Shown one piece after another: positions 1-64,000 of a stretch of DNA of 64,000 nt. The DNA is from Oceanimonas pelagia (GTDB lineage Bacteria > Pseudomonadota > Gammaproteobacteria > Enterobacterales > Aeromonadaceae): positions 1,472,001 through 1,536,000 of the forward strand of contig NZ_CP118224.1 of assembly GCF_030849025.1 (NCBI RefSeq), read 5' to 3'. How positions within the stretch are numbered: the stretch's first letter is position 1; each line of letters begins with the position of its first letter. The notes beneath the pieces were generated by a model that saw only the letters and a program-made list of their open reading frames with translations, was not told the DNA's origin and made no database searches. The translations under genes were made by a program, and so were the position numbers.

Positions 1-1
1 C

Positions 2-340
2 ATGTCGTTACCTCCGTGTCCCAAGTGCAACTCCGAATACGTTTACCAGGATCAGGCGCAGCTGGTTTGCCCCGAGTGCGGCCATGAGTGGAACCCGGCG
101 GACGTGGCCGCCGAAGACGCGCCCATTACCGCCAAGGATGCCAACGGCACCCTGCTGCAGGAAGGCGACAAAGTTACTGTGGCCAAGGATCTCAAGGTAA
201 AGGGCAGCTCCATGGTGATTAAGATCGGTACCAAGGCGCTGATCCGCCGCATTGTAGACGCCAAGGATCACGAGCTGGACTGCAAAGTAGACGGCATTGG
301 CGAGATGATGGTCACCGCCGCCTTTGTGAAAAAATCCTGA
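2..340 (+). CDS. yjdM: YjdM/PhnA-family zinc-ribbon protein
   Basis: This is a 112-residue protein of the YjdM (formerly PhnA) family. The N-terminal zinc ribbon is visible as CPKC near residues 6-9 and CPEC near residues 23-26, and a small beta-rich C-terminal domain carries the DxxGxxLxxGDxV pattern near residues 46-58. Its length is that usual for the family, so the gene looks complete although its ATG is only the second base of the window; its promoter and ribosome site are outside. The biochemical role is not settled: the old link to phosphonate use is historical, and I infer no reaction. It is followed by a hairpin terminator that leads straight into the next gene. Confidence 0.93.
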   Translation: MSLPPCPKCNSEYVYQDQAQLVCPECGHEWNPADVAAEDAPITAKDANGTLLQEGDKVTVAKDLKVKGSSMVIKIGTKALIRRIVDAKDHELDCKVDGIGEMMVTAAFVKKS

Positions 341-347
341 CCTCTGT

Positions 348-375
348 CGGGCTCCTGAAAAGGGGCCCGTTTTTT
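348..375 (+). terminator. Rho-independent terminator after yjdM
   Basis: CGGGCTCCT and AGGGGCCCG pair with one G-T wobble around a GAAA loop and are followed by six T. The next gene's ATG directly abuts the T-run, so the 3' stem arm (AGGGG) is also the only Shine-Dalgarno-like sequence for that gene. Confidence 0.85.
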
Positions 376-852
376 ATGAAAAACATTTTGGTCAGCGCCT
401 GCCTGATGGGCGCACCGGTCAGGTATAACGGCAACAGCCTGGGGCTGGCGCCAAATGACCTGGCCTGGCTGCAGCAGCACTTCTGCATTAAAACCCTGTG
501 CCCCGAGCTGGCGGGCGGCTTGCCCGTGCCCAGGGCGCCCGCCGAAATTGCCGGCGGCGAAGGGACCGATGTGCTCCTGGGCACCGCCCGTATTGTGGAC
601 AACACCGGCGCCGATCAAACCAACGCCTTTGTGCGTGGCGCCGAGCAGACCCTGGCGTTTTGTCGCCAGCATCATATTCGCCATGCCATTCTGGCCGAAG
701 CCAGCCCTTCCTGTGGCAGCGGCACCATTTATAACGGCCACTTCAGTGGCGAGAAAGTGGCCGGGCAGGGTGTTACCGCCGCCTTGCTGCGCCGTCACGG
801 CATTGTGGTGGTCAGCCAGCACAATATTGCCTGGCTCAGGGACCGTTGCTGA
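376..852 (+). CDS. DUF523 family protein
   Basis: This 158-residue protein belongs to the DUF523 family, seen from the N-terminal ILVSACLMGAPVRYNG, the CPELAGGLPVPR block near residues 40-51 and the ASPSCGSG motif near residue 113. The conserved cysteines in these blocks suggest metal or redox chemistry, but no activity is established. Homologues are often about 150 residues, so it is full length. The ATG comes immediately after the T-run of the upstream terminator. The only ribosome-binding-like sequence is the AGGGG in the hairpin's 3' arm, so folding of the hairpin and translation initiation should compete. The next gene starts 73 bases downstream on the same strand. Confidence 0.88.
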   Translation: MKNILVSACLMGAPVRYNGNSLGLAPNDLAWLQQHFCIKTLCPELAGGLPVPRAPAEIAGGEGTDVLLGTARIVDNTGADQTNAFVRGAEQTLAFCRQHHIRHAILAEASPSCGSGTIYNGHFSGEKVAGQGVTAALLRRHGIVVVSQHNIAWLRDRC

Positions 853-925
853 CGGTCATTCCTGCCTGTGTTTATACCGGTGCGCGCTGTCTATGATTGA
901 TACAGGCATATGAGGAGGGGCAGGC

Positions 926-1216
926 ATGGCAAAGGCGTATTGCATCGTGAATATCGTCAAGATTTATGATGCCGAAAAGTTCAATGAGTATGTTGTTGGG
1001 CATACGCCCACCATCGAGCAATATGGCGGTCGTTTTCTGGTAAAGGGAGACAGGGGGGAGGTGCTGGAAGGGGTGTGGCCGGCCAACCTGATGGTGGTGC
1101 ACGAATTTCCCAGTGTGGAACGGTTTCGGGCCTGGTACCACTCCGAGGAATATCGTCCCTGGAAGGCATTGCGCCAGTCCTGTGCCGACGTGAACGTGAT
1201 CCTCACGAAAGGATAA
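926..1216 (+). CDS. DUF1330 family protein
   Basis: This 96-residue single-domain protein of the DUF1330 family has a ferredoxin-like alpha+beta (dimeric alpha-beta barrel) pattern. Diagnostic stretches are AYCIVNIVKIYDAEKFNEY at the start, the GGRFLVKGD turn near residues 34-42 and the EFPSVERFRAWYHSEEY block near residues 60-76. A strong GAGGAGGGG ribosome site lies just before the ATG and fixes the start. No substrate is known for the family. A hairpin terminator follows the stop codon, so it is likely transcribed on its own or with the DUF523 gene upstream. Confidence 0.9.
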   Translation: MAKAYCIVNIVKIYDAEKFNEYVVGHTPTIEQYGGRFLVKGDRGEVLEGVWPANLMVVHEFPSVERFRAWYHSEEYRPWKALRQSCADVNVILTKG

Positions 1217-1233
1217 CCGGTCGCAACACGCAC

Positions 1234-1268
1234 CGGGCGGGATTTTTAGATGAAAACCCCGCCCCTTT
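1234..1268 (+). terminator. Terminator after DUF1330 gene
   Basis: GGGCGGG pairs with CCCGCCC, and inner TTTT/AAAA tracts extend the stem. The structure is followed by CTTTT. It lies just after the DUF1330 stop codon and before the chemoreceptor gene. Confidence 0.7.
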
Positions 1269-1412
1269 TGTGGGTGATTTTTGTACTTGCCCGGTCCAGG
1301 CGAATCCATTAGCATGCCTTTCCTGACTTTTTGGTCAACAACCTTGTTACAGTTTGCGCCTGCAATGGTCGTTTTGTACGAGGTCTGAAGGAGTTTCCCG
1401 CCTGGAGCCGGC

Positions 1413-3347
1413 ATGCATACATTCAAGTTAAGAACCATTCTTATCGCCTTTGTGGCGATGTCACTGGCGTTGCTGACGCTGGTATCCACCTTTATCAATG
1501 TTCATCGTTTTTCCGGCCTGTATTACGGCCAGACCGAAAGTAACCTGCTGCCCAACAGTGTGGGCCGGGTGGCGGAGCAGGTGCGCGCCGAGCTGCTGCC
1601 CACCATGCTGCTGTCCGATAATCTGGCCGAAAACACCCTGTTGCACGACTGGATGCGGGAAGGGGAAAGGGCGTCGCCCATGCACGGGCAGGCTCTGCGC
1701 TATTTTAACAGGCTGCGGGCCCAGGCCGGCGCCTCCACCCTGTTCTGGGTGTCGGGCGAGAGCAGCACCTATTACACCGATGCGGGCGTGTTCAAGCAAA
1801 TATCACCTTCCGATCCTCTCGATCGCTGGTATTACGACTTTATCAACAGCCATGAGCAACGGGCGCTGAACCTGGAGCCGGACGAGCGCACCGGCAAGCT
1901 CACGCTGTTTGTGAACTCGGTGGTGGAAGTGGATGGCAGGCGCGTGGGCGCCGCCGGCATGGGCCAGGATGTGTCGGCCATTGTGGATCTGGTGTCCAAT
2001 TACCACCTGGGGAAAAACGGTTACCTGTTTCTGGTGAACGGTCAGGGCGTGATTAACGCCCATCCCGATGCCGGCCTGGTGGGCAAGTCACTGGCCGGGC
2101 TGGCCGGGTTTGCCCCCGTTGCCGGCCTGCTTGAACAGCAGCAAAGCAGCTTTGACTTCGAGCAGACCGACTTTAACGGTGAAAATGTCTATCTGGCCGT
2201 GCAGAACATTCGCGACACCGGCCTGAAGCTGGTGGCGGTGCTGCCGTCGGCGGAGATCAGCGGCACCATCAACCGGGTGATCTCGTCTTCCGTGCTGGTC
2301 AGCATTGTGCTGGCGCTGGCCTTTATTGTCGTGGCGGTGCTCTTTGCCAATGCCCTGGCCCGGGCCATTCGCCGGGTGGGAGACGATTTGCTGGCCATGT
2401 CGGGTAATGGTGGTGATCTCACCAAGCGGCTGGATGATCGCCACGACAACGAGCTGGGCCACCTGGCCCGGGGCTTTAATGCCATTATCGGCAAAATTCG
2501 TGAGCTGGTGGCGGAAATCCAGCACACCGAAACCGCCATGAAGTCCGGCATTGAGCAACTGGCGCAACTGGCCGACGACACCTTCAGGGCCACCGAGGTG
2601 CAACGGGGCCAAACCGAGCAGGTGGCTACCTCCATTACCGAAATGGGTCAGACCGTGACCGAGGTGTCTGGCATTGCCCAGCGCACCGCCGGTGACACCG
2701 AGGCGGCGGTGGGAGAGGCCCACAGCACCAACCAGAACATGTCGCTTACCATGCATACCATGGCTCAACTCAACGGCGTGATGAACGACATCGAAACCAC
2801 CATCAATGACTTTGCCGATCAGGCCGATGCCATCAACTCGGTGGTGGAAGTGATCAATGCCATTTCCGAGCAGACCAACCTGCTGGCCCTGAATGCGGCC
2901 ATTGAAGCGGCCCGGGCCGGCGAGCAGGGCCGTGGCTTTGCGGTGGTCGCCGACGAGGTGCGCAACCTGGCCAAACGCACTCAGGCATCCACCCAGGAGA
3001 TTAGCGAGCAGATCGCCCGGCTGCAGCAAACCGCGCGTCAGTCTACCGCCGCCATTCGTGAAGGCACCGACAACAGCCGCCGGGTGGCCGAGAGCACCGA
3101 GCAGTCGGCCAAAGCCCTGGCCAGCATTCAGCAGCGTTTTGAAGCCATCAGCTCCGGCAGCCATCAGGTGGCGGCGGCCACCGAGGAGCAGGGCGCGGTG
3201 GCGGAGCACATCAACCAGTCGGCCCATGTGATCTCCGACAGTGCCGCCGGTATTCACAGCAATGCCGAGCAGCAGCTGGCCGCCATCAGCCAGCTGCAGC
3301 AGCGGGCCGAGCACCTGCGCAGCCTGGTGGGGCAATTCAGGGTGTAA
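1413..3347 (+). CDS. Methyl-accepting chemotaxis protein with periplasmic Cache-type sensor
   Basis: A 644-residue transmembrane chemoreceptor that signals ligand binding to CheA/CheW. The order is TM1 at about residues 7-29, a large periplasmic sensor at about 30-290 that looks like a double Cache domain (FYxDxxN-like and [18 protein letters not shown] segments), TM2 at about 293-313, a HAMP domain, and a cytoplasmic signalling domain. The hairpin tip is diagnostic: [20 protein letters not shown] begins at about residue 486. There is no CheR-tethering NWETF-type pentapeptide at the C-terminus. GGAG lies five bases before the ATG. I see no flagellar sigma-28 promoter upstream, unlike the second receptor at 12343. 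The ligand cannot be told from sequence. The gene ends at a bidirectional terminator facing the next gene. Confidence 0.93.
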
Positions 3348-3373
3348 GCCGGCAACAACAATGGCTGTTCAAG

Positions 3374-3395
3374 GCCCGGCTTGCCGGGCTTTTTT
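3374..3395. terminator. Terminator between convergent genes
   Basis: GCCCGGC pairs with GCCGGGC around a very short loop and is followed by six T on the plus strand, with AA before the stem. It lies between the convergent chemoreceptor and Dph6-like genes and probably ends the former. Confidence 0.8.
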
Positions 3396-4065
3396 ACGCC
3401 GGCAGCACATCCGCAAATACAAAGCCGTCCCGCTCCACCACCTCGCCGGTTTTAATTTTCACGGGCCCGTCAAACAGGGGCCCGTCGAACACAAAGGTGT
3501 GAAACTCGCCGTTTTCGCCGCAGGGATCGGTGCCCTCGGGCAATTGGGCCAGCAGCCCGGCGGTCAGCTCCCGGCCGGCGAATTCCACCGGTACTTTTTT
3601 CGGATCCAGGCAGGTGATCACCGCCCGCAGGCCGCTCTCGAACATGGTGTAAGGCAGGTCACGGGTGGGGGTATGCCAGATGGGAAACACTGCCTCAATG
3701 CCGGTGCCTGCCAGCTGGTTTTCACGGTACTGCCTTACGTCTTCCAGCAGCAAATCACCAAAGCCAAAGGCTTCTATGCCCTGTGCTTTTGCCCGTGCAA
3801 TAAAGGCGCCCATGCGTTGCTGATAGTCTGCATTGGTGCAGGGCCAGGGCAGGGTAATGATGTCCAGCGGCAGGCCAAGGGTGCTGGCCTGCCGGCGCAG
3901 CAATTCTGCCCGTACTCCGTGCATGGCCACCCGGTCAAAGGCTGCATTCACAGTGGTGAACAGCCCCACCACCTCAAAGTGCGGGTCTTGCAACAGTTGT
4001 TGCAGGGCCCAGGCACTGTCCTTGCCGCTGCTCCAGGACATTAACAGTTTGCGCTTGTGAGTCAT
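3394..4065 (-). CDS. Dph6-related ATP pyrophosphatase
   Basis: This 223-residue enzyme belongs to the adenine-nucleotide alpha-hydrolase superfamily, Dph6 (diphthine-ammonia ligase) related branch. The PP-loop SGKDSA near residues 13-18 binds ATP, and the C-terminal GENGEFHTFV motif near residue 182 is typical of the Dph6-like clade. Bacteria lack diphthamide, so the eukaryotic reaction cannot simply be carried over; an ATP-dependent amidation or ligation on an unknown substrate is inferred. It is transcribed alone, convergent with the chemoreceptor and divergent from the coiled-coil gene. The length matches bacterial homologues. Confidence 0.88.
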   Translation of the reverse strand: MTHKRKLLMSWSSGKDSAWALQQLLQDPHFEVVGLFTTVNAAFDRVAMHGVRAELLRRQASTLGLPLDIITLPWPCTNADYQQRMGAFIARAKAQGIEAFGFGDLLLEDVRQYRENQLAGTGIEAVFPIWHTPTRDLPYTMFESGLRAVITCLDPKKVPVEFAGRELTAGLLAQLPEGTDPCGENGEFHTFVFDGPLFDGPVKIKTGEVVERDGFVFADVLPA

Positions 4066-4244
4066 GATGCCATCCCTGAAAAAGCGGCCATGGTAACACA
4101 GTCGCGACCCACCCTTGGGGGTGACGCCGGGCGGTTGTTCTGGCGGAGGCAGGCAGCTAGGCTAGAGATACCGGTGGCGAAGGTAGTGGCCGCCGGCGCG
4201 TCGTCAAGGCGCCCGCTTTCTATCTCGACAGGAGGAGTCACCCC

Positions 4245-4541
4245 ATGAATGAGAGAGAGCTGTATCAGCAAAAGGCGCGGGCCAAGCTGGATGAGTGGAA
4301 AGCCGAACTCGACAAGCTCAAGGCGCAGGCCGAGCAGGCTGATGCTGACGCCCGCATTGAACTCAACCGTCAGATCAAGACCATGAAGGCTCAAATAGAG
4401 CAGGGCGAAAGCAAGCTTGATGAATTATCCGAGGCCGGAGAGCAAAGCTGGCAGGAGCTGAAGCAAGGGTTTGAACGTGCATGGAATACCCTGAGCGATG
4501 CCTTCGGCAAGGCCGCCGACAAGTTCAAGCAACAGCGTTAA
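4245..4541 (+). CDS. Small coiled-coil protein (sll1863-type stress family)
   Basis: A 98-residue, highly charged protein that is almost entirely helical. Heptad-like spacing of Leu, Ile and Ala, with many Glu, Lys and Gln, predicts a coiled coil over residues 5-70. A second helix, ERAWNTLSDAFGKAADKF, is amphipathic. There is no signal peptide or membrane segment. It resembles short coiled-coil proteins annotated as sll1863-family stress response proteins, but no biochemical role is known. An AGGAG sequence lies eight bases before the ATG, and a hairpin terminator follows the stop. Confidence 0.72.
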   Translation: MNERELYQQKARAKLDEWKAELDKLKAQAEQADADARIELNRQIKTMKAQIEQGESKLDELSEAGEQSWQELKQGFERAWNTLSDAFGKAADKFKQQR

Positions 4542-4577
4542 TCCCGGGCCGGTCTGCGCGGCCGGCTGTTGCGTCAC

Positions 4578-4606
4578 GCCCGTCTTGCCGGGCTTTGTTT
4601 TTTGGC
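4578..4606 (+). terminator. Terminator after coiled-coil gene
   Basis: GCCCG pairs with CGGGC around TCTTGC and is followed by a T-rich tract. It lies 37 bases after the stop of the coiled-coil gene. Confidence 0.7.
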
Positions 4607-4620
4607 AGGCGACCTTGGCC

Positions 4621-4626
4621 TATAAT
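4621..4626 (+). promoter_or_regulatory. Putative -10 element of lipoprotein operon
   Basis: A consensus TATAAT lies 50 bases before the lipoprotein start and directly after the upstream terminator. No convincing -35 is present at 16-18 bases, so only the -10 is called. Confidence 0.5.
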
Positions 4627-4675
4627 GCCCGCATATTTTAACCCGCTGTATTCACGGCATGTTTGGCGAGAAAGA

Positions 4676-5038
4676 ATGAAATCATTGAAATATGGCGCAT
4701 GCCTGGCGCTGGCCCTGCTGCTCACGGCCTGCGATCACGGCTTCGAAGGGGTGTATGAGACCCGGGCGGATTCGTCCAACGAGATGATGTCCCAGCTGAT
4801 GAACGATTTTGCCGGCCTGGTGGGCAGCGAACACATCGTGATCGGCACCGACTACATCGAGCACAACGGCGAACGTACCCGCTTTGACGACATATTTGTT
4901 CGCGAGTCGGCGGGCAAGCGTTATCTGGTGTTCGTGCAGGGGGAGCAGGAGGAGGTCTGGACCATAGTGGACGACCATACCCTGATGAAAGGCAACGGCC
5001 TGGTCAAGGTGCTGATGGAGCGGGTGGGCGATGAGTGA
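4676..5038 (+). CDS. Small predicted lipoprotein
   Basis: A 120-residue predicted lipoprotein. MKSLKYGACLALALLLTAC is a signal peptide ending in the lipobox LTAC, with Cys19 the lipidated residue. The position after Cys is Asp, which in enterobacteria would favour retention in the inner membrane. The mature part is acidic and beta-rich (VIGTDYIEHNG and RYLVFVQGEQEEVWTIVD), like small lipoproteins with a single antiparallel sheet. I do not recognise a named family. The frame stays open upstream to 4481, but the lipobox and the TATAAT 50 bases upstream support this start. The last eight bases overlap the start of the DUF1289 gene, so the two are translationally coupled. Confidence 0.8.
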   Translation: MKSLKYGACLALALLLTACDHGFEGVYETRADSSNEMMSQLMNDFAGLVGSEHIVIGTDYIEHNGERTRFDDIFVRESAGKRYLVFVQGEQEEVWTIVDDHTLMKGNGLVKVLMERVGDE

Positions 5039-5207
5039 GCCGCTGGCCAGCCCCTGCATCGGCCACTGCCGGCTTGATGAGGAGCGCGTGTGTGAGGGCT
5101 GTTTTCGTACCATTGACGAGATCAGCGGCTGGCGCGAGCGCCCGGATCACGACAAGCGGGCCATACTGGCGCGTTGTGCGGCGCGACGCCGTCAGGCCGG
5201 CCAATAA
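5031..5207 (+). CDS. DUF1289 family small Cys-rich protein
   Basis: A 58-residue protein with the DUF1289 signature: SPCIGHCRLDEERVCEGCFR followed by TIDEISGW. The four cysteines (CxxxC and CxxC) suggest a bound metal ion. Homologues such as E. coli YdhL are small single-domain proteins of unknown function. The start overlaps the lipoprotein stop by eight bases, which implies coupled translation. The stop is followed after three bases by a strong bidirectional terminator. Confidence 0.88.
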   Translation: MSEPLASPCIGHCRLDEERVCEGCFRTIDEISGWRERPDHDKRAILARCAARRRQAGQ

Positions 5208-5232
5208 AAACAGCCCCGTAGCGGGGCTGTGG
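5205..5232. terminator. Bidirectional terminator
   Basis: CAGCCCCG pairs with CGGGGCTG around TAG. An A-run on the left becomes a U-run for the minus-strand transcript of the outer-membrane protein gene. It probably serves mainly that gene. Confidence 0.8.
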
Positions 5233-5254
5233 TGTGCAAAGCCGGAAAGGGGGC

Positions 5255-5812
5255 TCAGAAATTGAGGCCCATGCCAAAGGTATAGGCCCAGGCACCATCA
5301 TCGAAGTTGTCACTGGCGCTGTCGCCGCTGTCAAACAGAAACTGATATTCGGCCCTGGCCTGAATAAAGGTGGTGGGCAGCAGATAATACTTGAGGCCCG
5401 CTTCCAGGCCGGCAATGCCGGTGTCGTTCACACCGTCGCCGTAAATGGCACCCAGTGAGGCGCCCACAAAGGGACGGGCTGCATTCTGGCCAAAGTGGTA
5501 GTCAACAAAACCACGGGTGCTGCCGTTCCAGAAATCGTCGGTCAGGCCTTCACCTTCCACGTCGGCATAGCTGATGCTCTGGCGAATACCTGCCAGGGTG
5601 CGGTCGGAGAGGTACCAGCCATAATCGGCGGAGATACCAAAACTGCTGTTGTCGAAGTCTTTGCTGCTGCTACCGGTACCCGAAAGCGAGAACTCCCGAT
5701 CACCCTGGTTCGGTCCTATGCTGCTGTGGCCATGCATGTTGGCCATGGCCACGGCAGGCAGCAGGGTGGCGCCCATAATTGCGACCAGCGGAGCTTTTTT
5801 GAGCATGTTCAT
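5255..5812 (-). CDS. Predicted outer-membrane beta-barrel protein
   Basis: A 185-residue precursor with a signal peptide cleaved after about residue 24 (LLPAVAMA-N). The mature part alternates amphipathic strands (SFGISADYGWYL, GLKYYLLPTTFIQARAEYQF) and ends in aromatic GMGLNF, the C-terminal Phe expected for recognition by the BAM complex. Size and strand count suggest an eight-stranded barrel of the OmpA/OmpW/porin-like group, without a periplasmic peptidoglycan-binding domain. Its cargo or partner is unknown. A CGAGGTG ribosome site precedes the ATG. An FNR-like sequence lies 22 bases upstream of the start codon. Confidence 0.82.
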   Translation of the reverse strand: MNMLKKAPLVAIMGATLLPAVAMANMHGHSSIGPNQGDREFSLSGTGSSSKDFDNSSFGISADYGWYLSDRTLAGIRQSISYADVEGEGLTDDFWNGSTRGFVDYHFGQNAARPFVGASLGAIYGDGVNDTGIAGLEAGLKYYLLPTTFIQARAEYQFLFDSGDSASDNFDDGAWAYTFGMGLNF

Positions 5813-5833
5813 GATAACACCTCGGATTAATCA

Positions 5834-5847
5834 TTGGTTTCAATCAA
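5834..5847 (-). promoter_or_regulatory. FNR-like site upstream of outer-membrane protein gene
   Basis: TTGGTTTCAATCAA matches the FNR consensus TTGAT-N4-ATCAA at nine of ten defined positions. Its closeness to the start codon would place it over the transcript start, which fits repression better than activation. The rest of the 5813-6144 intergenic stretch holds the divergent promoters and no further gene that I can see. Confidence 0.35.
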
Positions 5848-6101
5848 GCACTTACCACTCTTCGAATAAAACAACGTACCGGACCCGGCGTTCCGGGCTC
5901 GATAAACGAAGCGTGCCACTGTTGCTGTCAATCCTTGTCATTATTTGTCCTTGCCAATCGCTGCGGTCAGCAGGCTCGCAGCACTGCAAGTATAGAAGTC
6001 ATCCCTTCCGTGCGTTGGTTTTTTGACCTTTCGTCGGTCAATATGTGTCCGTTGTGTTTCATGTGAGCCACTTTTGAGCGCCGAAAGGGCGCCGCGGCGG
6101 C

Positions 6102-6110
6102 TGCTATAGT
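6102..6110 (+). promoter_or_regulatory. Extended -10 promoter of mscS-blc operon
   Basis: TGCTATAGT is an extended -10 (TGn plus TATAGT) 35 bases before the MscS start. It lies inside the inverted repeat GGCTGCT-N8-AGCAGCC (6099-6120). Confidence 0.5.
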
Positions 6111-6144
6111 TTCAGCAGCCTGTCAGCTTCAAGGAAGGTGCTGA

Positions 6145-7302
6145 ATGAACGACGACGAAGTGGCTCTGCTGTGGCAACAGTTTCGCAAAAGTCTTGAAGA
6201 TACCGGCAACGCCCTGGGGCTGAGCGGCTACAACTGGCAGGAACTGCTGGTGTATGCGGTGGGACAATTGCTGGTCACCCTGATGATCGGGATGCTGTTC
6301 TGGCTGCTGTATGTGACCGGCAGTCTGCTGATGCGCTGGCTGCTGGGTCGGCTGGGGCACGGCGCCGGCCCCTACCGCACCGGCCGGGTGGTGCTGCGCT
6401 ACCTGCTGGGGCTGGCGACTCTGGTGGCCATATTGGCGCAGTATGGCGCCGAAGACGGCCTCATCAAGGGCATGGCCCGGGCCGGGTTGATGACCCTGGC
6501 CTTTTATCTGGTGTGGCAGTTGCTGTCTCGCGGGCTGATCAACCGGTTGTCGCGCCGTCATCTCGACTCTTCCCTGGTGCAGTTGTGCAAAAACACCCTG
6601 TCGGTATCACTCATGGCCCTGGGCGCCATTACCGTGATGGCCCAGTTTGGGTTTGACGTGCTCTCCATTGTTGCCGGTCTGGGCATTGTGGGCATTGCCG
6701 TGGGCTTTGCCGCCCAGTCTACCCTGTCGAACTTTATTGCCGGCATCACCCTGCTGATTGAACGGCCTTTTCGTATTGGCGACTGGGTCTGCATTCATGG
6801 CCAGGAGGGCAGGGTGGTGCGTATTGCCTTTCGAACCACCTGGCTGCGTACCCGCGATAATGTGTTTGCCATGATTCCCAACGACAGCGTGGCCACCACC
6901 GACATCATCAATTACAGCGCCGAAGGGCCTACCCGTATTCGCATTCCGGTGCACATTGCCTACAAGGATTCGGTTGAGCACGCCAGAAGCGTTATCATGC
7001 CCATTCTGGCGGCGCATCCGCGCACCATTAACAACGACACCCTCGAGCCAAGGGTGCAGCTGCGGGAGCTGGCCGACTCCTCCGTGGTGCTCAGCGCCCA
7101 GGTGTGGGTCAGCGCCCGGGATGTGGAGGTGAAAGGGCGTATATCCTGCGAACTGCTGGAAGCGATCAAGCAGGGGCTGGATGACGCTGGCATTGAAATT
7201 CCCTTTCCGCACCTGCAACTGCACCTGGACGAAGCCCGTGGGCTGGAGCCGGTGTTTGGCCGGGCTGGCGCCGCCGATGATGAAACCACAAGGAGTCATT
7301 GA
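6145..7302 (+). CDS. Small-conductance mechanosensitive channel family protein
   Basis: A 385-residue inner-membrane protein of the MscS superfamily, predicted to release solutes on hypo-osmotic shock. Four or five hydrophobic segments occupy residues 30-230. The pore-lining helix and beta-domain entrance are recognisable as GIVGIAVGFAAQSTLSNFIAG followed by LLIERPFRIGDWV near residues 178-213, which is the family hallmark. A cytoplasmic vestibule domain follows. It is longer than E. coli MscS (286 residues) because of an extra N-terminal helix pair, as in YbdG/YnaI-type members; which of these it matches I cannot say. The stop codon is immediately followed by the lipocalin ATG, so the two form an operon. 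Confidence 0.9.
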   Translation: MNDDEVALLWQQFRKSLEDTGNALGLSGYNWQELLVYAVGQLLVTLMIGMLFWLLYVTGSLLMRWLLGRLGHGAGPYRTGRVVLRYLLGLATLVAILAQYGAEDGLIKGMARAGLMTLAFYLVWQLLSRGLINRLSRRHLDSSLVQLCKNTLSVSLMALGAITVMAQFGFDVLSIVAGLGIVGIAVGFAAQSTLSNFIAGITLLIERPFRIGDWVCIHGQEGRVVRIAFRTTWLRTRDNVFAMIPNDSVATTDIINYSAEGPTRIRIPVHIAYKDSVEHARSVIMPILAAHPRTINNDTLEPRVQLRELADSSVVLSAQVWVSARDVEVKGRISCELLEAIKQGLDDAGIEIPFPHLQLHLDEARGLEPVFGRAGAADDETTRSH

Positions 7303-7812
7303 ATGAAGCACAGCCTGTTGGCGCTGTTGTTGCTGCTGGCCGGATGCACCGGCAAGCCCGAAGGCATTACCCCGGTAACCGGGTTTGAACTGAACCGCTA
7401 TCTGGGCACCTGGTATGAAATTGCGCGGCTCGATCATTCCTTTGAGCGGGGGCTTGCGCGGGTGACGGCGGAATACAGCCTGCGCGATGATGGCGGCGTG
7501 CGGGTGATTAACCGGGGCTTTGATGTGCAGAAAGGGGAATGGAAGCAGGCGGAAGGCAAGGCCTATTTTGTTGAAACGCCCGACCTGGCTCACCTCAAGG
7601 TGTCGTTTTTCGGCCCCTTTTACGGTGCCTATGTGGTGTTTGAACTCGACGATCACTATCAATATGCCCTGGTGTCGGGCCCCAGTCGCCATTACTTCTG
7701 GTTGCTGGCACGTCGGCCCGAGCTGGCGCCCGAATTACGCCAACGGCTGATTGAACGGGCCGGCAGGGCAGGGTTTGATACCGACGCGCTGATTCTGGTT
7801 GAACATGAATAG
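7303..7812 (+). CDS. blc: Outer-membrane lipocalin lipoprotein Blc
   Basis: A 169-residue bacterial lipocalin. The signal peptide ends in LLAGC with Cys15 the lipidation site, followed by Thr, which predicts sorting to the outer membrane. The lipocalin signature GTWYEIARLDHSFERGL (about residues 36-52) is clear, and the second structurally conserved region appears as YGAYVVFELDDHYQYALVSGP, ending in the Arg motif of the barrel. Blc proteins bind fatty acids or lysophospholipids and are linked to membrane repair under stress. The ATG follows the mscS stop with no gap. Pairing with a mechanosensitive channel suggests a shared envelope-stress role, which is inference. Confidence 0.92.
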   Translation: MKHSLLALLLLLAGCTGKPEGITPVTGFELNRYLGTWYEIARLDHSFERGLARVTAEYSLRDDGGVRVINRGFDVQKGEWKQAEGKAYFVETPDLAHLKVSFFGPFYGAYVVFELDDHYQYALVSGPSRHYFWLLARRPELAPELRQRLIERAGRAGFDTDALILVEHE

Positions 7813-7854
7813 CTTATTCCAACATGCAAGAGCCATTTGATTCACCCGGTCGTA

Positions 7855-8400
7855 TCAGGGCCGAATGCTCGCCAGTACCCGGATCCGCTCTTCCAGGGGC
7901 AGGGCCAGGATCAGCGCCTCGCCCGAGGCGGGAAAGCGGCTGGTGAGGGCGGTAATGTTGATCTGGTGGCTGACCAGCACCACCGGCAGCCCCGGCTCCA
8001 GCCCGGCCACAAACTGGCGCAACGCCTGCGTTTGCTCCGAGCGCCGGCTTCGCCGGTAAAAAAACGAGTTGAGCTCGGGTGTGGGCACCACCTCACCCAC
8101 CCCCAGCAGACGGGCGGTGTCCAGTGCGCGGCAAAACTGGCTGCTGTAGATCCTGGCCTCGCCAATGCCGTGGCTGCGCAGCCGTTCGCCCCAGGCCTCG
8201 GCCTGCGCCCGGCCACGGGCGTCGAGATTGCGCTGGGTGTCGCAGCGCTCCAGCACAAAGCCGGGAGGATCACCGGCGCCGGGCGCATTGGCATGGCGCA
8301 TCAGCAGCATGGCACGGCCTTCCTTCAGCGCCAGCCAGGCCTCGGCGTCGGAAGCCTGCACCCCGGTTGGCAGCAACAGCAGCAACAGCATCCATTTCAT
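7855..8400 (-). CDS. Periplasmic histidine phosphatase family protein
   Basis: A 181-residue secreted member of the histidine phosphatase (phosphoglycerate-mutase-like) superfamily. The catalytic RHG-type motif appears as LMRHANAPG, with Arg35-His36 in this numbering. The second catalytic histidine is in VVLVSHQINITALT. The N-terminus MKWMLLLLLLPTGVQA is a signal peptide, so the protein is probably periplasmic. I chose the ATG at 8400 rather than the in-frame ATG at 8415 because AGGA lies five bases upstream of the former. Substrate unknown; secreted members include Ais-like and phytase-like enzymes. Convergent with blc. Confidence 0.85.
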   Translation of the reverse strand: MKWMLLLLLLPTGVQASDAEAWLALKEGRAMLLMRHANAPGAGDPPGFVLERCDTQRNLDARGRAQAEAWGERLRSHGIGEARIYSSQFCRALDTARLLGVGEVVPTPELNSFFYRRSRRSEQTQALRQFVAGLEPGLPVVLVSHQINITALTSRFPASGEALILALPLEERIRVLASIRP

Positions 8401-8472
8401 GAGTATCCTGAGCATGATGTGTCCTCGATGTCGTCAACAGGCAGACCGGGCGCCATTGCCGCCGCTTTCAGT

Positions 8473-8489
8473 TTTTATGCCAACATACA
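8473..8489 (-). promoter_or_regulatory. Ter-like replication arrest site (copy 1)
   Basis: The minus strand reads TGTATGTTGGCATAAAA. All 17 bases are identical to the element just upstream of tus (17508-17524), and the GTATGTTG core is shared with E. coli Ter sites. It lies between two genes, in the 8401-8571 gap, and has the same orientation as the tus copy. Tus binding is inferred. Confidence 0.6.
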
Positions 8490-8571
8490 TTTGTCATCAT
8501 ATCCTTGTCACGTCAGCCACCATGACGGACGATCCCTTCAGTATATTCGGCCATGAAGGGGTCGTTTGTCT

Positions 8572-9174
8572 CTATGATGCCAGACTGGCCACCAGGCTGG
8601 CGGCAAGCTGATCGGCCAGTTGCTCCCAGCCGCCGGCCAGGGCGCGCACCAGGGCCGGGTAACCGTCTGCGGTGAGCGGCGTTTCCAGCCTGAAGGCCCG
8701 TTGCTCCAGCAGCTCGCCGCGACCGTTCAGCAATTGCCAGTGGCCCTGGATCAGGGCCATGCCATCGAAACGGCCCTGAAAGCGATCCAGTTGCAGGCGA
8801 ACTTCACGGGCCGGCATGTTGCCGGCGCTGGGTTGCCCGCGGGCAATCACCTGGGCCTGGGGCAGGCTGGCGCTCAGCCGGTCCAGCAACAGCCGGCGCA
8901 ACTGCTCGGGCAGGGCCTCGGCCCAGAGGTGGTTGCGGGCCTGGTGCACTTCAATGTCGTCGAGCTGCATCACAATGCCGTCCCCCTCGAGAAAGGCGGC
9001 GAGGGCAACGGGCGCCACCAATACCGTCAACCTGGCATCATGCCGTTGCTCGGCACTGCTTGCCGGCAGCAGATAGGCGGCGGTGCCGGGCTCATTGCTG
9101 CCGGCACAGCCGGCAAGGGCCAGGCCGAGCAGCAGCGAAAGGGAACTAAGGCGTTTGGTGTTGAACGGCATCAT
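8572..9174 (-). CDS. pqiC: Intermembrane transport lipoprotein PqiC
   Basis: A 200-residue outer-membrane lipoprotein of the PqiC (ABC transport auxiliary) family. The signal peptide MMPFNTKRLSSLSLLLGLAL leads into the lipobox LAGC (Cys23), followed by Ala. The mature region carries YLLP and the ABC-auxiliary pattern with an NHLWAEALPEQLRRLL helix near residues 81-96. PqiC forms the outer-membrane end of the PqiABC lipid-transport path. The ATG overlaps the pqiB stop as ATGA, so translation is coupled. The next in-frame Met is the following codon and either may be used. Confidence 0.9.
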   Translation of the reverse strand: MMPFNTKRLSSLSLLLGLALAGCAGSNEPGTAAYLLPASSAEQRHDARLTVLVAPVALAAFLEGDGIVMQLDDIEVHQARNHLWAEALPEQLRRLLLDRLSASLPQAQVIARGQPSAGNMPAREVRLQLDRFQGRFDGMALIQGHWQLLNGRGELLEQRAFRLETPLTADGYPALVRALAGGWEQLADQLAASLVASLAS

Positions 9175-10808
9175 TTGGCGGCCCTCGGTTGCGGATCCTG
9201 AGTGGGAGTACGGTCGAAGATCAGGGCGTTGGGCTGATCGTTAAGGGTGCGGATCACCGGCTGTATGTCTGCCATCAGCTGTTCCAGCCGCGACAGGGTC
9301 TGGGTCAGCTCGTTGTAACCTTCCGAGTCGGGGGCAAAGCCTGCCAGGGTGTCGCTGAGCTGGCGCAGGGTCTGGTTGACATTGGCGGGCAGTTCGCCGG
9401 TGGCGGGATCCGCCAGCAGCGCATCCACCGAAGCGGCAATGCGGTTGATCTTGTCCATGGTCTGCTGCGTCGCCACCAGGGTGCTGTTCAGGTTATTGAC
9501 CACGGGCTCGATGTCGAGGTTGTTGAACTTGTCGAGCAGGTTCGAGACTTTCTGCTCAATCTGGGCAAATCCGCCGGTGGTGGTGGGAAATACCCGCCGC
9601 TCGACAAAGGTCATGGCCTTGAAGGGCTCGGCGTCCTTCTGGAAGTTGAGATCCACAAACAGCGCGCCGGTGAGCAGGTTGCCGGCCTTGAGCGAGGCCC
9701 GCAGGCCATGGCCGAACATACGGTTCAGCCGCGCATACCAGGCTTTGGTGTCGATGATTTCGGTGGTGTTGTCAAAGCGCTGGGGCTCAATGCGGATCAG
9801 CACGGGAATGGCGAACCGGCTCAGGGAGTCGGGTTGCGGTGCGGTAAAGTGCCAGGGCACACTGACCACGGAGCCAATGCGCACGCCCCGGTATTCCACC
9901 GGCGCGCCCGGCTCCAGGCCCCGTACCGTGTCGTCCACCAGCAACACGTATTCCAGATATTGCTCATAGCTGCCCTCGTTGGCGCTTTCCTCGTCGGCAA
10001 ACAGCACATAGGTGGCATTGGGTTTGGCCTTGTGGCCCATGGCGGTGTTTTCGGGCACGCCAAAGGTCACGCCGCCGCCCACCAGGGACTCCAGCGAGCC
10101 GACATTGACCCGGAACCCCTGGGAGTCGAGGCGCATGTCGATGCCGGAGCTGGCCCAGAAACGGGTGGTGGTGGTGACCAGCACGTCGTAGGGCGACTGT
10201 ATATACAGCCGCAGCTGCATTTCCCGTTTTTCCGGATCGAATTCGCTGTGCTCCACCCGGCCCACGGTATAGCCCTGATAGCTGACCGGATCGCCGGTAG
10301 ACACGGCGGTGCCTACCTGGCTGATGAGGTTGATGCGCAGACCGGGGGCATCGGGCGGTGCCACCGGCGGTTGTTCCAGCACCTGAAAACGACGTTTGGG
10401 CTGTTCGCTGCTGCCCGGCAGCAACTGAATGTAGGCCCCCGACAGCACGGTATTGAGGCCGCTGATGCCCTCACGGCCAATGCGTGGCTTGACCACCCAG
10501 AAACGGGTCTCGTCGTTGAGCATGTTTTCCGCCTGGGGGCTCATGCGGGCGGTGATCAGCGCATGTTGCAGATCGTCCGACAGCCTGACCCGCTCCACCC
10601 GGCCCACCTCCACGTTGCGGGTCTTGATCAGGGTCTTGCCCGCTTCAATGCCTTCGGCGTTGTCCATTACCAGGGTAATGGAAGGGCCGAGCTTGCTCAG
10701 GTTGTCGTAAATCATCCAGGCGCCGATCAACACCGCCACCAGGGGCACTATCCAGATGGGCGACAGGGAGCGCTGTTTCTTGCGCTCGGCGCGGGGGGTG
10801 TCAGACAT
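9171..10808 (-). CDS. pqiB: Intermembrane transport protein PqiB (MCE protein)
   Basis: A 545-residue MCE-domain protein anchored by one N-terminal membrane helix (IWVPLVAVLIGAWMIYD, about residues 20-36). Three successive MCE domains follow; the first shows VMDNAEGIEAGKTLIKTRNVEVGRV. The C-terminal part is a long helical region (VSNLLDKFNNLDIEPVVNNL onward) that in E. coli PqiB builds a needle-like channel across the periplasm. It carries lipids between membranes with PqiA and PqiC. The frame is open upstream to 10931, but MSDTPRAERKKQ matches the family N-terminus, and this start overlaps the pqiA stop by eight bases, as expected in the operon. Confidence 0.95.
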   Translation of the reverse strand: MSDTPRAERKKQRSLSPIWIVPLVAVLIGAWMIYDNLSKLGPSITLVMDNAEGIEAGKTLIKTRNVEVGRVERVRLSDDLQHALITARMSPQAENMLNDETRFWVVKPRIGREGISGLNTVLSGAYIQLLPGSSEQPKRRFQVLEQPPVAPPDAPGLRINLISQVGTAVSTGDPVSYQGYTVGRVEHSEFDPEKREMQLRLYIQSPYDVLVTTTTRFWASSGIDMRLDSQGFRVNVGSLESLVGGGVTFGVPENTAMGHKAKPNATYVLFADEESANEGSYEQYLEYVLLVDDTVRGLEPGAPVEYRGVRIGSVVSVPWHFTAPQPDSLSRFAIPVLIRIEPQRFDNTTEIIDTKAWYARLNRMFGHGLRASLKAGNLLTGALFVDLNFQKDAEPFKAMTFVERRVFPTTTGGFAQIEQKVSNLLDKFNNLDIEPVVNNLNSTLVATQQTMDKINRIAASVDALLADPATGELPANVNQTLRQLSDTLAGFAPDSEGYNELTQTLSRLEQLMADIQPVIRTLNDQPNALIFDRTPTQDPQPRAAK

Positions 10809-12150
10809 GGTTGGGTTCCTTGCGGTTTTCGTTATGATGCGGTGCGCCACCGGCCAGCGGGGCCCCGGCCCAGATGCTGCGTTGATCAAACAGCATGGCC
10901 GCCAGCATGGTGAGCACCACCACACCGGCAAAGGCCAGGGCCGCCGGGCCGGGCTCGATGGACATCAGGTTGCCGTTGCGAATAAGTGCCACCAGTATGG
11001 CCACCACGAACACATCCACCATCGACCAGCGCCCCACGAACTCGGTAATGCGGTAAAGGCGAATGCGGCTCATGGCGCTGAGGCCGGCCCGATCGCGCCT
11101 GACCACATGGCACAGCCACAGCAGCGCCAGGATCTTGCTCACCGGCACCACCACACTGGCGGTAAAAATGATAAAGGCAATGGGCCAGTCGCCGTGCTGA
11201 ATAAACAACAGCACGCCGCCGATAATGGTGGAGGGCGAGCTGCTGCCCAGGGAGGTGGTTACCATAATGGGGTAGAGGTTGGCGGGCAGATACATGATCA
11301 CCGCCGCCGCCAGCAGGGCCAGGGTGGCCTGGTTGTTGATGCCGTGCCAGGGGTGTAACGGCTCGTCGCAGCGCCGGCAGCGGGCCTTGCCTCGTTCCGG
11401 CAGGGCGTTCACCAGGCCACAGGTGGTGCAGCCGCACAGATTCTGTTCGCTGGCGTTGCGGCCGGGCACGGCGCCGGCCGGTGCCATGCCGCGCCGGTCG
11501 AGGGAAAACCACAGCCAGTCCTTGTCCACCGACTGGGTGGTCAGCAGCAGCAGCAGGGCAAAGGCGCAAAAGGTCCAGAACGACAGGCCGAGTTCAATGT
11601 CGGCCATGCCCACCACCTTGATAAGACTGACAAGCGTACCGATCACGAACACGTCGGCCATCATCCAGGGGCTGACATGGCGCAGGGTGCGGGCAATTTG
11701 CCGGCTGCGGGGCAGCGGCCGGCCCAGCAGCATGCCGGCACACAGCCAGCTTACACTCAGCAGATAAACCAGCGGCAGAATAATCACCGTCAGCAGTACG
11801 CACAGGGCCACCAGCGGCTGGTGCAGGCCAATCAGAATGGCGGCACTGTCGGTAAGCTCAATGCGATTGCCGATGCCACTCAGCTCAAAGCCGATAAAGG
11901 GAAAGGCCACCGACAACGCCAGCGCAATCAGGGTGGCCAGGGCCAGCGCCAGGGAGCGCTCCGCCGGGTTGGCATGGCGGCGCACCAGGGTGTGGCCGCA
12001 ACGGGGGCAGTCGGCTTTTTCTCCGGGGGCCAGGCTCGGCAGCACTACCAGCAAATCACACTCGTGGCACACCCGCAGGCGCCGGCGGGAAATGGCCCGG
12101 CGCCGGTGAGGCTGTGCGGTAAGGGCGGATGAGTGTGGCGAGTCCGACAA
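10801..12150 (-). CDS. pqiA: Intermembrane transport protein PqiA
   Basis: A 449-residue polytopic inner-membrane protein with two tandem PqiA domains, each preceded by a zinc ribbon. The first ribbon has CHEC near residue 29 and CPRC near residue 48; the second has CTTCG near residue 242 and CRRC near residue 257. Each membrane domain has four helices. PqiA is the inner-membrane component that feeds PqiB. Translation probably starts at TTG (12150): AGGTG lies five bases upstream and the MSDSPHSS N-terminus has no better candidate. The pqiABC order is as in E. coli, where it follows uup; here it is 25 kb from uup and on the opposite strand. Confidence 0.94.
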   Translation of the reverse strand: MSDSPHSSALTAQPHRRRAISRRRLRVCHECDLLVVLPSLAPGEKADCPRCGHTLVRRHANPAERSLALALATLIALALSVAFPFIGFELSGIGNRIELTDSAAILIGLHQPLVALCVLLTVIILPLVYLLSVSWLCAGMLLGRPLPRSRQIARTLRHVSPWMMADVFVIGTLVSLIKVVGMADIELGLSFWTFCAFALLLLLTTQSVDKDWLWFSLDRRGMAPAGAVPGRNASEQNLCGCTTCGLVNALPERGKARCRRCDEPLHPWHGINNQATLALLAAAVIMYLPANLYPIMVTTSLGSSSPSTIIGGVLLFIQHGDWPIAFIIFTASVVVPVSKILALLWLCHVVRRDRAGLSAMSRIRLYRITEFVGRWSMVDVFVVAILVALIRNGNLMSIEPGPAALAFAGVVVLTMLAAMLFDQRSIWAGAPLAGGAPHHNENRKEPNHV

Positions 12151-12274
12151 ATGGGCACCTAAAACAATGAAGAATCAGAAGCTTGATACTACGACAGGAG
12201 CGTAACCCGAATAAAGCCGAATCGGTACCGGGGTTAAATGGCGAACGATTGTGTACATATTATGACATTTTTGT

Positions 12275-12301
12275 TTCAGTTATCCGCTGCGCTGCCGATA
12301 G
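12275..12301 (+). promoter_or_regulatory. Putative sigma-28 (FliA) promoter
   Basis: GCCGATAG matches the flagellar sigma -10 consensus GCCGATAA at seven of eight bases. Eleven bases upstream, TTCAGTTA matches TAAAGTTT at five of eight. It is 41 bases before the chemoreceptor start, which is the kind of gene sigma-28 serves. Confidence 0.55.
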
Positions 12302-12342
12302 GTTTTCGATATCAATTCTGACGTGTGCGGTAGGAGAACAAG

Positions 12343-13965
12343 GTGTTTCGCAATATCAATATTGGCCTGAGATCGGCCCTGGCCTTTGGTGCCATCGGTG
12401 TACTGATGCTGATCCTGGGCGGGCTCAGTCTGGTTCAGCTCAACAGTCTCAACGATCAGATCACCCGGCTGGCCACTCACGATGTGCCCAGCCTGACCGC
12501 AGTGGATAATATCGACAAGGAGTTTCTGCGTATTCGCCTGCACAGCCTGGCCCTGGCCAATTCGGCTCAAGCGGAGAAACGGGCCGAGTCCCAGGCCAAC
12601 CTGGAGGCCGCCCGACAACAGCTGGAGGGGTTCAAACAGCAATACGACCGGCTGGCCCGCCTGCCCGAGGCCCGGGCCCTGCTGGCCCGCTTTAATGCCA
12701 CCGAGGCCCGTTACTGGCAGGCGCACACCCGCATTATGGCGCAGGCCAGCCGCGGCGATGTGGCCGGTGCCAATCTGGCCTCACGGCAGGAGCTGGCGCC
12801 GCTGGCCGAGGAGCTGGCCGGGCTGCTGTTTGAGCTTAACCGGGTACAGCATGCGCGCATTGACAGCACCAACACTCAAACCGACCAGGTTTATGCCTTC
12901 TCCCGCAATGTGATCATCGGGCTGCTGGTGCTGGCCCTGGCGGGCATGGGACTGCTGGCCTGGCTGCTGACCCGCAGCATAGTGCAACCCATTGGCGATG
13001 CGGTGCGGGTGGCGGAGGTCATTGCCGGCGGTAACCTGACCCGGCCGGTGGCAGTCACCGGACGCGATGAACCGGCCCGGCTGCTGACCGCCCTCGGCAA
13101 CATGCAGCGCAGCCTGCAGGAAACCGTGCAGCAGATTGCCGACTCCTCCCGTCAGCTGGCTTCCACCTCCGAAGAGCTGAGTTCGGTCACCCAGGAGTCC
13201 ACCCGGGGCCTGCAACGCCAGAGCGAAGAGCTTGAGCAGGCGGCCACGGCGGTGAACGAAATGACCGCGGCGGTGGAAGAGGTGGCACGCAATGCCTCCA
13301 GCACCTCCCAGGAGTCGGAGCTGGCCGATGAACGGGCCCAGTTTGGTCGCGACCGGGTTGGCCAGACCGTTACCGCCATGGAAAGCCTGGCCGGCGACAT
13401 TGGCGACACCATGCACAATATCGAGAGCCTGGCGGTGCGGGTGAACGACATCACCAGTGTACTTGACGTGATCCGCGCCATTGCCGATCAAACCAACCTG
13501 CTGGCCCTGAACGCCGCCATTGAGGCGGCCCGGGCCGGCGAGTCGGGGCGGGGCTTTGCCGTGGTGGCCGACGAGGTGCGGGCGCTGGCGCATCGTACCC
13601 AGGAGTCCACCAAGGAGATCGAGCAGATGATCCAGGCGGTGCAGCGCGGCTCTCAGGAGGCGGTGGTTGCCATGAAGACCAGTAACGAACGTACCACCGA
13701 TACCCTGAATATCGCCCGCGAAGCCGGTGAAGCCCTGGCGCAGATCGCCACCAGCATTTCCGGCATCAATGATCGCAATGTGGCCATCGCCGGCGCCGCC
13801 GAGGAGCAGGCGCACGTGTCCCGGGAGGTGGATGGCAACCTGGTGAACATTCGTGATTTGTCGGTGCAAAGCGCCGCCGGTGCCAACCAGACCAGCGCGT
13901 CCAGCCAGGAGCTGGCCCGTCTGGCCGGTGAGTTGCGTACTCTGGTCGGCCGTTTTGTGATTTAG
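12343..13965 (+). CDS. Methyl-accepting chemotaxis protein with four-helix-bundle sensor
   Basis: A 540-residue chemoreceptor of the Tar/Tsr-like type. TM1 is at about residues 10-32; the periplasmic region, about 150 residues of helices, fits a 4HB_MCP sensor; TM2 ([21 protein letters not shown]) is at about 189-209. HAMP and the signalling domain follow, with the hairpin tip [20 protein letters not shown] at about residue 383. No C-terminal CheR-binding pentapeptide is present. The start is GTG, supported by TAGGAG upstream. A sigma-28-like promoter lies upstream, so expression is probably coupled to flagellar genes elsewhere. It is divergent from pqiA. Ligand unknown. Confidence 0.94.
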
Positions 13966-14000
13966 CCTTGTTGCACAAGGCCGGCGCCGGTTTATTCACA

Positions 14001-14031
14001 AAAAAAAAAAGCCCCGCCGAGCGGGGCTTTT
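14001..14031. terminator. Bidirectional terminator
   Basis: A run of A, then GCCCCGC pairing with GCGGGGC, then TTTT, between the convergent chemoreceptor and aspC genes. The long A-run gives a strong U-tract for aspC on the minus strand. Confidence 0.9.
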
Positions 14032-14051
14032 GATTATGGGCAAGATAAGGC

Positions 14052-15242
14052 TTACAGCACGGCGGCAATGCCGTCGCACAGGGCGTCGATGTTGGCCTTG
14101 GTGATGCCGGCCACGCTGATGCGGCCGGAGCCGACGATGTAGATGCCGAACTCGTCCTTCAGACGGGCCACCTGCTCGGGAGTGAGGCCGGAGAAGGAGA
14201 ACATGCCGTTCTGGCGGGCAATAAAGCTGAAATCGGTGCTCACGCCCCGGGCGGCCAGCTTTTCCACGAACAGGGTGCGCATTTCCTGAATGCGGTCACG
14301 CATTTCCTTAAGCTCGGCCTGCCAGTCGGCATACAGCTCGGGATCGTTGGCAATAATGGCCACCACATTGGCGCCGTGGGAAGGCGGGTTGGAGTAGTTG
14401 GCGCGAATAATGCTTTTTATCTGGCTGAAGCTGGTAGTGGCGGTGTCGGCATCCCTGGCCACCAGGGTAAAGGCACCCACGCGCTCGTTGTAGAGGCCGA
14501 AGTTCTTGGAGAAGGAGCTGGCAATCAGCAGCTCGGGGTTGTGCCTGGCAAACTCGCGCAAACCAAAGGCGTCTTCTTCAATGCCACGGGCGAAGCCCTG
14601 GTAGGCGAAGTCGAACATCGGCAGCCAGCCCTTGTCGGCGGCCAGTTTGGCCAGTTGCTGCCACTGCTCGGCGGTGGGGTCAATGCCGGTGGGGTTGTGG
14701 CAGCAGCCGTGGAACAGTACCACATCGCCGGCCTTGGCATCGGCCAGGCTGGCCAGCATGGCGTCGAAGTCCAGATCCTTGGTGTCGGCGTTGTAGTAGC
14801 CGTATTCCTTCACCTCCAGGCCGGCGGCGGTAAACACGGCGCGGTGGTTGGCCCAGGTGGGGTTGGAAATCCAGATGGTGTTGGTGTCGAGCTGGCGGGC
14901 GATGAACTCGCCGGCAATGCGCAGGGCACCGGTGCCGCCCGGCGCCTGGGCGGTGCGGGCACGCTGCTCGGCAATAATGCTGGCGTCGGCGCCGAACAGC
15001 AGTTTCTGCACGACCTGCCCATAGGCCTCAATGCCTTCTATGCTGAGATAGTTTTTGGTGGTTTGCTCCTGCACCAGGCGCGCTTCGGCTTTCTTCACGC
15101 AACGCAGTACCGGGGTCTGGCCGGCTTCGTCTTTGTAGATGCCGACACCCAGGTTGATTTTGTCGGTACGGGCATCTTTACGGAACGCATCGGTCAGACC
15201 CAGAATGGGGTCGGCCGGTGCAGCAGTGACCTTCTCGAACAT
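14052..15242 (-). CDS. aspC: Aspartate/aromatic aminotransferase
   Basis: A 396-residue class I PLP aminotransferase that interconverts aspartate and 2-oxoglutarate with oxaloacetate and glutamate, and can act on aromatic amino acids. It matches E. coli AspC nearly end to end from [16 protein letters not shown]. The PLP lysine is Lys246 in [15 protein letters not shown], Asp211 and Tyr214 lie in [10 protein letters not shown], and the substrate-carboxylate arginine is in GSGRISVAG near residue 374. AspC and TyrB share these features; the N-terminus favours AspC. It is monocistronic, ends at a strong terminator and lies downstream of the exporter gene on the same strand. Confidence 0.94.
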
Positions 15243-15356
15243 AGTCTTGTCAATTCCTTCTTGTAAAAGCGAGTGTGGTCGCCAAGCGACGGCTGTTAGT
15301 TATATCACTTGCGCCGGTATTAAAAAATGGCTTTGCGGGGAATTTGCCGGGTATTG

Positions 15357-16547
15357 TTACCCGCCGGCGACCAGGGCCGGGCGCACCAGCAGCCAGTAAC
15401 TGGCCAGGGCCAGCCAGGCACACAGACTCATGACCAGTGCCATGGGCAGGGCGGAGACCGCATGACTGACATTGACCGCGAAGGTGGCCACCGCCCCCAG
15501 GCCAAAGCGCACCGTACCGGCCAGGGCGGAGGCGGTGCCGGCGGCCTCGGGAAAGTGACTGAGCAGCCCGGCCATGGCGTTGGCGCCCACCAGGCTGATT
15601 TGCGCAATCAGTACCATCACCGCCGGCACCAGTCCCCACAGGCCGCCAAACCCGGTGATGCCATTGAACAGCAGCACGATCCCGGCCAGCGCCGCCAGGG
15701 TGAGGCCGGTTTTCAGCAGCCGGTCACTGCCCAGATGTTTCACCAGCCGGCTGTTGCCAAAGGTCAGCACCATCATCAGCACTATGTTCATGGCAAACAA
15801 CAGGCCATAGTGCTGGGCCGGCACGCCGTAGAGTTCGATGTACACCAGTGGTGAGCCGGAGATAAACGCAAACATGGCGGCGGTGGTCAGGCCGCCGCAG
15901 CCGATATAGCCGACCGCCGCCCGGTGGCGCAGCACCTTGCCGTAGTTTTGCAGCACCGGCCACAACCGGAATGGCTGGCGATGTTCGGGCTTCAGGGTTT
16001 CGGGTATGCGCCAGGCCAGTGCCAGGGTCACCAGGGTGCCGATGATCGCCAGCAGCACGAAAATGCTGTGCCAGTGACCGACCAGCAGCAGGTAGCCGCC
16101 AACGATGGGGGCCACCAGCGGCGCCAGGGTCATGACCAGGATCACCAATGACATCACCCGGGCAAACATGTCCCGTTCAAACATGTCTCGCAGCAGGGCG
16201 TTGAGCACCACGGAGCCGGCGGCACCCCCCAGTGCCTGCAACAGCCGAAAGGTCATCAGGGTTTCAATGCTGTCGGCAACGGCGCAGCCGATGCTGGCCA
16301 GGGTAAACAGCGCCAGTCCGCCGAGCATGACCGGCTTGCGGCCCACGGTGTCGGCCAGCGGGCCGTAAAACAGCTGCCCCAGGGCAAACCCCGCCAGAAA
16401 CACGCTGATGGTGAGCTGGGCCTGGGACACCGGCACCCCCAGATCCCGCGCTATGGTGGGCAGGCTGGGCAGATACATGTCGATGGCCAGGGGAGTCAGC
16501 CCGGCCAGGCTGGCCAGTAACAACAACAATGAAAAGGGCAGGGCCAT
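15357..16547 (-). CDS. Bcr/CflA family drug exporter (MFS)
   Basis: A 396-residue major facilitator with twelve predicted membrane helices. The Bcr/CflA signature DMYLPSLPTIA is at about residues 23-33, and the MFS motif A region appears as YGPLADTVGRKPVM at about residues 61-74. Proteins of this family expel small drugs such as bicyclomycin, chloramphenicol or sulfonamides by proton antiport; the substrate here cannot be told. The start follows an untranslated gap of 57 bases after tus in transcription order, so co-transcription with tus is possible. It resembles E. coli Bcr, but I do not assign the symbol. Confidence 0.9.
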   Translation of the reverse strand: MALPFSLLLLLASLAGLTPLAIDMYLPSLPTIARDLGVPVSQAQLTISVFLAGFALGQLFYGPLADTVGRKPVMLGGLALFTLASIGCAVADSIETLMTFRLLQALGGAAGSVVLNALLRDMFERDMFARVMSLVILVMTLAPLVAPIVGGYLLLVGHWHSIFVLLAIIGTLVTLALAWRIPETLKPEHRQPFRLWPVLQNYGKVLRHRAAVGYIGCGGLTTAAMFAFISGSPLVYIELYGVPAQHYGLLFAMNIVLMMVLTFGNSRLVKHLGSDRLLKTGLTLAALAGIVLLFNGITGFGGLWGLVPAVMVLIAQISLVGANAMAGLLSHFPEAAGTASALAGTVRFGLGAVATFAVNVSHAVSALPMALVMSLCAWLALASYWLLVRPALVAGG

Positions 16548-16604
16548 AAGGTCACCAGAAGTTACAAAAGAAACATCATGATAGCACTGCCGTCGGCCCC
16601 CTTG

Positions 16605-17504
16605 TCAGGGCGTGTAAGGATAAATATGCAACCGGGGGATCAGCGGCTCGCCGCCAATGCGGGCGGCCCGGCGCTTGCGGGGTTTGGCGGGCGGGTAATC
16701 ACACAGGGGAGTCACCGCCGGGGGGGCGTCCTGACACAGCAGCAGGGGTAAATGGGCTTTGTACTGCTGCTGGCGGGGAGTGAGCGGCTCGCTCCAGCGC
16801 ACATTGACCATGGGGTGGGTTTTTACCGGCCGGCGCAGGCGCAGTTCCACATGTGCCGGCAGGCGTTTAACGTCGTAAATTTCCCGATCCACACACTGCA
16901 TCCAGGTATGTGGATCGGTCAGCGGAGGCGGGTTCAGCCGGCTTTGCATCAGCTGCGCCACCAGCTTTTGTTTGTCGACTTTTTGAATAATCTGCTTGTT
17001 GGCCCAGGTAAAGCCCAGCCGTGAAGCCCCATGAGGCAGCAGGGTCAGCTGGCGATAAACCTGCAGGGTAATGAGCCCGGGAAAGGTGTCGTGCACCAGG
17101 GTGAATTTCTTGTCTTTATCGTCCAGCCGCTGCACCAGGGCACGAAAGGCGAGTTTGAGCCGGTTAACCTCGTTGAGCCGAGGCTCAAGCTCGGCCCGAG
17201 CAGAGGCGGGCAGCACGATAAACCCCGGCAGCCGAAAACTGGCCTTGGCGGAGCAGTCGGGCTGAAGATGCCAGCGGCCATAGGCGGAAAGGGCAGCGTT
17301 GAGGGCGGCCTTGCCGGTGACTTGTTCCTGCACCGGAATGTGCTCAACGGGATCGTGCTCCTTGCCCTGGGGTACCTCGGGCAGGCGATAGCAGCAGGCC
17401 AGGGGGGGAGTTCCGGCCCGTTCGTTAATCAGGCCGCGCAAATCGGCGAGGGCCGACTCCAGCAAGGACATGGTGTGATTCAGCTCGGCGGCGAGGGTGA
17501 ACAT
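16605..17504 (-). CDS. tus: Replication terminus site-binding protein Tus
   Basis: A 299-residue homologue of E. coli Tus (309 residues), the monomeric protein that binds Ter DNA and blocks replication forks from one side. Recognisable blocks are the N-terminal TLAAELNHTMSLLESALADL (E. coli DLVDRLNTTFRQMEQELAIF), CYRLPEV, LPGLITLQVYRQLTLL, the DNA-contacting GFTWANKQIIQK, RRPVKTHPM and the C-terminal IPRLHIY. The frame runs upstream to a GTG at 17525, but the ATG at 17504 aligns with the E. coli N-terminus and leaves the Ter-like element just outside the gene. In E. coli, TerB overlaps the tus promoter and Tus represses itself; the same layout here suggests autoregulation. Tus was classically described in enterobacteria and related plasmids. 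Confidence 0.9.
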   Translation of the reverse strand: MFTLAAELNHTMSLLESALADLRGLINERAGTPPLACCYRLPEVPQGKEHDPVEHIPVQEQVTGKAALNAALSAYGRWHLQPDCSAKASFRLPGFIVLPASARAELEPRLNEVNRLKLAFRALVQRLDDKDKKFTLVHDTFPGLITLQVYRQLTLLPHGASRLGFTWANKQIIQKVDKQKLVAQLMQSRLNPPPLTDPHTWMQCVDREIYDVKRLPAHVELRLRRPVKTHPMVNVRWSEPLTPRQQQYKAHLPLLLCQDAPPAVTPLCDYPPAKPRKRRAARIGGEPLIPRLHIYPYTP

Positions 17505-17507
17505 ATA

Positions 17508-17524
17508 TTTTATGCCAACATACA
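17508..17524 (-). promoter_or_regulatory. Ter-like site at tus (copy 2)
   Basis: TGTATGTTGGCATAAAA on the minus strand ends three bases before the tus ATG. It shares the GTATGTTG core with E. coli TerB, which also lies at the tus promoter, and is identical over 17 bases to 8473-8489. It overlaps where the tus ribosome site would be, and no Shine-Dalgarno sequence is evident there. Confidence 0.7.
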
Positions 17525-17633
17525 CATGGTGCGATTAATAATAGCCCGTCTGAAAGAAAACACAATCCTTAAGCAGCAGCACGGTTCACAGGGTTTTTAT
17601 TTAACATAAACACTCGAGGTACGTAGATGTCAT

Positions 17634-17733
17634 AAAAAAAGCCAGGTACAAAATCCGTGTACCTGGCTCAGGGGAATGGCTCATTGGCTGAGCCGTGCGC
17701 TAGTAAGAGAACACCCGACGCCGGGCGCCCTCT
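17634..17733 (-). ncRNA. sdsR: SdsR (RyeB)-type small RNA
   Basis: The minus strand reads a transcript of about 100 bases ending in a perfect 10-bp hairpin, GCCAGGTACA with TGTACCTGGC, and seven U. Internal blocks match E. coli SdsR: TAGCGCACGGCTC, a short loop, then GAGCCATT and CCCTG. E. coli SdsR is 104 bases with the same order of elements. Upstream, CTAGAATTTAA (17736-17746) resembles the sigma-S -10 CTAYACTTAA, and SdsR is a sigma-S-dependent, Hfq-bound regulator of mRNAs such as ompD, tolC and mutS. The 5' end is estimated from the -10, about seven bases downstream. No protein-coding gene explains this terminator on the minus strand. Confidence 0.85.
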
Positions 17734-17825
17734 GTTTAAATTCTAGACTTTAATCCCGAGTCTGCCAGCCATGTTCACAAAAAGGAGGCACATCGGCAAC
17801 TTGCAACTCGGCAGCGGCTTGAGTA

Positions 17826-17841
17826 CTGTATTTACATACAG
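17826..17841 (+). promoter_or_regulatory. LexA (SOS) box of yebG
   Basis: CTGTATTTACATACAG fits CTG-N10-CAG with the AT-rich centre of a strong LexA operator. It ends 14 bases before the yebG start codon. Confidence 0.92.
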
Positions 17842-17855
17842 ATAAGGAGTCCACC

Positions 17856-18131
17856 ATGGCCGTAGAAGTACAATATCGCGTAGTGCGTAACGGAATCGAA
17901 AAAATGACTTTTACCAACAAGAAAGAGGCGGATGCCTACGACCGCCTGCTGGATCTGGCCGAACACATTGAAACCGTGCTGGAGCAGGCTCCGGTCAGCC
18001 TGAATGAACAGGATCGGGAAGCGCTGGCGCTGTTCCTGGCTCAGCACCAGGCGGAGTTGTCCGGCCCGAAGAAAACACCGGCCAGGAAAGCGGCCAAAAC
18101 TGCGCCGGAAGCCGCCAAGGCCGTGGCCTGA
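17856..18131 (+). CDS. yebG: SOS-induced protein YebG
   Basis: A 91-residue protein of the YebG family. MAVEVQYRVVRNGIEKMTFTNKKEADAYDRLLDLAE matches the conserved N-terminal domain, and the C-terminus is a Lys/Ala-rich tail like those of DNA-associated proteins. In E. coli yebG is a DNA-damage-inducible gene under LexA; the LexA box immediately upstream (17826-17841) shows the same control here. A GGAG ribosome site precedes the ATG. The molecular function remains unknown. It is convergent with the ABC exporter gene. Confidence 0.93.
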   Translation: MAVEVQYRVVRNGIEKMTFTNKKEADAYDRLLDLAEHIETVLEQAPVSLNEQDREALALFLAQHQAELSGPKKTPARKAAKTAPEAAKAVA

Positions 18132-18165
18132 TGGTGCCCGCCCGGCGTCACAGCGCACTGCCAGC

Positions 18166-19953
18166 CTAGCTATACAGGGTGCGGTACAACCCGGGTTGCT
18201 CCAGCAGCTCGTGGTGCGTGCCGGACTGGCTGATCCTGCCGTCTTCAAATACGATAACCCGGTCAGCCTGGCGCACCGAGCTCAGCCGGTGCGCCACTAT
18301 CAGGGTGGTGCGCCCGTGCAGAAAGCCCGACAGCGCCTGATGCAACCGTTGCTCGGTGTCGGTGTCGAGGGCCGAGGTGGCTTCGTCCAGGATCACGATG
18401 GCCGGATCCTTCAGGATCATGCGGGCCACCGCCAGTCGCTGTTGCTGGCCGCCCGAAAGGCGCACGCCGCGCCGGCCGATTTCCGTATCCAGGCCCTTGT
18501 CCATGGCCGCCACCACGTCATCCAGTTGCGCCACCTTCAGGGCTTGCCAGATGGCTTCGTCGTTGTGCTCATCGCCCAGGTTCAGGTTGGCACGCACCGT
18601 GTCATTAAACAGCACCGGCTGTTGCAGCACGGTAGCCACATGCTCGCGAATGGTGGCAAAGCCGATGTCGTGGCTGCTGACGCCGCCAAAGCGAATGTCG
18701 CCGCTGTCGGCGGGGTAGAGGCCCAGCAACAACTGAATAAAGGTCGACTTGCCACCGCCGCTGGCGCCCACCAGCGCCACCTTTTCGCCGGCGGTGATGT
18801 TCAGGCTGATATCATCCAGTACCCGCCGTTCGCCGTCGTATGAAAAACACAGGTTGCGGACGTCGATGGGCAGGGTAGTGACGCCGGCAAAGGGGTTCAC
18901 CTTGCCGGTGGCTTCCACTTCGCCCCCCAGGGCCAGCATGGCGTTGATGCGCTTGCGGGCGGCGTCGGCGGCGTAAAAGGAATACTGCATATTGAGCAAC
19001 TCCTGCACCGGTCCCATCATGAACCAGAGGTAACTGAACACCGCAAAAATCTGGCCCACGGTCAGATCCGTGTACAGCACCATGATCATGCCCACGGCCC
19101 GGAACAGCTCCACCCCGGACAAAAACAGCAAAAAGCTGGCTTTGCCGGCGGCCTCGCTTTTCCAGTGATATTCAATGGCGGTGTCGCGCACGCCCCGGGC
19201 CCGATCGATCACCCGCAGCAGATAGTGACGCTCGCGGTTGGCCGCGCGGATTTCCTGAATGCCGTCCAGGGTTTCCACCAGTGCCTGCTGAAACAGTTCA
19301 AAGGCCCTGTTTTCGTTGCGCTTGAGGTATTTCACCTTGGCGCCCAGACGACTGGAAAAGAACACCACCACCGGATTCAGCAGCAGAATAAAGAGCCCCA
19401 GTTGCCAGTTCAGCAACAGCAGCACCACGGCAGTGCCCACCACGCTCAGCAGGCTGATCAGCAGCCGGCTCAGGGTTTCCCCCAGAAACCGGTCGAGGGT
19501 TTCCACGTCGGTGATGTAATGAGAGCTGACGCTGCCGGCGCCCACCGACTCAAAGGCGCGCAGGGGCGTTCGCATCAGCTGGCGGGTGAGCCGGCGCCGG
19601 ATCTGAAAGGTAATGTGTTTGGCCACCCGGGCAAATTGCCGTCCCTGCAGAATATTGAACACCAGCGCCATGAAGCGCAGCAACAGGGTCAGCAGCAGCA
19701 CCGCCAGAATGTAGCCCACGCCGGTCTGCCACTGGCCGGGTAATACGGGGCTCAGCCAGGCCACCAGGGTGCCGGGTTGCTCCAGCAGCACTTCGTCCAC
19801 CAGCAACGGCATCAGCAAGGGCACAGGCACCGCCAGCAGGGTGCCGGCAATGGCCAGCAGGTGCGCCCGGATCAGCAAGCTTTTGTGGCGTCGCATCATG
19901 CCGGTGAGCACGGACCAGTGCAAAACCCCGGTGTTCGGTTCTTTTTTATTCAT
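18166..19953 (-). CDS. ABC exporter (fused membrane and ATPase domains)
   Basis: A 595-residue half-transporter of the ABC exporter type. Six membrane helices occupy about residues 25-310. The ATPase domain follows, with Walker A GASGGGKST near residue 399, signature [10 protein letters not shown] near 503, Walker B IVILDEATSALD and the H-loop VAHRLS. It most resembles MsbA-like and multidrug exporters and would work as a homodimer, since no partner half-transporter is adjacent. The substrate (lipid, drug or peptide) cannot be inferred; no peptidase domain is present. It is divergent from msrC with 73 bases between. Confidence 0.9.
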   Translation of the reverse strand: MNKKEPNTGVLHWSVLTGMMRRHKSLLIRAHLLAIAGTLLAVPVPLLMPLLVDEVLLEQPGTLVAWLSPVLPGQWQTGVGYILAVLLLTLLLRFMALVFNILQGRQFARVAKHITFQIRRRLTRQLMRTPLRAFESVGAGSVSSHYITDVETLDRFLGETLSRLLISLLSVVGTAVVLLLLNWQLGLFILLLNPVVVFFSSRLGAKVKYLKRNENRAFELFQQALVETLDGIQEIRAANRERHYLLRVIDRARGVRDTAIEYHWKSEAAGKASFLLFLSGVELFRAVGMIMVLYTDLTVGQIFAVFSYLWFMMGPVQELLNMQYSFYAADAARKRINAMLALGGEVEATGKVNPFAGVTTLPIDVRNLCFSYDGERRVLDDISLNITAGEKVALVGASGGGKSTFIQLLLGLYPADSGDIRFGGVSSHDIGFATIREHVATVLQQPVLFNDTVRANLNLGDEHNDEAIWQALKVAQLDDVVAAMDKGLDTEIGRRGVRLSGGQQQRLAVARMILKDPAIVILDEATSALDTDTEQRLHQALSGFLHGRTTLIVAHRLSSVRQADRVIVFEDGRISQSGTHHELLEQPGLYRTLYS

Positions 19954-20026
19954 CCATCACCATCATTGGTTTTCATTTTCCCAAAGGGCAGGTAAGTTAA
20001 GCCAAAATTGCCAACCCGCTGACACC

Positions 20027-20488
20027 ATGAGTGAAAAAAACGCATTTTATCAAAGCCTGACCGCGCAGGCACTGGCCCTGTGTGACGGGGAGCCCAACCG
20101 CATTGCCAAGCTGGCCAACCTTTCCGCCCTGCTGAACCTGTCGCTCGACAGGATCAACTGGGTGGGTTTTTACCTGCGCGAGCAGAATGAACTGGTGCTG
20201 GGCCCGTTTCAGGGCAAGCCGGCCTGTGTGCGCATTCCCATGGGCAAGGGTGTCTGTGGCACCGCCGCCGCCGCCAATGCGGTGCAGCGGGTAGCGGATG
20301 TGCATGCCTTTGCCGGCCACATCGCCTGCGATGCGGCCAGTAATTCCGAAATTGTACTGCCCCTGGCTGATGACAACGGTGTGGTGTGGGGGGTGCTCGA
20401 CATCGACAGCCCGGTTCACGCCCGCTTTGACGCAGAGGATGAGGCGGGCCTGGCCGATCTGGTGCAGCGGGTACTGCCCTTGCTGTAA
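20027..20488 (+). CDS. msrC: Free L-methionine (R)-S-oxide reductase
   Basis: A 153-residue GAF-domain enzyme (fRMsr, E. coli YebR/MsrC) that reduces free methionine-R-sulfoxide with thioredoxin. The three conserved cysteines of the family are present: Cys67 in GKPACVRIP, Cys77 in GKGVCGTAA and Cys101 in HIACDAASNSE. The frame extends upstream to 19769, but the ATG at 20027 begins the conserved N-terminus (MSEKNAFYQSL). In E. coli, yebR, proQ and prc also cluster. It acts in the cytoplasm in repair of oxidised methionine. Confidence 0.93.
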   Translation: MSEKNAFYQSLTAQALALCDGEPNRIAKLANLSALLNLSLDRINWVGFYLREQNELVLGPFQGKPACVRIPMGKGVCGTAAAANAVQRVADVHAFAGHIACDAASNSEIVLPLADDNGVVWGVLDIDSPVHARFDAEDEAGLADLVQRVLPLL

Positions 20489-20579
20489 CATGCCGGGGTC
20501 GCTTTTGTTTGCGGTCCCCTTATAATGTGAAGGTTTCAACGGGCGGTGCGCCCACTGGTTTCAAACCCCAAGGTATTTC

Positions 20580-21125
20580 ATGGAAAACTCCGAAAAACTG
20601 AAGAACAGCAAAGAAGTCATCGCCTACCTGGCCGAGCGCTTTCCCGAGTGTTTTGTTGCGGCCGGCGAAGCCAAGCCGCTCAAGATTGGTATCTTTCAGG
20701 ATCTGGCCGAACGCATGGCCGAGGATCCCAAGGTATCCAAAACCCTGCTGCGCACCGCCCTGCGCCAGTACACTTCCAGCTGGCGTTACCTGCACGGCCT
20801 CAAGGCCGGCATGAGCCGCGTTGATCTGGACGGCAACCCCTGTGGCGAGCTGACTCAGGAGCACATCGATCACGCCAAACAGGCCCTCAAGGACAGCAAG
20901 GAAAAGGTCTTCGGTCCGCGCAAGGAAAAGCCCGCCGGCAAAAAGCCCCGCCCGCGGGTGAAAAAGGTCGATCCTGCGAAACTCGCCGTTGAGCAAAATG
21001 TCAAAGTATTGCTGGGCAAGTCTCCGGTTCCCGCTACCATTAAGGAAGTGACCCGGGACGATGTTCAGGTGGAGCTTAAAACCGGCATGTCGGTTCGCGT
21101 CAAGTTCGATCACATAGTTCTCTGA
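20580..21125 (+). CDS. proQ: RNA chaperone ProQ
   Basis: A 181-residue RNA-binding protein. The FinO/ProQ domain covers about residues 1-115 ([54 protein letters not shown]). A Lys/Arg/Pro-rich linker follows ([15 protein letters not shown]), then the small C-terminal Tudor-like domain ([18 protein letters not shown]). ProQ binds structured mRNAs and small RNAs as a global regulator. Only 10 bases separate it from prc, the same pair as in E. coli, so they form an operon. The gene is shorter than E. coli proQ (232 residues) because of a shorter linker. Confidence 0.95.
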
Positions 21126-21135
21126 GGAGTAGGGT

Positions 21136-23142
21136 TTGATCAGTCACGGAATTCGTTTTTCCCTGGTGGCCGCCGCCGTGCTGGCTGCCGGGCTGGCCCG
21201 GGCGGTCACGCCGGCCATTGAGGCCGATGCCATTCCGGTTCTGGCCCCGGAAAGCCAGCATGCGGTCGCGGCCAAGCGGATTACCGCGCTGTTCACCCGC
21301 TCTCACTACAAGCAGTTCAGGCTGGATGATGCCTTTTCCGAGGCGATCTTTGATCGTTACATCGAAAGCCTGGACTACAGTCGCAATATCTTTACGCGGG
21401 AAGACATTCGCCGCTTTGAGCGCTACCGCGACAGCTTTGACGATCTGCTGCGGGCCGGCCGGCTTGATGCCGCCTTTGACATGTACAACGAAAGCCTGAA
21501 GCGCCGTTACGAGCGTCTCGGTTATGCCCTGTCGTTGCTCGATGAGCCGATGGACTTCGACAGCGCCGAAGACTATCAGTTTGACCGCTCCGAGGCCGAC
21601 TGGCCCGCCAGCCAGCGAGAACTGGACGAACTGTGGCGTAAACGGGTGAAATTTGACGCCCTGAGCCTGGCCCTGGCCGACAAGGACTGGAACGAAATCA
21701 AGAACACCCTCACCAAGCGCTACAACAACGCCATCAAGCGCCTGTCCCAGAGCGAAAGTGAGGATGCCTTTCAGAGTTTTGCCAATGCCTTTGCCCGGGC
21801 CATTGAGCCGCACACCAGCTACCTGAGCCCGCGCAACGCCGAGCGTTTTGAAACCGAAATGAACCTCTCCCTGGAAGGCATCGGGGCCGTGTTGCAGGCG
21901 GAAGACGACTACACCGTAATCCGCTCTCTGGTTCCGGGCGGTCCGGCGGCCAAGTCCAGCGAGCTGCAGCCCGACGACCGCATCATCGGGGTGGGGCAGT
22001 CTGCCGACAAAATCACCGATGTTATCGGCTGGCGGCTGGATGAAGTAGTGGATCTCATCAAGGGGCCGAAAGGCACCAAGGTGTGGCTGCAAATTCAGCG
22101 CGGCCAGGCCGTGGCCGCCACGCCGCGTATTATCGAACTTACCCGCGACACCGTGCGTCTGGAAGACAGGGCCGCCAACGGCAAGGTGCTGGAGGTGAAT
22201 GACCAGCGCATTGGCGTGATTGAGATCCCCAGCTTTTACGTCAACCTGAGCGTGGACGTGGCCCGGGAGATCGACAAGCTCAAGCAGCAACAGATTCAGG
22301 GCCTGGTGATCGACCTGCGTGCCAACGGCGGCGGCGCCCTGACCGAGGCTTCGGCACTCACCGGCCTGTTTATCGACAGCGGCCCGGTGGTGCAGATCCG
22401 CGACGGCCTGGGCCGAATTTCGGTGAACGGCGACGACGATGACCGCATCAGTTACGACGGCCCCATGGCAGTGCTGGTGGATCGCTATTCCGCCTCGGCG
22501 TCGGAAATTTTTGCCGCCGCCATGAAGGACTACGGCCGGGCGGTGATCCTGGGCGAAAACACCTTTGGCAAGGGCACGGTGCAGCAGCACCGCAGCCTGT
22601 CGCGCATCTATGATCTGTATGAAAACCCCATGGGCTTTGTGCAGTTCACCATTGCCAAGTTTTACCGCATCAACGGCGGCAGCACCCAGAACCGGGGGGT
22701 GAGCCCGGACATTCCGTTCCCCACCGCGGTGGAAGCCGAAGAAACCGGGGAGAGTCTGGAGAAAAACGCGTTGCCCTGGGATCAGATAGAGAGCCTGGAA
22801 TTCGCCCATGTGCAGGACTTGTCGCCCTACCTGCCCAAGCTGCGTCAGCGTCACCTGGCGCGCATAGAGCAGGATCCGGAGTTCGCCTATGTGTTTGAGG
22901 ACATTCGCGAGTACCGCAAACTCAAGGACAAGGACTCGGTATCCCTGAACCTGGCCGAGCGCAAGGCCGAGCTCAACGAGCAGGACGCCAAATCCCTGGA
23001 GCGCCTCAACGCCCGGCTGAAACGCGCTCACAAGCAGCCGGTCAGCACCCTGGACGAAGCGCCCAAGGACTTTGAGCCCGAAGACAGCTATTTGCTGGAA
23101 GCCGCCCGCATTACCGCCGATCTGGCCAGGCTGCTGGGCTGA
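21136..23142 (+). CDS. prc: Tail-specific protease Prc
   Basis: A 668-residue periplasmic serine protease (family S41) that degrades proteins with nonpolar C-termini, trims penicillin-binding protein 3 and acts on envelope targets. A signal peptide occupies about residues 1-22, a PDZ domain lies near 235-320, and the catalytic region contains DRYSASASEIF and GENTFGKGTVQQ. Ser454 and Lys479 are 25 residues apart, the spacing of the Ser430/Lys455 dyad in E. coli Prc. The start is TTG, preceded by GGAGTAGGG. A C-terminal DUF3340-type domain is present. It overlaps nothing and ends at a strong terminator. Confidence 0.95.
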   Translation: MISHGIRFSLVAAAVLAAGLARAVTPAIEADAIPVLAPESQHAVAAKRITALFTRSHYKQFRLDDAFSEAIFDRYIESLDYSRNIFTREDIRRFERYRDSFDDLLRAGRLDAAFDMYNESLKRRYERLGYALSLLDEPMDFDSAEDYQFDRSEADWPASQRELDELWRKRVKFDALSLALADKDWNEIKNTLTKRYNNAIKRLSQSESEDAFQSFANAFARAIEPHTSYLSPRNAERFETEMNLSLEGIGAVLQAEDDYTVIRSLVPGGPAAKSSELQPDDRIIGVGQSADKITDVIGWRLDEVVDLIKGPKGTKVWLQIQRGQAVAATPRIIELTRDTVRLEDRAANGKVLEVNDQRIGVIEIPSFYVNLSVDVAREIDKLKQQQIQGLVIDLRANGGGALTEASALTGLFIDSGPVVQIRDGLGRISVNGDDDDRISYDGPMAVLVDRYSASASEIFAAAMKDYGRAVILGENTFGKGTVQQHRSLSRIYDLYENPMGFVQFTIAKFYRINGGSTQNRGVSPDIPFPTAVEAEETGESLEKNALPWDQIESLEFAHVQDLSPYLPKLRQRHLARIEQDPEFAYVFEDIREYRKLKDKDSVSLNLAERKAELNEQDAKSLERLNARLKRAHKQPVSTLDEAPKDFEPEDSYLLEAARITADLARLLG

Positions 23143-23154
23143 GTGTTTGCCAAT

Positions 23155-23179
23155 CGGGGCCTTTGCGGCCCCGTTTTTT
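23155..23179 (+). terminator. Terminator after prc
   Basis: CGGGGCC pairs with GGCCCCG around TTTGC, followed by six T. It separates the proQ-prc operon from pepN. Confidence 0.9.
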
Positions 23180-23216
23180 CACGTCTTTCCTCTTCATTAT
23201 TTTAACGAGATTCACT

Positions 23217-25823
23217 ATGAGCCAAAGCCAACCTCAGGTGCAATATCGCGACGATTATCAGCCGCCCCATTACTGGATTGACACCCTGGATCTGGACATT
23301 CAGCTGCACGATTCCGCCACCGAGGTGGTGGCCATCAGCCGGGTGCGCCGCAACGGTGAGCACAACGAGCCGCTGGTGCTGGACGGTGAGCAGCTGGAGC
23401 TGTTGTCGGTCTCGATAAACGGTGTGGAAACCACCCAGTACGAGCAGGGTGAAGGCAGCCTGGTGCTGCCCCAGGTGCCTCAGGAATTCGTGCTGACCAT
23501 TAAAAACCGCATCAACCCCGCCGCCAACACCGCTCTGGAAGGTCTGTACAAGTCCGGCAATGCCTACTGTACCCAGTGCGAAGCCCAGGGTTTCCGGCGT
23601 ATCACCTATTACCTGGACCGGCCCGATGTACTGGCCCGTTTCACTACCCGCATTACCGCCGACGCCATTACCTGTCCCTATCTGCTGTCCAACGGCAACC
23701 GGGTGGGGCAGGGGGTGCTCGACGACGGCCGCCACTGGGTGCAGTGGCAGGATCCCTTTCCCAAGCCCGCCTACCTGTTCGCCCTGGTGGCGGGGGACTT
23801 CGATGTGCTGCGCGACCGCTACACCACCCACAGCGGCCGTGAGGTGACGCTGGAAATTTTCGTCGACAAGGGCAACCTGCACCGGGCCGGCCACGCCATG
23901 GACAGCCTCAAGGCCTCCATGCGCTGGGACGAGCAGCGCTGCAACCTGGAGTATGATCTCGACATCTACATGATAGTGGCGGTGGACTTTTTCAACATGG
24001 GGGCCATGGAAAACAAGGGCCTGAATGTGTTCAACGCCAAGTTCGTGCTGGCCGATGCCCAGACCGCCACCGACGACGACTACCTGGACGTGGAACGGGT
24101 GATCGGTCACGAATACTTTCATAACTGGACCGGCAACCGGGTCACCTGCCGGGACTGGTTTCAGCTGTCGCTGAAGGAAGGTCTGACGGTATTCCGGGAT
24201 CAGGAGTTTTCGTCCGATCTGGGGTCTCGCACCGTGAACCGTATTCACAATGTGCGCATTCTGCGCGGCCCCCAGTTCGCCGAAGACGCCGGGCCCATGG
24301 CGCACCCGATCCGCCCCGATGCGGTGATCGAGATGAACAACTTCTACACCCTGACCGTATACGAAAAGGGGGCGGAAGTCATTCGCATGCTGCACACCCT
24401 GCTGGGTGAGCAGGCCTTTCAGGCAGGGCTGGCCCTGTATCTGCAGCGTCATGACGGCCAGGCAGCCACCTGCGACGATTTTGTTGCCGCCATGAGCGAA
24501 GCCAGTGGCCGGGATCTGACCCGGTTCAAACGCTGGTACGGCCAGTCGGGCACCCCGGTACTGACGGTACGGGACGATTATGACGCCGCCACCGGCCGCT
24601 ATACTCTGCGCGTGACTCAGCACACGCCCCCGACCCGGGATCAGCCGGAAAAGCTGCCCCTGCACATTCCTCTCAGTCTGGCGCTGTATACCGGCCAGGG
24701 TGAACCGCTGCCGCTGATGATGAACGGCCGCTCGGTGGACTCGGTGCTCGACGTGCTTGAACGGGAGCAGGAATTTGTGTTTGAGCAGGTGCCGTCGCGC
24801 CCGGTGCCGGCCCTGTTGCAGGGCTTTTCGGCGCCGGTGAAGCTGGATTATCCCTACAGCGACGAGCAGCTGTCGTTGCTGGCCCGTGCCAGCCTGGACG
24901 AGTTTGTTCGCTGGGATGCGGTGCAGATGCTGGTAAACGAAACCGTGCGCCGCAATGTCGAGCTGTGCCGGCGGGGGGAGCCCCTGGTGCTGCCCCGCAG
25001 CCTGCTGGACGTGTTTCGCTGCACCCTGGAAGACGACAACCTGGATCGGGCACTGAAGGCCGAAATGCTGACCCTGCCGGATCTGGCCAGCCTGCTTGAG
25101 CTGTTTGAGCAGGTGGACATTGAGCAGCTGGCCGAGGTACGCCGTCATCTGGCCCGGGAGCTGGCCGAGGCGCTCATGCCCGCCTGGCAACAGGCCTTCG
25201 ACGACAATCTGACGCCGGAATACCGGATTGATCATCACGACATGGCCCGCCGCTCGCTGAAAAACACCGCCCTGGGCTATCTGGCCCTGACCGGTGCCGA
25301 ACAGGCGGTAGCCGGCCAGTACGACGGTGCCGACAACATGACCGATACGCTTGGGGCCCTGCGCGCCGCGGTGCGCGGCGAGCTCGGCTGCCGCCACGCC
25401 ATGCTGGCGGACTTTGAGCAAAAATGGCGTCACGACGGCCTGGTGCTGGATAACTGGTTCCGTCTGCAGGCCACGGCCCCGGGGGCCGATACCCTGCATC
25501 GCGTACGCGAGTTGATGGGCCACCCCACCTTCAGCCTGACCAATCCCAACCGGGTGAGGGCATTGATCGGCGCCTTCAGCCAGGGCAACCCGGTGCAGTT
25601 CCACCGTCTCGACGGCGCCGGCTACGATTTGCTGGTGGAGGTGCTGGAGCAGCTTAACCGCAGCAACCCCCAGGTGGCGTCCCGGCTGCTGACGCCGCTC
25701 ATTCAGTTCCGCCGGCTGGATGATGCCCGCCAGGCACTGATCCGGGCACGGCTCCAACGGCTGATGGCGTTGCCGGACCTGTCCCGGGATTTGTTCGAAA
25801 AGATCAGCAAGGCCCTGGACTGA
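23217..25823 (+). CDS. pepN: Aminopeptidase N
   Basis: An 868-residue zinc metallo-aminopeptidase (family M1), close to the 870 residues of E. coli PepN. The substrate-anchoring GAMEN motif is present and the zinc site is HEYFH (His298, Glu299, His302) with Glu321 in LKEGLTVF. It removes N-terminal residues from peptides in the cytoplasm. The open frame reaches back to 23163, but the ATG at 23217 starts MSQSQPQVQYRDDYQPP, which matches the family. The stop codon shares a base with the DUF2835 start (TGATG), so they are coupled. In E. coli pepN is also next to pyrD; here gdhB lies between them. Confidence 0.96.
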   Translation: MSQSQPQVQYRDDYQPPHYWIDTLDLDIQLHDSATEVVAISRVRRNGEHNEPLVLDGEQLELLSVSINGVETTQYEQGEGSLVLPQVPQEFVLTIKNRINPAANTALEGLYKSGNAYCTQCEAQGFRRITYYLDRPDVLARFTTRITADAITCPYLLSNGNRVGQGVLDDGRHWVQWQDPFPKPAYLFALVAGDFDVLRDRYTTHSGREVTLEIFVDKGNLHRAGHAMDSLKASMRWDEQRCNLEYDLDIYMIVAVDFFNMGAMENKGLNVFNAKFVLADAQTATDDDYLDVERVIGHEYFHNWTGNRVTCRDWFQLSLKEGLTVFRDQEFSSDLGSRTVNRIHNVRILRGPQFAEDAGPMAHPIRPDAVIEMNNFYTLTVYEKGAEVIRMLHTLLGEQAFQAGLALYLQRHDGQAATCDDFVAAMSEASGRDLTRFKRWYGQSGTPVLTVRDDYDAATGRYTLRVTQHTPPTRDQPEKLPLHIPLSLALYTGQGEPLPLMMNGRSVDSVLDVLEREQEFVFEQVPSRPVPALLQGFSAPVKLDYPYSDEQLSLLARASLDEFVRWDAVQMLVNETVRRNVELCRRGEPLVLPRSLLDVFRCTLEDDNLDRALKAEMLTLPDLASLLELFEQVDIEQLAEVRRHLARELAEALMPAWQQAFDDNLTPEYRIDHHDMARRSLKNTALGYLALTGAEQAVAGQYDGADNMTDTLGALRAAVRGELGCRHAMLADFEQKWRHDGLVLDNWFRLQATAPGADTLHRVRELMGHPTFSLTNPNRVRALIGAFSQGNPVQFHRLDGAGYDLLVEVLEQLNRSNPQVASRLLTPLIQFRRLDDARQALIRARLQRLMALPDLSRDLFEKISKALD

Positions 25824-26047
25824 TGCGGCGACTTCGCTTTCGGCTGGCCATTTCTGCCTCCGAGCTGCAGCGCTATTACACCGGCCGGGTATCGGCGCTG
25901 ACGGTAATGACCGAGCAGGGACTGCGGCTGCAATTGCCGCTGCACCATTTCCGGCGCTTTGTGGGGCATGGTGGTCTGAACGGCCGCTTTGAAGTGGTGC
26001 TGAACGAGAGCAATGCCCTGCAGCAATTGCAGCGTGTGGAGGGATGA
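25823..26047 (+). CDS. DUF2835 family protein
   Basis: A 74-residue basic protein of the DUF2835 family, recognised from RLRFRLAISASELQRYYTG and LQLPLHHFRRFVGHGGLNGRF. The family is restricted to gammaproteobacteria, has a single compact domain and no known function. The start overlaps the pepN stop by one base, so its translation depends on pepN. A hairpin terminator follows. Confidence 0.88.
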   Translation: MRRLRFRLAISASELQRYYTGRVSALTVMTEQGLRLQLPLHHFRRFVGHGGLNGRFEVVLNESNALQQLQRVEG

Positions 26048-26049
26048 CA

Positions 26050-26077
26050 AGACGGGCCTGAGTGCCCGTCTTTTTTA
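26050..26077 (+). terminator. Terminator after pepN-DUF2835
   Basis: AGACGGGC pairs with GCCCGTCT and is followed by a run of T. The following 26080-26334 stretch is AT-rich and holds the gdhB promoter and leader. Confidence 0.88.
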
Positions 26078-26334
26078 TTTTCGGGCGGTGTTAAAAAATA
26101 TTAACCAGGAAAATATGCCGTCTTTAAGAATATAAATTCAGTTATTTTCAAAAGCCGTTGTATATATTCTGCCCGGCAGTGATCCGGTCGATATTTTTAG
26201 CATTCTTTCCCCGTTCATGCCTCGCTTTCCCCTGGTGCCGGGCATACACTGGGCCCATTCCAAGGGGTCAAACGACTGCCCCATTGGCTACCCTTTTCTC
26301 CATGGTCCATGCCTGTCTCGAGGAATCCGAAACC

Positions 26335-29300
26335 ATGATTTTCAATGATGCCACCACTTCCGTGCTGCTGGAAAATGTCGAACACCTGGTCGGTGAAAAA
26401 TTTCCCGAACATACCGCCCCCCTGGTGCAGACCTTTGTCCGCAAACTCTACAGCGGCATGACCCATGATGATTTGCACCATCGTAACGACAGCGATCTTT
26501 ATGGTGCCGCCATCAACCTGTGGAACGACTTTGAAACCCGTCCCGATGACACTCCCCACGTGCAGGTGTACAACCCCGAACTGTCCCGCCACGGCTGGCA
26601 GTCGCCTCATACCATCGTCGAGCTGGTGCTGCGCGACGCCCCCTTTCAGGTGGATTCCATTCGTATGGCCCTGACCCGGCTGGGTATTACCGCACACCTG
26701 ATGCTGCACCAGCCCATGCACCTGGTGCGAAACCAGGAAGGCCGGCTGGAGCGTATTCTGTCCAGTAAGGACAAGGCCCAGCAAAACCGGGTGGAAACCG
26801 CCTTCCTGATTGAAATCGACCGCCAGCCCGAGAAGAAAAAGCGCGATCAACTGCGTGACGAACTGCTGTCGGTGGTGGAGGAAGTGGCACTGGCGGTGGA
26901 TGACTGGCAGCCCATGGTGAAGCGGCTCAACGAGGTGATCGAGGCGCTGCCGGCCCAGCTGAAACAGCACGACAGGGAAGAAGCGGAAGAAAACATGTCG
27001 TTCCTGCGCTGGATAGCGGATCACAATTTCACCCTGATGGGTTACCGCCGCTATCATATCTCCGCCATCGAAGGCGACTACGAGCTGGTGCCGGAAAACG
27101 ACACCAGCCTGGGGTTGATGCGCCATATTCAGCACGGCGACGGCCTGCGCCTGAGCACCCTGACGCCCACCGCGCAAAAAGAGGCGCTCAGCAAGAACAT
27201 ACTGGTGCTGACCAAAACCAACCACAAGTCCCGGGTGCACAGACCCGCCTATATCGACTACATCGGCATCAAGCGCTTCGACAGCAAGGGCAATGTCGTC
27301 GGCGAAGACCGCTTTATCGGCCTGTATGCCTCCAGCATCTACAACACCAGCGCCATGCAGATTCCCCTGATCGGTGCCAAGCTCAAGCGCATTATCAATG
27401 CCTCCGGGCTGGAAGCCGGCTCCCACGCCTACAAGGCGCTGCTCAACATTCTGGAAACCTATCCCCGCGACGAACTGATCCAGGCCCGGGAAGACGAATT
27501 GCTGGAGATCGGCATGGGCGTGCTGGGCATGCAGGAGCGGGACATGACCCGGCTGTTTGTGCGCCGGGATCTGTTTGGCCGTTTCTTTTCCTGCATGGTG
27601 TATGTCACCAAGGACAGGTACAACACCGCTCTGCGGGAAAAAACCCAGCGCATTTTCCAGCGTTATTTCGGCTCGGATGAGGAAGTGGAGTTCACCACCT
27701 ATTTCTCGGAAGGGGTGCTGGCCCGCACTCACTACCTGATCCGCGTGCAGAACAACACCATGGACATCAATGTGAACGAGATCCAGTCAAATCTGATTGA
27801 AGCCGCCCGCAGCTGGGAAGACAAGCTCGAGCAGGCCCTGTCTGCCAGTTTTGGCGAAGCCGAGGGCAACCGGCTCAAGGCCAAGTATCATCAGGCCTTT
27901 CCCCGTGCCTATACCGAAGACGTCATGCCGGGCTCGGCGGTGGCCGACATCGAGCAGCTGGAAGCGCTCAGCGACGACAACCGGCTGGGCATGCTGTTCT
28001 ACCGGGCCCAGGAGCAGGGCCAGGACTCCAACCGGGTGCGCCTGAAGCTGTATCACAGGGCCGAGCCCATTCACCTGTCCGACGTGTTGCCCATGCTGGA
28101 AAACATGGGACTGCGGGTGATCGGAGAAACCCCCTACGAAATCGACTGCGGTGAGGAAACCTTCTGGATCCTCGACTTCTCCATGCTGCATCCGCGCGGT
28201 CCGCTCGATCTCGACGCCAGCCAGCAGCGTTTTCAGCAGGCCTTTGCCCAGATCTGGCACAACGAGCTGGAAAACGACGGCTTCAACCGCCTGGTGCTGG
28301 CCACCCGGCTGACCGGCCGGGAAGTGAGCGTGCTGCGTGCCTACGCCCGCTACATGCGTCAGACCGGGGTCACCTTCAGTCAGGCCTACATCGAAGAAAC
28401 CCTGTCCCGCTATCCGCACCTGGCCTGCCTGCTGTTTACCCTGTTTGAACAACGGCTGTCGCCCGCCCGCAGGCAAAGCGCCAAGCAGTTGCAGGCCCTG
28501 CACCAGGAAATGCTGGCAGAGCTCGACAAGGTGGCCAATCTGGACGACGACCGCATCATTCGCCGTTACATGGAAATGATTGAAGCCACCCTGCGCACCA
28601 ACTTCTATCAGCCCGCCGCCGATGGCCGCGCCAAGGACTACATTTCCTTCAAGCTGGCCCCCGAGTCCATCAGCGACATGCCCTTGCCGTTGCCGAAATA
28701 CGAGATCTTCGTGTATTCGCCGCGGGTGGAAGGGGTGCATCTGCGCTGGGGCAAGGTGGCCCGGGGCGGTCTGCGCTGGTCCGATCGCCGGGAAGACTTC
28801 CGCACTGAAGTGCTGGGCCTGGTAAAAGCGCAGCAGGTAAAAAACACCGTGATCGTGCCGGTGGGCGCCAAGGGCGGCTTCGTGTGCAAGCAGCTGCCGG
28901 AAGGGGACAGGGCCGCCTTCCTGAAGGAAGGCCAGGACTGCTACCGGCTGTTTATTCGCGGCCTGCTCGACGTGACCGACAACATCGTCAACGGCGAGGT
29001 GATTCCGCCGAAACAGGTGGTACGCCACGACGAAGACGACTACTACCTGGTGGTGGCCGCCGACAAGGGCACCGCCACCTTCTCCGACATTGCCAATAGC
29101 ATCAGCGCCGAATACGGCCACTGGCTGGGGGATGCCTTCGCCTCCGGTGGCTCCGTGGGCTACGATCACAAAAAAATGGGCATCACCGCCCGGGGGGCCT
29201 GGGAGTCGGTCAAGCGCCATTTCCGCGAGCTGGGCATCGACTGTCAGACCACCGACTTTACCTGTGTCGGCATTGGCGATATGGGCGGCGATGTGTTCGG

Positions 29301-31170
29301 CAACGGCATGTTGCTGTCGAAACACATTCGGCTGGTGGGCGCCTTCAACCACCAGCACATCTTCATCGATCCCGATCCCGATGCTGCCAGCAGTTATGAA
29401 GAACGTCAGCGCCTGTTCACCACCCCCGGCACTACCTGGGACGATTACGACAAGTCACTGATTTCCGAAGGCGGCGGCGTCTTTGCCCGCTCCGCCAAGG
29501 CCATCACGCTGACGCCCCAGATGAAGAAGCTGCTGGGCACGCAAAAGGCCAGCCTTACCCCCACCGAGGTGATTCGCCAGCTGCTGATGGCCCAGGTGGA
29601 TCTGCTGTGGAACGGCGGCATCGGCACCTATATCAAGTCGCGCCGGGAGACCGACGCCGACGTGGGCGACCGGGCCAATGATGCCGTGCGCATTAACGGT
29701 GACCAGCTGCGAGCCCGTGTGGTGGGCGAGGGCGGCAACCTGGGCTGCACCCAGCTCGGTCGTATCGAATATGCCAGCAAGGGCGGACGCATCAACACCG
29801 ACTTTACCGACAACGTGGGCGGTGTGGACTGCTCCGACAATGAAGTCAATATCAAGATCCTGCTCAACAAGCTGGTCGCCGAGGGCGAGCTGACCCAGAA
29901 GCACCGGGATCAGCTGTTGTTTGACATGACCGACAAGGTGGCGGACATAGTGCTGACCAACGCCTACCGTCAGTCCCAGACCATCTCCATCACCCAGCAC
30001 AGGGGAGCCCAGGCACTGAAGGAGCACCAGCGCTTTATGCACTGGCTGGAGCGGGAAGGCAGCCTCGATCGCGGGCTGGAATATCTGCCGAGCGACGAGG
30101 AGCTGGCCGAGCGCATGGCCGCCAACCGTGGCCTGACCCGGCCGGAGCTCGCCATTCTGGTGGCCTACGGCAAGATGGTGTTGAAGGACATGCTCAATAT
30201 TCCCGAGATCACCAACAATGACTTTATCGCCCGGCTGCTGCCGGACAGCATGCCGGAGAAGCTGGTAGCCCGCTTTGGCGAGGCGCTGATGGCACACCCG
30301 CTGCGCAGCGAGATCATCGCCACCCGGCTGGCCAACATCATGGTCAACGACATGGGCTGCAACTTTGCCAACCGCATGCTCGATGAAACCGGTGCCGGCA
30401 TCGGCGACATTGCCGTGAGCTTTATGATTGCCCGGGAAGTGTTCGGCATGAACCAGCTGCTGCGCGACATCGAGGCGCTGGACAACCAGGTGCCGGCCGA
30501 GCTGCAACTGCAGATGTTCTACCAGGCCCGCCGCATGGTGCGCCGGGCCACCCGCTGGTTCCTGCGCAACCGCAACCGCAACCAGGGGCTGGAAGAAACC
30601 ATCGCCCAGTTCAAGCCCGCCTACGATACTCTGGGCGAGCACCTGTACGAGGTGATGGTGGACAGCGAAGTGGCCGAGCACCAGCAGGAAGTGGCACGGC
30701 TGGTGGAGCAGGGAGTTCCCGAATCGCTGGCGGCCCGGATCACCCACATGAGCTCGCTGTTCTCGGCGCTGGATCTGGCCCAGATCAGCCATGAGCACCA
30801 GCAGGACATTCGGGGCGCGGCCCAGGTCTATTTCCATCTGGGGGCGGCGCTGGAGCTGCACTGGTTCCTGGATCAGATCAATCAGCAGGCGGTGGGCAAC
30901 CACTGGCAGGCCCTGGCCCGGGCGGCCTTCCGGGAGGATCTGGACTTTCAGCAGCGCAGCCTCACCTCGGTGGTGCTGAAAAACTGTAAAGGAAAAGGGG
31001 AATGCGCTACCATGCTCGCCCAGTGGCTTGATGAGCATGAGCAGCTGCTCAATCGTTGGCGACATCTGCTGGCAGACTTCAAAACCTCCGGCAGTCATGA
31101 ATTCGCCCAGTTTTCCGTCGCCCTGCGCGAGCTGAACCTGCTGCATCTCAATTGTGTGAACGCCGCCTGA
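26335..31170 (+). CDS. gdhB: Large NAD-dependent glutamate dehydrogenase
   Basis: A 1611-residue, roughly 180 kDa NAD-specific glutamate dehydrogenase (L-GDH class) that oxidises glutamate to 2-oxoglutarate and ammonia in catabolism. The N-terminal half contains ACT-like regulatory segments. The catalytic core lies near residues 780-1200, with KVARGGLRWSDRREDFRTEV, PVGAKGGFVCKQ and CVGIGDMGGDVFGNGMLLS. The frame continues upstream to 26158, but MIFNDATTSVLLENVEHLVG fits homologues, and AGGA lies ten bases before this ATG. A leader of about 260 bases separates it from DUF2835. Its place between pepN and pyrD is different from E. coli, which lacks this enzyme. A strong terminator follows. Confidence 0.95.
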   Translation: MIFNDATTSVLLENVEHLVGEKFPEHTAPLVQTFVRKLYSGMTHDDLHHRNDSDLYGAAINLWNDFETRPDDTPHVQVYNPELSRHGWQSPHTIVELVLRDAPFQVDSIRMALTRLGITAHLMLHQPMHLVRNQEGRLERILSSKDKAQQNRVETAFLIEIDRQPEKKKRDQLRDELLSVVEEVALAVDDWQPMVKRLNEVIEALPAQLKQHDREEAEENMSFLRWIADHNFTLMGYRRYHISAIEGDYELVPENDTSLGLMRHIQHGDGLRLSTLTPTAQKEALSKNILVLTKTNHKSRVHRPAYIDYIGIKRFDSKGNVVGEDRFIGLYASSIYNTSAMQIPLIGAKLKRIINASGLEAGSHAYKALLNILETYPRDELIQAREDELLEIGMGVLGMQERDMTRLFVRRDLFGRFFSCMVYVTKDRYNTALREKTQRIFQRYFGSDEEVEFTTYFSEGVLARTHYLIRVQNNTMDINVNEIQSNLIEAARSWEDKLEQALSASFGEAEGNRLKAKYHQAFPRAYTEDVMPGSAVADIEQLEALSDDNRLGMLFYRAQEQGQDSNRVRLKLYHRAEPIHLSDVLPMLENMGLRVIGETPYEIDCGEETFWILDFSMLHPRGPLDLDASQQRFQQAFAQIWHNELENDGFNRLVLATRLTGREVSVLRAYARYMRQTGVTFSQAYIEETLSRYPHLACLLFTLFEQRLSPARRQSAKQLQALHQEMLAELDKVANLDDDRIIRRYMEMIEATLRTNFYQPAADGRAKDYISFKLAPESISDMPLPLPKYEIFVYSPRVEGVHLRWGKVARGGLRWSDRREDFRTEVLGLVKAQQVKNTVIVPVGAKGGFVCKQLPEGDRAAFLKEGQDCYRLFIRGLLDVTDNIVNGEVIPPKQVVRHDEDDYYLVVAADKGTATFSDIANSISAEYGHWLGDAFASGGSVGYDHKKMGITARGAWESVKRHFRELGIDCQTTDFTCVGIGDMGGDVFGNGMLLSKHIRLVGAFNHQHIFIDPDPDAASSYEERQRLFTTPGTTWDDYDKSLISEGGGVFARSAKAITLTPQMKKLLGTQKASLTPTEVIRQLLMAQVDLLWNGGIGTYIKSRRETDADVGDRANDAVRINGDQLRARVVGEGGNLGCTQLGRIEYASKGGRINTDFTDNVGGVDCSDNEVNIKILLNKLVAEGELTQKHRDQLLFDMTDKVADIVLTNAYRQSQTISITQHRGAQALKEHQRFMHWLEREGSLDRGLEYLPSDEELAERMAANRGLTRPELAILVAYGKMVLKDMLNIPEITNNDFIARLLPDSMPEKLVARFGEALMAHPLRSEIIATRLANIMVNDMGCNFANRMLDETGAGIGDIAVSFMIAREVFGMNQLLRDIEALDNQVPAELQLQMFYQARRMVRRATRWFLRNRNRNQGLEETIAQFKPAYDTLGEHLYEVMVDSEVAEHQQEVARLVEQGVPESLAARITHMSSLFSALDLAQISHEHQQDIRGAAQVYFHLGAALELHWFLDQINQQAVGNHWQALARAAFREDLDFQQRSLTSVVLKNCKGKGECATMLAQWLDEHEQLLNRWRHLLADFKTSGSHEFAQFSVALRELNLLHLNCVNAA

Positions 31171-31188
31171 TCAGGTGGCCACGACAAA

Positions 31189-31216
31189 AGCCCCGGCCAT
31201 GACCGGGGCTTTTTTA
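31189..31216 (+). terminator. Terminator after gdhB
   Basis: AGCCCCGG pairs with CCGGGGCT around CCATGA and is followed by six T. It lies only 15 bases before the pyrD start, so the pyrD transcript must begin in or before the hairpin or come from read-through. Confidence 0.92.
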
Positions 31217-31230
31217 TAAGGAAGCAAAAC

Positions 31231-32238
31231 GTGTACTCCCTGGTAAAACCCCTGCTGTTTCAGTGTGATCCCGAACATGCCCACGAGCTGACCATCAAGG
31301 CCCTGGCCAAAACCCAGCGCACGCCGCTGGCAGCCCTGTACCGTCGTCCGGCCATTCACAACCCGGTGACCGTGATGGGGCTGACCTTCAGCAACCCGGT
31401 GGGCCTGGCCGCGGGCCTCGACAAGAACGGCGAGTGTATCGACGCCTTCGCTGCCATGGGCTTTGGTTTTGTGGAAGTGGGTACGGTCACCCCCCGTCCC
31501 CAGGACGGCAATCCCAAACCCCGGTTGTTTCGGGTCAAGCCCGCCGAAGGCATTATCAACCGCATGGGGTTCAACAACCGGGGCATCGATTACCTGATCG
31601 AGAACGTGAAAAACGCCCGCTACACGGGCATTCTCGGCATCAATATCGGCAAAAACAAGGACACTCCCATTGAGCACGGCAAGGACGATTACCTGATCTG
31701 CATGGAAAAGTCCTTTGAGCACGCCAGCTACATTACCGTAAATATTTCTTCTCCGAACACGCCGGATCTGCGTTCGCTGCAATATGGCGACGCCCTCGAC
31801 GATCTGCTGGGATCCCTGAAAGAAAAACAGGCGCAACTGGCCGGGAAATATCACAGGCAGGTGCCGCTGGTGGTGAAGATAGCGCCGGATCTGAATGAAG
31901 CGGAAATAGAGCAGATCGCCGACAGCCTGGTGCGTTTTAATATCGATGGTGTGATCGCCACCAATACCACTCTGGATCGGGAGCTGGTGTTTGAGCTGCC
32001 CCACGCCCAGGAAGCGGGCGGGCTCAGCGGCCGCCCGGTACAGAACAAGAGCACCCGGGTCATTGCCGAGCTGTCACGCCGGCTCGACGGCAAGCTGCCC
32101 ATTATCGGGGTAGGGGGCATTGACTCGCTCACCGCCGCCCGGGAAAAAATGGCCGCCGGCGCCAGCCTGGTGCAGGTTTATTCCGGCTTTATTTATCATG
32201 GCCCGAAACTGGTACAAAACCTGGCGAGCCATCTGTAA
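31231..32238 (+). CDS. pyrD: Dihydroorotate dehydrogenase (quinone), class 2
   Basis: A 335-residue FMN flavoprotein that oxidises dihydroorotate to orotate in pyrimidine synthesis and passes electrons to quinone at the inner membrane. The N-terminal amphipathic helices ([22 protein letters not shown]) mark class 2. [11 protein letters not shown], the NISSPNTP loop with the catalytic Ser, and IIGVGGIDS are present. The start is GTG with AAGGAAG upstream. The gene order pyrD-zapC-rlmL is as in E. coli, with the tRNA cluster added here. A 40-base imperfect hairpin lies between it and zapC. Confidence 0.96.
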
Positions 32239-32256
32239 GCTGTGATAATTATTTGC

Positions 32257-32296
32257 CCCCAACCGCTAAATTCAATATATATTTAGAGCGTTGGGG
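32257..32296 (+). repeat. Long imperfect stem-loop between pyrD and zapC
   Basis: CCCCAACCGCTAAAT faces ATTTAGAGCGTTGGGG across a nine-base AT loop. The stem is about 15 bp with an internal bulge and is followed by a T-rich but interrupted tract. It may end pyrD transcription or form part of the zapC leader. Confidence 0.6.
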
Positions 32297-32325
32297 ACAT
32301 TTCTTTATTTTCACAAGGTGCGTGA

Positions 32326-32862
32326 ATGCTGCTACAACCAAATGATCAGTGGTGCTGGTTTGTCGGCGCAGACCGGCACCTGATGCTGGATCTGGGAGAA
32401 GACATGCTGTTTGCCACTCCCTATTTACAACATAAACTGATTTGCGCCGGTGACCTGCGGCAAAATTTCTCGGTGGAAGACACCGGGCTGTATTATACCT
32501 TTCTCGACAAACTCAGCTGTGTGGCCACGCCCTCACGGCGAATTCAGGCGGCACTGAACGGTGTGGCCGTGGCCCGCTTCTACAAGCCGCTGATGCCCCA
32601 GAGCTGGTTTTTTGAGCCTCAGGCCGACTACCACCAGCCCCAGTTGGGTGAGCTGATTGGTCTCGACTGTGGAGAGCGTCATCTGACCATGATGGTGGTG
32701 GAAACCTCGCCGTCGGCGTCCTTGTGCATTTCCCTGTCGGCAGACGTGGTGCTGAGTGAGTCAAAGAAATTACCGGTGTTTGGCGCCATCAAGGTAATGA
32801 ACGACAGGCTGTTCAGCCTGGAAGCAGACATGCAGGTACAGGAAATGCGCCGCGTCGGCTGA
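32326..32862 (+). CDS. zapC: Cell division protein ZapC
   Basis: A 178-residue cytoplasmic protein matching ZapC, which binds FtsZ and promotes lateral bundling of protofilaments at the division ring. The N-terminus MLLQPNDQWCWFVGADRHLML and the FYKPLMPQSWFF and IGLDCGERHLTMMVVE stretches are the recognisable parts. It sits downstream of pyrD, as in E. coli. No signal peptide or membrane helix is present. A stem-loop at 32257-32296 separates it from pyrD, so it may have its own promoter. Confidence 0.9.
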   Translation: MLLQPNDQWCWFVGADRHLMLDLGEDMLFATPYLQHKLICAGDLRQNFSVEDTGLYYTFLDKLSCVATPSRRIQAALNGVAVARFYKPLMPQSWFFEPQADYHQPQLGELIGLDCGERHLTMMVVETSPSASLCISLSADVVLSESKKLPVFGAIKVMNDRLFSLEADMQVQEMRRVG

Positions 32863-32929
32863 TGATGCCGGCGTATGTATTTTTCGGGGGGAATCTATCT
32901 GAAAGCAGGGGAGTGACTGTTCACCGGAT

Positions 32930-33006
<77 letters not shown>

Positions 33007-33043
33007 GCCGGTGTAATCACTTTTTGATGCTTGCAATATCAGT

Positions 33044-33120
<77 letters not shown>

Positions 33121-33162
33121 CCGATAACTGATAATGCCATTGTGTCGCTGGTGTTGACCGGT

Positions 33163-33239
<77 letters not shown>

Positions 33240-33273
33240 GCCGGTAACACATCAACGTACACTGTCTGAGAAC

Positions 33274-33350
<77 letters not shown>

Positions 33351-33364
33351 TCCTCAGGTGGCGT

Positions 33365-33393
33365 ATACTAGTGATCCGGCCCACTGAACGCAA
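33365..33393 (-). promoter_or_regulatory. Promoter of the tRNA-fMet cluster
   Basis: On the minus strand, TTGCGT (33388-33393), a 17-base spacer and TAGTAT (33365-33370) form a sigma-70 promoter. A GC-rich discriminator (ACGCC), typical of stable-RNA promoters, follows. The first tRNA begins about 14 bases further on. Confidence 0.7.
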
Positions 33394-33529
33394 GCCCTTG
33401 ATTGAAACTTTATTTTGTTTGCTGGTTAAAGCAGCAGTATGTTTGCCTGTCACTCACATTGCCTTTATTTTGCTCACCCGGTACCCGCCCGCCCACCATT
33501 AATCCGCAGAAATCGCATTACCACTCATG

Positions 33530-33535
33530 TATAAT
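33530..33535 (+). promoter_or_regulatory. Putative -10 of the rlmKL operon
   Basis: TATAAT lies 33 bases before the rlmKL ATG. No good -35 is seen at the usual distance, so it is called as a -10 only. Confidence 0.5.
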
Positions 33536-33567
33536 GTGCCCTCTCTTTTGTTTGACCATGCGTGATT

Positions 33568-35670
33568 ATGCTGCCGTTTTTTGCTACCTGCCCCAAGGGG
33601 CTGGAATCCTTACTCTCCGATGAACTGCAAGCCCTGGGCGCCAGCCGAGTGCAGGAAACCGTGGCCGGTGTTGCCTTTGAAGGCGAGCTGGACGTGGCCT
33701 ACCGGGCCTGTTTGTGGTCGCGGCTGGCCTCGCGCATCATGCTGCAGCTGGCCGACTTTCCCATGCGCGACGACATGGACCTGTATCTGGGCGCCAGCAA
33801 CGTGGAGTGGGAAACCCACATTCAGCAGGGCCAGACCTTTGCGGTGGACTTTTCCGGCAGCAACCGCGCCATTACCAATACCCAGTACGGCGCCCTCAAG
33901 ATCAAGGACGCCATTGTCGACCGGCTGAACAAGCGCCGGGGCGAGCGTCCCAGCGTGGACAAGCGCTTTCCCGACATTCGCATTCTGGCCCACCTCAAAC
34001 GGGACCGGCTGAGCATTACCCTAGACTTGTCCGGTCCTGCCCTGCACCAGCGCGGTTACCGTCAGCAGGCAGGGGAAGCACCGCTGAAGGAAAATCTGGC
34101 CGCCGCCATTTTGTTGCGCAGCGGCTGGGATACCACAAGCCCGCTGGTGGATCCCATGTGCGGCTCCGGCACCCTGCTGATTGAGGCCGCACTGATGGCC
34201 GCCGATCAGGCGCCCGGACTGTTGCGCCCGCGTTTTGGCTTTATGGCCTGGTCCGGTCACGACCGGGAGCTGTGGCAGAGTCTGCACGCCGAGGCCACGG
34301 TGCGCGCTACCCGCGGCCTGAACAAGGCCAGTGCCGTGCTTTATGGCTTTGATCAGGACCAGCGGGTGTTGGCCTTTGCCCGGGAAAACGCCGAGGCGGC
34401 CGGGGTAGAGCGCCTGATCCACTTTACTCAAGGGGCCGTGGGTGAGCTGCAAAACCCGAGCGAGCAACCGGGCTGGCTGATTTCCAACCCGCCCTATGGC
34501 GAGCGCCTGAGCGAGTTCCCGTCGCTGCTGGGCCTGCACCAGGGCCTGGGTGACACCCTGCGGGAGCGGTTCAGGGGCTGGCACGTCAGCCTGATTTCCA
34601 GCTCCCCCGAGCTGCTCAGCTGCCTGCGCCTGCGCCCGGAAAAAACCTACAAGCTGTTTAACGGCGCCCTGGCCTGCGAGCTGCGTAACTACCTGGTGGC
34701 CGAAGACGCCCGGCCGGCACGGCCGCTGGCGGAAGACTTCGCCAATCGCCTGGCCAAGAACATCAAGGCCCTGGACAAGTGGGCCCGGGGCGAGGGCATC
34801 GACTGCTACCGCCTGTACGACGCCGACTTGCCCGAATACAACGCAGCCATCGACCGTTACCAGGATCATCTGGTCATTCAGGAATACGCCGCGCCCAAGA
34901 GCGTACCCGAGCACAAGGCGCGTGCCCGTTTCTTTGACCTGGTGCAGGCCACCATGACGGTCACCGGCGTGCCCGGCAACAAGGTGGTGCTCAAGGTCCG
35001 TACCCGCCAGAAGGGCAATGAGCAATATGAAAAGCTCGACAAGCGCGAACAGTGGATGGAAGTGCAGGAGCATAACGCCCGGCTGCTGGTGAACCTGCAT
35101 GATTACCTGGACACCGGCCTGTTTCTGGATCACAGGCCCATTCGCAAACGCCTGGGGGAACTGGCCAGCGGCAAGGATGTGCTCAATGTATTTGCCTACA
35201 CCGGCACTGCCACCGTGCATGCGGCCCTGGGCGGCGCCCGCTCCACCACCACGGTGGACATGTCCAAGACCTACCTGCAGTGGGCCGAGCGCAACATGCA
35301 GCTCAACGGTCAGGGTGGGCGTCGCCATCAGTTCGTACAGGCCGACTGCCTGAGCTGGCTGAGCCACACCGACGGCGATTACGATTTGATCTTCGCCGAT
35401 CCACCGACCTTCTCCAACTCCAAACGTATGGAAGACAGCTTTGATGTGCAGCGGGATCACATCGCGTTGCTGCACCTGCTGAGCAGGCACCTGCGCAAGG
35501 GGGGGCTGCTGATCTTTTCCAACAACAAGCGCAACTTCAAAATGGACGTTGACGGTCTGGCCGCGCTGGGGCTGGAGGCGAAGGACATCACCCGCTCAAC
35601 GCTGCCGAAAGACTTTGCCCGCAATCCGCAAATCCACAACTGCTGGGAAATTCGCTGGAGTGCACAATGA
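33568..35670 (+). CDS. rlmKL: Bifunctional 23S rRNA methyltransferase RlmKL
   Basis: A 700-residue fusion of two methyltransferases that modify 23S rRNA at G2069 (m7G) and G2445 (m2G). The N-terminus has a THUMP RNA-binding domain (about residues 45-155). The first methyltransferase has VDPMCGSGTLLIEA and the catalytic NPPYGERL (Asn308). The second (about 430-700) has DVLNVFAYTGTATVHAALGG and DPPTFSNSKRM (Asp611). The GTG at 33562 is also in frame; I prefer the ATG at 33568 because MLPFFATCPKGLESLL aligns with homologues. The stop overlaps the next ATG by four bases, so it heads an operon with the glutaredoxin-like gene and uup. Confidence 0.95.
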   Translation: MLPFFATCPKGLESLLSDELQALGASRVQETVAGVAFEGELDVAYRACLWSRLASRIMLQLADFPMRDDMDLYLGASNVEWETHIQQGQTFAVDFSGSNRAITNTQYGALKIKDAIVDRLNKRRGERPSVDKRFPDIRILAHLKRDRLSITLDLSGPALHQRGYRQQAGEAPLKENLAAAILLRSGWDTTSPLVDPMCGSGTLLIEAALMAADQAPGLLRPRFGFMAWSGHDRELWQSLHAEATVRATRGLNKASAVLYGFDQDQRVLAFARENAEAAGVERLIHFTQGAVGELQNPSEQPGWLISNPPYGERLSEFPSLLGLHQGLGDTLRERFRGWHVSLISSSPELLSCLRLRPEKTYKLFNGALACELRNYLVAEDARPARPLAEDFANRLAKNIKALDKWARGEGIDCYRLYDADLPEYNAAIDRYQDHLVIQEYAAPKSVPEHKARARFFDLVQATMTVTGVPGNKVVLKVRTRQKGNEQYEKLDKREQWMEVQEHNARLLVNLHDYLDTGLFLDHRPIRKRLGELASGKDVLNVFAYTGTATVHAALGGARSTTTVDMSKTYLQWAERNMQLNGQGGRRHQFVQADCLSWLSHTDGDYDLIFADPPTFSNSKRMEDSFDVQRDHIALLHLLSRHLRKGGLLIFSNNKRNFKMDVDGLAALGLEAKDITRSTLPKDFARNPQIHNCWEIRWSAQ

Positions 35671-35900
35671 GCCTGACGCTGTTTTCCACCGATGGCTGCC
35701 ACCTGTGCGAACAGGCCTGGACTCTGCTGGAGCAGACCGGGCTGGCCGTCAACGCCGAAATAAAAGACATCATCGACAACGACCAGTGGCTGGACGCCTA
35801 CCGCATTCGCATTCCGGTGCTGCGCCGGGCCGATGGCGCCGAGCTGGACTGGCCCTTCAGCGCCGATGACCTTATCGCATTTAACCGGGAAAATTCATGA
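35667..35900 (+). CDS. Glutaredoxin family protein
   Basis: A 77-residue thioredoxin-fold protein of the short glutaredoxin-like (DUF836) family. The redox motif CHLC is at residues 11-14 (STDGCHLCEQA), and the cis-proline is in RIRIPVLRR. A four-base ATGA overlap couples it to rlmKL upstream, and another four-base overlap leads into uup. The same small gene commonly sits before uup in related genera. Its physiological reductant and target are unknown. Confidence 0.88.
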   Translation: MSLTLFSTDGCHLCEQAWTLLEQTGLAVNAEIKDIIDNDQWLDAYRIRIPVLRRADGAELDWPFSADDLIAFNRENS

Positions 35901-37804
35901 GTCTGCTGACCCTGCAAAACGCCCTGCTGGCCTACGGCGACGCGCCGCTGCTGGACGGGGTAGAGCTTAACATTCAGGCCGGCGAGCGGCTGTGTATTGT
36001 CGGCCGCAACGGTGCCGGCAAATCCACCCTGATGAAGGTGATCGCCGGCGACATTCAGCTTGATGACGGCCGTCGCCAGGTGCAGCAGGACGTGGTGATC
36101 GCCCGCCTGGAGCAGGATCCGCCCCAGGTGGACGACGATCAGACGGTGTTCGACTATGTCTCCGCCGGCCTGGCCGAGCTGGGCGAGCTGCTGGCCCGCT
36201 ACCATCACCAGCTGGAAAAGGTCGGCCACGACGGCTCGGACAAGGCCATGAACGAGCTGATGCGGCTGCAGGAGCAGGTGGAGCACGCCAACGGCTGGCA
36301 GTTTGACACCCGCATCAACCAGAGCCTGACCCTGCTGGGTCTGAACGGCGACACCCGGCTCAAGGACTTGTCCGGCGGCTGGCTGCGCAAGGTGGCCCTG
36401 GCCCGGGCGCTGGCCAACGACCCCGATATTCTGCTGCTGGACGAGCCCACCAACCACCTGGACATTGACGCCATCGCCTGGCTGGAAAGCTTTCTGGTGG
36501 AATTCCGTGGCGCCATCGTGTTTATCAGCCATGACCGCGCCTTTATTCGCAAGATGGCTACCCGCATTCTCGATCTCGACCGGGGCAAACTGTCGAGCTG
36601 GCCGGGCAATTACGACGATTACCTGGTCAACAAGGAAGAAGCCCTGCGGGTGGAAGCGGAGCAAAACGCCCTGTTCGACAAGCGCCTAGCTCAGGAAGAA
36701 GCCTGGATCCGCCAGGGCATCAAGGCCCGCCGCACCCGTAACGAAGGCCGGGTACGGGCACTCAAGGCGCTGCGCAACGAGCGCAGCCAGCGCCGGGAAA
36801 GCCTGGGCAAGGTCTCCGTGACCCTGGACGACGTGCGCCGCTCGGGCAAAATCGTGTTCGAAGCCGAGCACCTGAGTTTTGACTATGAAGGCAAGCCGCT
36901 GATCCGGGACTTTTCCGCCCTGGTGCAACGGGGCGACAAAATCGCCCTGGTCGGCCCCAACGGCTGCGGCAAGAGTACCCTGATAAAACTCTTGCTGGGC
37001 AGGCTGCAGCCCAAACAGGGCACGCTCAAGTGCGGCACCAAGCTGGATGTGGCCTACTTTGACCAGTACCGGGAGCAGCTTGACCCCGAGCGCACCGTGG
37101 TGGACAACCTGGCCGACGGCAAGCAGGAAGTGGAAGTGGGTGGCAAGAGCCGCCATGTGCTGGGTTATCTGCAGGACTTCCTGTTCGAGCCCAAGCGCGC
37201 CCGCACCCCGGTGAAGGCCCTGTCGGGCGGCGAGAAAAACCGCCTGCTGCTGGCCCGGCTGTTTCTGAAACCCAGCAACCTGCTGGTGCTCGACGAGCCC
37301 ACCAATGATCTGGACGTGGAAACCCTGGAGCTGCTGGAAGAGCTGCTCGCCGATTATCAGGGTACCCTGCTGCTGGTCAGCCACGATCGGGACTTTATCG
37401 ACAACACCGCCACCCACTGCTGGGTGTTTGACGGCCAGGGCGGTATCGATGAATTTGTGGGCGGCTATCAGGACATGCTGGCCCAGCGGGCCCGTCAGAC
37501 CGAAGCCGCGCCGGTGCCGGAAAAAACCGAAAAGCCGGCCACCGCCAAGATCCAGAAACCCAAGGCCTCGTCAGGTAAAAAGCTGTCTTATAAACAGCAG
37601 CAGGAGCTGAACGGCCTGCCGGCCCGCCTTGAGCAGCTGGAGCAGCAGATTGAAACCCTGCAGGAAGAGATCAACGGTCCGGACTTTTTCACTCAGCCGG
37701 AAGCGGTAACCCAGGAAAAACTGCAGCAGCTGGCGACGGTGGAGGCCGAGCTGGAGCAGGCCTTTGCCCGCTGGGAAGAGCTGGAGGAGCTGGCGGCGGG
37801 TTAA
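35897..37804 (+). CDS. uup: ABC-F ATPase Uup
   Basis: A 635-residue soluble ABC-F protein with two ATPase domains and no membrane part. The first domain has Walker A GRNGAGKST and signature LSGGWLRK; the second has GPNGCGKST and LSGGEKNRLL. Both Walker B motifs end in DEPTN. A C-terminal coiled coil (LPARLEQLEQQIETLQEEI) follows a Lys/Pro-rich linker; in E. coli this region binds DNA. Uup acts on the ribosome or on replication intermediates and limits precise transposon excision. It overlaps the glutaredoxin-like gene by four bases. In E. coli pqiABC would follow; here rmf follows instead. Confidence 0.95.
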   Translation: MSLLTLQNALLAYGDAPLLDGVELNIQAGERLCIVGRNGAGKSTLMKVIAGDIQLDDGRRQVQQDVVIARLEQDPPQVDDDQTVFDYVSAGLAELGELLARYHHQLEKVGHDGSDKAMNELMRLQEQVEHANGWQFDTRINQSLTLLGLNGDTRLKDLSGGWLRKVALARALANDPDILLLDEPTNHLDIDAIAWLESFLVEFRGAIVFISHDRAFIRKMATRILDLDRGKLSSWPGNYDDYLVNKEEALRVEAEQNALFDKRLAQEEAWIRQGIKARRTRNEGRVRALKALRNERSQRRESLGKVSVTLDDVRRSGKIVFEAEHLSFDYEGKPLIRDFSALVQRGDKIALVGPNGCGKSTLIKLLLGRLQPKQGTLKCGTKLDVAYFDQYREQLDPERTVVDNLADGKQEVEVGGKSRHVLGYLQDFLFEPKRARTPVKALSGGEKNRLLLARLFLKPSNLLVLDEPTNDLDVETLELLEELLADYQGTLLLVSHDRDFIDNTATHCWVFDGQGGIDEFVGGYQDMLAQRARQTEAAPVPEKTEKPATAKIQKPKASSGKKLSYKQQQELNGLPARLEQLEQQIETLQEEINGPDFFTQPEAVTQEKLQQLATVEAELEQAFARWEELEELAAG

Positions 37805-37834
37805 CGCTGTTTTTTCTGCCACAGCCACTCAGTC

Positions 37835-37863
37835 ATGCCGGCTCCAGAAGCCGGCATTTTTAT
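37835..37863 (+). terminator. Terminator after uup
   Basis: ATGCCGGCT pairs perfectly with AGCCGGCAT around a five-base loop and is followed by TTTT. Confidence 0.88.
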
Positions 37864-37943
37864 GGGCAAGCGTGCCGCTTCGCCACCGGGCTCCCGGCTC
37901 AAGGCCGGAATGGCCCCGGCTTCATCCACCGGGACGCCCCCTT

Positions 37944-37965
37944 CAACGCGATCAAGATCACATTT
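37944..37965 (+). promoter_or_regulatory. CRP-like site upstream of rmf
   Basis: The 22-base stretch contains CGCGATCAAGATCACATTT and matches the CRP consensus (AAATGTGA-N6-TCACATTT) at 18 of 22 positions, with a perfect right half. A TATGCT -10 candidate lies at 38027-38032. E. coli rmf is also CRP-activated. The rest of 37864-38133 shows only the promoter and leader of rmf. Confidence 0.6.
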
Positions 37966-38133
37966 CGGTGTTTTCTTTTTTCATCAAAACTTCATAAATA
38001 TCAGTCGCTAAAACACCGGCTTACCCTATGCTCAGAAATCAGCCCTTGTTAACGCGCTGCAACTCATCTATTTCTAAAGAGCGGCAGGTTGATAGGCCGC
38101 GCACTTTTTGTTGATTAAACGAGGGTAATACCT

Positions 38134-38310
38134 ATGAAGAGACAAAAACGTGACCGTTTGGAAAGAGCGCGCACCCGCGGTTACCAAGCTGGAGTCAGTG
38201 GACGTTCCAAAGAGCAGTGCCCCTATACCGATTTTGACGCCAAGGGCCATTGGTTAGGTGGCTGGCGAGATGCCATGGAAGACAAAGGTTCCGGCCTCTT
38301 CATCAAATAA
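38134..38310 (+). CDS. rmf: Ribosome modulation factor Rmf
   Basis: A 58-residue, strongly basic protein that joins 70S ribosomes into inactive 100S dimers in stationary phase. MKRQKRDRLERARTRGYQAG matches E. coli Rmf almost exactly, followed by GRSKEQCPY and the conserved HWLGGWRDAM. A GAGGG ribosome site lies ahead of the ATG. A CRP-like site is 169 bases upstream, consistent with induction on carbon limitation. The gene pair rmf-fabA is convergent, as in E. coli, and the two share a terminator. Confidence 0.97.
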   Translation: MKRQKRDRLERARTRGYQAGVSGRSKEQCPYTDFDAKGHWLGGWRDAMEDKGSGLFIK

Positions 38311-38330
38311 ACGAGCATTCATTATCAACA

Positions 38331-38354
38331 AAAAAGGCCCCGCAACCGCGGGGC
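38331..38354. terminator. Bidirectional terminator between rmf and fabA
   Basis: AAGGCCCCGC pairs with GCGGGGCCTT around AACC. A-rich sequence on the left and T-rich sequence on the right let it serve both convergent genes. Confidence 0.88.
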
Positions 38355-38382
38355 CTTCTCGTTTTCTTTATCACCGTTTAAA

Positions 38383-38913
38383 TCAGAAAGTGGAGGTGTC
38401 GGTAAACAGGCCCACTTTCAGATCCTTGGCTTCATAGATGGGACGGCCATCCACTTCCACCACGCCGTCGGCGATGCCCATGATGAGCTTACGCCAGATC
38501 ACCCGCTTCAGGGTGATCTTGTAGGTGACCTTTTTGGCGGTGGGCAGGATCTGACCGGTGAACTTCACTTCACCCACGCCCAGGGCACGGCCCTTGCCGG
38601 GGCCGCCTTTCCAGCCCAGGAAGAAACCCACCAGCTGCCACATGGCATCCAGGCCCAGGCAGCCGGGCATGACCGGGTCGCCGGGGAAGTGGCAGTCAAA
38701 AAACCACAGGTCGGGAGTGATATCCAGCTCGGCCAGGATCTCGCCCTTGCCGTGCTCGCCGCCCTCGTCGCTGATGTGCACAATGCGGTCCATCATCAGC
38801 ATGTTGGGGGCGGGCAGCTGACTGTTGCCGGGGCCAAACAACTCGCCCTGGCTGCAGGCCAGCAGTTCTTCTCTGGTAAAGCTGTGTTTACCCAGTTCTT
38901 TTTGTGAAGGCAT
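38383..38913 (-). CDS. fabA: 3-hydroxydecanoyl-ACP dehydratase/isomerase FabA
   Basis: A 176-residue enzyme that dehydrates 3-hydroxydecanoyl-ACP and isomerises the trans-2 to the cis-3 product, the entry to unsaturated fatty acids. The hotdog-fold active site shows [13 protein letters not shown] with His75 and GLDAMWQ with Asp89, matching the His70/Asp84 pair of E. coli with the same 14-residue spacing. The open frame runs back to 39018; the ATG at 38913 gives the usual length and has GGAAGAG upstream. The promoter and a FadR-like site lie at 38967-39003, at the end of the Lon-like gene. Confidence 0.96.
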
Positions 38914-38966
38914 TCCACTCTTCCGTTTTTTCATCGGGCTCTGGGCCCGGGTGTAAAATTGGCGAC

Positions 38967-39003
38967 ACTTTAGCGAACGGCTGTGCGCCCGACAAGTCCG
39001 ATC
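38967..39003 (-). promoter_or_regulatory. fabA promoter with FadR-like site
   Basis: The minus strand has TTGTCG (38990-38995), 17 bases, then TAAAGT (38967-38972). Overlapping the -35, GATCGGACTTGTC (38991-39003) differs at one base from the core I recall for the E. coli fabA FadR site. There FadR bound near -40 activates fabA, and the spacing fits the same arrangement. No clear FabR palindrome is seen. Confidence 0.65.
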
Positions 39004-39005
39004 TC

Positions 39006-40985
39006 TTAACGACGCCACAACCGGCGCCAGAAACCGCTTTCCATATTATGACCGTTGAGGTCGTCCAGCCGTTCGCGAATACGGCCGAACAGAGTGTAGG
39101 GATCATCCACCTTGCCCGCTTCACAGCCCATCAGCAGGGCGATGGCGTCTTCTACCCGGGCCACCGGATGAATATGGAAACGGCCCTCGGCCACCGCCTC
39201 GGCCACCTCATCCGACAGGTTGAGCTGCAGCCGGTTGCTGGCCGGGATCAGCACCCCCTGCTCACCGGTGAGCCCCTGCAGGCGACAGAGCCGGTAAAAG
39301 CCCTCGATTTTTTCGTTGACGCCGCCCACCGGCAGCACATTGCCAAACTGATCCACCGCGCCGGTAATGGCGAAATGCTGGTAAATGGGCTCCCGCGCCA
39401 GCGCCGAGAGCAGGGCGCAGAGTCCGGCCAGGGCGGCGCTGTCGCCGTCAATCTCGTGGTAGGACTGCTCAAACACCAGGTTGGCCGACAGCGGCGAGGG
39501 ATGCTCGGCGCCAAACAGGTTGGCCAGGTAGCCGTGAATAATCATCATCGCCTTGGCGTGAATGTGGCCGGCCAGATCGGCCTTGCGCTCGATGTCGGCC
39601 ACATCGCCGTCGCCCAGGTGCACGGTAGCGGTGAGGCGCACCGGCTCGCCGAAGTCGTAGGGATGACCGGCAATCTGAATCACCGACAGGCCGTTGATCT
39701 GGCCCACCTCGCGGCCTTGGGTCTGGATCAGGTACTGGCCGTCGCGCACCCCCAGATCCGACTGCTCCACCAGAAAGTTGAGGCGTTGATCCTGCTCTTC
39801 CTGGGCCAGGCGCAGATGGCGCTCGGTAACCAGCTCGCTGTGCTCACGGGCGGCAATGACATCCGCCAGTTGCATCATGGCCACCAGCTGGCCTTCCACC
39901 AGCGACAGCCGGTGCTGGTGCTCGGTAATGCGGCTGCCGTAGCGGCACAGCCGGGCCACGGCGCCCGCGTCCATGTTGCGCAGCCTGTGCTTGTGCCGCA
40001 GGTGGGAGAGGTAGCCCAGGTAGGACGGCAGATCGGCCACCGCATCCCATTCGGGAATGATGTCGGCACGCAGAAATGCCAGGGTGTCGAGCTCCCGGTC
40101 GAGCAGGTGCAGCTCGGCCACGGCGAGGCGATCGCCCACCAGAATGAGGTGCACATCCAGGGGCGGCGGCTCGGGCTGAAAGTAAAACGCCGCCATCTCG
40201 CCGGGCCGGCTCCATTCCACCCGCCGGGTGGCGAGGGCGTTTTTCAGCCGGAACCACAGCGAAGGCTGCTCCAGCAGTTCCTCGATGGGCACGATCAGAT
40301 AACCGCCATTGGCCTGATGGATCAGACCGGGCTCAAGCAGGTGATGATGGCTGAACACCGAGCCCTGCTCGGTTTGAAAGTGAATGGCGCCAAACAGCTG
40401 CTCGGGAGTGAACTGGCGGGCATGCACGATGGGAATGCTATGGTCGTGCCGGTGCACCATCAGGTTGATCAGAACAGGGTGGCTGAAGCCGCCGCCGGCG
40501 GCCACGTGCCGGGCCAGGCTCGAAAGATAGTCGGCCACCTTTTCATCCCGCTCCTGCTTTTTGAGGATGCGCTCCACGATGTGCTCTGCTTCCAGATGGC
40601 GGGAGCTCAACTCCAGCAACTGGCCCACCAGCTCGCAAAACTCAATGCCGGTGCCGGCCTTGAGCCGCAGCCAGATGGGTTTTTGCGGATGATGCAGGTT
40701 TTCCGCATAACAGAGGTCGAACAGATCGGCGTGATTGGCGTGCCGCTTGACCAGATCCTGCACCAGCTCTTCCACGTCCAGGCCGGCGAAGCCGTTCAGC
40801 AGCAAAATGGGATTGACGCCGTTCAGCCCGGCCAGGGTGGCAAAGGCCGAGTCGGCCCGCTGTTGCAGGGCACTGAAGGGCAGGGGAGCCGCGTCATCAA
40901 GGGTGGTGATATTCGGTAAGGAAAATGCGGGGGCCAGCTCGGCCGGGCTCAGTGGTTGCACTGGTTCACTCGTTCTTGGGGTCAA
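39006..40985 (-). CDS. ycbZ: Lon-like protease family protein (YcbZ type)
   Basis: A 659-residue protein with a C-terminal Lon-type protease domain. The catalytic dyad is Ser516 in [12 protein letters not shown] and Lys559 in [10 protein letters not shown], separated by 43 residues exactly as Ser679/Lys722 in E. coli Lon. The AAA region is divergent: there is no clear Walker A ([15 protein letters not shown] in its place), as in E. coli YcbZ, while a Walker B-like [12 protein letters not shown] remains. It is predicted to be cytoplasmic. In E. coli ycbZ also precedes fabA in this order. Substrates are unknown, and whether it hydrolyses ATP is doubtful. Confidence 0.88.
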
Positions 40986-41039
40986 TGGCGGCCAGTATAC
41001 TGCAGCCGGGCGCCCGATACAGCCGCACCGGCAATATTC

Positions 41040-41783
41040 TCAGGCCAGTTCGGCGCAGCCGGTTTGCCGTTTAGCGGGCTCGGCGTGAACGGCGGTGTAA
41101 TCCTCCCGGCCGGAACTGACCAGCCCGCTGATGCCAATGGCTTCACCGGCGCCGGCAATGGCGGTGTGCAGTGCATGCTGCAGTTGTGCCCGGCTGAATG
41201 GCGCGCCCTGGTGCATAACAAAAGGCGGCGAGGGCGCGGGTGCACTGCGGCCGATAATGCGCAGGCCTGGCGTGTTGAGCAGCGGCCAGCTGTGAGCATC
41301 GATGGCGGCCACATCGGCATCGCCATTCCGCAGGCGTTCAAGACTGGTGGCATGGGCGCCGCTGATGGTCACGGCGCCGGGCTCGATCTGTTGCCGGCGC
41401 AGCCATTCATACAGGGCCGCACAGCCGGAGCGCGAGCTGGGTGAATTGACCACCAGCCTGGGCCGGGCCGGCAGGCTGCGATGGATGGTGACGATATGGC
41501 TGTAGTAATCCCCGGGTGCGCAGTCGAGATTCATAAATACCGGCCGTGCCACCGGCACCAGATAGCGGGCCGCCGGGGTAAACAGATCCGGTCCGCAGCA
41601 CTGGCTGAGCAGCAAACCGGCATGAAACCATTGCTCCATCAGCGGCATGGTACGCTCAAGGGCATCGGGCAAGGGCAGGGCGCTGATGGGTTCCAGCTCG
41701 CTTCGCAGCACACGCCAGAAGGCATTCAGCCCGGTCCGGGCCGGCGGTAAATCGTACCAGGGCAGACTGGCAATCAGGCGCAA
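41040..41783 (-). CDS. Orphan PhnD-like substrate-binding protein
   Basis: A 247-residue protein resembling the phosphate/phosphonate-binding PhnD (type 2 periplasmic binding) family: RLIASLPWYD at the start, LVVNSPSSRSGCAALYEWL near residue 110 and VTISGAHATSLERLRNGDADVAAID near residue 135. It has no signal peptide and no ABC permease or ATPase nearby, so it may be a cytoplasmic sensor rather than a transporter component. I place the start at TTG (41783) because AAGGAG lies six bases upstream. The ATG at 41807 lacks a ribosome site, and the frame runs on to 41855. It ends 55 bases before the start of the Lon-like gene on the same strand. Confidence 0.72.
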   Translation of the reverse strand: MRLIASLPWYDLPPARTGLNAFWRVLRSELEPISALPLPDALERTMPLMEQWFHAGLLLSQCCGPDLFTPAARYLVPVARPVFMNLDCAPGDYYSHIVTIHRSLPARPRLVVNSPSSRSGCAALYEWLRRQQIEPGAVTISGAHATSLERLRNGDADVAAIDAHSWPLLNTPGLRIIGRSAPAPSPPFVMHQGAPFSRAQLQHALHTAIAGAGEAIGISGLVSSGREDYTAVHAEPAKRQTGCAELA

Positions 41784-41964
41784 CGGAGTCTCCTTGCCGC
41801 TTATCATGGCATGAAAAAGCCAGAGTCTAATCAGCCCATGACCGCAAGTAAACAAATGGGCGGTTTCAGTGCGTCTGACAGAATAAATGTCTGCACTCGC
41901 GAATACAGCACCGGGAATATTTGAGACTCGCCAGCATAAAATGCTGAATGATGAGCCTGCAAAG

Positions 41965-42046
41965 CAACATCAGGGTTGCCTCACCCGAACGCCGCTCGGC
42001 CTCCATGCAGCGTTCGGCCAAGCGCCCTGATGTTGTTTCATGAAAC
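41965..42046. repeat. Nested inverted repeat near dif
   Basis: Outer arms CAACATCAGGG (41965-41975) and CCCTGATGTTG (42025-42035) pair over 11 bp. Inner arms CCGAACG (41985-41991) and CGTTCGG (42011-42017) pair over 7 bp. It is directly joined to the perfect palindrome GTTTCATGAAAC (42035-42046). There is no T-run, so it is not an ordinary terminator. The 41784-42085 gap holds nothing else that I recognise. Confidence 0.75.
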
Positions 42047-42085
42047 GAATGAGCCGCATACCGGCTCTTTGGCGTGACTCAGCCG

Positions 42086-42388
42086 TTAACTGTTGAGCTT
42101 TTGCTGCACGCTGATGACCTTGTCGGCCATGGTCTGCTCCCGGTCGTTGCGGGTGCCCAGCTTGATATGGCTGGTAATGCGTACGGCACCGGCATCGTGC
42201 AGCACTTCATGGCAGCGTTTGACCGCCGCCATCACATGGTCCCATTCACCTTCCACATTGGTGCCGTAACCGTGCATGGTGTGGGTGAGTCCGGCATCCT
42301 CAAAAATCTGCTGGCACATGGCCACGTAGGGCGACACCGACACGCCAACACCACCGGGTGACACCATGATATCCATCAATACGTACAT
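42086..42388 (-). CDS. MTH1187-family thiamine-binding protein
   Basis: A 100-residue protein of the MTH1187/YkoF-like (formerly DUF77) family, with a ferredoxin-like fold that binds thiamine or its precursors as a tetramer. VLMDIMVSPGGVGVSVSPYV at the N-terminus, HTMHGYGTNVEGEWDHVMAAVK in the middle and TSHIKLGTRNDREQTM near the C-terminus are the family blocks. The frame is open back to 42508, but AAGGAG lies six bases before the ATG at 42388 and the family starts here. No thiamine transport or synthesis genes are adjacent and no TPP riboswitch is seen. It lies 192 bases from dif. Confidence 0.88.
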   Translation of the reverse strand: MYVLMDIMVSPGGVGVSVSPYVAMCQQIFEDAGLTHTMHGYGTNVEGEWDHVMAAVKRCHEVLHDAGAVRITSHIKLGTRNDREQTMADKVISVQQKLNS

Positions 42389-42497
42389 AACTGCTCCTTG
42401 GATTGAAATAAAACGGGTGAATACATCACTCCGCCATTCGAGCCAAAGCGCGGAAACGGTACAAGGGCCAGATGGAGAGTTTGAGTTGGCCAGGGTG

Positions 42498-42526
42498 AAA
42501 GATCTCACTGCACTGTAAAGATCTCA
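42498..42526. repeat. Direct repeat AAAGATCTCA near dif
   Basis: AAAGATCTCA occurs at 42498-42507 and 42517-42526, 19 bases apart (about two helical turns), within a longer similarity TG(A/T)AAGATCTCA(C/T)T. The first copy is part of GTGA-N6-TCAC. This looks like a pair of protein-binding sites, 54 bases from dif. Confidence 0.5.
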
Positions 42527-42579
42527 TTTTTGACTGAAACCCACAAAAGCCAGCTCGGCATTGAACTCAAGAATACCTT

Positions 42580-42607
42580 ATTTAACATAATATACATTAT
42601 GCGAAGT
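42580..42607 (-). other. dif: Chromosome dimer resolution site dif
   Basis: The minus strand reads ACTTCGCATAA (XerC arm), TGTATA (central region) and TTATGTTAAAT (XerD arm). The XerD arm and the central region are identical to E. coli dif and 24 of 28 bases match overall, with all four differences at the outer end of the XerC arm. XerC and XerD recombine here under FtsK control to resolve chromosome dimers. The switch in KOPS strand at this point agrees. Confidence 0.97.
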
Positions 42608-42684
42608 GGTGTGTGAGCAACGTCATCGGGGCTGTGTCGGCCAGGATGCCGGTGTGTGCCCACCAAGGCACCCGGCTGCGGGTG

Positions 42685-43968
42685 TTATTCCCGCAACCGA
42701 TCCAGGCGCTTGTTGACGGCGCTTTCATAGCGCTCCACCTTGCCGGTGTGCAGGTATTGCGACGTGGTGTCGATGCTGTCATGGCCGGCATCGGCCTGCA
42801 CATGGGACAACGGCCGGCCGTTGTAGTTGATGTCGTGAGTGATGCCGGTGTGGCGAATGCTGTGTACCGTGAGCGTGCGCATCTCGGCGGCGTCCTGATC
42901 AAAGCCATCGGTCATGGCGGCATCGGCGGCGGCGGCCAGCAGTTCGTTGAGCAATTCGCGCAACTGGCGAATACCCAGGTTGGCGTTGACAAGACCCTGT
43001 TCCCGGCCGCGCCCGGCGGCCCGGTGACGGACAAACAGCGGAATGGCTTCGTTGGGTGCCGGCAGCGCCGATAATCCCAGATATCCCCGGTAGCGCTTGA
43101 GAGCGTCAAGCAGCTCCCGGGATACCGCCACGGTACGCTTTTTGCCGCCCTTGCTGACGGGAATGTAAAAGCTCCATATTCCGGTTTTGGCATCCCGCCG
43201 AAACTGGCTCATCACCGGCGAAAAGCCGGGACGGGCCGCCACTTCGGAAATACGCAGGTAACAGCCGTACATCAGCGACACCAGAAACAGGGTGCGCTCG
43301 TGGCGTTCCGGTGATGCCTCGGCCAGGGCCTGTGCCGTGCTCATCACATAGGACCATTGCAGATCGCTGAATACCCGAACCTCGTCTTCTTCGCCAAGCC
43401 GGGCGGTCACCGGTGCCGGCGAGCCAAAACGGCTGTGCCGCATCCACATGGTGGCCGGGTTGCGCTCGGTGACTTCTTCATTAATCAGGTAGGCATAAAA
43501 GGAAGACAATACGGCCATCTTGGTTTTCAGGGCCTTGTCGCTGAGCCGGTACGGCTGCTCGGTGCCGTTGGTCTTTTTACCCAGAAACGGCCGCCACAAC
43601 GGATTGGGTCGGCGCTCGCCCAGCTCCTTGTCGGCCACAAACTGGGCCACGTTGCGATAGGCAATCAGCGCCCCGGGCGGCGCCAGACAATAATCCACGT
43701 AGCGGTTCATGGTGCGCCGGGTCACCTCAATTGGCGAGATCTGCTCCACCTCCAGGCACCAGTGCAAAAAGGTGGTGAGCTCGCTGCGGTAGGTTTTGTA
43801 GTTATTTTCGCTGTGGCGGCTTTCCAGCAACCAGTCCACGGCATGTTCATAGATAAAGGCCGCATCGGGCACCCGGTTCAGGGTAATGTCGGCAATGTGC
43901 TGGTTAACGGCGCTGTTGCCCTCTTCCAGATACTGGGGGGCATCAAACAGGGGTAAAACGGGCGGCAT
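42685..43968 (-). CDS. Large tyrosine recombinase beside dif
   Basis: A 427-residue site-specific recombinase of the tyrosine family. An N-terminal SAM-like DNA-binding domain (about residues 30-150) precedes the catalytic domain, whose residues are all present: Arg239 (YLRISEVA), Lys273 (VSKGGKKRT), His369 and Arg372 (VHSIRHTG), His396 (DAGHDSIDTT) and the nucleophile Tyr405 (SQYLHT). It is much longer than XerC or XerD (about 300 residues), with extra sequence between the two domains and before HSIRH. The ATG at 43974 and the frame to 44064 are alternatives; none has a good ribosome site. It ends 78 bases from dif. No excisionase, cargo or phage genes flank it. Confidence 0.9.
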   Translation of the reverse strand: MPPVLPLFDAPQYLEEGNSAVNQHIADITLNRVPDAAFIYEHAVDWLLESRHSENNYKTYRSELTTFLHWCLEVEQISPIEVTRRTMNRYVDYCLAPPGALIAYRNVAQFVADKELGERRPNPLWRPFLGKKTNGTEQPYRLSDKALKTKMAVLSSFYAYLINEEVTERNPATMWMRHSRFGSPAPVTARLGEEDEVRVFSDLQWSYVMSTAQALAEASPERHERTLFLVSLMYGCYLRISEVAARPGFSPVMSQFRRDAKTGIWSFYIPVSKGGKKRTVAVSRELLDALKRYRGYLGLSALPAPNEAIPLFVRHRAAGRGREQGLVNANLGIRQLRELLNELLAAAADAAMTDGFDQDAAEMRTLTVHSIRHTGITHDINYNGRPLSHVQADAGHDSIDTTSQYLHTGKVERYESAVNKRLDRLRE

Positions 43969-43986
43969 GATCATCAGAGGTAAACG

Positions 43987-44034
43987 GCCGATAAAACATG
44001 GGGTGGCATAATGCCGATAAATCCAGTTATCGGC
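43987..44034. repeat. Triple GCCGATAA motif upstream of recombinase
   Basis: GCCGATAA occurs on the plus strand at 43987-43994 and 44013-44020 and on the minus strand at 44027-44034. The last two form the inverted repeat TGCCGATAA-N6-TTATCGGCA. The cluster lies 19-66 bases upstream of the recombinase start, where an operator or arm-type sites could be. Confidence 0.6.
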
Positions 44035-44118
44035 AATAAGGTCCGTGTCAGCGCATTCCGGCATACTCCGGCGGAGGCCGGAACATGCCGGATTGACGGG
44101 CCGGCACAGACTGTGCCG

Positions 44119-44589
44119 TCAGTGGCGCACTTCAAACAAAAACCGATAGGTCAGCGTCTGCCCCTGATGCTCCACTGTCACCACCCAGGCCCAGAGCATG
44201 CGGGCCTCGGTGCAGCTGCCCACCAGCGCCTGCCCCCGCCACTGCCCCTCGCCTGCGGGCTGAAGCAGCGCCGGCAGCGTGCCCATGTACATGGTGTCCC
44301 CTTCCAGCACGCTGTGCGTTACCCTGGCCGTCGGATCCGACAGGCTCAGCTCCAGCTTGAAAGGTGTTTCCGCCTGAACCCCTCCCCCGAGCAAACGGGC
44401 CGCGGCGGTCAGGCCATGCTGTTCAATGGCGCACTTTTCGTGAGCTATATCACAATAATCAAATTTTTCCGTGACGGATTCAGTCGTTTCCTGCTCATCG
44501 CTGCAGGTCCGCAACCAGAAGGCGGCGGACAAAACAGCCATGACCAACAGAATTTGCACCAATTTGGGACCGGTGAGTCGCTCTCTCAT
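44119..44589 (-). CDS. Membrane-anchored protein of unknown function
   Basis: A 156-residue protein that I do not recognise. One N-terminal membrane helix (KLVQILLVMAVLSAAFWL, about residues 9-26) is followed by an outside region starting with CSDEQETTES and containing FDYCDIAHEKCAIEQHG, a Cys pair that could form a disulfide or bind metal. The rest is beta-rich (PFKLELSLSDPTARVTHSVL, QTLTYRFLFEV). A CxxxxxxC pair outside the membrane next to a heme-copper oxidase operon could suggest copper handling, but this is inference only. It is divergent from ccoN, and the perfect FNR box at 44631-44644 lies 41 bases before its start codon. Confidence 0.75.
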   Translation of the reverse strand: MRERLTGPKLVQILLVMAVLSAAFWLRTCSDEQETTESVTEKFDYCDIAHEKCAIEQHGLTAAARLLGGGVQAETPFKLELSLSDPTARVTHSVLEGDTMYMGTLPALLQPAGEGQWRGQALVGSCTEARMLWAWVVTVEHQGQTLTYRFLFEVRH

Positions 44590-44630
44590 GGGGGTTTGTT
44601 TCCTGTTTGAAGGAGTATTCAGGGACTGGC

Positions 44631-44644
44631 TTGATCTCGATCAA
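44631..44644. promoter_or_regulatory. FNR box upstream of ccoNOQP
   Basis: TTGATCTCGATCAA is a perfect match to TTGAT-N4-ATCAA. A TATACT -10 at 44697-44702 would put the box at about -71.5 for ccoN, a class I activator position. It is also 41 bases from the divergent 44119-44589 gene. The rest of 44590-44895 is leader sequence with an AT palindrome TTTGTTAACAAA at 44760-44771. Confidence 0.88.
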
Positions 44645-44895
44645 CGCGCGTCGCCATGCCTTGTGGGGGGCCTAAAGGAGTAATCATATTACTGTTTATA
44701 CTGTTTTTTTGGCACCCACTCCTTTATCATCAGTGCCGGGTTTTTCCGGGCCCCTTTGCTTTGTTAACAAAGGGTTAACGAAGCCGGGCGGGCGCTGAAG
44801 GCCCTAGCTAGAAACCGGTAATTTTATCCTTCCGACGTGAGCACTTAGCGTGAACACAAGATCTGAATAACAGCAGTGGAAGCGGAACTATAACG

Positions 44896-46320
44896 ATGAG
44901 TCAAACTAATAATCAACCAAACTACAACTACACAGTAGTTCGTCAGTTTACGGTGATGACCGTAATCTGGGGCGTTGTAGGTATGTCGTTGGGTGTGCTG
45001 ATCGCAGCACAGCTTATCTGGCCTGCCCTCAACTTCGAAACACCCTGGCTGACCTACAGCCGCCTGCGTCCGTTGCACACCAATGCGGTTATCTTTGCAT
45101 TTGGTGTCAGCGCCCTGATGGCCACGTCCTTCTACGTGGTTCAGCGCACCTGTAACACCCGGCTGTTTGGTGGCCCCCTGGCCTCCTTCGTGTTCTGGGG
45201 CTGGCAGGCCATCATTGTTTCGGCAGTGATCACCCTGCCCCTGGGCTACACCACCAGCAAGGAATACGCCGAGCTGGAGTGGCCGATCGACATCGCCATT
45301 GCCGTGGTCTGGGTGGCGTACGCCATCGTCTTCTTCGGTACCCTGTACAAGCGCACCACCTCCCACATTTATGTGGCGAACTGGTTCTACGGTGGTTTCA
45401 TCCTGACCGTCGCCGTGCTGCACATTGTTAACAGCATGGCCATTCCGGTAGCGGGCCTGAAGTCCTACTCCATGTACTCCGGTGCCGCCGACGCCATGAT
45501 CCAGTGGTGGTATGGTCACAACGCCGTGGGCTTCCTGCTGACCGCCGGTTTCCTCGGCATGATGTACTACTTCGTACCCAAGCAGGCCGGTCGTCCGGTT
45601 TACTCCTATCGTCTGTCCATCGTGCACTTCTGGGCGCTGATCACCCTGTATATCTGGGCCGGCCCGCACCACCTGCACTACACCGCCCTGCCCGACTGGG
45701 CCCAGTCTCTGGGCATGGTGATGTCCCTGATCCTGTTCGTACCGTCCTGGGGCGGCATGATCAACGGCATCATGACCCTGTCCGGCGCCTGGCACAAACT
45801 GCGTTACGACCCCATTCTGCGCTTCCTGATCGTGTCCCTGTCGTTCTACGGCATGTCCACCTTTGAAGGCCCCATGATGGCGATCAAGACCGTGAACGCC
45901 CTGTCCCACTACACCGACTGGACCGTGGGTCACGTGCACTCCGGCGCCCTGGGCTGGGTTGCCATGGTGTCTATCGGCTCCGTATATCACCTGGTTCCGA
46001 ACCTGTTCGGCCAGAGTCGCATGTACAGCCTGGGTCTGATCAACACCCACTTCTGGCTGGCCACCATCGGTACCGTGCTGTACATCGTGTCCATGTGGAT
46101 CAGCGGTGTAATGCAGGGCCTGATGTGGCGTGCGGTCAACGAGGACGGCACCCTGACCTACAGCTTTGTTGAAGGTCTGCAGGCTTCCTACCCGTTCTAC
46201 TTCGTGCGTTTCCTGGGCGGTTGCTTCTTCGTCGCCGGTATGCTGCTGATGCTGTACAACGTGTACCGCACCATCAAGGCGCCGAAAGGCTCCCTGCAAG
46301 CTATCCCCCAACCGGCCTAA
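44896..46320 (+). CDS. ccoN: cbb3-type cytochrome c oxidase subunit I
   Basis: The 474-residue catalytic subunit of the high-affinity cbb3 oxidase, with about twelve membrane helices. It carries the low-spin heme b and the heme b3-CuB centre that reduces oxygen to water. Conserved histidines are seen in [49 protein letters not shown] and [17 protein letters not shown]. It starts the ccoNOQP operon, with ccoO 12 bases after its stop. The FNR box 250 bases upstream fits induction at low oxygen. Confidence 0.97.
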
Positions 46321-46332
46321 GGAGACTCGTGA

Positions 46333-46941
46333 ATGAAAAACCGTCATGAACTGGTCGAAAAGAATGTCACCTGGTTGGCAATTCTGACCGTTGTTGCCAT
46401 CAGTTTCGGTGGTCTGGTAGAAATCGTGCCGCTGTTTTTCCAGCAGCAGACCAACGAGCCGGTTGAGGGCCTGCGCCCCTACACCGCGCTGGAAATGGAA
46501 GGTCGTGATATTTACATCCGTGAAGGCTGCTCCGTGTGTCACAGCCAGATGATCCGTCCGTTCCGTGCCGAAACCGAGCGCTACGGTCACTACTCCGTGG
46601 CCGGTGAAAGCGTGTGGGAACACCCCTTCCTGTGGGGCTCCAAGCGTACCGGTCCGGATCTGGCCCGGGTGGGTGGCCGCTACTCCGACGAGTGGCACCG
46701 TGTGCACCTGATCAACCCGCGTGACGTGGTGCCCGAGTCCAACATGCCGGCGTTCCCCTGGCTGGAAACCAACGTGCTGGACGGTGCCAACACCGCCGAA
46801 AAACTGCGCGTTTTCCGGGATCACTTCGGCGTACCCTACACCGACGCCGACATTGAAGGTGCCGAGGCAGCCGTGAAGGGCAAGACCGAAATGGATGCCG
46901 TCATCGCCTATCTGCAATCCTTGGGACACGCCCTTAAATAA
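46333..46941 (+). CDS. ccoO: cbb3-type cytochrome c oxidase subunit II
   Basis: A 202-residue membrane-anchored mono-heme cytochrome c. One N-terminal helix (residues 13-33) is followed by a periplasmic domain with the heme site CSVCH at residues 66-70 and the distal Met in SNMPAFPWL. It passes electrons from CcoP to CcoN. It is the second gene of ccoNOQP and is followed after 11 bases by ccoQ. Confidence 0.97.
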
Positions 46942-46952
46942 CCGGAGTCGAT

Positions 46953-47168
46953 ATGGATTTCAGTACCTTGGAAGCCCTCAAGCCGATGCTGATAAGCTTT
47001 CAGACCCTGGCCTTGCTGGTGTTGTTCGTAGGCATAGTGTGGTGGGCCTACAGCAAACGCAGAAAGGGCAAGTTTGATGATGCCGCCAACTCCATCTTTG
47101 ATGAAGACGAACGGCAGAATCAGCGCCGGGGTACTGAGCAGGATCGCGCAGGAGCTAATAAAGAATGA
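46953..47168 (+). CDS. ccoQ: cbb3-type cytochrome c oxidase subunit CcoQ
   Basis: A 71-residue single-helix subunit (LISFQTLALLVLFVGIVWWAYS at about residues 12-33) with a charged cytoplasmic tail (RRKGKFDDAANSIFDEDE). CcoQ proteins stabilise the oxidase complex in the presence of oxygen. The stop overlaps the ccoP start by four bases (ATGA), so translation is coupled. An earlier in-frame start is not needed, as the length is typical. Confidence 0.93.
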   Translation: MDFSTLEALKPMLISFQTLALLVLFVGIVWWAYSKRRKGKFDDAANSIFDEDERQNQRRGTEQDRAGANKE

Positions 47169-48136
47169 ATACTTTTTTGAGCATTTTTGTAACCGTGATC
47201 AGCCTGGGCACCATTTTCGGCTGCCTGTTCCTGCTGATCTGGTGCACCAAAGACAAGATGGGAATGGAAGAAGGCGCGCCCACCGGGCATACCTTTGACG
47301 GCATCTCCGAGCTGAACAATCCGCTGCCCAAGTGGTGGAGCTACATGTTCGTGTTCATGATCATCTTTTCCCTGATCTATCTGGTGCTGTATCCGGGACT
47401 GGGCAACTTCAAGGGTGTGCTGGGCTGGGAAAGCTCCAACCAGGACGTACGCTCCCTGGAAGAGTCCCGCGCCGCCTCTGCCGCCGCCCGTGAAGAGGGT
47501 CGCCTGGTGCAGTATGAGCGTGAAATGGTGAAGGCCGACGAGGTGTTCGGTGCCAAGTTCCGCGAACTGGCCTATGAGGCCGATGGTCAGACCTACCGCG
47601 CCATTGCCGACATTGCCCAGGACGAGGAAGCCACCAAGGTGGGCCAGCGTCTGTTCCTGCAGAACTGTGCCCAGTGTCACGGCTCCGACGCCCGTGGTGC
47701 CCGCGGTTTCCCCAACCTCGCCGACGCCGACTGGCTGTATGGCGGCTCGCCTGACGCCATCAAGGCCACCATCATGCACGGCCGCAAGGGCGCCATGCCC
47801 GCCTGGGGCGACAGCCTGGGTGAAGAAGGCGTGCAGGAAGTGGCTTCCTATGTGCTGAGCCTGTCCGGCCGCAAGGTGGATCCGGTAGAAGCCCAGAAGG
47901 GTCAGGCCCGCTTCGCCATGTGTGCCGCCTGTCACGGTATGGACGGCAAGGGCAACACCGCCATGGGCGCACCCAACCTGACCGACGGCATCTGGCTGTA
48001 TGGCGGCTCCCGCGCCGCGGTGGAAGACTCCATCCGTCACGGCCGCGCCGGTGTCATGCCCGCCTGGAAAGACATTCTGGGCGAAGACAAGGTGCACCTG
48101 CTGGCGTCTTACATCTACAGCCTGAACAGCAACTAA
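47165..48136 (+). CDS. ccoP: cbb3-type cytochrome c oxidase subunit III (diheme)
   Basis: A 323-residue diheme cytochrome c. Two N-terminal membrane helices (about residues 3-25 and 58-80) are followed by two c-type heme domains: CAQCH at 168-172 and CAACH at 253-257, each with a distal Met (KGAMPAWGD, AGVMPAWKD). It takes electrons from soluble cytochrome c or the bc1 complex and hands them to CcoO. A strong terminator follows, so fixH and the assembly genes depend on read-through or their own promoter. Confidence 0.97.
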   Translation: MNTFLSIFVTVISLGTIFGCLFLLIWCTKDKMGMEEGAPTGHTFDGISELNNPLPKWWSYMFVFMIIFSLIYLVLYPGLGNFKGVLGWESSNQDVRSLEESRAASAAAREEGRLVQYEREMVKADEVFGAKFRELAYEADGQTYRAIADIAQDEEATKVGQRLFLQNCAQCHGSDARGARGFPNLADADWLYGGSPDAIKATIMHGRKGAMPAWGDSLGEEGVQEVASYVLSLSGRKVDPVEAQKGQARFAMCAACHGMDGKGNTAMGAPNLTDGIWLYGGSRAAVEDSIRHGRAGVMPAWKDILGEDKVHLLASYIYSLNSN

Positions 48137-48160
48137 CCGAGCCCTTCGGGCTTGTATTGA

Positions 48161-48184
48161 AAGCCCCGCTCGCGGGGCTTTTTT
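48161..48184 (+). terminator. Terminator after ccoNOQP
   Basis: AAGCCCCGC pairs with GCGGGGCTT around a two-base loop and is followed by TTTT. A smaller hairpin (GAGCCCTTCGGGCTTG) precedes it. Confidence 0.9.
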
Positions 48185-48227
48185 GTTATATTAGCGTCCG
48201 ACCTTTTTCGCAGTAGGAATTCTTGTT

Positions 48228-48713
48228 ATGCAACGTCCCTGGTATCAGCAATTCTGGCCCTGGTTTCTGATCACCCTGCCCCTGTGCGTGGTGGTGGCCA
48301 GCCTCTATACCCTGCACCTGGCAAGCACCCATGCCGATACCATGGTGGTGGATGACTACTACAAGAAAGGCCGCGCCATCAACCAGGATCTGAGCGAGCT
48401 GAAGGAAGCCGAGCGCCTGGGGCTGGTGGCCGAGCTGCGCTTTACCGACGGCCTGCTCACCCTTGAAATGCAGGGCGCGCACAAGCAGGGCGAGGCCATT
48501 CACCTGCTGCTCAGCCACCCCACCCTGGCCGAGCAGGATGTACGCACCCTGCTCACCAGCGATGCCAACGGTATCTACCGGTTCCGCCCCGAGCACGAGC
48601 TGCTCAAGGGCCAGTGGAACCTGCAACTGGAAGCCTTTGACCAGCGCTGGCGGATTCAGCAGCGCATTTATCTGCCCATTGCCGACCGGCTCGTGATCCG
48701 CGCCGGTAGCTGA
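48228..48713 (+). CDS. FixH family cbb3 oxidase assembly protein
   Basis: A 161-residue protein with one N-terminal membrane helix (WPWFLITLPLCVVVASLYTLHLA, about residues 8-30) and a periplasmic beta-domain. VVDDYYKKGRAINQDLSELKEAERLG is the FixH family signature. FixH/CcoH is needed for stable assembly of the cbb3 oxidase. Two bases separate it from ccoI. A TATATT just after the upstream terminator (48187-48192) may be its -10. Confidence 0.9.
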   Translation: MQRPWYQQFWPWFLITLPLCVVVASLYTLHLASTHADTMVVDDYYKKGRAINQDLSELKEAERLGLVAELRFTDGLLTLEMQGAHKQGEAIHLLLSHPTLAEQDVRTLLTSDANGIYRFRPEHELLKGQWNLQLEAFDQRWRIQQRIYLPIADRLVIRAGS

Positions 48714-48715
48714 CC

Positions 48716-51085
48716 ATGACCGGCTGTTTTCATTGCGGCGAGCCACTGCCGGCCGATGCCGCCTTCAGCGCCGAGCTGGAGGGCGAGTCTCGCCGGTTCT
48801 GCTGCCCCGGTTGCCAGGCGGTGGCCGAAACCATCATCGACTGCGGTCTGGGCAGCTATTATCAGCACCGCACCGGCAATGCGCCCAGGGCCGAGGCGTT
48901 GCCCGACGAGCTGCGCCGCCTGCAGCACTACGATCTGGACGAAATTCAGCAGGACTTCGTGCTGGCACGGGATCATATCCGCGAGGTGCAGCTGTCCATC
49001 GGCGGCCTGACCTGCGCCGCCTGCGCCTGGCTGATTGAGCGCCACCTGTCCCAGGTGCCGGGGGTCACCCTCATCCAGGTGAACACCACCACCGAGCGGG
49101 CCCGGCTGCGCTGGGACGACCGTGAAACCCGGCTCAGCACCCTGCTCGCCGCCTTTGCCCACATTGGCTATCAGGCCCGTCCCTTTCTGCCCCACCAGCA
49201 GGAGCAGGATTACAACCGGGAAGTGAAGTCCTACCTGCTGCGCATGGGCGTGGCCGGCATCGCCAGCATGCAGGTGATGATGGTGGGCTTTGCCCTGTAC
49301 GAAGATTTGTTCCCCGACATCGACGCCGGCCTGGTGCAGCTGTTTCGCTGGGTCAGCCTGTGGCTGTCGGTGCCGGTGATGGGCTACTCCGCCCTGCCCT
49401 TTTACCGCAATGCCTGGCGCGGCCTGAAACACCGTGCCCTGAACATGGACTTGCCGGTGTCGCTGGCCATGCTGTTCGCTTTTGTGGCCTCGGTGTACGC
49501 CACCGTCACCGCCAGTGGCGAGGTGTATTACGAGTGCGTGTCCATGTTCGCCTTTCTGCTGCTGACCGGCCGTTTTCTGGAAATGCGCGCCAAGCGCAAG
49601 GCCTCGGAAAGCACCGCCAACCTCACTCACCACATTCCCATGCTGGCCCGGCTGGAAAGCGGCCAGGATGAGCAGGAAGTGGCCGCCCGCACCCTGATGC
49701 CGGGCCAGGTGGTGCGGGTCTCTCCCGGCGCGGTGATCCCCGCCGACGGCGATATTATCGAAGGCCACACCAGCATTGACGAGTCCATGCTCACCGGCGA
49801 GCACCTGCCGGTATCGCGCGGGCCCAATGAGCCGGTGTTTGCCGGCACCACCAACGTGGAATCGCCCCTGCGCATTCGTGTGAGCCGCAGCCTGGCCGAC
49901 GCCCGGGTGTCGGAAATTCTGCGGGCCCAGGATGATGCCCTGCTCGACAAACCCCGGGTGGCGGTGCTGGCGGATCAATTGTCGCGCTACTTTGTGGCGG
50001 CGCTGCTGCTGGCCACCCTGGGCACCTGGCTGGTCTGGCTGCAGCTCGATGCCGACCGCGCCTTCTGGGTCATGCTGTCGGTGCTGGTGGCCACCTGCCC
50101 CTGTGCCCTGTCGCTGGCCACACCCACGGCGCTGACCGTGGCCACCTCGCGCCTGACCCAAAGCGGCGTGCTGGTGCGCCGGGCCCATGTGCTCGACACC
50201 CTGCCCAAGGCCACCCGCATGGTGTTCGACAAGACCGGTACCCTGACCCAGGGCAAGGTGGCGCTGGCCGAGGTAACCACTCTCGGCGCCCTTTCGGAAG
50301 ATCAACTGCTGGCCATGGCCGCGGCTCTTGAAGCGGGCTCCGAGCACCCCATCGCCCGGGCCTTTGCGCCCCATGCCAGCACCGCCCTTCAGGTGGCACG
50401 GCGGCAGAACCACGTGGGCCGGGGCGTGAGCGGGCTTATCGATGGCCAGGAATGGCGTCTGGGCAGTGCCGCCTGGCTCAACCCCGCTGCCGAAGACAGT
50501 GAGCTGTGTGTGTACCTGGCCGGTGAGCAGGGGCTGCAGGCCCGCTTTGCGCTGGCGGATCCGTTGCGCGAGGAAGCCCATGAGCTGGTGCGCCGCTGCC
50601 ATGAGCAGGGCCTGAAAACCACCATTCTCACCGGCGACGGCTCCGGCCAGGCCGACCGGGTGGCCGCCACCCTGGGCGTGAGCGAGCTGCGCAAAAATGC
50701 CACCCCCGACGACAAGCTCGCCTATCTGCGCGAGCGCGCCGAACAGGGCGAGATCTGCCTGATGGTGGGGGACGGTATCAACGACGCACCGGTGCTGGCC
50801 GGTGCCCATGTGTCCTTTGCCATGGCCGGCGGCACCGACATCGCCAAGAACAGCGCCGACGCCATTTTGCTCGGCGACAGCCTGCAGCGCCTGCTCACCG
50901 CCCGGCGCATTGCCGCCGCCGCCCGGCGGGTGATCAAGCAGAACTTCAGCTGGGCGCTGGGTTACAACCTGGTGGTGCTGCCACTGGCGGCCATGGGCCA
51001 GGTGTCGCCCTGGTTCGCCATGATCGGCATGTCGGCCAGCTCGCTGATTGTGATGTCCAACTCCCTGAGGTTATCCCGCTTATGA
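48716..51085 (+). CDS. ccoI: Copper-exporting P-type ATPase for cbb3 assembly
   Basis: A 789-residue P1B-type ATPase of the CcoI/FixI group, which supplies copper for the CuB site of the oxidase by pumping Cu(I) to the periplasm. The N-terminus has a Cys-rich motif (FHCGE, FCCPGC) and a heavy-metal domain with TCAACAW. Eight membrane helices follow, with the transport motif CPC at residues 461-463. The phosphorylated Asp is Asp505 in DKTGTLT, and the hinge is GDGINDAPVL. It overlaps ccoS by four bases. Confidence 0.96.
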   Translation: MTGCFHCGEPLPADAAFSAELEGESRRFCCPGCQAVAETIIDCGLGSYYQHRTGNAPRAEALPDELRRLQHYDLDEIQQDFVLARDHIREVQLSIGGLTCAACAWLIERHLSQVPGVTLIQVNTTTERARLRWDDRETRLSTLLAAFAHIGYQARPFLPHQQEQDYNREVKSYLLRMGVAGIASMQVMMVGFALYEDLFPDIDAGLVQLFRWVSLWLSVPVMGYSALPFYRNAWRGLKHRALNMDLPVSLAMLFAFVASVYATVTASGEVYYECVSMFAFLLLTGRFLEMRAKRKASESTANLTHHIPMLARLESGQDEQEVAARTLMPGQVVRVSPGAVIPADGDIIEGHTSIDESMLTGEHLPVSRGPNEPVFAGTTNVESPLRIRVSRSLADARVSEILRAQDDALLDKPRVAVLADQLSRYFVAALLLATLGTWLVWLQLDADRAFWVMLSVLVATCPCALSLATPTALTVATSRLTQSGVLVRRAHVLDTLPKATRMVFDKTGTLTQGKVALAEVTTLGALSEDQLLAMAAALEAGSEHPIARAFAPHASTALQVARRQNHVGRGVSGLIDGQEWRLGSAAWLNPAAEDSELCVYLAGEQGLQARFALADPLREEAHELVRRCHEQGLKTTILTGDGSGQADRVAATLGVSELRKNATPDDKLAYLRERAEQGEICLMVGDGINDAPVLAGAHVSFAMAGGTDIAKNSADAILLGDSLQRLLTARRIAAAARRVIKQNFSWALGYNLVVLPLAAMGQVSPWFAMIGMSASSLIVMSNSLRLSRL

Positions 51086-51282
51086 ATGGTGACACCATCT
51101 GGTACCTGATCCTGCCCATCGCCCTGATTTTGCTGGTGGTGGTGATTGCCGTGTTTCTGTGGTCGGTAAAGAGCAACCAGTTCGAGGATCTCGATCGTCA
51201 CGGTAACAACATTCTGTTTGACGACGACCAGGACGCCCACCGCCGGGCCCAGCACAAGGACGACCATGACCAGTCAGCTTGA
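51082..51282 (+). CDS. ccoS: cbb3 oxidase maturation protein CcoS
   Basis: A 66-residue protein with one membrane helix (WYLILPIALILLVVVIAVFLWSV, about residues 6-28) and the conserved tail KSNQFEDLDRHGNNILFDDD. CcoS is needed for insertion of heme b and copper into CcoN. It begins inside the last codons of ccoI (ATGA overlap) and its 3' end overlaps the next gene by 17 bases. The run of Asp and His near the end (DDDQDAHRRAQHKDDHD) could bind metal, though this is inference. Confidence 0.93.
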   Translation: MNGDTIWYLILPIALILLVVVIAVFLWSVKSNQFEDLDRHGNNILFDDDQDAHRRAQHKDDHDQSA

Positions 51283-51949
51283 CCCGGTGGCTGCCCTGCT
51301 GATCGGCCTGCTCGGCGCCGGTCACTGCATTGCCATGTGCGGCGGCGTGGCGGCGGCCTTTTCCATGGCCATTCCTCAAACCCAGCGGCGCTGGCACTGG
51401 CTCTATCTGCTCAGTTACAACACCGGGCGCATCGCCAGCTATGCCCTGGCCGGCGCCCTGGTGGGCGGCGTGTTTGCCGGCCTGGCCGACATCAGCCTGG
51501 GCAAGCAGGGACTGTTGTGGCTGCGGGGGCTGGCCGGCCTCATGATGGTGCTGCTGGGGCTATACCTGGCGCGCTGGTGGAACGGCCTGCTGGCGCTGGA
51601 GCGGCTCGGCCATGGCTTGTGGCGCCACATCAAGCCCCTGGCCGGGCGTTTTGTGCCCTTTCGCCACCCGCTGGCGGCGCTGCCCTTCGGCATGATCTGG
51701 GGCTGGCTGCCCTGCGGCCTGGTGTATTCGGCCCTCACCTGGAGTGCCGTCTCCGGCGGTGCGAGTCAGGGCGCCCTGGTGATGGCGCTGTTCGGCCTCG
51801 GCACCCTGCCCACCCTGCTGGCCCTGGGGGGGCTGGCGGGCGCGCTGCGGCACTGGCTGAACCACCCCGGATTCCGCCGCTTTTCCGGCATCTTGTTGAT
51901 TTTTTACGGTTTATTCAGCCTTTATCAGGCCGTGCTGTTGCTTTCCTAA
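51266..51949 (+). CDS. SafE/TauE-like membrane protein of the cco locus
   Basis: A 227-residue integral membrane protein with about six helices. The N-terminal GLLGAGHCIAMCGGVAAAFSMA has the HCIAMCGG metal-site motif common to this DUF2318/CcoS-linked family, often annotated sulfite exporter TauE/SafE. In cco operons the protein is thought to help copper supply or oxidase maturation; a sulfite role is not supported here. I placed the start at 51266 (MTSQLDPVAALL), 17 bases inside ccoS; the frame extends to 51218 without a better ribosome site. It is followed by fnr after a 63-base gap. Confidence 0.85.
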   Translation: MTSQLDPVAALLIGLLGAGHCIAMCGGVAAAFSMAIPQTQRRWHWLYLLSYNTGRIASYALAGALVGGVFAGLADISLGKQGLLWLRGLAGLMMVLLGLYLARWWNGLLALERLGHGLWRHIKPLAGRFVPFRHPLAALPFGMIWGWLPCGLVYSALTWSAVSGGASQGALVMALFGLGTLPTLLALGGLAGALRHWLNHPGFRRFSGILLIFYGLFSLYQAVLLLS

Positions 51950-52012
51950 GCTATTAACCACTTTTCTTTGATGCTATGATTCAGGTTGAGTATCAATCAG
52001 GCGACGGAGCAC

Positions 52013-52756
52013 ATGGGAAAAATAATCAAAACCGGCAAGCCAGCCACAGGTCGCGCCATACACTGCCAGGATTGCAGCATCAGCCAGCTGTGCATTCCGC
52101 TCGGTCTCAACTCCGATGAGCTGGACGAGCTGGACAACATCATCGAGCGTAAAAAGCCGATTCAGAAAGGCCAGGAGCTGTTCAAGGCGGGTGAAGAGCT
52201 GAAGTCGCTCTATGCCATTCGCGCCGGAACGGTCAAGTCCTACACCATTACCGAGCAGGGCGATGAGCAAATCACCGCTTTTCACCTGGCCGGCGATCTG
52301 GTCGGCTTCGACGCCATCGGCACCGGCAGCCACCCCTCCTTCGCCCAGGCACTGGAAACCGCCATGGTGTGCGAAATACCCTACGAGGTGCTGGACGAGC
52401 TGTCGGGCAAGATGCCCCGGCTTCGCCAGCAGATCATGCGGCTGATGAGCCACGAGATCAACGACGACCAGCAAATGATACTGCTGCTGTCCAAAAAGAC
52501 CGCCGAAGAACGGCTGGCCGCCTTTTTGTATGGTCTGTCCAGCCGTTTTTCCAAGCGCGGATTCTCACCGCGGGAATTTCGCCTGAGCATGACCCGGGGC
52601 GATATCGGCAACTACCTGGGGCTGACGGTGGAAACCGTGAGCCGGTTGCTGGGCCGGTTTCAGAAAAACGATCTTATCGCGGTGGACGGCAAGTACATTC
52701 GCATTCTCAACCTGCCCGAGCTGGCCACCCTGGCCGGCGCCCACGAGGCGGAATAA
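52013..52756 (+). CDS. fnr: Oxygen-responsive regulator Fnr
   Basis: A 247-residue CRP-family activator with a 4Fe-4S oxygen sensor. Cys18, Cys21 and Cys27 ([10 protein letters not shown]) and a fourth Cys near residue 120 (AMVCEIP) match the cluster ligands of E. coli Fnr (20, 23, 29, 122). The helix-turn-helix [12 protein letters not shown] contacts TTGAT half-sites, so it should recognise the box upstream of ccoN. The frame reaches a TTG at 51986; I prefer the ATG at 52013, which aligns with E. coli, although its GGAG is close (three bases). It is downstream of the cbb3 assembly genes and upstream of uspE, as in vibrios and shewanellae. Confidence 0.95.
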
Positions 52757-52778
52757 GCGGCGCCACAAGGAGGTGCTT

Positions 52779-53690
52779 ATGATCAAGTATCGACATATTC
52801 TGGTGGTGATCGATCCGGTCGCCGACAGCCAGCCGGCGCTGCACCGGGCGGTGTCGGTGGCGGCACTGCAGGAAAACGCCCGCATCACCCTGTTTCTGGC
52901 CATTTACGACTTCTCTTACGAAATGACCTCCATGCTCTCCAGTGAAGAGCGGGATGAAATGCGCGAGGGCGTGCTGCAGGGCCGGGAAGAATGGCTGAAA
53001 ACCCTGCTCGAGCCCTACGCCGACAGCAACATCGACTTTCAGCTCAAGGTGGTGTGGCACAGCCGGCCGTTCGAAGCCATCAACCAGCAGGTGCAGGAGC
53101 AGCAACACGATCTGGTGGTGAAAAGTACCCACAAGCACGCCATGATCCAGTCGTTTATCTTTACCCCCACCGACTGGCACCTGTTGCGCAAGTGCCCCTG
53201 CCCGGTGCTGCTGGTGAAGGAGCGGGACTGGCCCATGGGCGGCACCGTGCTGGCGGCGGTCAACTGTTGCAGCGACGACGAGGCCCAGGAGGCGCTGAAC
53301 GAAAAAATCATCACCGAAAGCGCCGAGGTGGCGCGGTTGTTGTCGGCCACCCTGCATCTGGTCAACGCCTATCCCATTACCCCGGTGAACATGGCGCTGG
53401 AGCTGCCCGACTTCGATCCCCACGCCTACAATGCCGCGGTGAAAAAGCACCACGAACGGGCGCTGTACGAATATGCGGTGCGTTTTAACCTGGAGTCGGA
53501 AAGTCTGCACCTGCATGAAGGCCTGGCGGAAGAAGTGATCCCCCAGTGCGCCGACGCCATCGACGCCAGCCTGGTGATCCTGGGCTCGGTGGGCCGCACC
53601 GGCCTGTCGGCGGCGCTGCTCGGCAACACCGCCGAGCACGTGATCGACAAGCTGCACTGCGACGTGCTGGTACTGCGCCCCGACGTCTGA
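52779..53690 (+). CDS. uspE: Universal stress protein UspE
   Basis: A 303-residue protein made of two tandem Usp domains. The first begins YRHILVVIDPVADSQPAL and the second begins GTVLAAVNCCSDDEAQEAL; the C-terminal GSVGRTGLSAALLGNTAEHV contains the nucleotide-binding G-2x-G-9x-G(S/T)-type loop (GNTAEHV). UspE acts in stress resistance, motility and adhesion in E. coli. The ATG has AAGGAGGT six bases upstream, which decides against the GTG at 52773. It follows fnr by 22 bases, the conserved fnr-uspE pair. Confidence 0.94.
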   Translation: MIKYRHILVVIDPVADSQPALHRAVSVAALQENARITLFLAIYDFSYEMTSMLSSEERDEMREGVLQGREEWLKTLLEPYADSNIDFQLKVVWHSRPFEAINQQVQEQQHDLVVKSTHKHAMIQSFIFTPTDWHLLRKCPCPVLLVKERDWPMGGTVLAAVNCCSDDEAQEALNEKIITESAEVARLLSATLHLVNAYPITPVNMALELPDFDPHAYNAAVKKHHERALYEYAVRFNLESESLHLHEGLAEEVIPQCADAIDASLVILGSVGRTGLSAALLGNTAEHVIDKLHCDVLVLRPDV

Positions 53691-53759
53691 GCCCGTTGGC
53701 GCCTTGCCCTTGAGGCGCCAGTCACTATAATAGCCCCCAGTTTTTTCGCCGGGGGCATC

Positions 53760-54677
53760 ATGTCTGTTCAAACCGCCAAGCAAGTCTACAACTTCAACAA
53801 GCTGCAAAAGCGGCTGCGCCGCAACGTGGGTGAGGCCATCGCCGACTTCAACATGATCGAAGACGGTGACAGGGTCATGGTGTGCCTGTCGGGCGGCAAG
53901 GACAGCTACGCCATGCTCGATATTCTGCGTAACCTGCAGGCCCACGCCCCCATTCGCTTCGAGATAGTCGCGGTCAATCTGGATCAGAAGCAGCCCGGCT
54001 TTCCCGAGCACGTGCTGCCCGCCTACCTTGACGGCCTGGGCGTGGAGTACAAAATCGTCGAGGAAGACACCTACTCCATCGTGAAAGACAAGATCCCCGA
54101 GGGCAAAACCACCTGCTCGCTCTGCTCGCGACTGCGCCGGGGCATTCTGTACCGCACCGCCACCGAGCTGGGCGCCACCAAAATCGCCCTGGGGCATCAT
54201 CGCGACGACATTCTCGAAACCCTGTTGCTCAACATGTTCTACGGCGGCACCATGAAGTCGATGCCGCCCAAGCTGGTGAGTGACGACGGCAGGCACGTGG
54301 TGATCCGGCCGCTGGCCTACTGCAAGGAAAAGGATCTGGTGCGCTACGCCGAGGCCCGGGAATTTCCCATCATTCCCTGCAACCTGTGCGGCTCTCAGGA
54401 AAACCTGCAGCGCCAGGCCATCAAGTCCATGCTGCAGGACTGGGACAAGCGTTTTCCCGGCCGCATTGAAAGCATGTTCCGCTCGGTGCAGAACCTGGTG
54501 CCCTCGCACCTGCTGGATCACCAGCTGTTTGACTTCAAATCGGTCAACCGCGACTCCGGCGTGATCGACGGTGGTGACATCGGCTTTGACAAGCCCGACT
54601 TTGCCCCCCGCTTCGAGCAGGATGACGACGACGCCCCCGAGCTCGGCGAACGACTGCAGGTCATTGAAGTGAAGTAA
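53760..54677 (+). CDS. ttcA: tRNA 2-thiocytidine synthetase TtcA
   Basis: A 305-residue Fe-S enzyme that thiolates C32 in the anticodon loop of certain tRNAs using ATP. The PP-loop is SGGKDSY at about residues 44-50. The CxxC pairs are [10 protein letters not shown] (about residue 120) and CNLCGSQ (about residue 211), of which three cysteines bind the cluster. It follows uspE by 69 bases, as in related genomes. A hairpin terminator follows its stop. Confidence 0.96.
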
Positions 54678-54681
54678 TAAA

Positions 54682-54705
54682 AAAGGCGCTTAGGCGCCTT
54701 TCATA
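54682..54705. terminator. Terminator after ttcA
   Basis: AAAGGCGC pairs with GCGCCTTT around TTAG, with A-rich flanks on the left. Just beyond it, an imperfect inverted repeat (CTGCACA at 54715-54721 and TGTGCAG at 54744-54750) lies between ttcA and the convergent DUF2987 gene. Confidence 0.8.
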
Positions 54706-54790
54706 TTTCTCCGCCTGCACAGAGATGACAATGGTTACCACTGTGTGCAGAGAAAACATTACGAAGCCGCCTCGGCGCCCTTTTAATGAG

Positions 54791-55390
54791 TTATAACCAG
54801 GGCGTGACCCGGGTGGCGGGCAGTGGCCAGTTTCCGCTTCCGGCCAGGGCCGCATCATCGAGCGCCAGTTTGGGCAGGCCCTGAATCGAGTCTTCCGTAT
54901 TCAGCGGCTGCAGCTGTACCCCCTTGATGTCCGGCACAAAATAGCGGCCCGGCCAGCCGGCCATTTCCTCGAGCAGGGCTTTCATTTCATCACGAATCCC
55001 GCGCAGCTCGGTGGCATTCGTCTCGCCGGCGGGCAGCAGGCTCTGGATCTGAATGGAAATTTCGCAGCGCTCCGGCCGGTCCACCTCCAGCCGCACCACC
55101 GCCTTGTCCAGATCCAGCTGCTTGTCAAAGGGCAGCACGAATTCGCCGTGGGGCAACACGGTCACCTCAGCGCGGGTTTCCCCCGCCACCTCCACGGTGC
55201 CGGAATGAACGGCGCACCAGCCGCTGCCGTCGTTGCGACTCAGGTAAAAGCCCAGGGTGGCGTGCTCCACCCCGGCATCGGCCACGGTGTCGAGGTGTTT
55301 GTAAAAGCCGCTGTAGCCCAGGTTGAGGGGAGCGGCGTGGGCCGACGCGGCCAGCAGGGCCAGGGTAATGCCAAGCAGTGATGATTTCAT
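54791..55390 (-). CDS. DUF2987 family secreted protein
   Basis: A 199-residue protein with signal peptide MKSSLLGITLALLAASAHA. The mature part matches the DUF2987 type: NLGYSGFYKHLDTVADAGVEHATLGFYLS, then WCAVHSGTVEV and RPERCEISIQIQSLLP. Two cysteines may form a disulfide. The function is unknown. The start overlaps the stop of the membrane protein gene by four bases, so the two are coupled. The open frame extends upstream to 55597, but the signal peptide and CGAGG near the ATG fix the start. Confidence 0.82.
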   Translation of the reverse strand: MKSSLLGITLALLAASAHAAPLNLGYSGFYKHLDTVADAGVEHATLGFYLSRNDGSGWCAVHSGTVEVAGETRAEVTVLPHGEFVLPFDKQLDLDKAVVRLEVDRPERCEISIQIQSLLPAGETNATELRGIRDEMKALLEEMAGWPGRYFVPDIKGVQLQPLNTEDSIQGLPKLALDDAALAGSGNWPLPATRVTPWL

Positions 55391-56148
55391 GCCTCGAAAT
55401 GATCTCCTGAAGGTGAAGAGGAAGGTGCAACCGACGTGCTGTTGTCCGAGCCATCCACGCCGCAGGCCTCCCGGTAAATAATGCCCTTGACCACCATGTA
55501 CAGCGGCGCGACCCAGATCAGACCAATGCCAAAGGTCAGCACGGCGGCCATGAACAGCAGGGCCAGCAGCAGGTGAATGGCAATCAGGTTCAGCCACTGG
55601 CGGGCGAACAGCCTGAGCGAAATCAAAATGGCCTGAAACGGGCTCAGGCCTTTTTCCAGGATCAGCGGAAACACAAACATCAGCGCCACGCTCACCACCA
55701 GGGTGGGCAACATCGACAAAGCCGCCGGCAAGCCGATGGACATCCCCAGGGGCAGAAACAGGCTGGTCATAAAGCCCATGATCAGACTCGCCACCGCCAG
55801 CGGCAGCACATAGCGAAAGTAGTCAAAGATCTGGCTGGGGCGAATGGGCCGGCTCACCGCCCGGTGAATGCCCATCATGTCCAGACCGCCGCTCATGGGC
55901 GCCATGATCATGGAAATCAGCAACCCCAGCAGGCTGGCGTTCCAGTCGCCGCTTTCACCGTCGCCGGTCACGGCCAGCAGCAACTGGTTGAGCACCAGCC
56001 AGCTGCCGGCCACGCCAATGGCCGCCAGCAACAGGGTCAGTTTGGCGCCCTGGATACGCTCCCAGCCTTCCTGGAAAACCGCCCTGGGCTTAAGCAAAAA
56101 ACCGCGTTGCAGCGACTGCTGCAGGCGGGCAAATTCGGGTTCGTTCAT
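55387..56148 (-). CDS. Integral membrane protein of unknown function
   Basis: A 253-residue protein with about five or six membrane helices (LTLLLAAIGVAGSWLVLNQLLL, LLGLLISMIMAPMSGGLDMMG, VLPLAVASLIMGFMTSLFLPLG, TLVVSVALMFVFPLIL, LLLALLFMAAVLTFGIGLIWVAP). A GGLDMMGIHRAVSRPIRPSQIFDYF segment between helices resembles membrane proteins of the BPSS1780 type, but I cannot assign a family with confidence. The ATG at 56148 is preferred over the frame to 56280. It is translated with the DUF2987 gene and divergent from potA. Confidence 0.7.
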   Translation of the reverse strand: MNEPEFARLQQSLQRGFLLKPRAVFQEGWERIQGAKLTLLLAAIGVAGSWLVLNQLLLAVTGDGESGDWNASLLGLLISMIMAPMSGGLDMMGIHRAVSRPIRPSQIFDYFRYVLPLAVASLIMGFMTSLFLPLGMSIGLPAALSMLPTLVVSVALMFVFPLILEKGLSPFQAILISLRLFARQWLNLIAIHLLLALLFMAAVLTFGIGLIWVAPLYMVVKGIIYREACGVDGSDNSTSVAPSSSPSGDHFEA

Positions 56149-56247
56149 CGATATGAAATCTGGTTCAGGGGATGGCGCCATTATAACGACATCGGCCGGC
56201 TGCCGTAACCCGTTGTTGCAAGGTTGAAAAACAAACCTCTTTGACCC

Positions 56248-56320
56248 TTGTTTAAACAACAAAACCGTTTGATGCGGCAATTTTTATTTGCTTTGCTTCA
56301 TTCCGCACGAGTCCTAGAAT
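56248..56320 (+). promoter_or_regulatory. potABCD promoter and upstream palindrome
   Basis: TTGCTT (56293-56298), 16 bases, then TAGAAT (56315-56320) form a sigma-70-like promoter 59 bases before the potA start. Upstream, TTGTTTAAACAA (56248-56259) is a perfect 12-bp palindrome at about -75, a possible operator. Confidence 0.5.
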
Positions 56321-56378
56321 GCGCGCTTCCTTCACCATACCGAACGTCGGGCGTTCCTATCGAGGTGCATTCAGGCAA

Positions 56379-57482
56379 ATGGCCGTTCACAAAGACCCCA
56401 TCGTTACCCTTGCCGGCATCACCAAGGCCTATGACGGCAAAACCATCATCGACAAGCTGGACCTGTCCATTTACGACGGGGAGTTCCTTACCCTGCTCGG
56501 CCCCTCCGGCTGCGGCAAAACCACGGTACTGAGGCTGCTGGCCGGGCTTGAAACCGCCGACGCCGGGCGCATTACCCTGGCCGGTGACGACATCACTCAC
56601 GTGCCCGCCGAGCAACGCCACGTCAACACCGTGTTCCAGAGCTACGCCCTGTTTCCCCACATGACCATTTTCGACAACGTGGCTTTTGGCCTGCGCATGC
56701 AAAAGGTGGCAGGGGCGGAACTTAACGAGCGGGTCGAAGAGGCGCTGAACATGGTGCAGCTCGAGCACCTGGCCGGGCGTTATCCGCACCAGTTGTCCGG
56801 TGGCCAGCAACAGCGCATTGCCATTGCCCGGGCCGTGGTCAACCGCCCGCGGTTGCTGCTGCTCGACGAATCCCTCAGCGCCCTCGACTACAAGCTGCGC
56901 AAGCAGATGCAGGTGGAGCTGAAGGCACTGCAACGTCGCCTCGGCATTACCTTTGTGTTCGTGACCCACGATCAGGACGAGGCCCTGTCCATGTCCGACC
57001 GCATACTGGTCATGCAAGGCGGCCGGGTGGTGCAGGAAGGGGCCCCCCGCGACATTTACGAGTCGCCCGCCAACCTGTTTGTGGCGCGTTTTATCGGTGA
57101 AATCAATATTCTGGACGGTGAGCTGGTCGCCCCGGCCGAGCAGGGCTGGCATGCCCGGGTGGAAGGCCGCGACTGCCTGGTGCACACCCGCCACGGCTTC
57201 AGCGCCGGTGACCGGGTGTGCGTGTTGCTGCGCCCGGAAGATGTGCGCATGTCGGCGCGCGATGCCGCAGAAACAGGTGCCGGGCTCCGTGGCCAGGTGG
57301 TGGACCGCCAGTACAAGGGGGCCACCCTGGATTCCCGGGTGCGGCTCGACGGCGGCCAGGAAATTCTGGTGTCGGCCTTTTTCGATGAAGACGATCCCGG
57401 AGTCGACTATGCCCTTGGCCAGCAGGTGAGCATCAGCTGGGTGGACGGCTGGGAAGTGGTGCTGCCTTATGAACACCACTAA
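56379..57482 (+). CDS. potA: Spermidine/putrescine ABC transporter ATPase PotA
   Basis: A 367-residue ATPase of the polyamine importer. Walker A is GPSGCGKTT near residue 42, the signature [10 protein letters not shown] near 140, and Walker [13 protein letters not shown] near 160. The C-terminal TOBE domain (about residues 280-365) is present. I chose [13 protein letters not shown] at 56379; the frame continues to 56319. It overlaps potB by 14 bases. The four genes potABCD are in the same order as in E. coli. Confidence 0.94.
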
Positions 57483-58326
57483 CGGCTTTCGCAATCTGGC
57501 GGTGGGGCTGGTGGTGGGCTGGCTGCTGCTGTTTGTGTTTTTGCCCAACCTGATGATCATCGCCACCAGTTTTCTGACCCGGGATCACGCCAGCCTGGTG
57601 AGCCTGGTGTTTACCGCCGACAATTACAGCCGGCTGTTTGATCCCATGTACTTCAAGGTGCTGTGGCACTCGCTGGTGATGGCCGGTACCGCCACCCTGC
57701 TGTGCCTGCTGATCGGTTATCCGTTCGCCTTTGCCGTGGCCGGCATGCCGGCGCGCTGGCGGCCGTTTCTGCTGTTTCTGATCATAGTGCCGTTCTGGAC
57801 CAACTCGCTGATCCGCACCTATGCGCTGAAAGCGGTGCTGGGCACCAAGGGGCTGCTCAACCAGGGGTTGCTGGCGCTCGGCGTGATCGACCAGCCACTG
57901 CGTATCGTGTTTACCGAGGCGGCGGTGATCATCGGCCTGGTGTACATTCTGCTGCCGTTCATGATACTGCCGCTCTATGCCGCCATTGAAAAGCTCGACC
58001 ACCGGCTGCTGGAAGCAGCCCGGGATCTGGGCGCGGGCCCCCTGCCCCGCTTTGTGCGGGTGGTGCTGCCGCTGACCCTGCCGGGCATCGTGGCCGGTTG
58101 CCTGCTGGTGTTTCTGCCGGCGCTGGGCATGTTCTACATCTCGGATCTGCTGGGGGGCGCCAAGCACCTGCTGATCGGCAACATCATCAAGACCCAGTTC
58201 CTCAATATTCGCGACTGGCCCTTCGGCGCCGCCACCAGCGTGACCCTGACCCTGCTGATGGCACTGCTGCTGCTGGCCTATTACCAGGCCGGCAAGCTGC
58301 TCAACCGCAAGGAGGCCCTGGCATGA
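57469..58326 (+). CDS. potB: Polyamine ABC transporter permease PotB
   Basis: A 285-residue inner-membrane permease with six helices and the ABC-permease EAA loop ([20 protein letters not shown]) that contacts PotA. It pairs with PotC to form the channel. It begins inside potA (14-base overlap) and its stop overlaps the potC ATG by four bases. The short N-terminus ([18 protein letters not shown]) leads directly into the first helix. Confidence 0.94.
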
Positions 58327-59090
58327 TCAACTGGCTGAAAGGCAGCCTGATGCTGCTGGTGTTCGGGTGTCTGTATCTGCCCATCGGGGTGCTGGTGATG
58401 AACTCCTTCAACAGCTCCCGCTTCGGTATTCGCTGGGACGGCTTTACCCTGGACTGGTATCAGCGCCTGGCCAATAACGCCGGGCTGATGGAAGCGGCGC
58501 GCCATTCGGTGACCGTGGCCCTGCTGTCGGCCACCATCGCCACCCTGATCGGTACCCTGGCGGCGGTGGCGCTGTATCGCTACCGCTTTCGCGGTAAAGG
58601 CTTTGTGGGTGGCATGCTGTTTGTAGTGATGATGTCGCCGGACATTGTGATGGCCATCTCCCTGCTGGCGCTGTTTGTGGTGATCGGCGTGTCACTGGGG
58701 TTCTGGTCGTTACTGTTTGCCCACGTTACCTTTTGCCTGCCCTTTGTGGTGATCACGGTATTTTCCCGGCTCAAGGGCTTTGATGTGCGCATGATTGAAG
58801 CTGCCCGGGATCTGGGGGCCGGCGAAACCGTGATCCTGCGGCGCATTCTGTTGCCGCTGGCACGGCCGGCCATAGCCGCCGGCTGGCTGCTGAGCTTTAC
58901 CCTGTCGCTGGACGACGTCATTGTCAGCTCCTTTGTGACCGGGCCCGGATACGACATTCTGCCGCTCAGAATTTACTCCATGGTCAAGGTGGGAGTTTCC
59001 CCCGAGGTTAATGCACTGGCCACCCTGATGCTGGCGGCGTCGCTGGTTCTGGTGGTGATTTCTCAACTGTTGTTAAGGGACAAACGCTGA
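58323..59090 (+). CDS. potC: Polyamine ABC transporter permease PotC
   Basis: A 255-residue second permease of the polyamine importer. The EAA loop appears as [20 protein letters not shown]. The conserved SLDDVIVSSFVTGPG near residue 196 is typical of PotC. The ATG at 58323 gives the expected length; the frame extends upstream into potB. It is followed by potD after one base. Confidence 0.94.
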   Translation: MINWLKGSLMLLVFGCLYLPIGVLVMNSFNSSRFGIRWDGFTLDWYQRLANNAGLMEAARHSVTVALLSATIATLIGTLAAVALYRYRFRGKGFVGGMLFVVMMSPDIVMAISLLALFVVIGVSLGFWSLLFAHVTFCLPFVVITVFSRLKGFDVRMIEAARDLGAGETVILRRILLPLARPAIAAGWLLSFTLSLDDVIVSSFVTGPGYDILPLRIYSMVKVGVSPEVNALATLMLAASLVLVVISQLLLRDKR

Positions 59091-59091
59091 T

Positions 59092-60141
59092 ATGAAAATT
59101 CGCTGTTACCCGCTGGCGGTAGCCCTGGCTGCCGCCCTGCCCGCTCTGGCCATGGCCGAAGAGCGCCTGTCGGTGTATGCCTGGGCCGAATACCTGCCCG
59201 AAGACGTGTTGCAGGCCTTTACCGCGGAAACCGGCGTGGCGGTGGACTACGCCAGTTTCGACTCCAACGAGGCGCTCTATGCCAAGCTCAAGCTGCTGCA
59301 GAGCAGTGGCGCCAGTGAAAGCTACGACGTGATTTTTCCGTCCAGCTATATGCTGAGCAAGATGGCCCGGGAAGGCATGCTGCACCCCCTGGACAAGAGC
59401 AAGCTGCCCAACTTCTCCCAGCTCGAGCCCGGCCTGCTGGATCGGGACTTTGACAAGGGCAACACCTACAGCCTGCCCTACGCCTTTGGCAGCACCGCCA
59501 TTGCCGTGAACCGCGACGAGCTGCCCGATGCCAGGGTAACCGGCTGGGCGGATCTGTGGAGCCCGGATTTCAACGGCCAGCTGATGCTGACCGACGACAT
59601 TCGCGAGAATTTCCAGATGGCACTGCTGACCCTGGGTCACTCCGCCAACAGCCGGGATCCGCAGGAAATTGAAGCGGCCTATGAAAAGCTGGTCACCCTG
59701 AAGGACAATGTGCTGCTGTACAACTCCGACAATCCGCGCATGCCCTACGTCACCGGCGAAACCAGCATTGGCCTGCTGTGGAGCGATCAGGCCTACAAAA
59801 CCCGGCAGGATGGCCTGAATCTGGAGTATGTCTATCCCGAAGAAGGCGCCATTTTCTGGGTGGACAGTGCCGCCATTCCCGCCAACGCCAAATCGGTGGA
59901 GGCCGCTCACCAGTTCCTCGACTACCTGATGCGCCCGGCGGTGGCCGCCCAGATCATCAGTGAGCTGGGGCTGGCCGTGCCCAACCAGGGCGCCAAGGCG
60001 CTGCTGCCGGCGGAGCTGGCCGGTAATCCGGTGCTGTTCCCTTCGGCGGAGGTGGTCAGCAAGGGGCACTTCCAGGACGATCTGGGGGATGAGGTGCTCG
60101 CCGTTTACGAGCAATTCTGGGTCAAACTGCGCACCCAGTAA
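59092..60141 (+). CDS. potD: Polyamine-binding periplasmic protein PotD
   Basis: A 349-residue periplasmic binding protein that delivers spermidine or putrescine to PotBC. The signal peptide MKIRCYPLAVALAAALPALAM-A is clear. RLSVYAWAEYLPEDVLQAF and YDVIFPSSYMLSKMAREGML (about residues 80-99) contain polyamine-contact Trp, Tyr and Asp positions, and LLWSDQAYKT and VDSAAIPANAKSVEAAHQFL are also conserved. Whether it prefers spermidine (PotD-like) or putrescine (PotF-like) is not certain from sequence. Confidence 0.92.
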   Translation: MKIRCYPLAVALAAALPALAMAEERLSVYAWAEYLPEDVLQAFTAETGVAVDYASFDSNEALYAKLKLLQSSGASESYDVIFPSSYMLSKMAREGMLHPLDKSKLPNFSQLEPGLLDRDFDKGNTYSLPYAFGSTAIAVNRDELPDARVTGWADLWSPDFNGQLMLTDDIRENFQMALLTLGHSANSRDPQEIEAAYEKLVTLKDNVLLYNSDNPRMPYVTGETSIGLLWSDQAYKTRQDGLNLEYVYPEEGAIFWVDSAAIPANAKSVEAAHQFLDYLMRPAVAAQIISELGLAVPNQGAKALLPAELAGNPVLFPSAEVVSKGHFQDDLGDEVLAVYEQFWVKLRTQ

Positions 60142-60147
60142 TGTTAC

Positions 60148-60170
60148 AAGGCCCGCATGTGCGGGCCTTG
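60148..60170. terminator. Terminator between potD and cobB
   Basis: CAAGGCCCGCA pairs with TGCGGGCCTTG over 11 bp, with a very short loop. It separates the convergent potD and cobB genes; a weak T-rich tail follows. Confidence 0.8.
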
Positions 60171-60189
60171 TTGTAAGGGCTGACGTGGT

Positions 60190-60951
60190 TTAACGGCTGA
60201 GGGCCTGTTTACTGCGGCCGGCCAGCAGCTCATTGACGTAGTCGGTCACCACCCGGGTGGCCGGGCCGTAGCGGTGCTCGTCGAAGTTGTCCTGCACTTC
60301 GCTCGGGGCCAGGTTAATCTCCAGGGTGTGGGCATTGTGCATCGCCGCCTCGTGCACAAAGCCGGCGGCCGGATAAACATTGCCAGAGGTGCCGATGGCG
60401 ATAAACAGGCTGGCCTCGCTCAGGGCCTGGTAAATACGATCGAGCAGCAGCGGCATTTCGCCAAACCACACCACATGGGGCCGCAGCCGCTCGGGAAACT
60501 GGCAGCAATGACACAGATCCGTGGTGTGCAGGGCGCCGCTCCAGCTCACGGTCTGGTTGCTGTGGGGACAACGGGCCTTGAGCAGTTCGCCGTGCATATG
60601 CAGCACATTATGGCTGCCGGCCCGTTCGTGCAGGTCGTCGATGTTCTGGGTGACAATGGTGACCTGCTCCGGCCATTCGGCCTCGAGCCGGGCCAGGGCG
60701 TAATGGGCGGCGTTGGGCTCCACCGTCTGCAGCAATGCCCGGCGCTCATTGTAAAAGCGCTGCACCAGCTCCGGATCCCGCCGGTAGCCTTCCGGCGTGG
60801 CCACGTCCTCGATGCGGTGCTCGTCCCACAGGCCGTCGGCGGCCCGAAAGGTGCGAATGCCCGACTCGGCGGAAATGCCCGCCCCGGTAAGAATGACGAT
60901 ATTTCCTTTTTGCACGCTGTGCATGCCTCTGCTAGTTCCATCCTGCCTCAT
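60190..60951 (-). CDS. cobB: NAD-dependent protein deacylase CobB (sirtuin)
   Basis: A 253-residue class III sirtuin that removes acetyl or succinyl groups from lysines with [17 protein letters not shown] is the NAD-binding loop, [12 protein letters not shown] and HMHGEL give the catalytic His, and a zinc site appears as RCPHS plus CHCC. The FYNERR motif matches the Tyr/Arg pair used for acyl recognition in E. coli CobB. The ATG at 60924 (MHSVQKGN) is an alternative start that fits the short E. coli form equally well. It is adjacent to potABCD, as in E. coli. Confidence 0.94.
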
Positions 60952-61002
60952 AGGCTAACAGCCGGCGAGGCGCAGAGCCAATAGTGCCTTAGTCTAAACG
61001 CA

Positions 61003-61032
61003 CAGAGCCAGGCAAATGCCTGGCTCTGATTT
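61003..61032 (-). terminator. Terminator after ihfA
   Basis: CAGAGCCAGGC pairs with GCCTGGCTCTG over a perfect 11 bp around a four-base loop. It lies at the 3' end of the minus-strand ihfA gene, with a moderately U-rich tail. Confidence 0.8.
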
Positions 61033-61335
61033 TTATTCCATGTTGTTCAGGTCGGCGTTTTCCACCCGGGCCTTGAGCTTCTGGCCCGGGCGAAAGGTCA
61101 CCACCCGCCTGGCCGAAATGGGAATGTCTTCCCCGGTTTTGGGATTGCGCCCGGGGCGCTCTCCCTTGTTGCGCAGCTCAAAATTGCCGAAACCGGAAAT
61201 TTTGACCTGTTCACCCTGCTCGAGCGCACTGCGAATTTCTTCGAAAAACGCTTCAACCATGTCTTTGGCATCCCGCTTGCTGATGCCCAGGCGGGTGAAC
61301 AAATGCTCTGCTATATCGGCCTTGGTTAACGCCAT
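61033..61335 (-). CDS. ihfA: Integration host factor subunit alpha
   Basis: A 100-residue DNA-bending protein, one half of [34 protein letters not shown] starts the helical body, and the beta-arm contains [10 protein letters not shown] with the intercalating Pro. It bends DNA at specific sites in replication, recombination and transcription. The order pheS-pheT-ihfA is as in E. coli; pheT ends four bases before the ATG, so it is co-transcribed. Confidence 0.97.
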
Positions 61336-61339
61336 AAGC

Positions 61340-63727
61340 TCAATCCCTCAAGGAAGCATTAAACTCGTCGGAAAGCGCCGTTACGATGCGGGCAACGGTG
61401 TCGGCGATTTCCTTTTCTTCCAACGTCCGTTGGGTGTCCTGCAATACCAGGCTGAGCGCCAGGCTCTTCTTGCCCTCGGCAATGCCCTGCCCCTGGTATA
61501 CGTCAAACAAGTTTAATCCAACCAGCTGGTTACCGCCAACTTTCCTAACCAAATCAAGGATATCGGCAGCAGCCAGGTGCTGATCGACCACCAGTGCCAG
61601 ATCCCGGCGATTGGCGGGGAAACGGGATACTTCCACCGCGTCCGGCACGCGGCGCTCGGTCAGTGCCGCCAGCTCGATTTCGAACAGGAAGACCTGGGAT
61701 TTCAGACCCAGCTTCTTCAGCAGGCTGGGGTGCAGGGCGCCAAAGTGACCCACCGGCTGGCCACCGCGCAGCAGCCGCGCCGACTGCCCCGGGTGCAGTG
61801 CCGGCAGTTCAGCGCGCTCGACACTAAAGGCCAGCTCATCGGCGGAAAGGGCCAGCAGGCTCTCCACGTCGCCTTTGAGATCAAAGAAATCGGCGGCCTG
61901 GCTGCTCATGCTCCAGTGCTCGTCCACTACCGGGCCCAGCACCAGACCGGCCAGCACCGGGGTCTGGCGCACGCCGTTTTCGGCGGTGTCATCGGGAATA
62001 AAGGTCAGGCCCTGCTCAAACAGACGCAGCCGCGACTGCTGACGGTTCTGGTTATACACCGCCGCCTGAATAAGCCCCGGCCACAGCGATACCCGCATGG
62101 CGGACATGTCGGCGGCAATCGGGTTGGGCAGCACCAGGTGCTCGGCCCCCGGGAACAGCAGTTGCTGCTGGGCCGGATCAACAAAGCTGTAGGTAATGGC
62201 TTCCTGATAACCGAGATCCACCAGCGCATCCTTGAGCCGGTTCAGCGGCAGCTGCGCCTCGCGGTGGGACGACATGGCCAGACTGGCGCGCGGAGCCACA
62301 TTGGGAATCTTGTTGTAGCCGTAGATGCGGGCCACTTCCTCCACCAGATCTTCTTCAATGGCGATGTCAAAGCGGTAGCTCGGCACTACCACGCTCCAGC
62401 CCTCGGCGGTGGTGGTCACATCAAGGCCCAGCCGGGTCAGCATTTCGGTGACCTGGCCGGCGTCGATGTCAATGCCGATCAGGCGGTTGAGCTTGTCATG
62501 GCGCAGAGCTACGGTGGCGGCCTTGGGCAGATCGGCCTCGGACACCGCCTCGATCACCGGGCCGGCTTCGCCGCCGCAGATGTCCAGCAGCAGCGCGGTA
62601 GCCCGCTCCATCACCTTGTGCTGCAGGCGGTAGTCCACGCCACGCTCAAAGCGGTGGGACGAGTCGGTGTGCAGGCCGTAGCTGCGCGCCCGGCCGGTAA
62701 TGGCCAGCGGGCTGAAAAAGGCGCATTCCAGCAGCACGTCTTTGGTGTTCTCGGTCACGCCGGTGGCTTCGCCACCGAAGATACCGGCCATGGCCACCGG
62801 GCGCTCGCTGTCGGCAATCACCAGGGTGTCGGCATTCAGGGTCACGTCGTTGCCGTCGAGCAGGGTCAGTTTTTCACCCTGCTCCGCCATGCGTACCTGA
62901 ATACCGCCCTTGAGGGTAGCCAGGTCAAAGGCGTGCATCGGCTGACCCCATTCCAGCAGCACAAAATTGGTGATGTCGACCACCGGATCGATGCTGCGAA
63001 TGCCGCTGCGGCGCAGTTTTTCCTGCATCCACAGCGGGGTTTCGGCCTGGACGTTGATGTTCTTCACCACCCGGCCCAGGTAACGGGGGCAGGCGGCGGG
63101 CGCGTCCAGACGAATGTCGAGCCGGTCGCCGATGGTCGCCGGCACGGCGGCGATCTCGGGCCAGGCCACGTCCTGATTGTTGAGCACACCCACTTCCCGG
63201 GCCAGGCCGGCAATGCTCAGGCAGTCGGCACGGTTGGGGGTCAGATCCACTTCAATGGTGACGTCGTTGAGGGCCAGGTAGTCACGCACATCGGTGCCGA
63301 TCGGCGCATCGGCGGGCAGTTCGATAATGCCGTCGGACTCCACGTCGATACCCAGCTCACCGTAGGAGCACAGCATGCCGTGAGACGGCTGGCCGCGCAG
63401 CTTGGCTTTCTTGATCTTGAAATCACCGGGCAGCACGGCACCGACCACGGCCACCGCCACTTTCAGACCCTGGCGGCAGTTGGGGGCACCGCAGACGATG
63501 TCGAGCAGCTCGTCACCACCCACATTGACCTTGGTTACCCGCAGCTTGTCGGCGTCCGGGTGCTGACCGCACTCCACCACTTCACCCACGACGACCTGGC
63601 TGAAGTCGCCGGCCACCGGCTCAATACCGTCCACTTCCAGGCCGGCCATGGTGATCTGCTCGGCAAGGGCATCGGCGTTAAGACCGGTGTTGATCCATTC
63701 ATCCAGCCATGATTTTGAAAACTTCAT
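61340..63727 (-). CDS. pheT: Phenylalanine-tRNA ligase beta subunit
   Basis: The 795-residue beta subunit of the alpha2-beta2 phenylalanyl-tRNA synthetase, the same length as in E. coli. An N-terminal tRNA-binding (EMAP-like) domain at about residues 40-155 is followed by B3/B4 editing domains that remove mischarged Tyr, the B5 domain and a C-terminal ferredoxin-like anticodon-binding domain ([17 protein letters not shown]). Its start is 15 bases downstream of the pheS stop, so the two are co-transcribed. Confidence 0.97.
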
Positions 63728-63742
63728 TATTGCTCCTGCCGC

Positions 63743-64000
<258 letters not shown>

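Follow-up and report, generated by a model that had tools for sequence, protein, structure and literature searches.

We have analysed a window of 64 kb of the Oceanimonas pelagia chromosome (positions 1,472,001-1,536,000; the chromosome is one contig of 3,592,406 bp), which holds a gene for a Tus homologue, a dif site and, at some distance from dif, short repeated sites that we take for candidate Ter sequences. The features are, in coordinates of the window:

16605..17504, minus strand: tus, 299 aa, ATG at 17504
17508..17524 (genome 1489508-1489524), minus strand: putative Ter site adjoining tus, TGTATGTTGGCATAAAA, with the core GTATGTTGGCATAA; innermost left site
8473..8489 (genome 1480473-1480489), minus strand: second putative Ter site, identical 17-mer, intergenic
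7814..7827, minus strand: GCATGTTGGAATAA, Ter-like but weaker, between reading frames, in trap orientation (G(6) end towards dif)
17538..17565, minus strand: candidate tus promoter, TTGTGT (17565-17560), 16-bp spacer, TATTAT (17543-17538)
42580..42605, minus strand: dif; the innermost putative Ter site lies 25 kb away on the left and 28 kb away on the right

The 17-mer TGTATGTTGGCATAAAA occurs exactly at 8473-8489 and 17508-17524, on the minus strand in both places, and no third copy was found in the 64-kb window at up to three mismatches. Shuffled sequence gave a mean of 0.05 matches per shuffle, and two or more in none of 100 shuffles. An earlier note, made from the letters of the window, had pointed out these two identical 17-mers, noticing no others in it, and had placed the end of one of them three bases ahead of the start codon (ATG) of a Tus homologue; both observations are borne out (17508-17524 against an ATG at 17504). 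The other copy sits between two minus-strand frames, 7855-8415 and 8572-9174, both with Pfam matches. The site GCATGTTGGAATAA at 7814-7827, which that note did not list, differs by one mismatch from the core pattern GNATGTTGGCATAA, has the orientation of the two 17-mers and may be a degenerate copy.

The 299-aa protein matches the full length of the PF05472 profile (1-296 of 296 positions) with 321 bits (cut-off 22) and is predicted to fold as Tus does. The closest named relatives are the Tus proteins of other Oceanimonas (75-82% identity), of Zobellella and Oceanisphaera (60-70%) and of Aeromonas (45-50%). E. coli Tus is about 33% identical. The residues that hold C(6) in E. coli, F140, H144 and G149 (roles as in Table 1 of PMC10331603), are identical in the Tus alignments. 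Unlike these, R198, said to help slow the fork, and E47 are not kept: R198 aligns with Pro, a substitution seen in 27 of the 29 aligned rows, and E47 with Gly in the Oceanimonas Tus. A reading frame starting at GTG 17525, which would place the putative Ter inside tus, was considered and rejected as unlikely because the gap between core and ATG varies among relatives (3, 4, 5, 7, 9 or 18 bp).

Arrangement around dif and conservation in the genus

On the whole chromosome TGTATGTTGGCATAAAA has 11 places at up to three mismatches, against one for the same pattern written backwards. Five of these, with zero to two mismatches, all lie around dif between 1,480,473 and 1,599,645, within 119 kb:

1,480,473 and 1,489,508, minus strand: left putative Ter sites
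1,542,584, 1,546,222 and 1,599,629, plus strand: right putative Ter sites, outside the window

The other six, with three mismatches, are scattered elsewhere; by nearest arc five of the six are trap-oriented, too few to tell anything. The dif pattern has a single match, without mismatches, at 1,514,580-1,514,605. All five sites turn their G(6) end towards it, in two opposed orientations, so that the earlier note's expectation of about four to ten opposed copies around dif is matched by two minus-strand sites on the left and three plus-strand sites on the right. In E. coli Ter the G(6) end is the non-permissive one (PMC8707476). The zone between the innermost sites measures 53 kb, and the site adjoining tus is the innermost of the two exact cores on its arm. 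GC skew flips sign between about 1,490 and 1,540 kb, and KOPS-like octamers swap strand in the same region; the best dnaA match (3,253,257) puts the opposite point of the chromosome near 1,457 kb.

Near dif there are four exact GNATGTTGGCATAA cores, where 0.04 would be expected over the genome. Within 360 kb around dif three more sites were found at one mismatch, all three trap-oriented and including the one at 7814-7827, and five at two mismatches, of which one is trap-oriented. The E. coli-type pattern GNATGTTGTAACTAA is absent from these 360 kb at up to one mismatch; seven places at two to three mismatches to it, five of them trap-oriented, were rejected as chance.

The same arrangement was found throughout the GTDB genus (Oceanimonas, Oceanisphaera and Zobellella), sampled with 23 genomes, all of which have tus. 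The core GNATGTTGGCATAA stands just upstream of tus in 23/23, its end 3-9 bp from the ATG in 20 genomes and 18 bp in two, the start in G049 not being located by our script; in a Candidatus Oceanisphaera record the core lies 30 bp before the protein match. The genomes hold 143 exact cores, 4-11 each, and dif was found in 21 of the 23. Orientation was counted for the 96 exact cores (19 genomes) that share a contig with dif, leaving out non-exact cores and the 47 on contigs without dif: every one of the 96 is trap-oriented, which stands for far fewer independent events since the genomes are related, so that a binomial probability exaggerates its weight. In 15 genomes tus and dif share a contig; the tus-adjoining site is innermost in 6 of them. 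Position 7 of Ter varies among the 143 cores (T in 119, C in 22, A in 2), reminiscent of E. coli Ter, where this position is free.

In 20 of the 23 genomes a -10-like box begins 18-20 bp ahead of the core, which would place the putative Ter shortly after the transcription start, where the ribosome-binding site is expected. Few single promoters in the genus stand out from shuffles, and the candidate at 17538-17565 is weak by itself, its score being reached in 39 of 200 shuffles. The terB site of E. coli is situated within the tus promoter region (PMC8347550). Self-repression of tus through the putative Ter at its start region is likely also here.

Sites upstream of tus in other lineages

A sample of 295 genomes from the order gave a tus match in 70. 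The one sampled genome of a further genus of the same family (G038) has GTATGATGGCATAA ending 15 bp before the tus ATG and four further copies within 180 kb of dif, one of them with C at position 7; all five are trap-oriented. Its placement is not settled by the Tus tree, which has long branches (support 88/54). In the family that we take for Enterobacteriaceae, GNATGTTGTAACTA lies upstream of tus in all 11 loci read (18 fetched). Of another 20 upstream regions, taken from other families (19 genomes), ten have no site of the form [AG]NATGNTG within 300 bp.

Eleven Moritella genomes have tus, and in the five that were read GCATGATGGTCTA starts 74-83 bp before the Tus protein match (5/5); one of those read has a second tus without it. 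These five genomes hold 15 exact copies, with about 0.6 expected per genome. G075 was left out of the orientation count, as dif was not found there; in the four with dif all 12 exact copies are trap-oriented, as are all eight that remain when the tus-adjoining ones are left out. Sites at one mismatch are trap-oriented in 24 of 53 cases. Another spelling, GTATGGTGCCGTAA, precedes tus in G175, whose Tus is 61-62% identical to that of Salinimonas; two more exact copies lie within 75 kb of dif, all three are trap-oriented, and so are 9 of 13 sites at two mismatches. The GTATGGTGCCGTAA core is also upstream of tus in G283, of the same genus.

All these variants share G(6), A(8)T(9)G(10) and T(12)G(13), position 11 being T, A or G, and are followed by a half that differs by lineage (TAACTA, GCATAA, GTCTA or CCGTAA). 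The existence of other spellings in other lineages indicates that the half of Ter that would form the lock (positions 6 and 8-13, identical here to E. coli) is nearly constant and that the other half follows the lineage. The earlier note had proposed that the second half of the site is specific to its lineage; its inference is right, and more general than it was stated.

All 37 Aeromonas genomes have a tus match, and the gene lies 553-837 kb from dif in the seven measured. The core GNATGTTGGCATAA is absent from the 28 Aeromonas upstream regions read and from all 30 named Aeromonas tus loci (one with only 22 bp upstream). In two genomes, over 200 kb on each side of dif (400 kb each), no site within one mismatch of GNATGTTGGCATAA or GTATGATGGCATAA was found. 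A block TTATTTA[TC]ACAGT precedes tus in 24 of the 30 named loci. We tried this block, written as GTATGGTTATTTATACAGTA, as an Aeromonas Ter, at up to three mismatches in seven Aeromonas genomes and G038, and rejected it: six genomes have only the copy at tus (zero to two mismatches) and one place with three mismatches, G036 has only one three-mismatch place, and G038 has none. Sliding 14-mers over the conserved block yielded no clean trap-oriented family in the two 400-kb regions. A de novo search, which recovered Ter among the top families in our genome and in G038, brought up no convincing family in either Aeromonas region; its anti-oriented control had no value, because each family was counted again as its reverse complement. 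As Aeromonas has tus and no such site in the places searched, the trait appears narrower than the Aeromonadales, and the absence of such sites from the two regions indicates that a Tus homologue alone does not imply this trap.

A probable fork trap with its own Ter sequence

The most natural reading of these data, and one that we consider very probably correct, is that the sites are the Ter sequences of a Tus-Ter replication fork trap, and that they have diverged from E. coli Ter in their second half. The identification of the 17-mer as the Ter of a non-enterobacterial Tus, already offered in the earlier note, is supported by the layout about dif in this genome and in the genus. Tus would bind every site in a single orientation. 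A fork moving on beyond dif would run into the G(6) end and open the G-C(6) base pair; C(6), once free, would dock in the pocket made by the equivalents of F140, H144 and G149, locking the complex, with forks from the opposite side passing. One-way arrest of this kind would let forks into, and not out of, the 53-kb zone around dif. By occupying the site next to the start of its own gene, Tus would limit tus expression, and the lineage-specific part of Ter would be read by correspondingly different Tus residues.

The proline at the R198 position gives some ground for seeing the sites as operators or as relics of a trap, with Tus repressing its own gene and forks no longer arrested, for instance through a weakening of the complex by the changed half or the lost arginine. 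We consider this improbable, since the residues of the C(6) pocket are kept and since the sites away from tus, for which self-repression has no need, are retained in trap orientation. Oriented clustering about dif would also be expected of a polar signal for some other terminus protein, for instance an FtsK-orienting or macrodomain signal, that stands before tus by coincidence. This is more improbable still: the 4-11 exact cores per genome are far fewer than KOPS-like octamers, the core is just before tus in 23/23 genomes, its first half is that of E. coli Ter, and other tus lineages have their own variant in the same place. That the repeat arose by chance and has no function hardly deserves credit in view of the shuffles, the clustering in the genome and the conservation in all 23.

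The putative trap shares with that of E. coli and other Enterobacterales the Tus fold with its C(6)-holding residues, a polar, non-palindromic site beginning G(6)N(7)ATGTTG, a copy of which adjoins the tus start, and opposed groups of sites on the two sides of dif whose G(6) ends face it. Of 23 TerB positions, 11-14 are matched here; Ter positions 14-18 read GCATA here against TAACT, only the A at 16 being shared. Over the 12-position E. coli core (6 and 8-18) eight positions agree (6, 8-13 and 16), and this is not an E. coli-type Ter. The site ends 3 bp before the ATG, as against 11 bp for TerB. The core positions of E. coli Ter are those of a figure legend in PMC10331603, and vicinal Ter sites in Enterobacterales are 74-83% identical to TerB (Toft 2021, PMC8707476). 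On the sequence evidence this is most probably a new Ter specificity of the already known Tus-Ter system. Like the type I fork traps of Edwardsiella and Dickeya (Toft 2021), the putative trap is narrow (53 kb) and has the tus-adjoining Ter innermost on its arm; it differs from them in its Ter sequence and in having, besides weaker sites, two exact ones on each arm, and the vicinal site is innermost in only the minority of the genus given above. The RTP-ter system of Bacillus subtilis likewise sets polar fork barriers about the terminus, but its protein and sites are unrelated (PMC6549158, PMC8347550).

A resident tus has been reported in most Enterobacteriales, in Pseudoalteromonas and in Aeromonadales (Galli 2019, PMC6549158), and reviews restate its presence in the last; the parts of Galli 2019 examined give no Aeromonadales Ter sequence, and Toft 2021 (PMC8707476) covers Enterobacterales. 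With the E. coli consensus, Xie 2021 (PMC7858055) found no ter near the expected region of a Pseudoalteromonas chromid and suggested a divergent sequence; Moritella is mentioned there in a reference title only. Among the literature matches listed, subscription papers and supplements aside, none is an earlier report of these Ter sites, and the core letters matched only papers on other subjects, judged by title and abstract. The occurrence of tus has been the ground for attributing fork traps to Aeromonadales and Pseudoalteromonas. When the site in front of tus is read in each lineage separately, the Ter sequence and the trap layout come out together. Such a reading separates the part of Ter that is kept (the lock half) from the part that can change, provides natural Tus-Ter pairs for specificity tests and opens to experiment the question whether the Tus of Aeromonas traps forks at all.

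More generally, we think it probable, if less firmly than for the locus itself, that Tus-Ter is a set of specificity classes, each joining the nearly constant lock half GNATG(T/A/G)TG to a lineage half read by its own Tus, and that dif-centred traps exist also in Moritella and in a relative of Salinimonas, outside the three clades reported with a resident tus. The Tus of one class may fail to recognise the Ter of another. Literature searches gave no contact map of Tus and Ter residues. For a change of Tus residues in step with the second half of Ter, which the earlier note presumed, there is no more than a hint, a correlation at position 241 of E. coli Tus. This position holds Arg in the ten Enterobacteriaceae-type rows and in G068 (with GTATGATGTAAC in its upstream sequence), Ser in the CCGT type, and Asn in Aeromonas as well as in the GCAT and GTCT types.

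Dif-centred sites in Moritella and a Salinimonas-like genome

The genus Moritella carries tus, the gene of the PF05472 homologue, together with a dif-centred set of GCATGATGGTCTA sites. The terminus sample comprised five genomes (G075, G121, G157, G186 and G234), and the regions upstream of tus were taken from loci L214, L219, L228, L230 and L231. Over the four genomes with dif, all 12 exact GCATGATGGTCTA sites were trap-oriented (12/12), that is, with the G(6) end towards dif. The Moritella Tus is akin to the Tus of Vibrio anguillarum and to that of an Edwardsiella tarda plasmid. A Moritella clade is not among the resident-tus clades named in the section consulted of Galli 2019 (PMC6549158).

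In the Salinimonas-like genome G175, tus and dif are ca. 5 kb apart, and GTATGGTGCCGTAA occurs there in three exact copies, every one of them trap-oriented (3/3). The loci used were L232-L251 (G175, 400 kb around dif), L215 and L218.

The block upstream of Aeromonas tus

The tus gene and dif lie 553-837 kb apart in Aeromonas (7/7 genomes measured), and a TTATTTATACAGT block is conserved ca. 63-90 bp upstream of tus in 24 of the 30 named loci; these observations draw on loci L033-L061 and L160-L189. The block may be a target bound by the Aeromonas Tus. It is also similar to half of a LexA box.

Other tus-bearing lineages and tRNA genes of the window

In G084, a genome of family f11, dif was found within 6 kb of tus, and the 300 bp upstream of the gene (L217) yielded no site of the pattern [AG]NATGNTG. 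The Tus of G068, a draft genome of genus g5 (L193), is very distant, with ca. 29-32% identity to the other Tus compared; upstream of its gene stands GTATGATGTAACAATA, with an E. coli-like second half and A at position 11. In genome G146 (L216), GCATGATGGTTTAA occurs twice within ca. 165 bp upstream of tus, along with two sequences that resemble it; together these may represent a further spelling of Ter, or else an operator in tandem.

The window itself also holds a tRNA cluster:

32930-33350, minus strand, four tRNA-Met (CAT) genes in tandem
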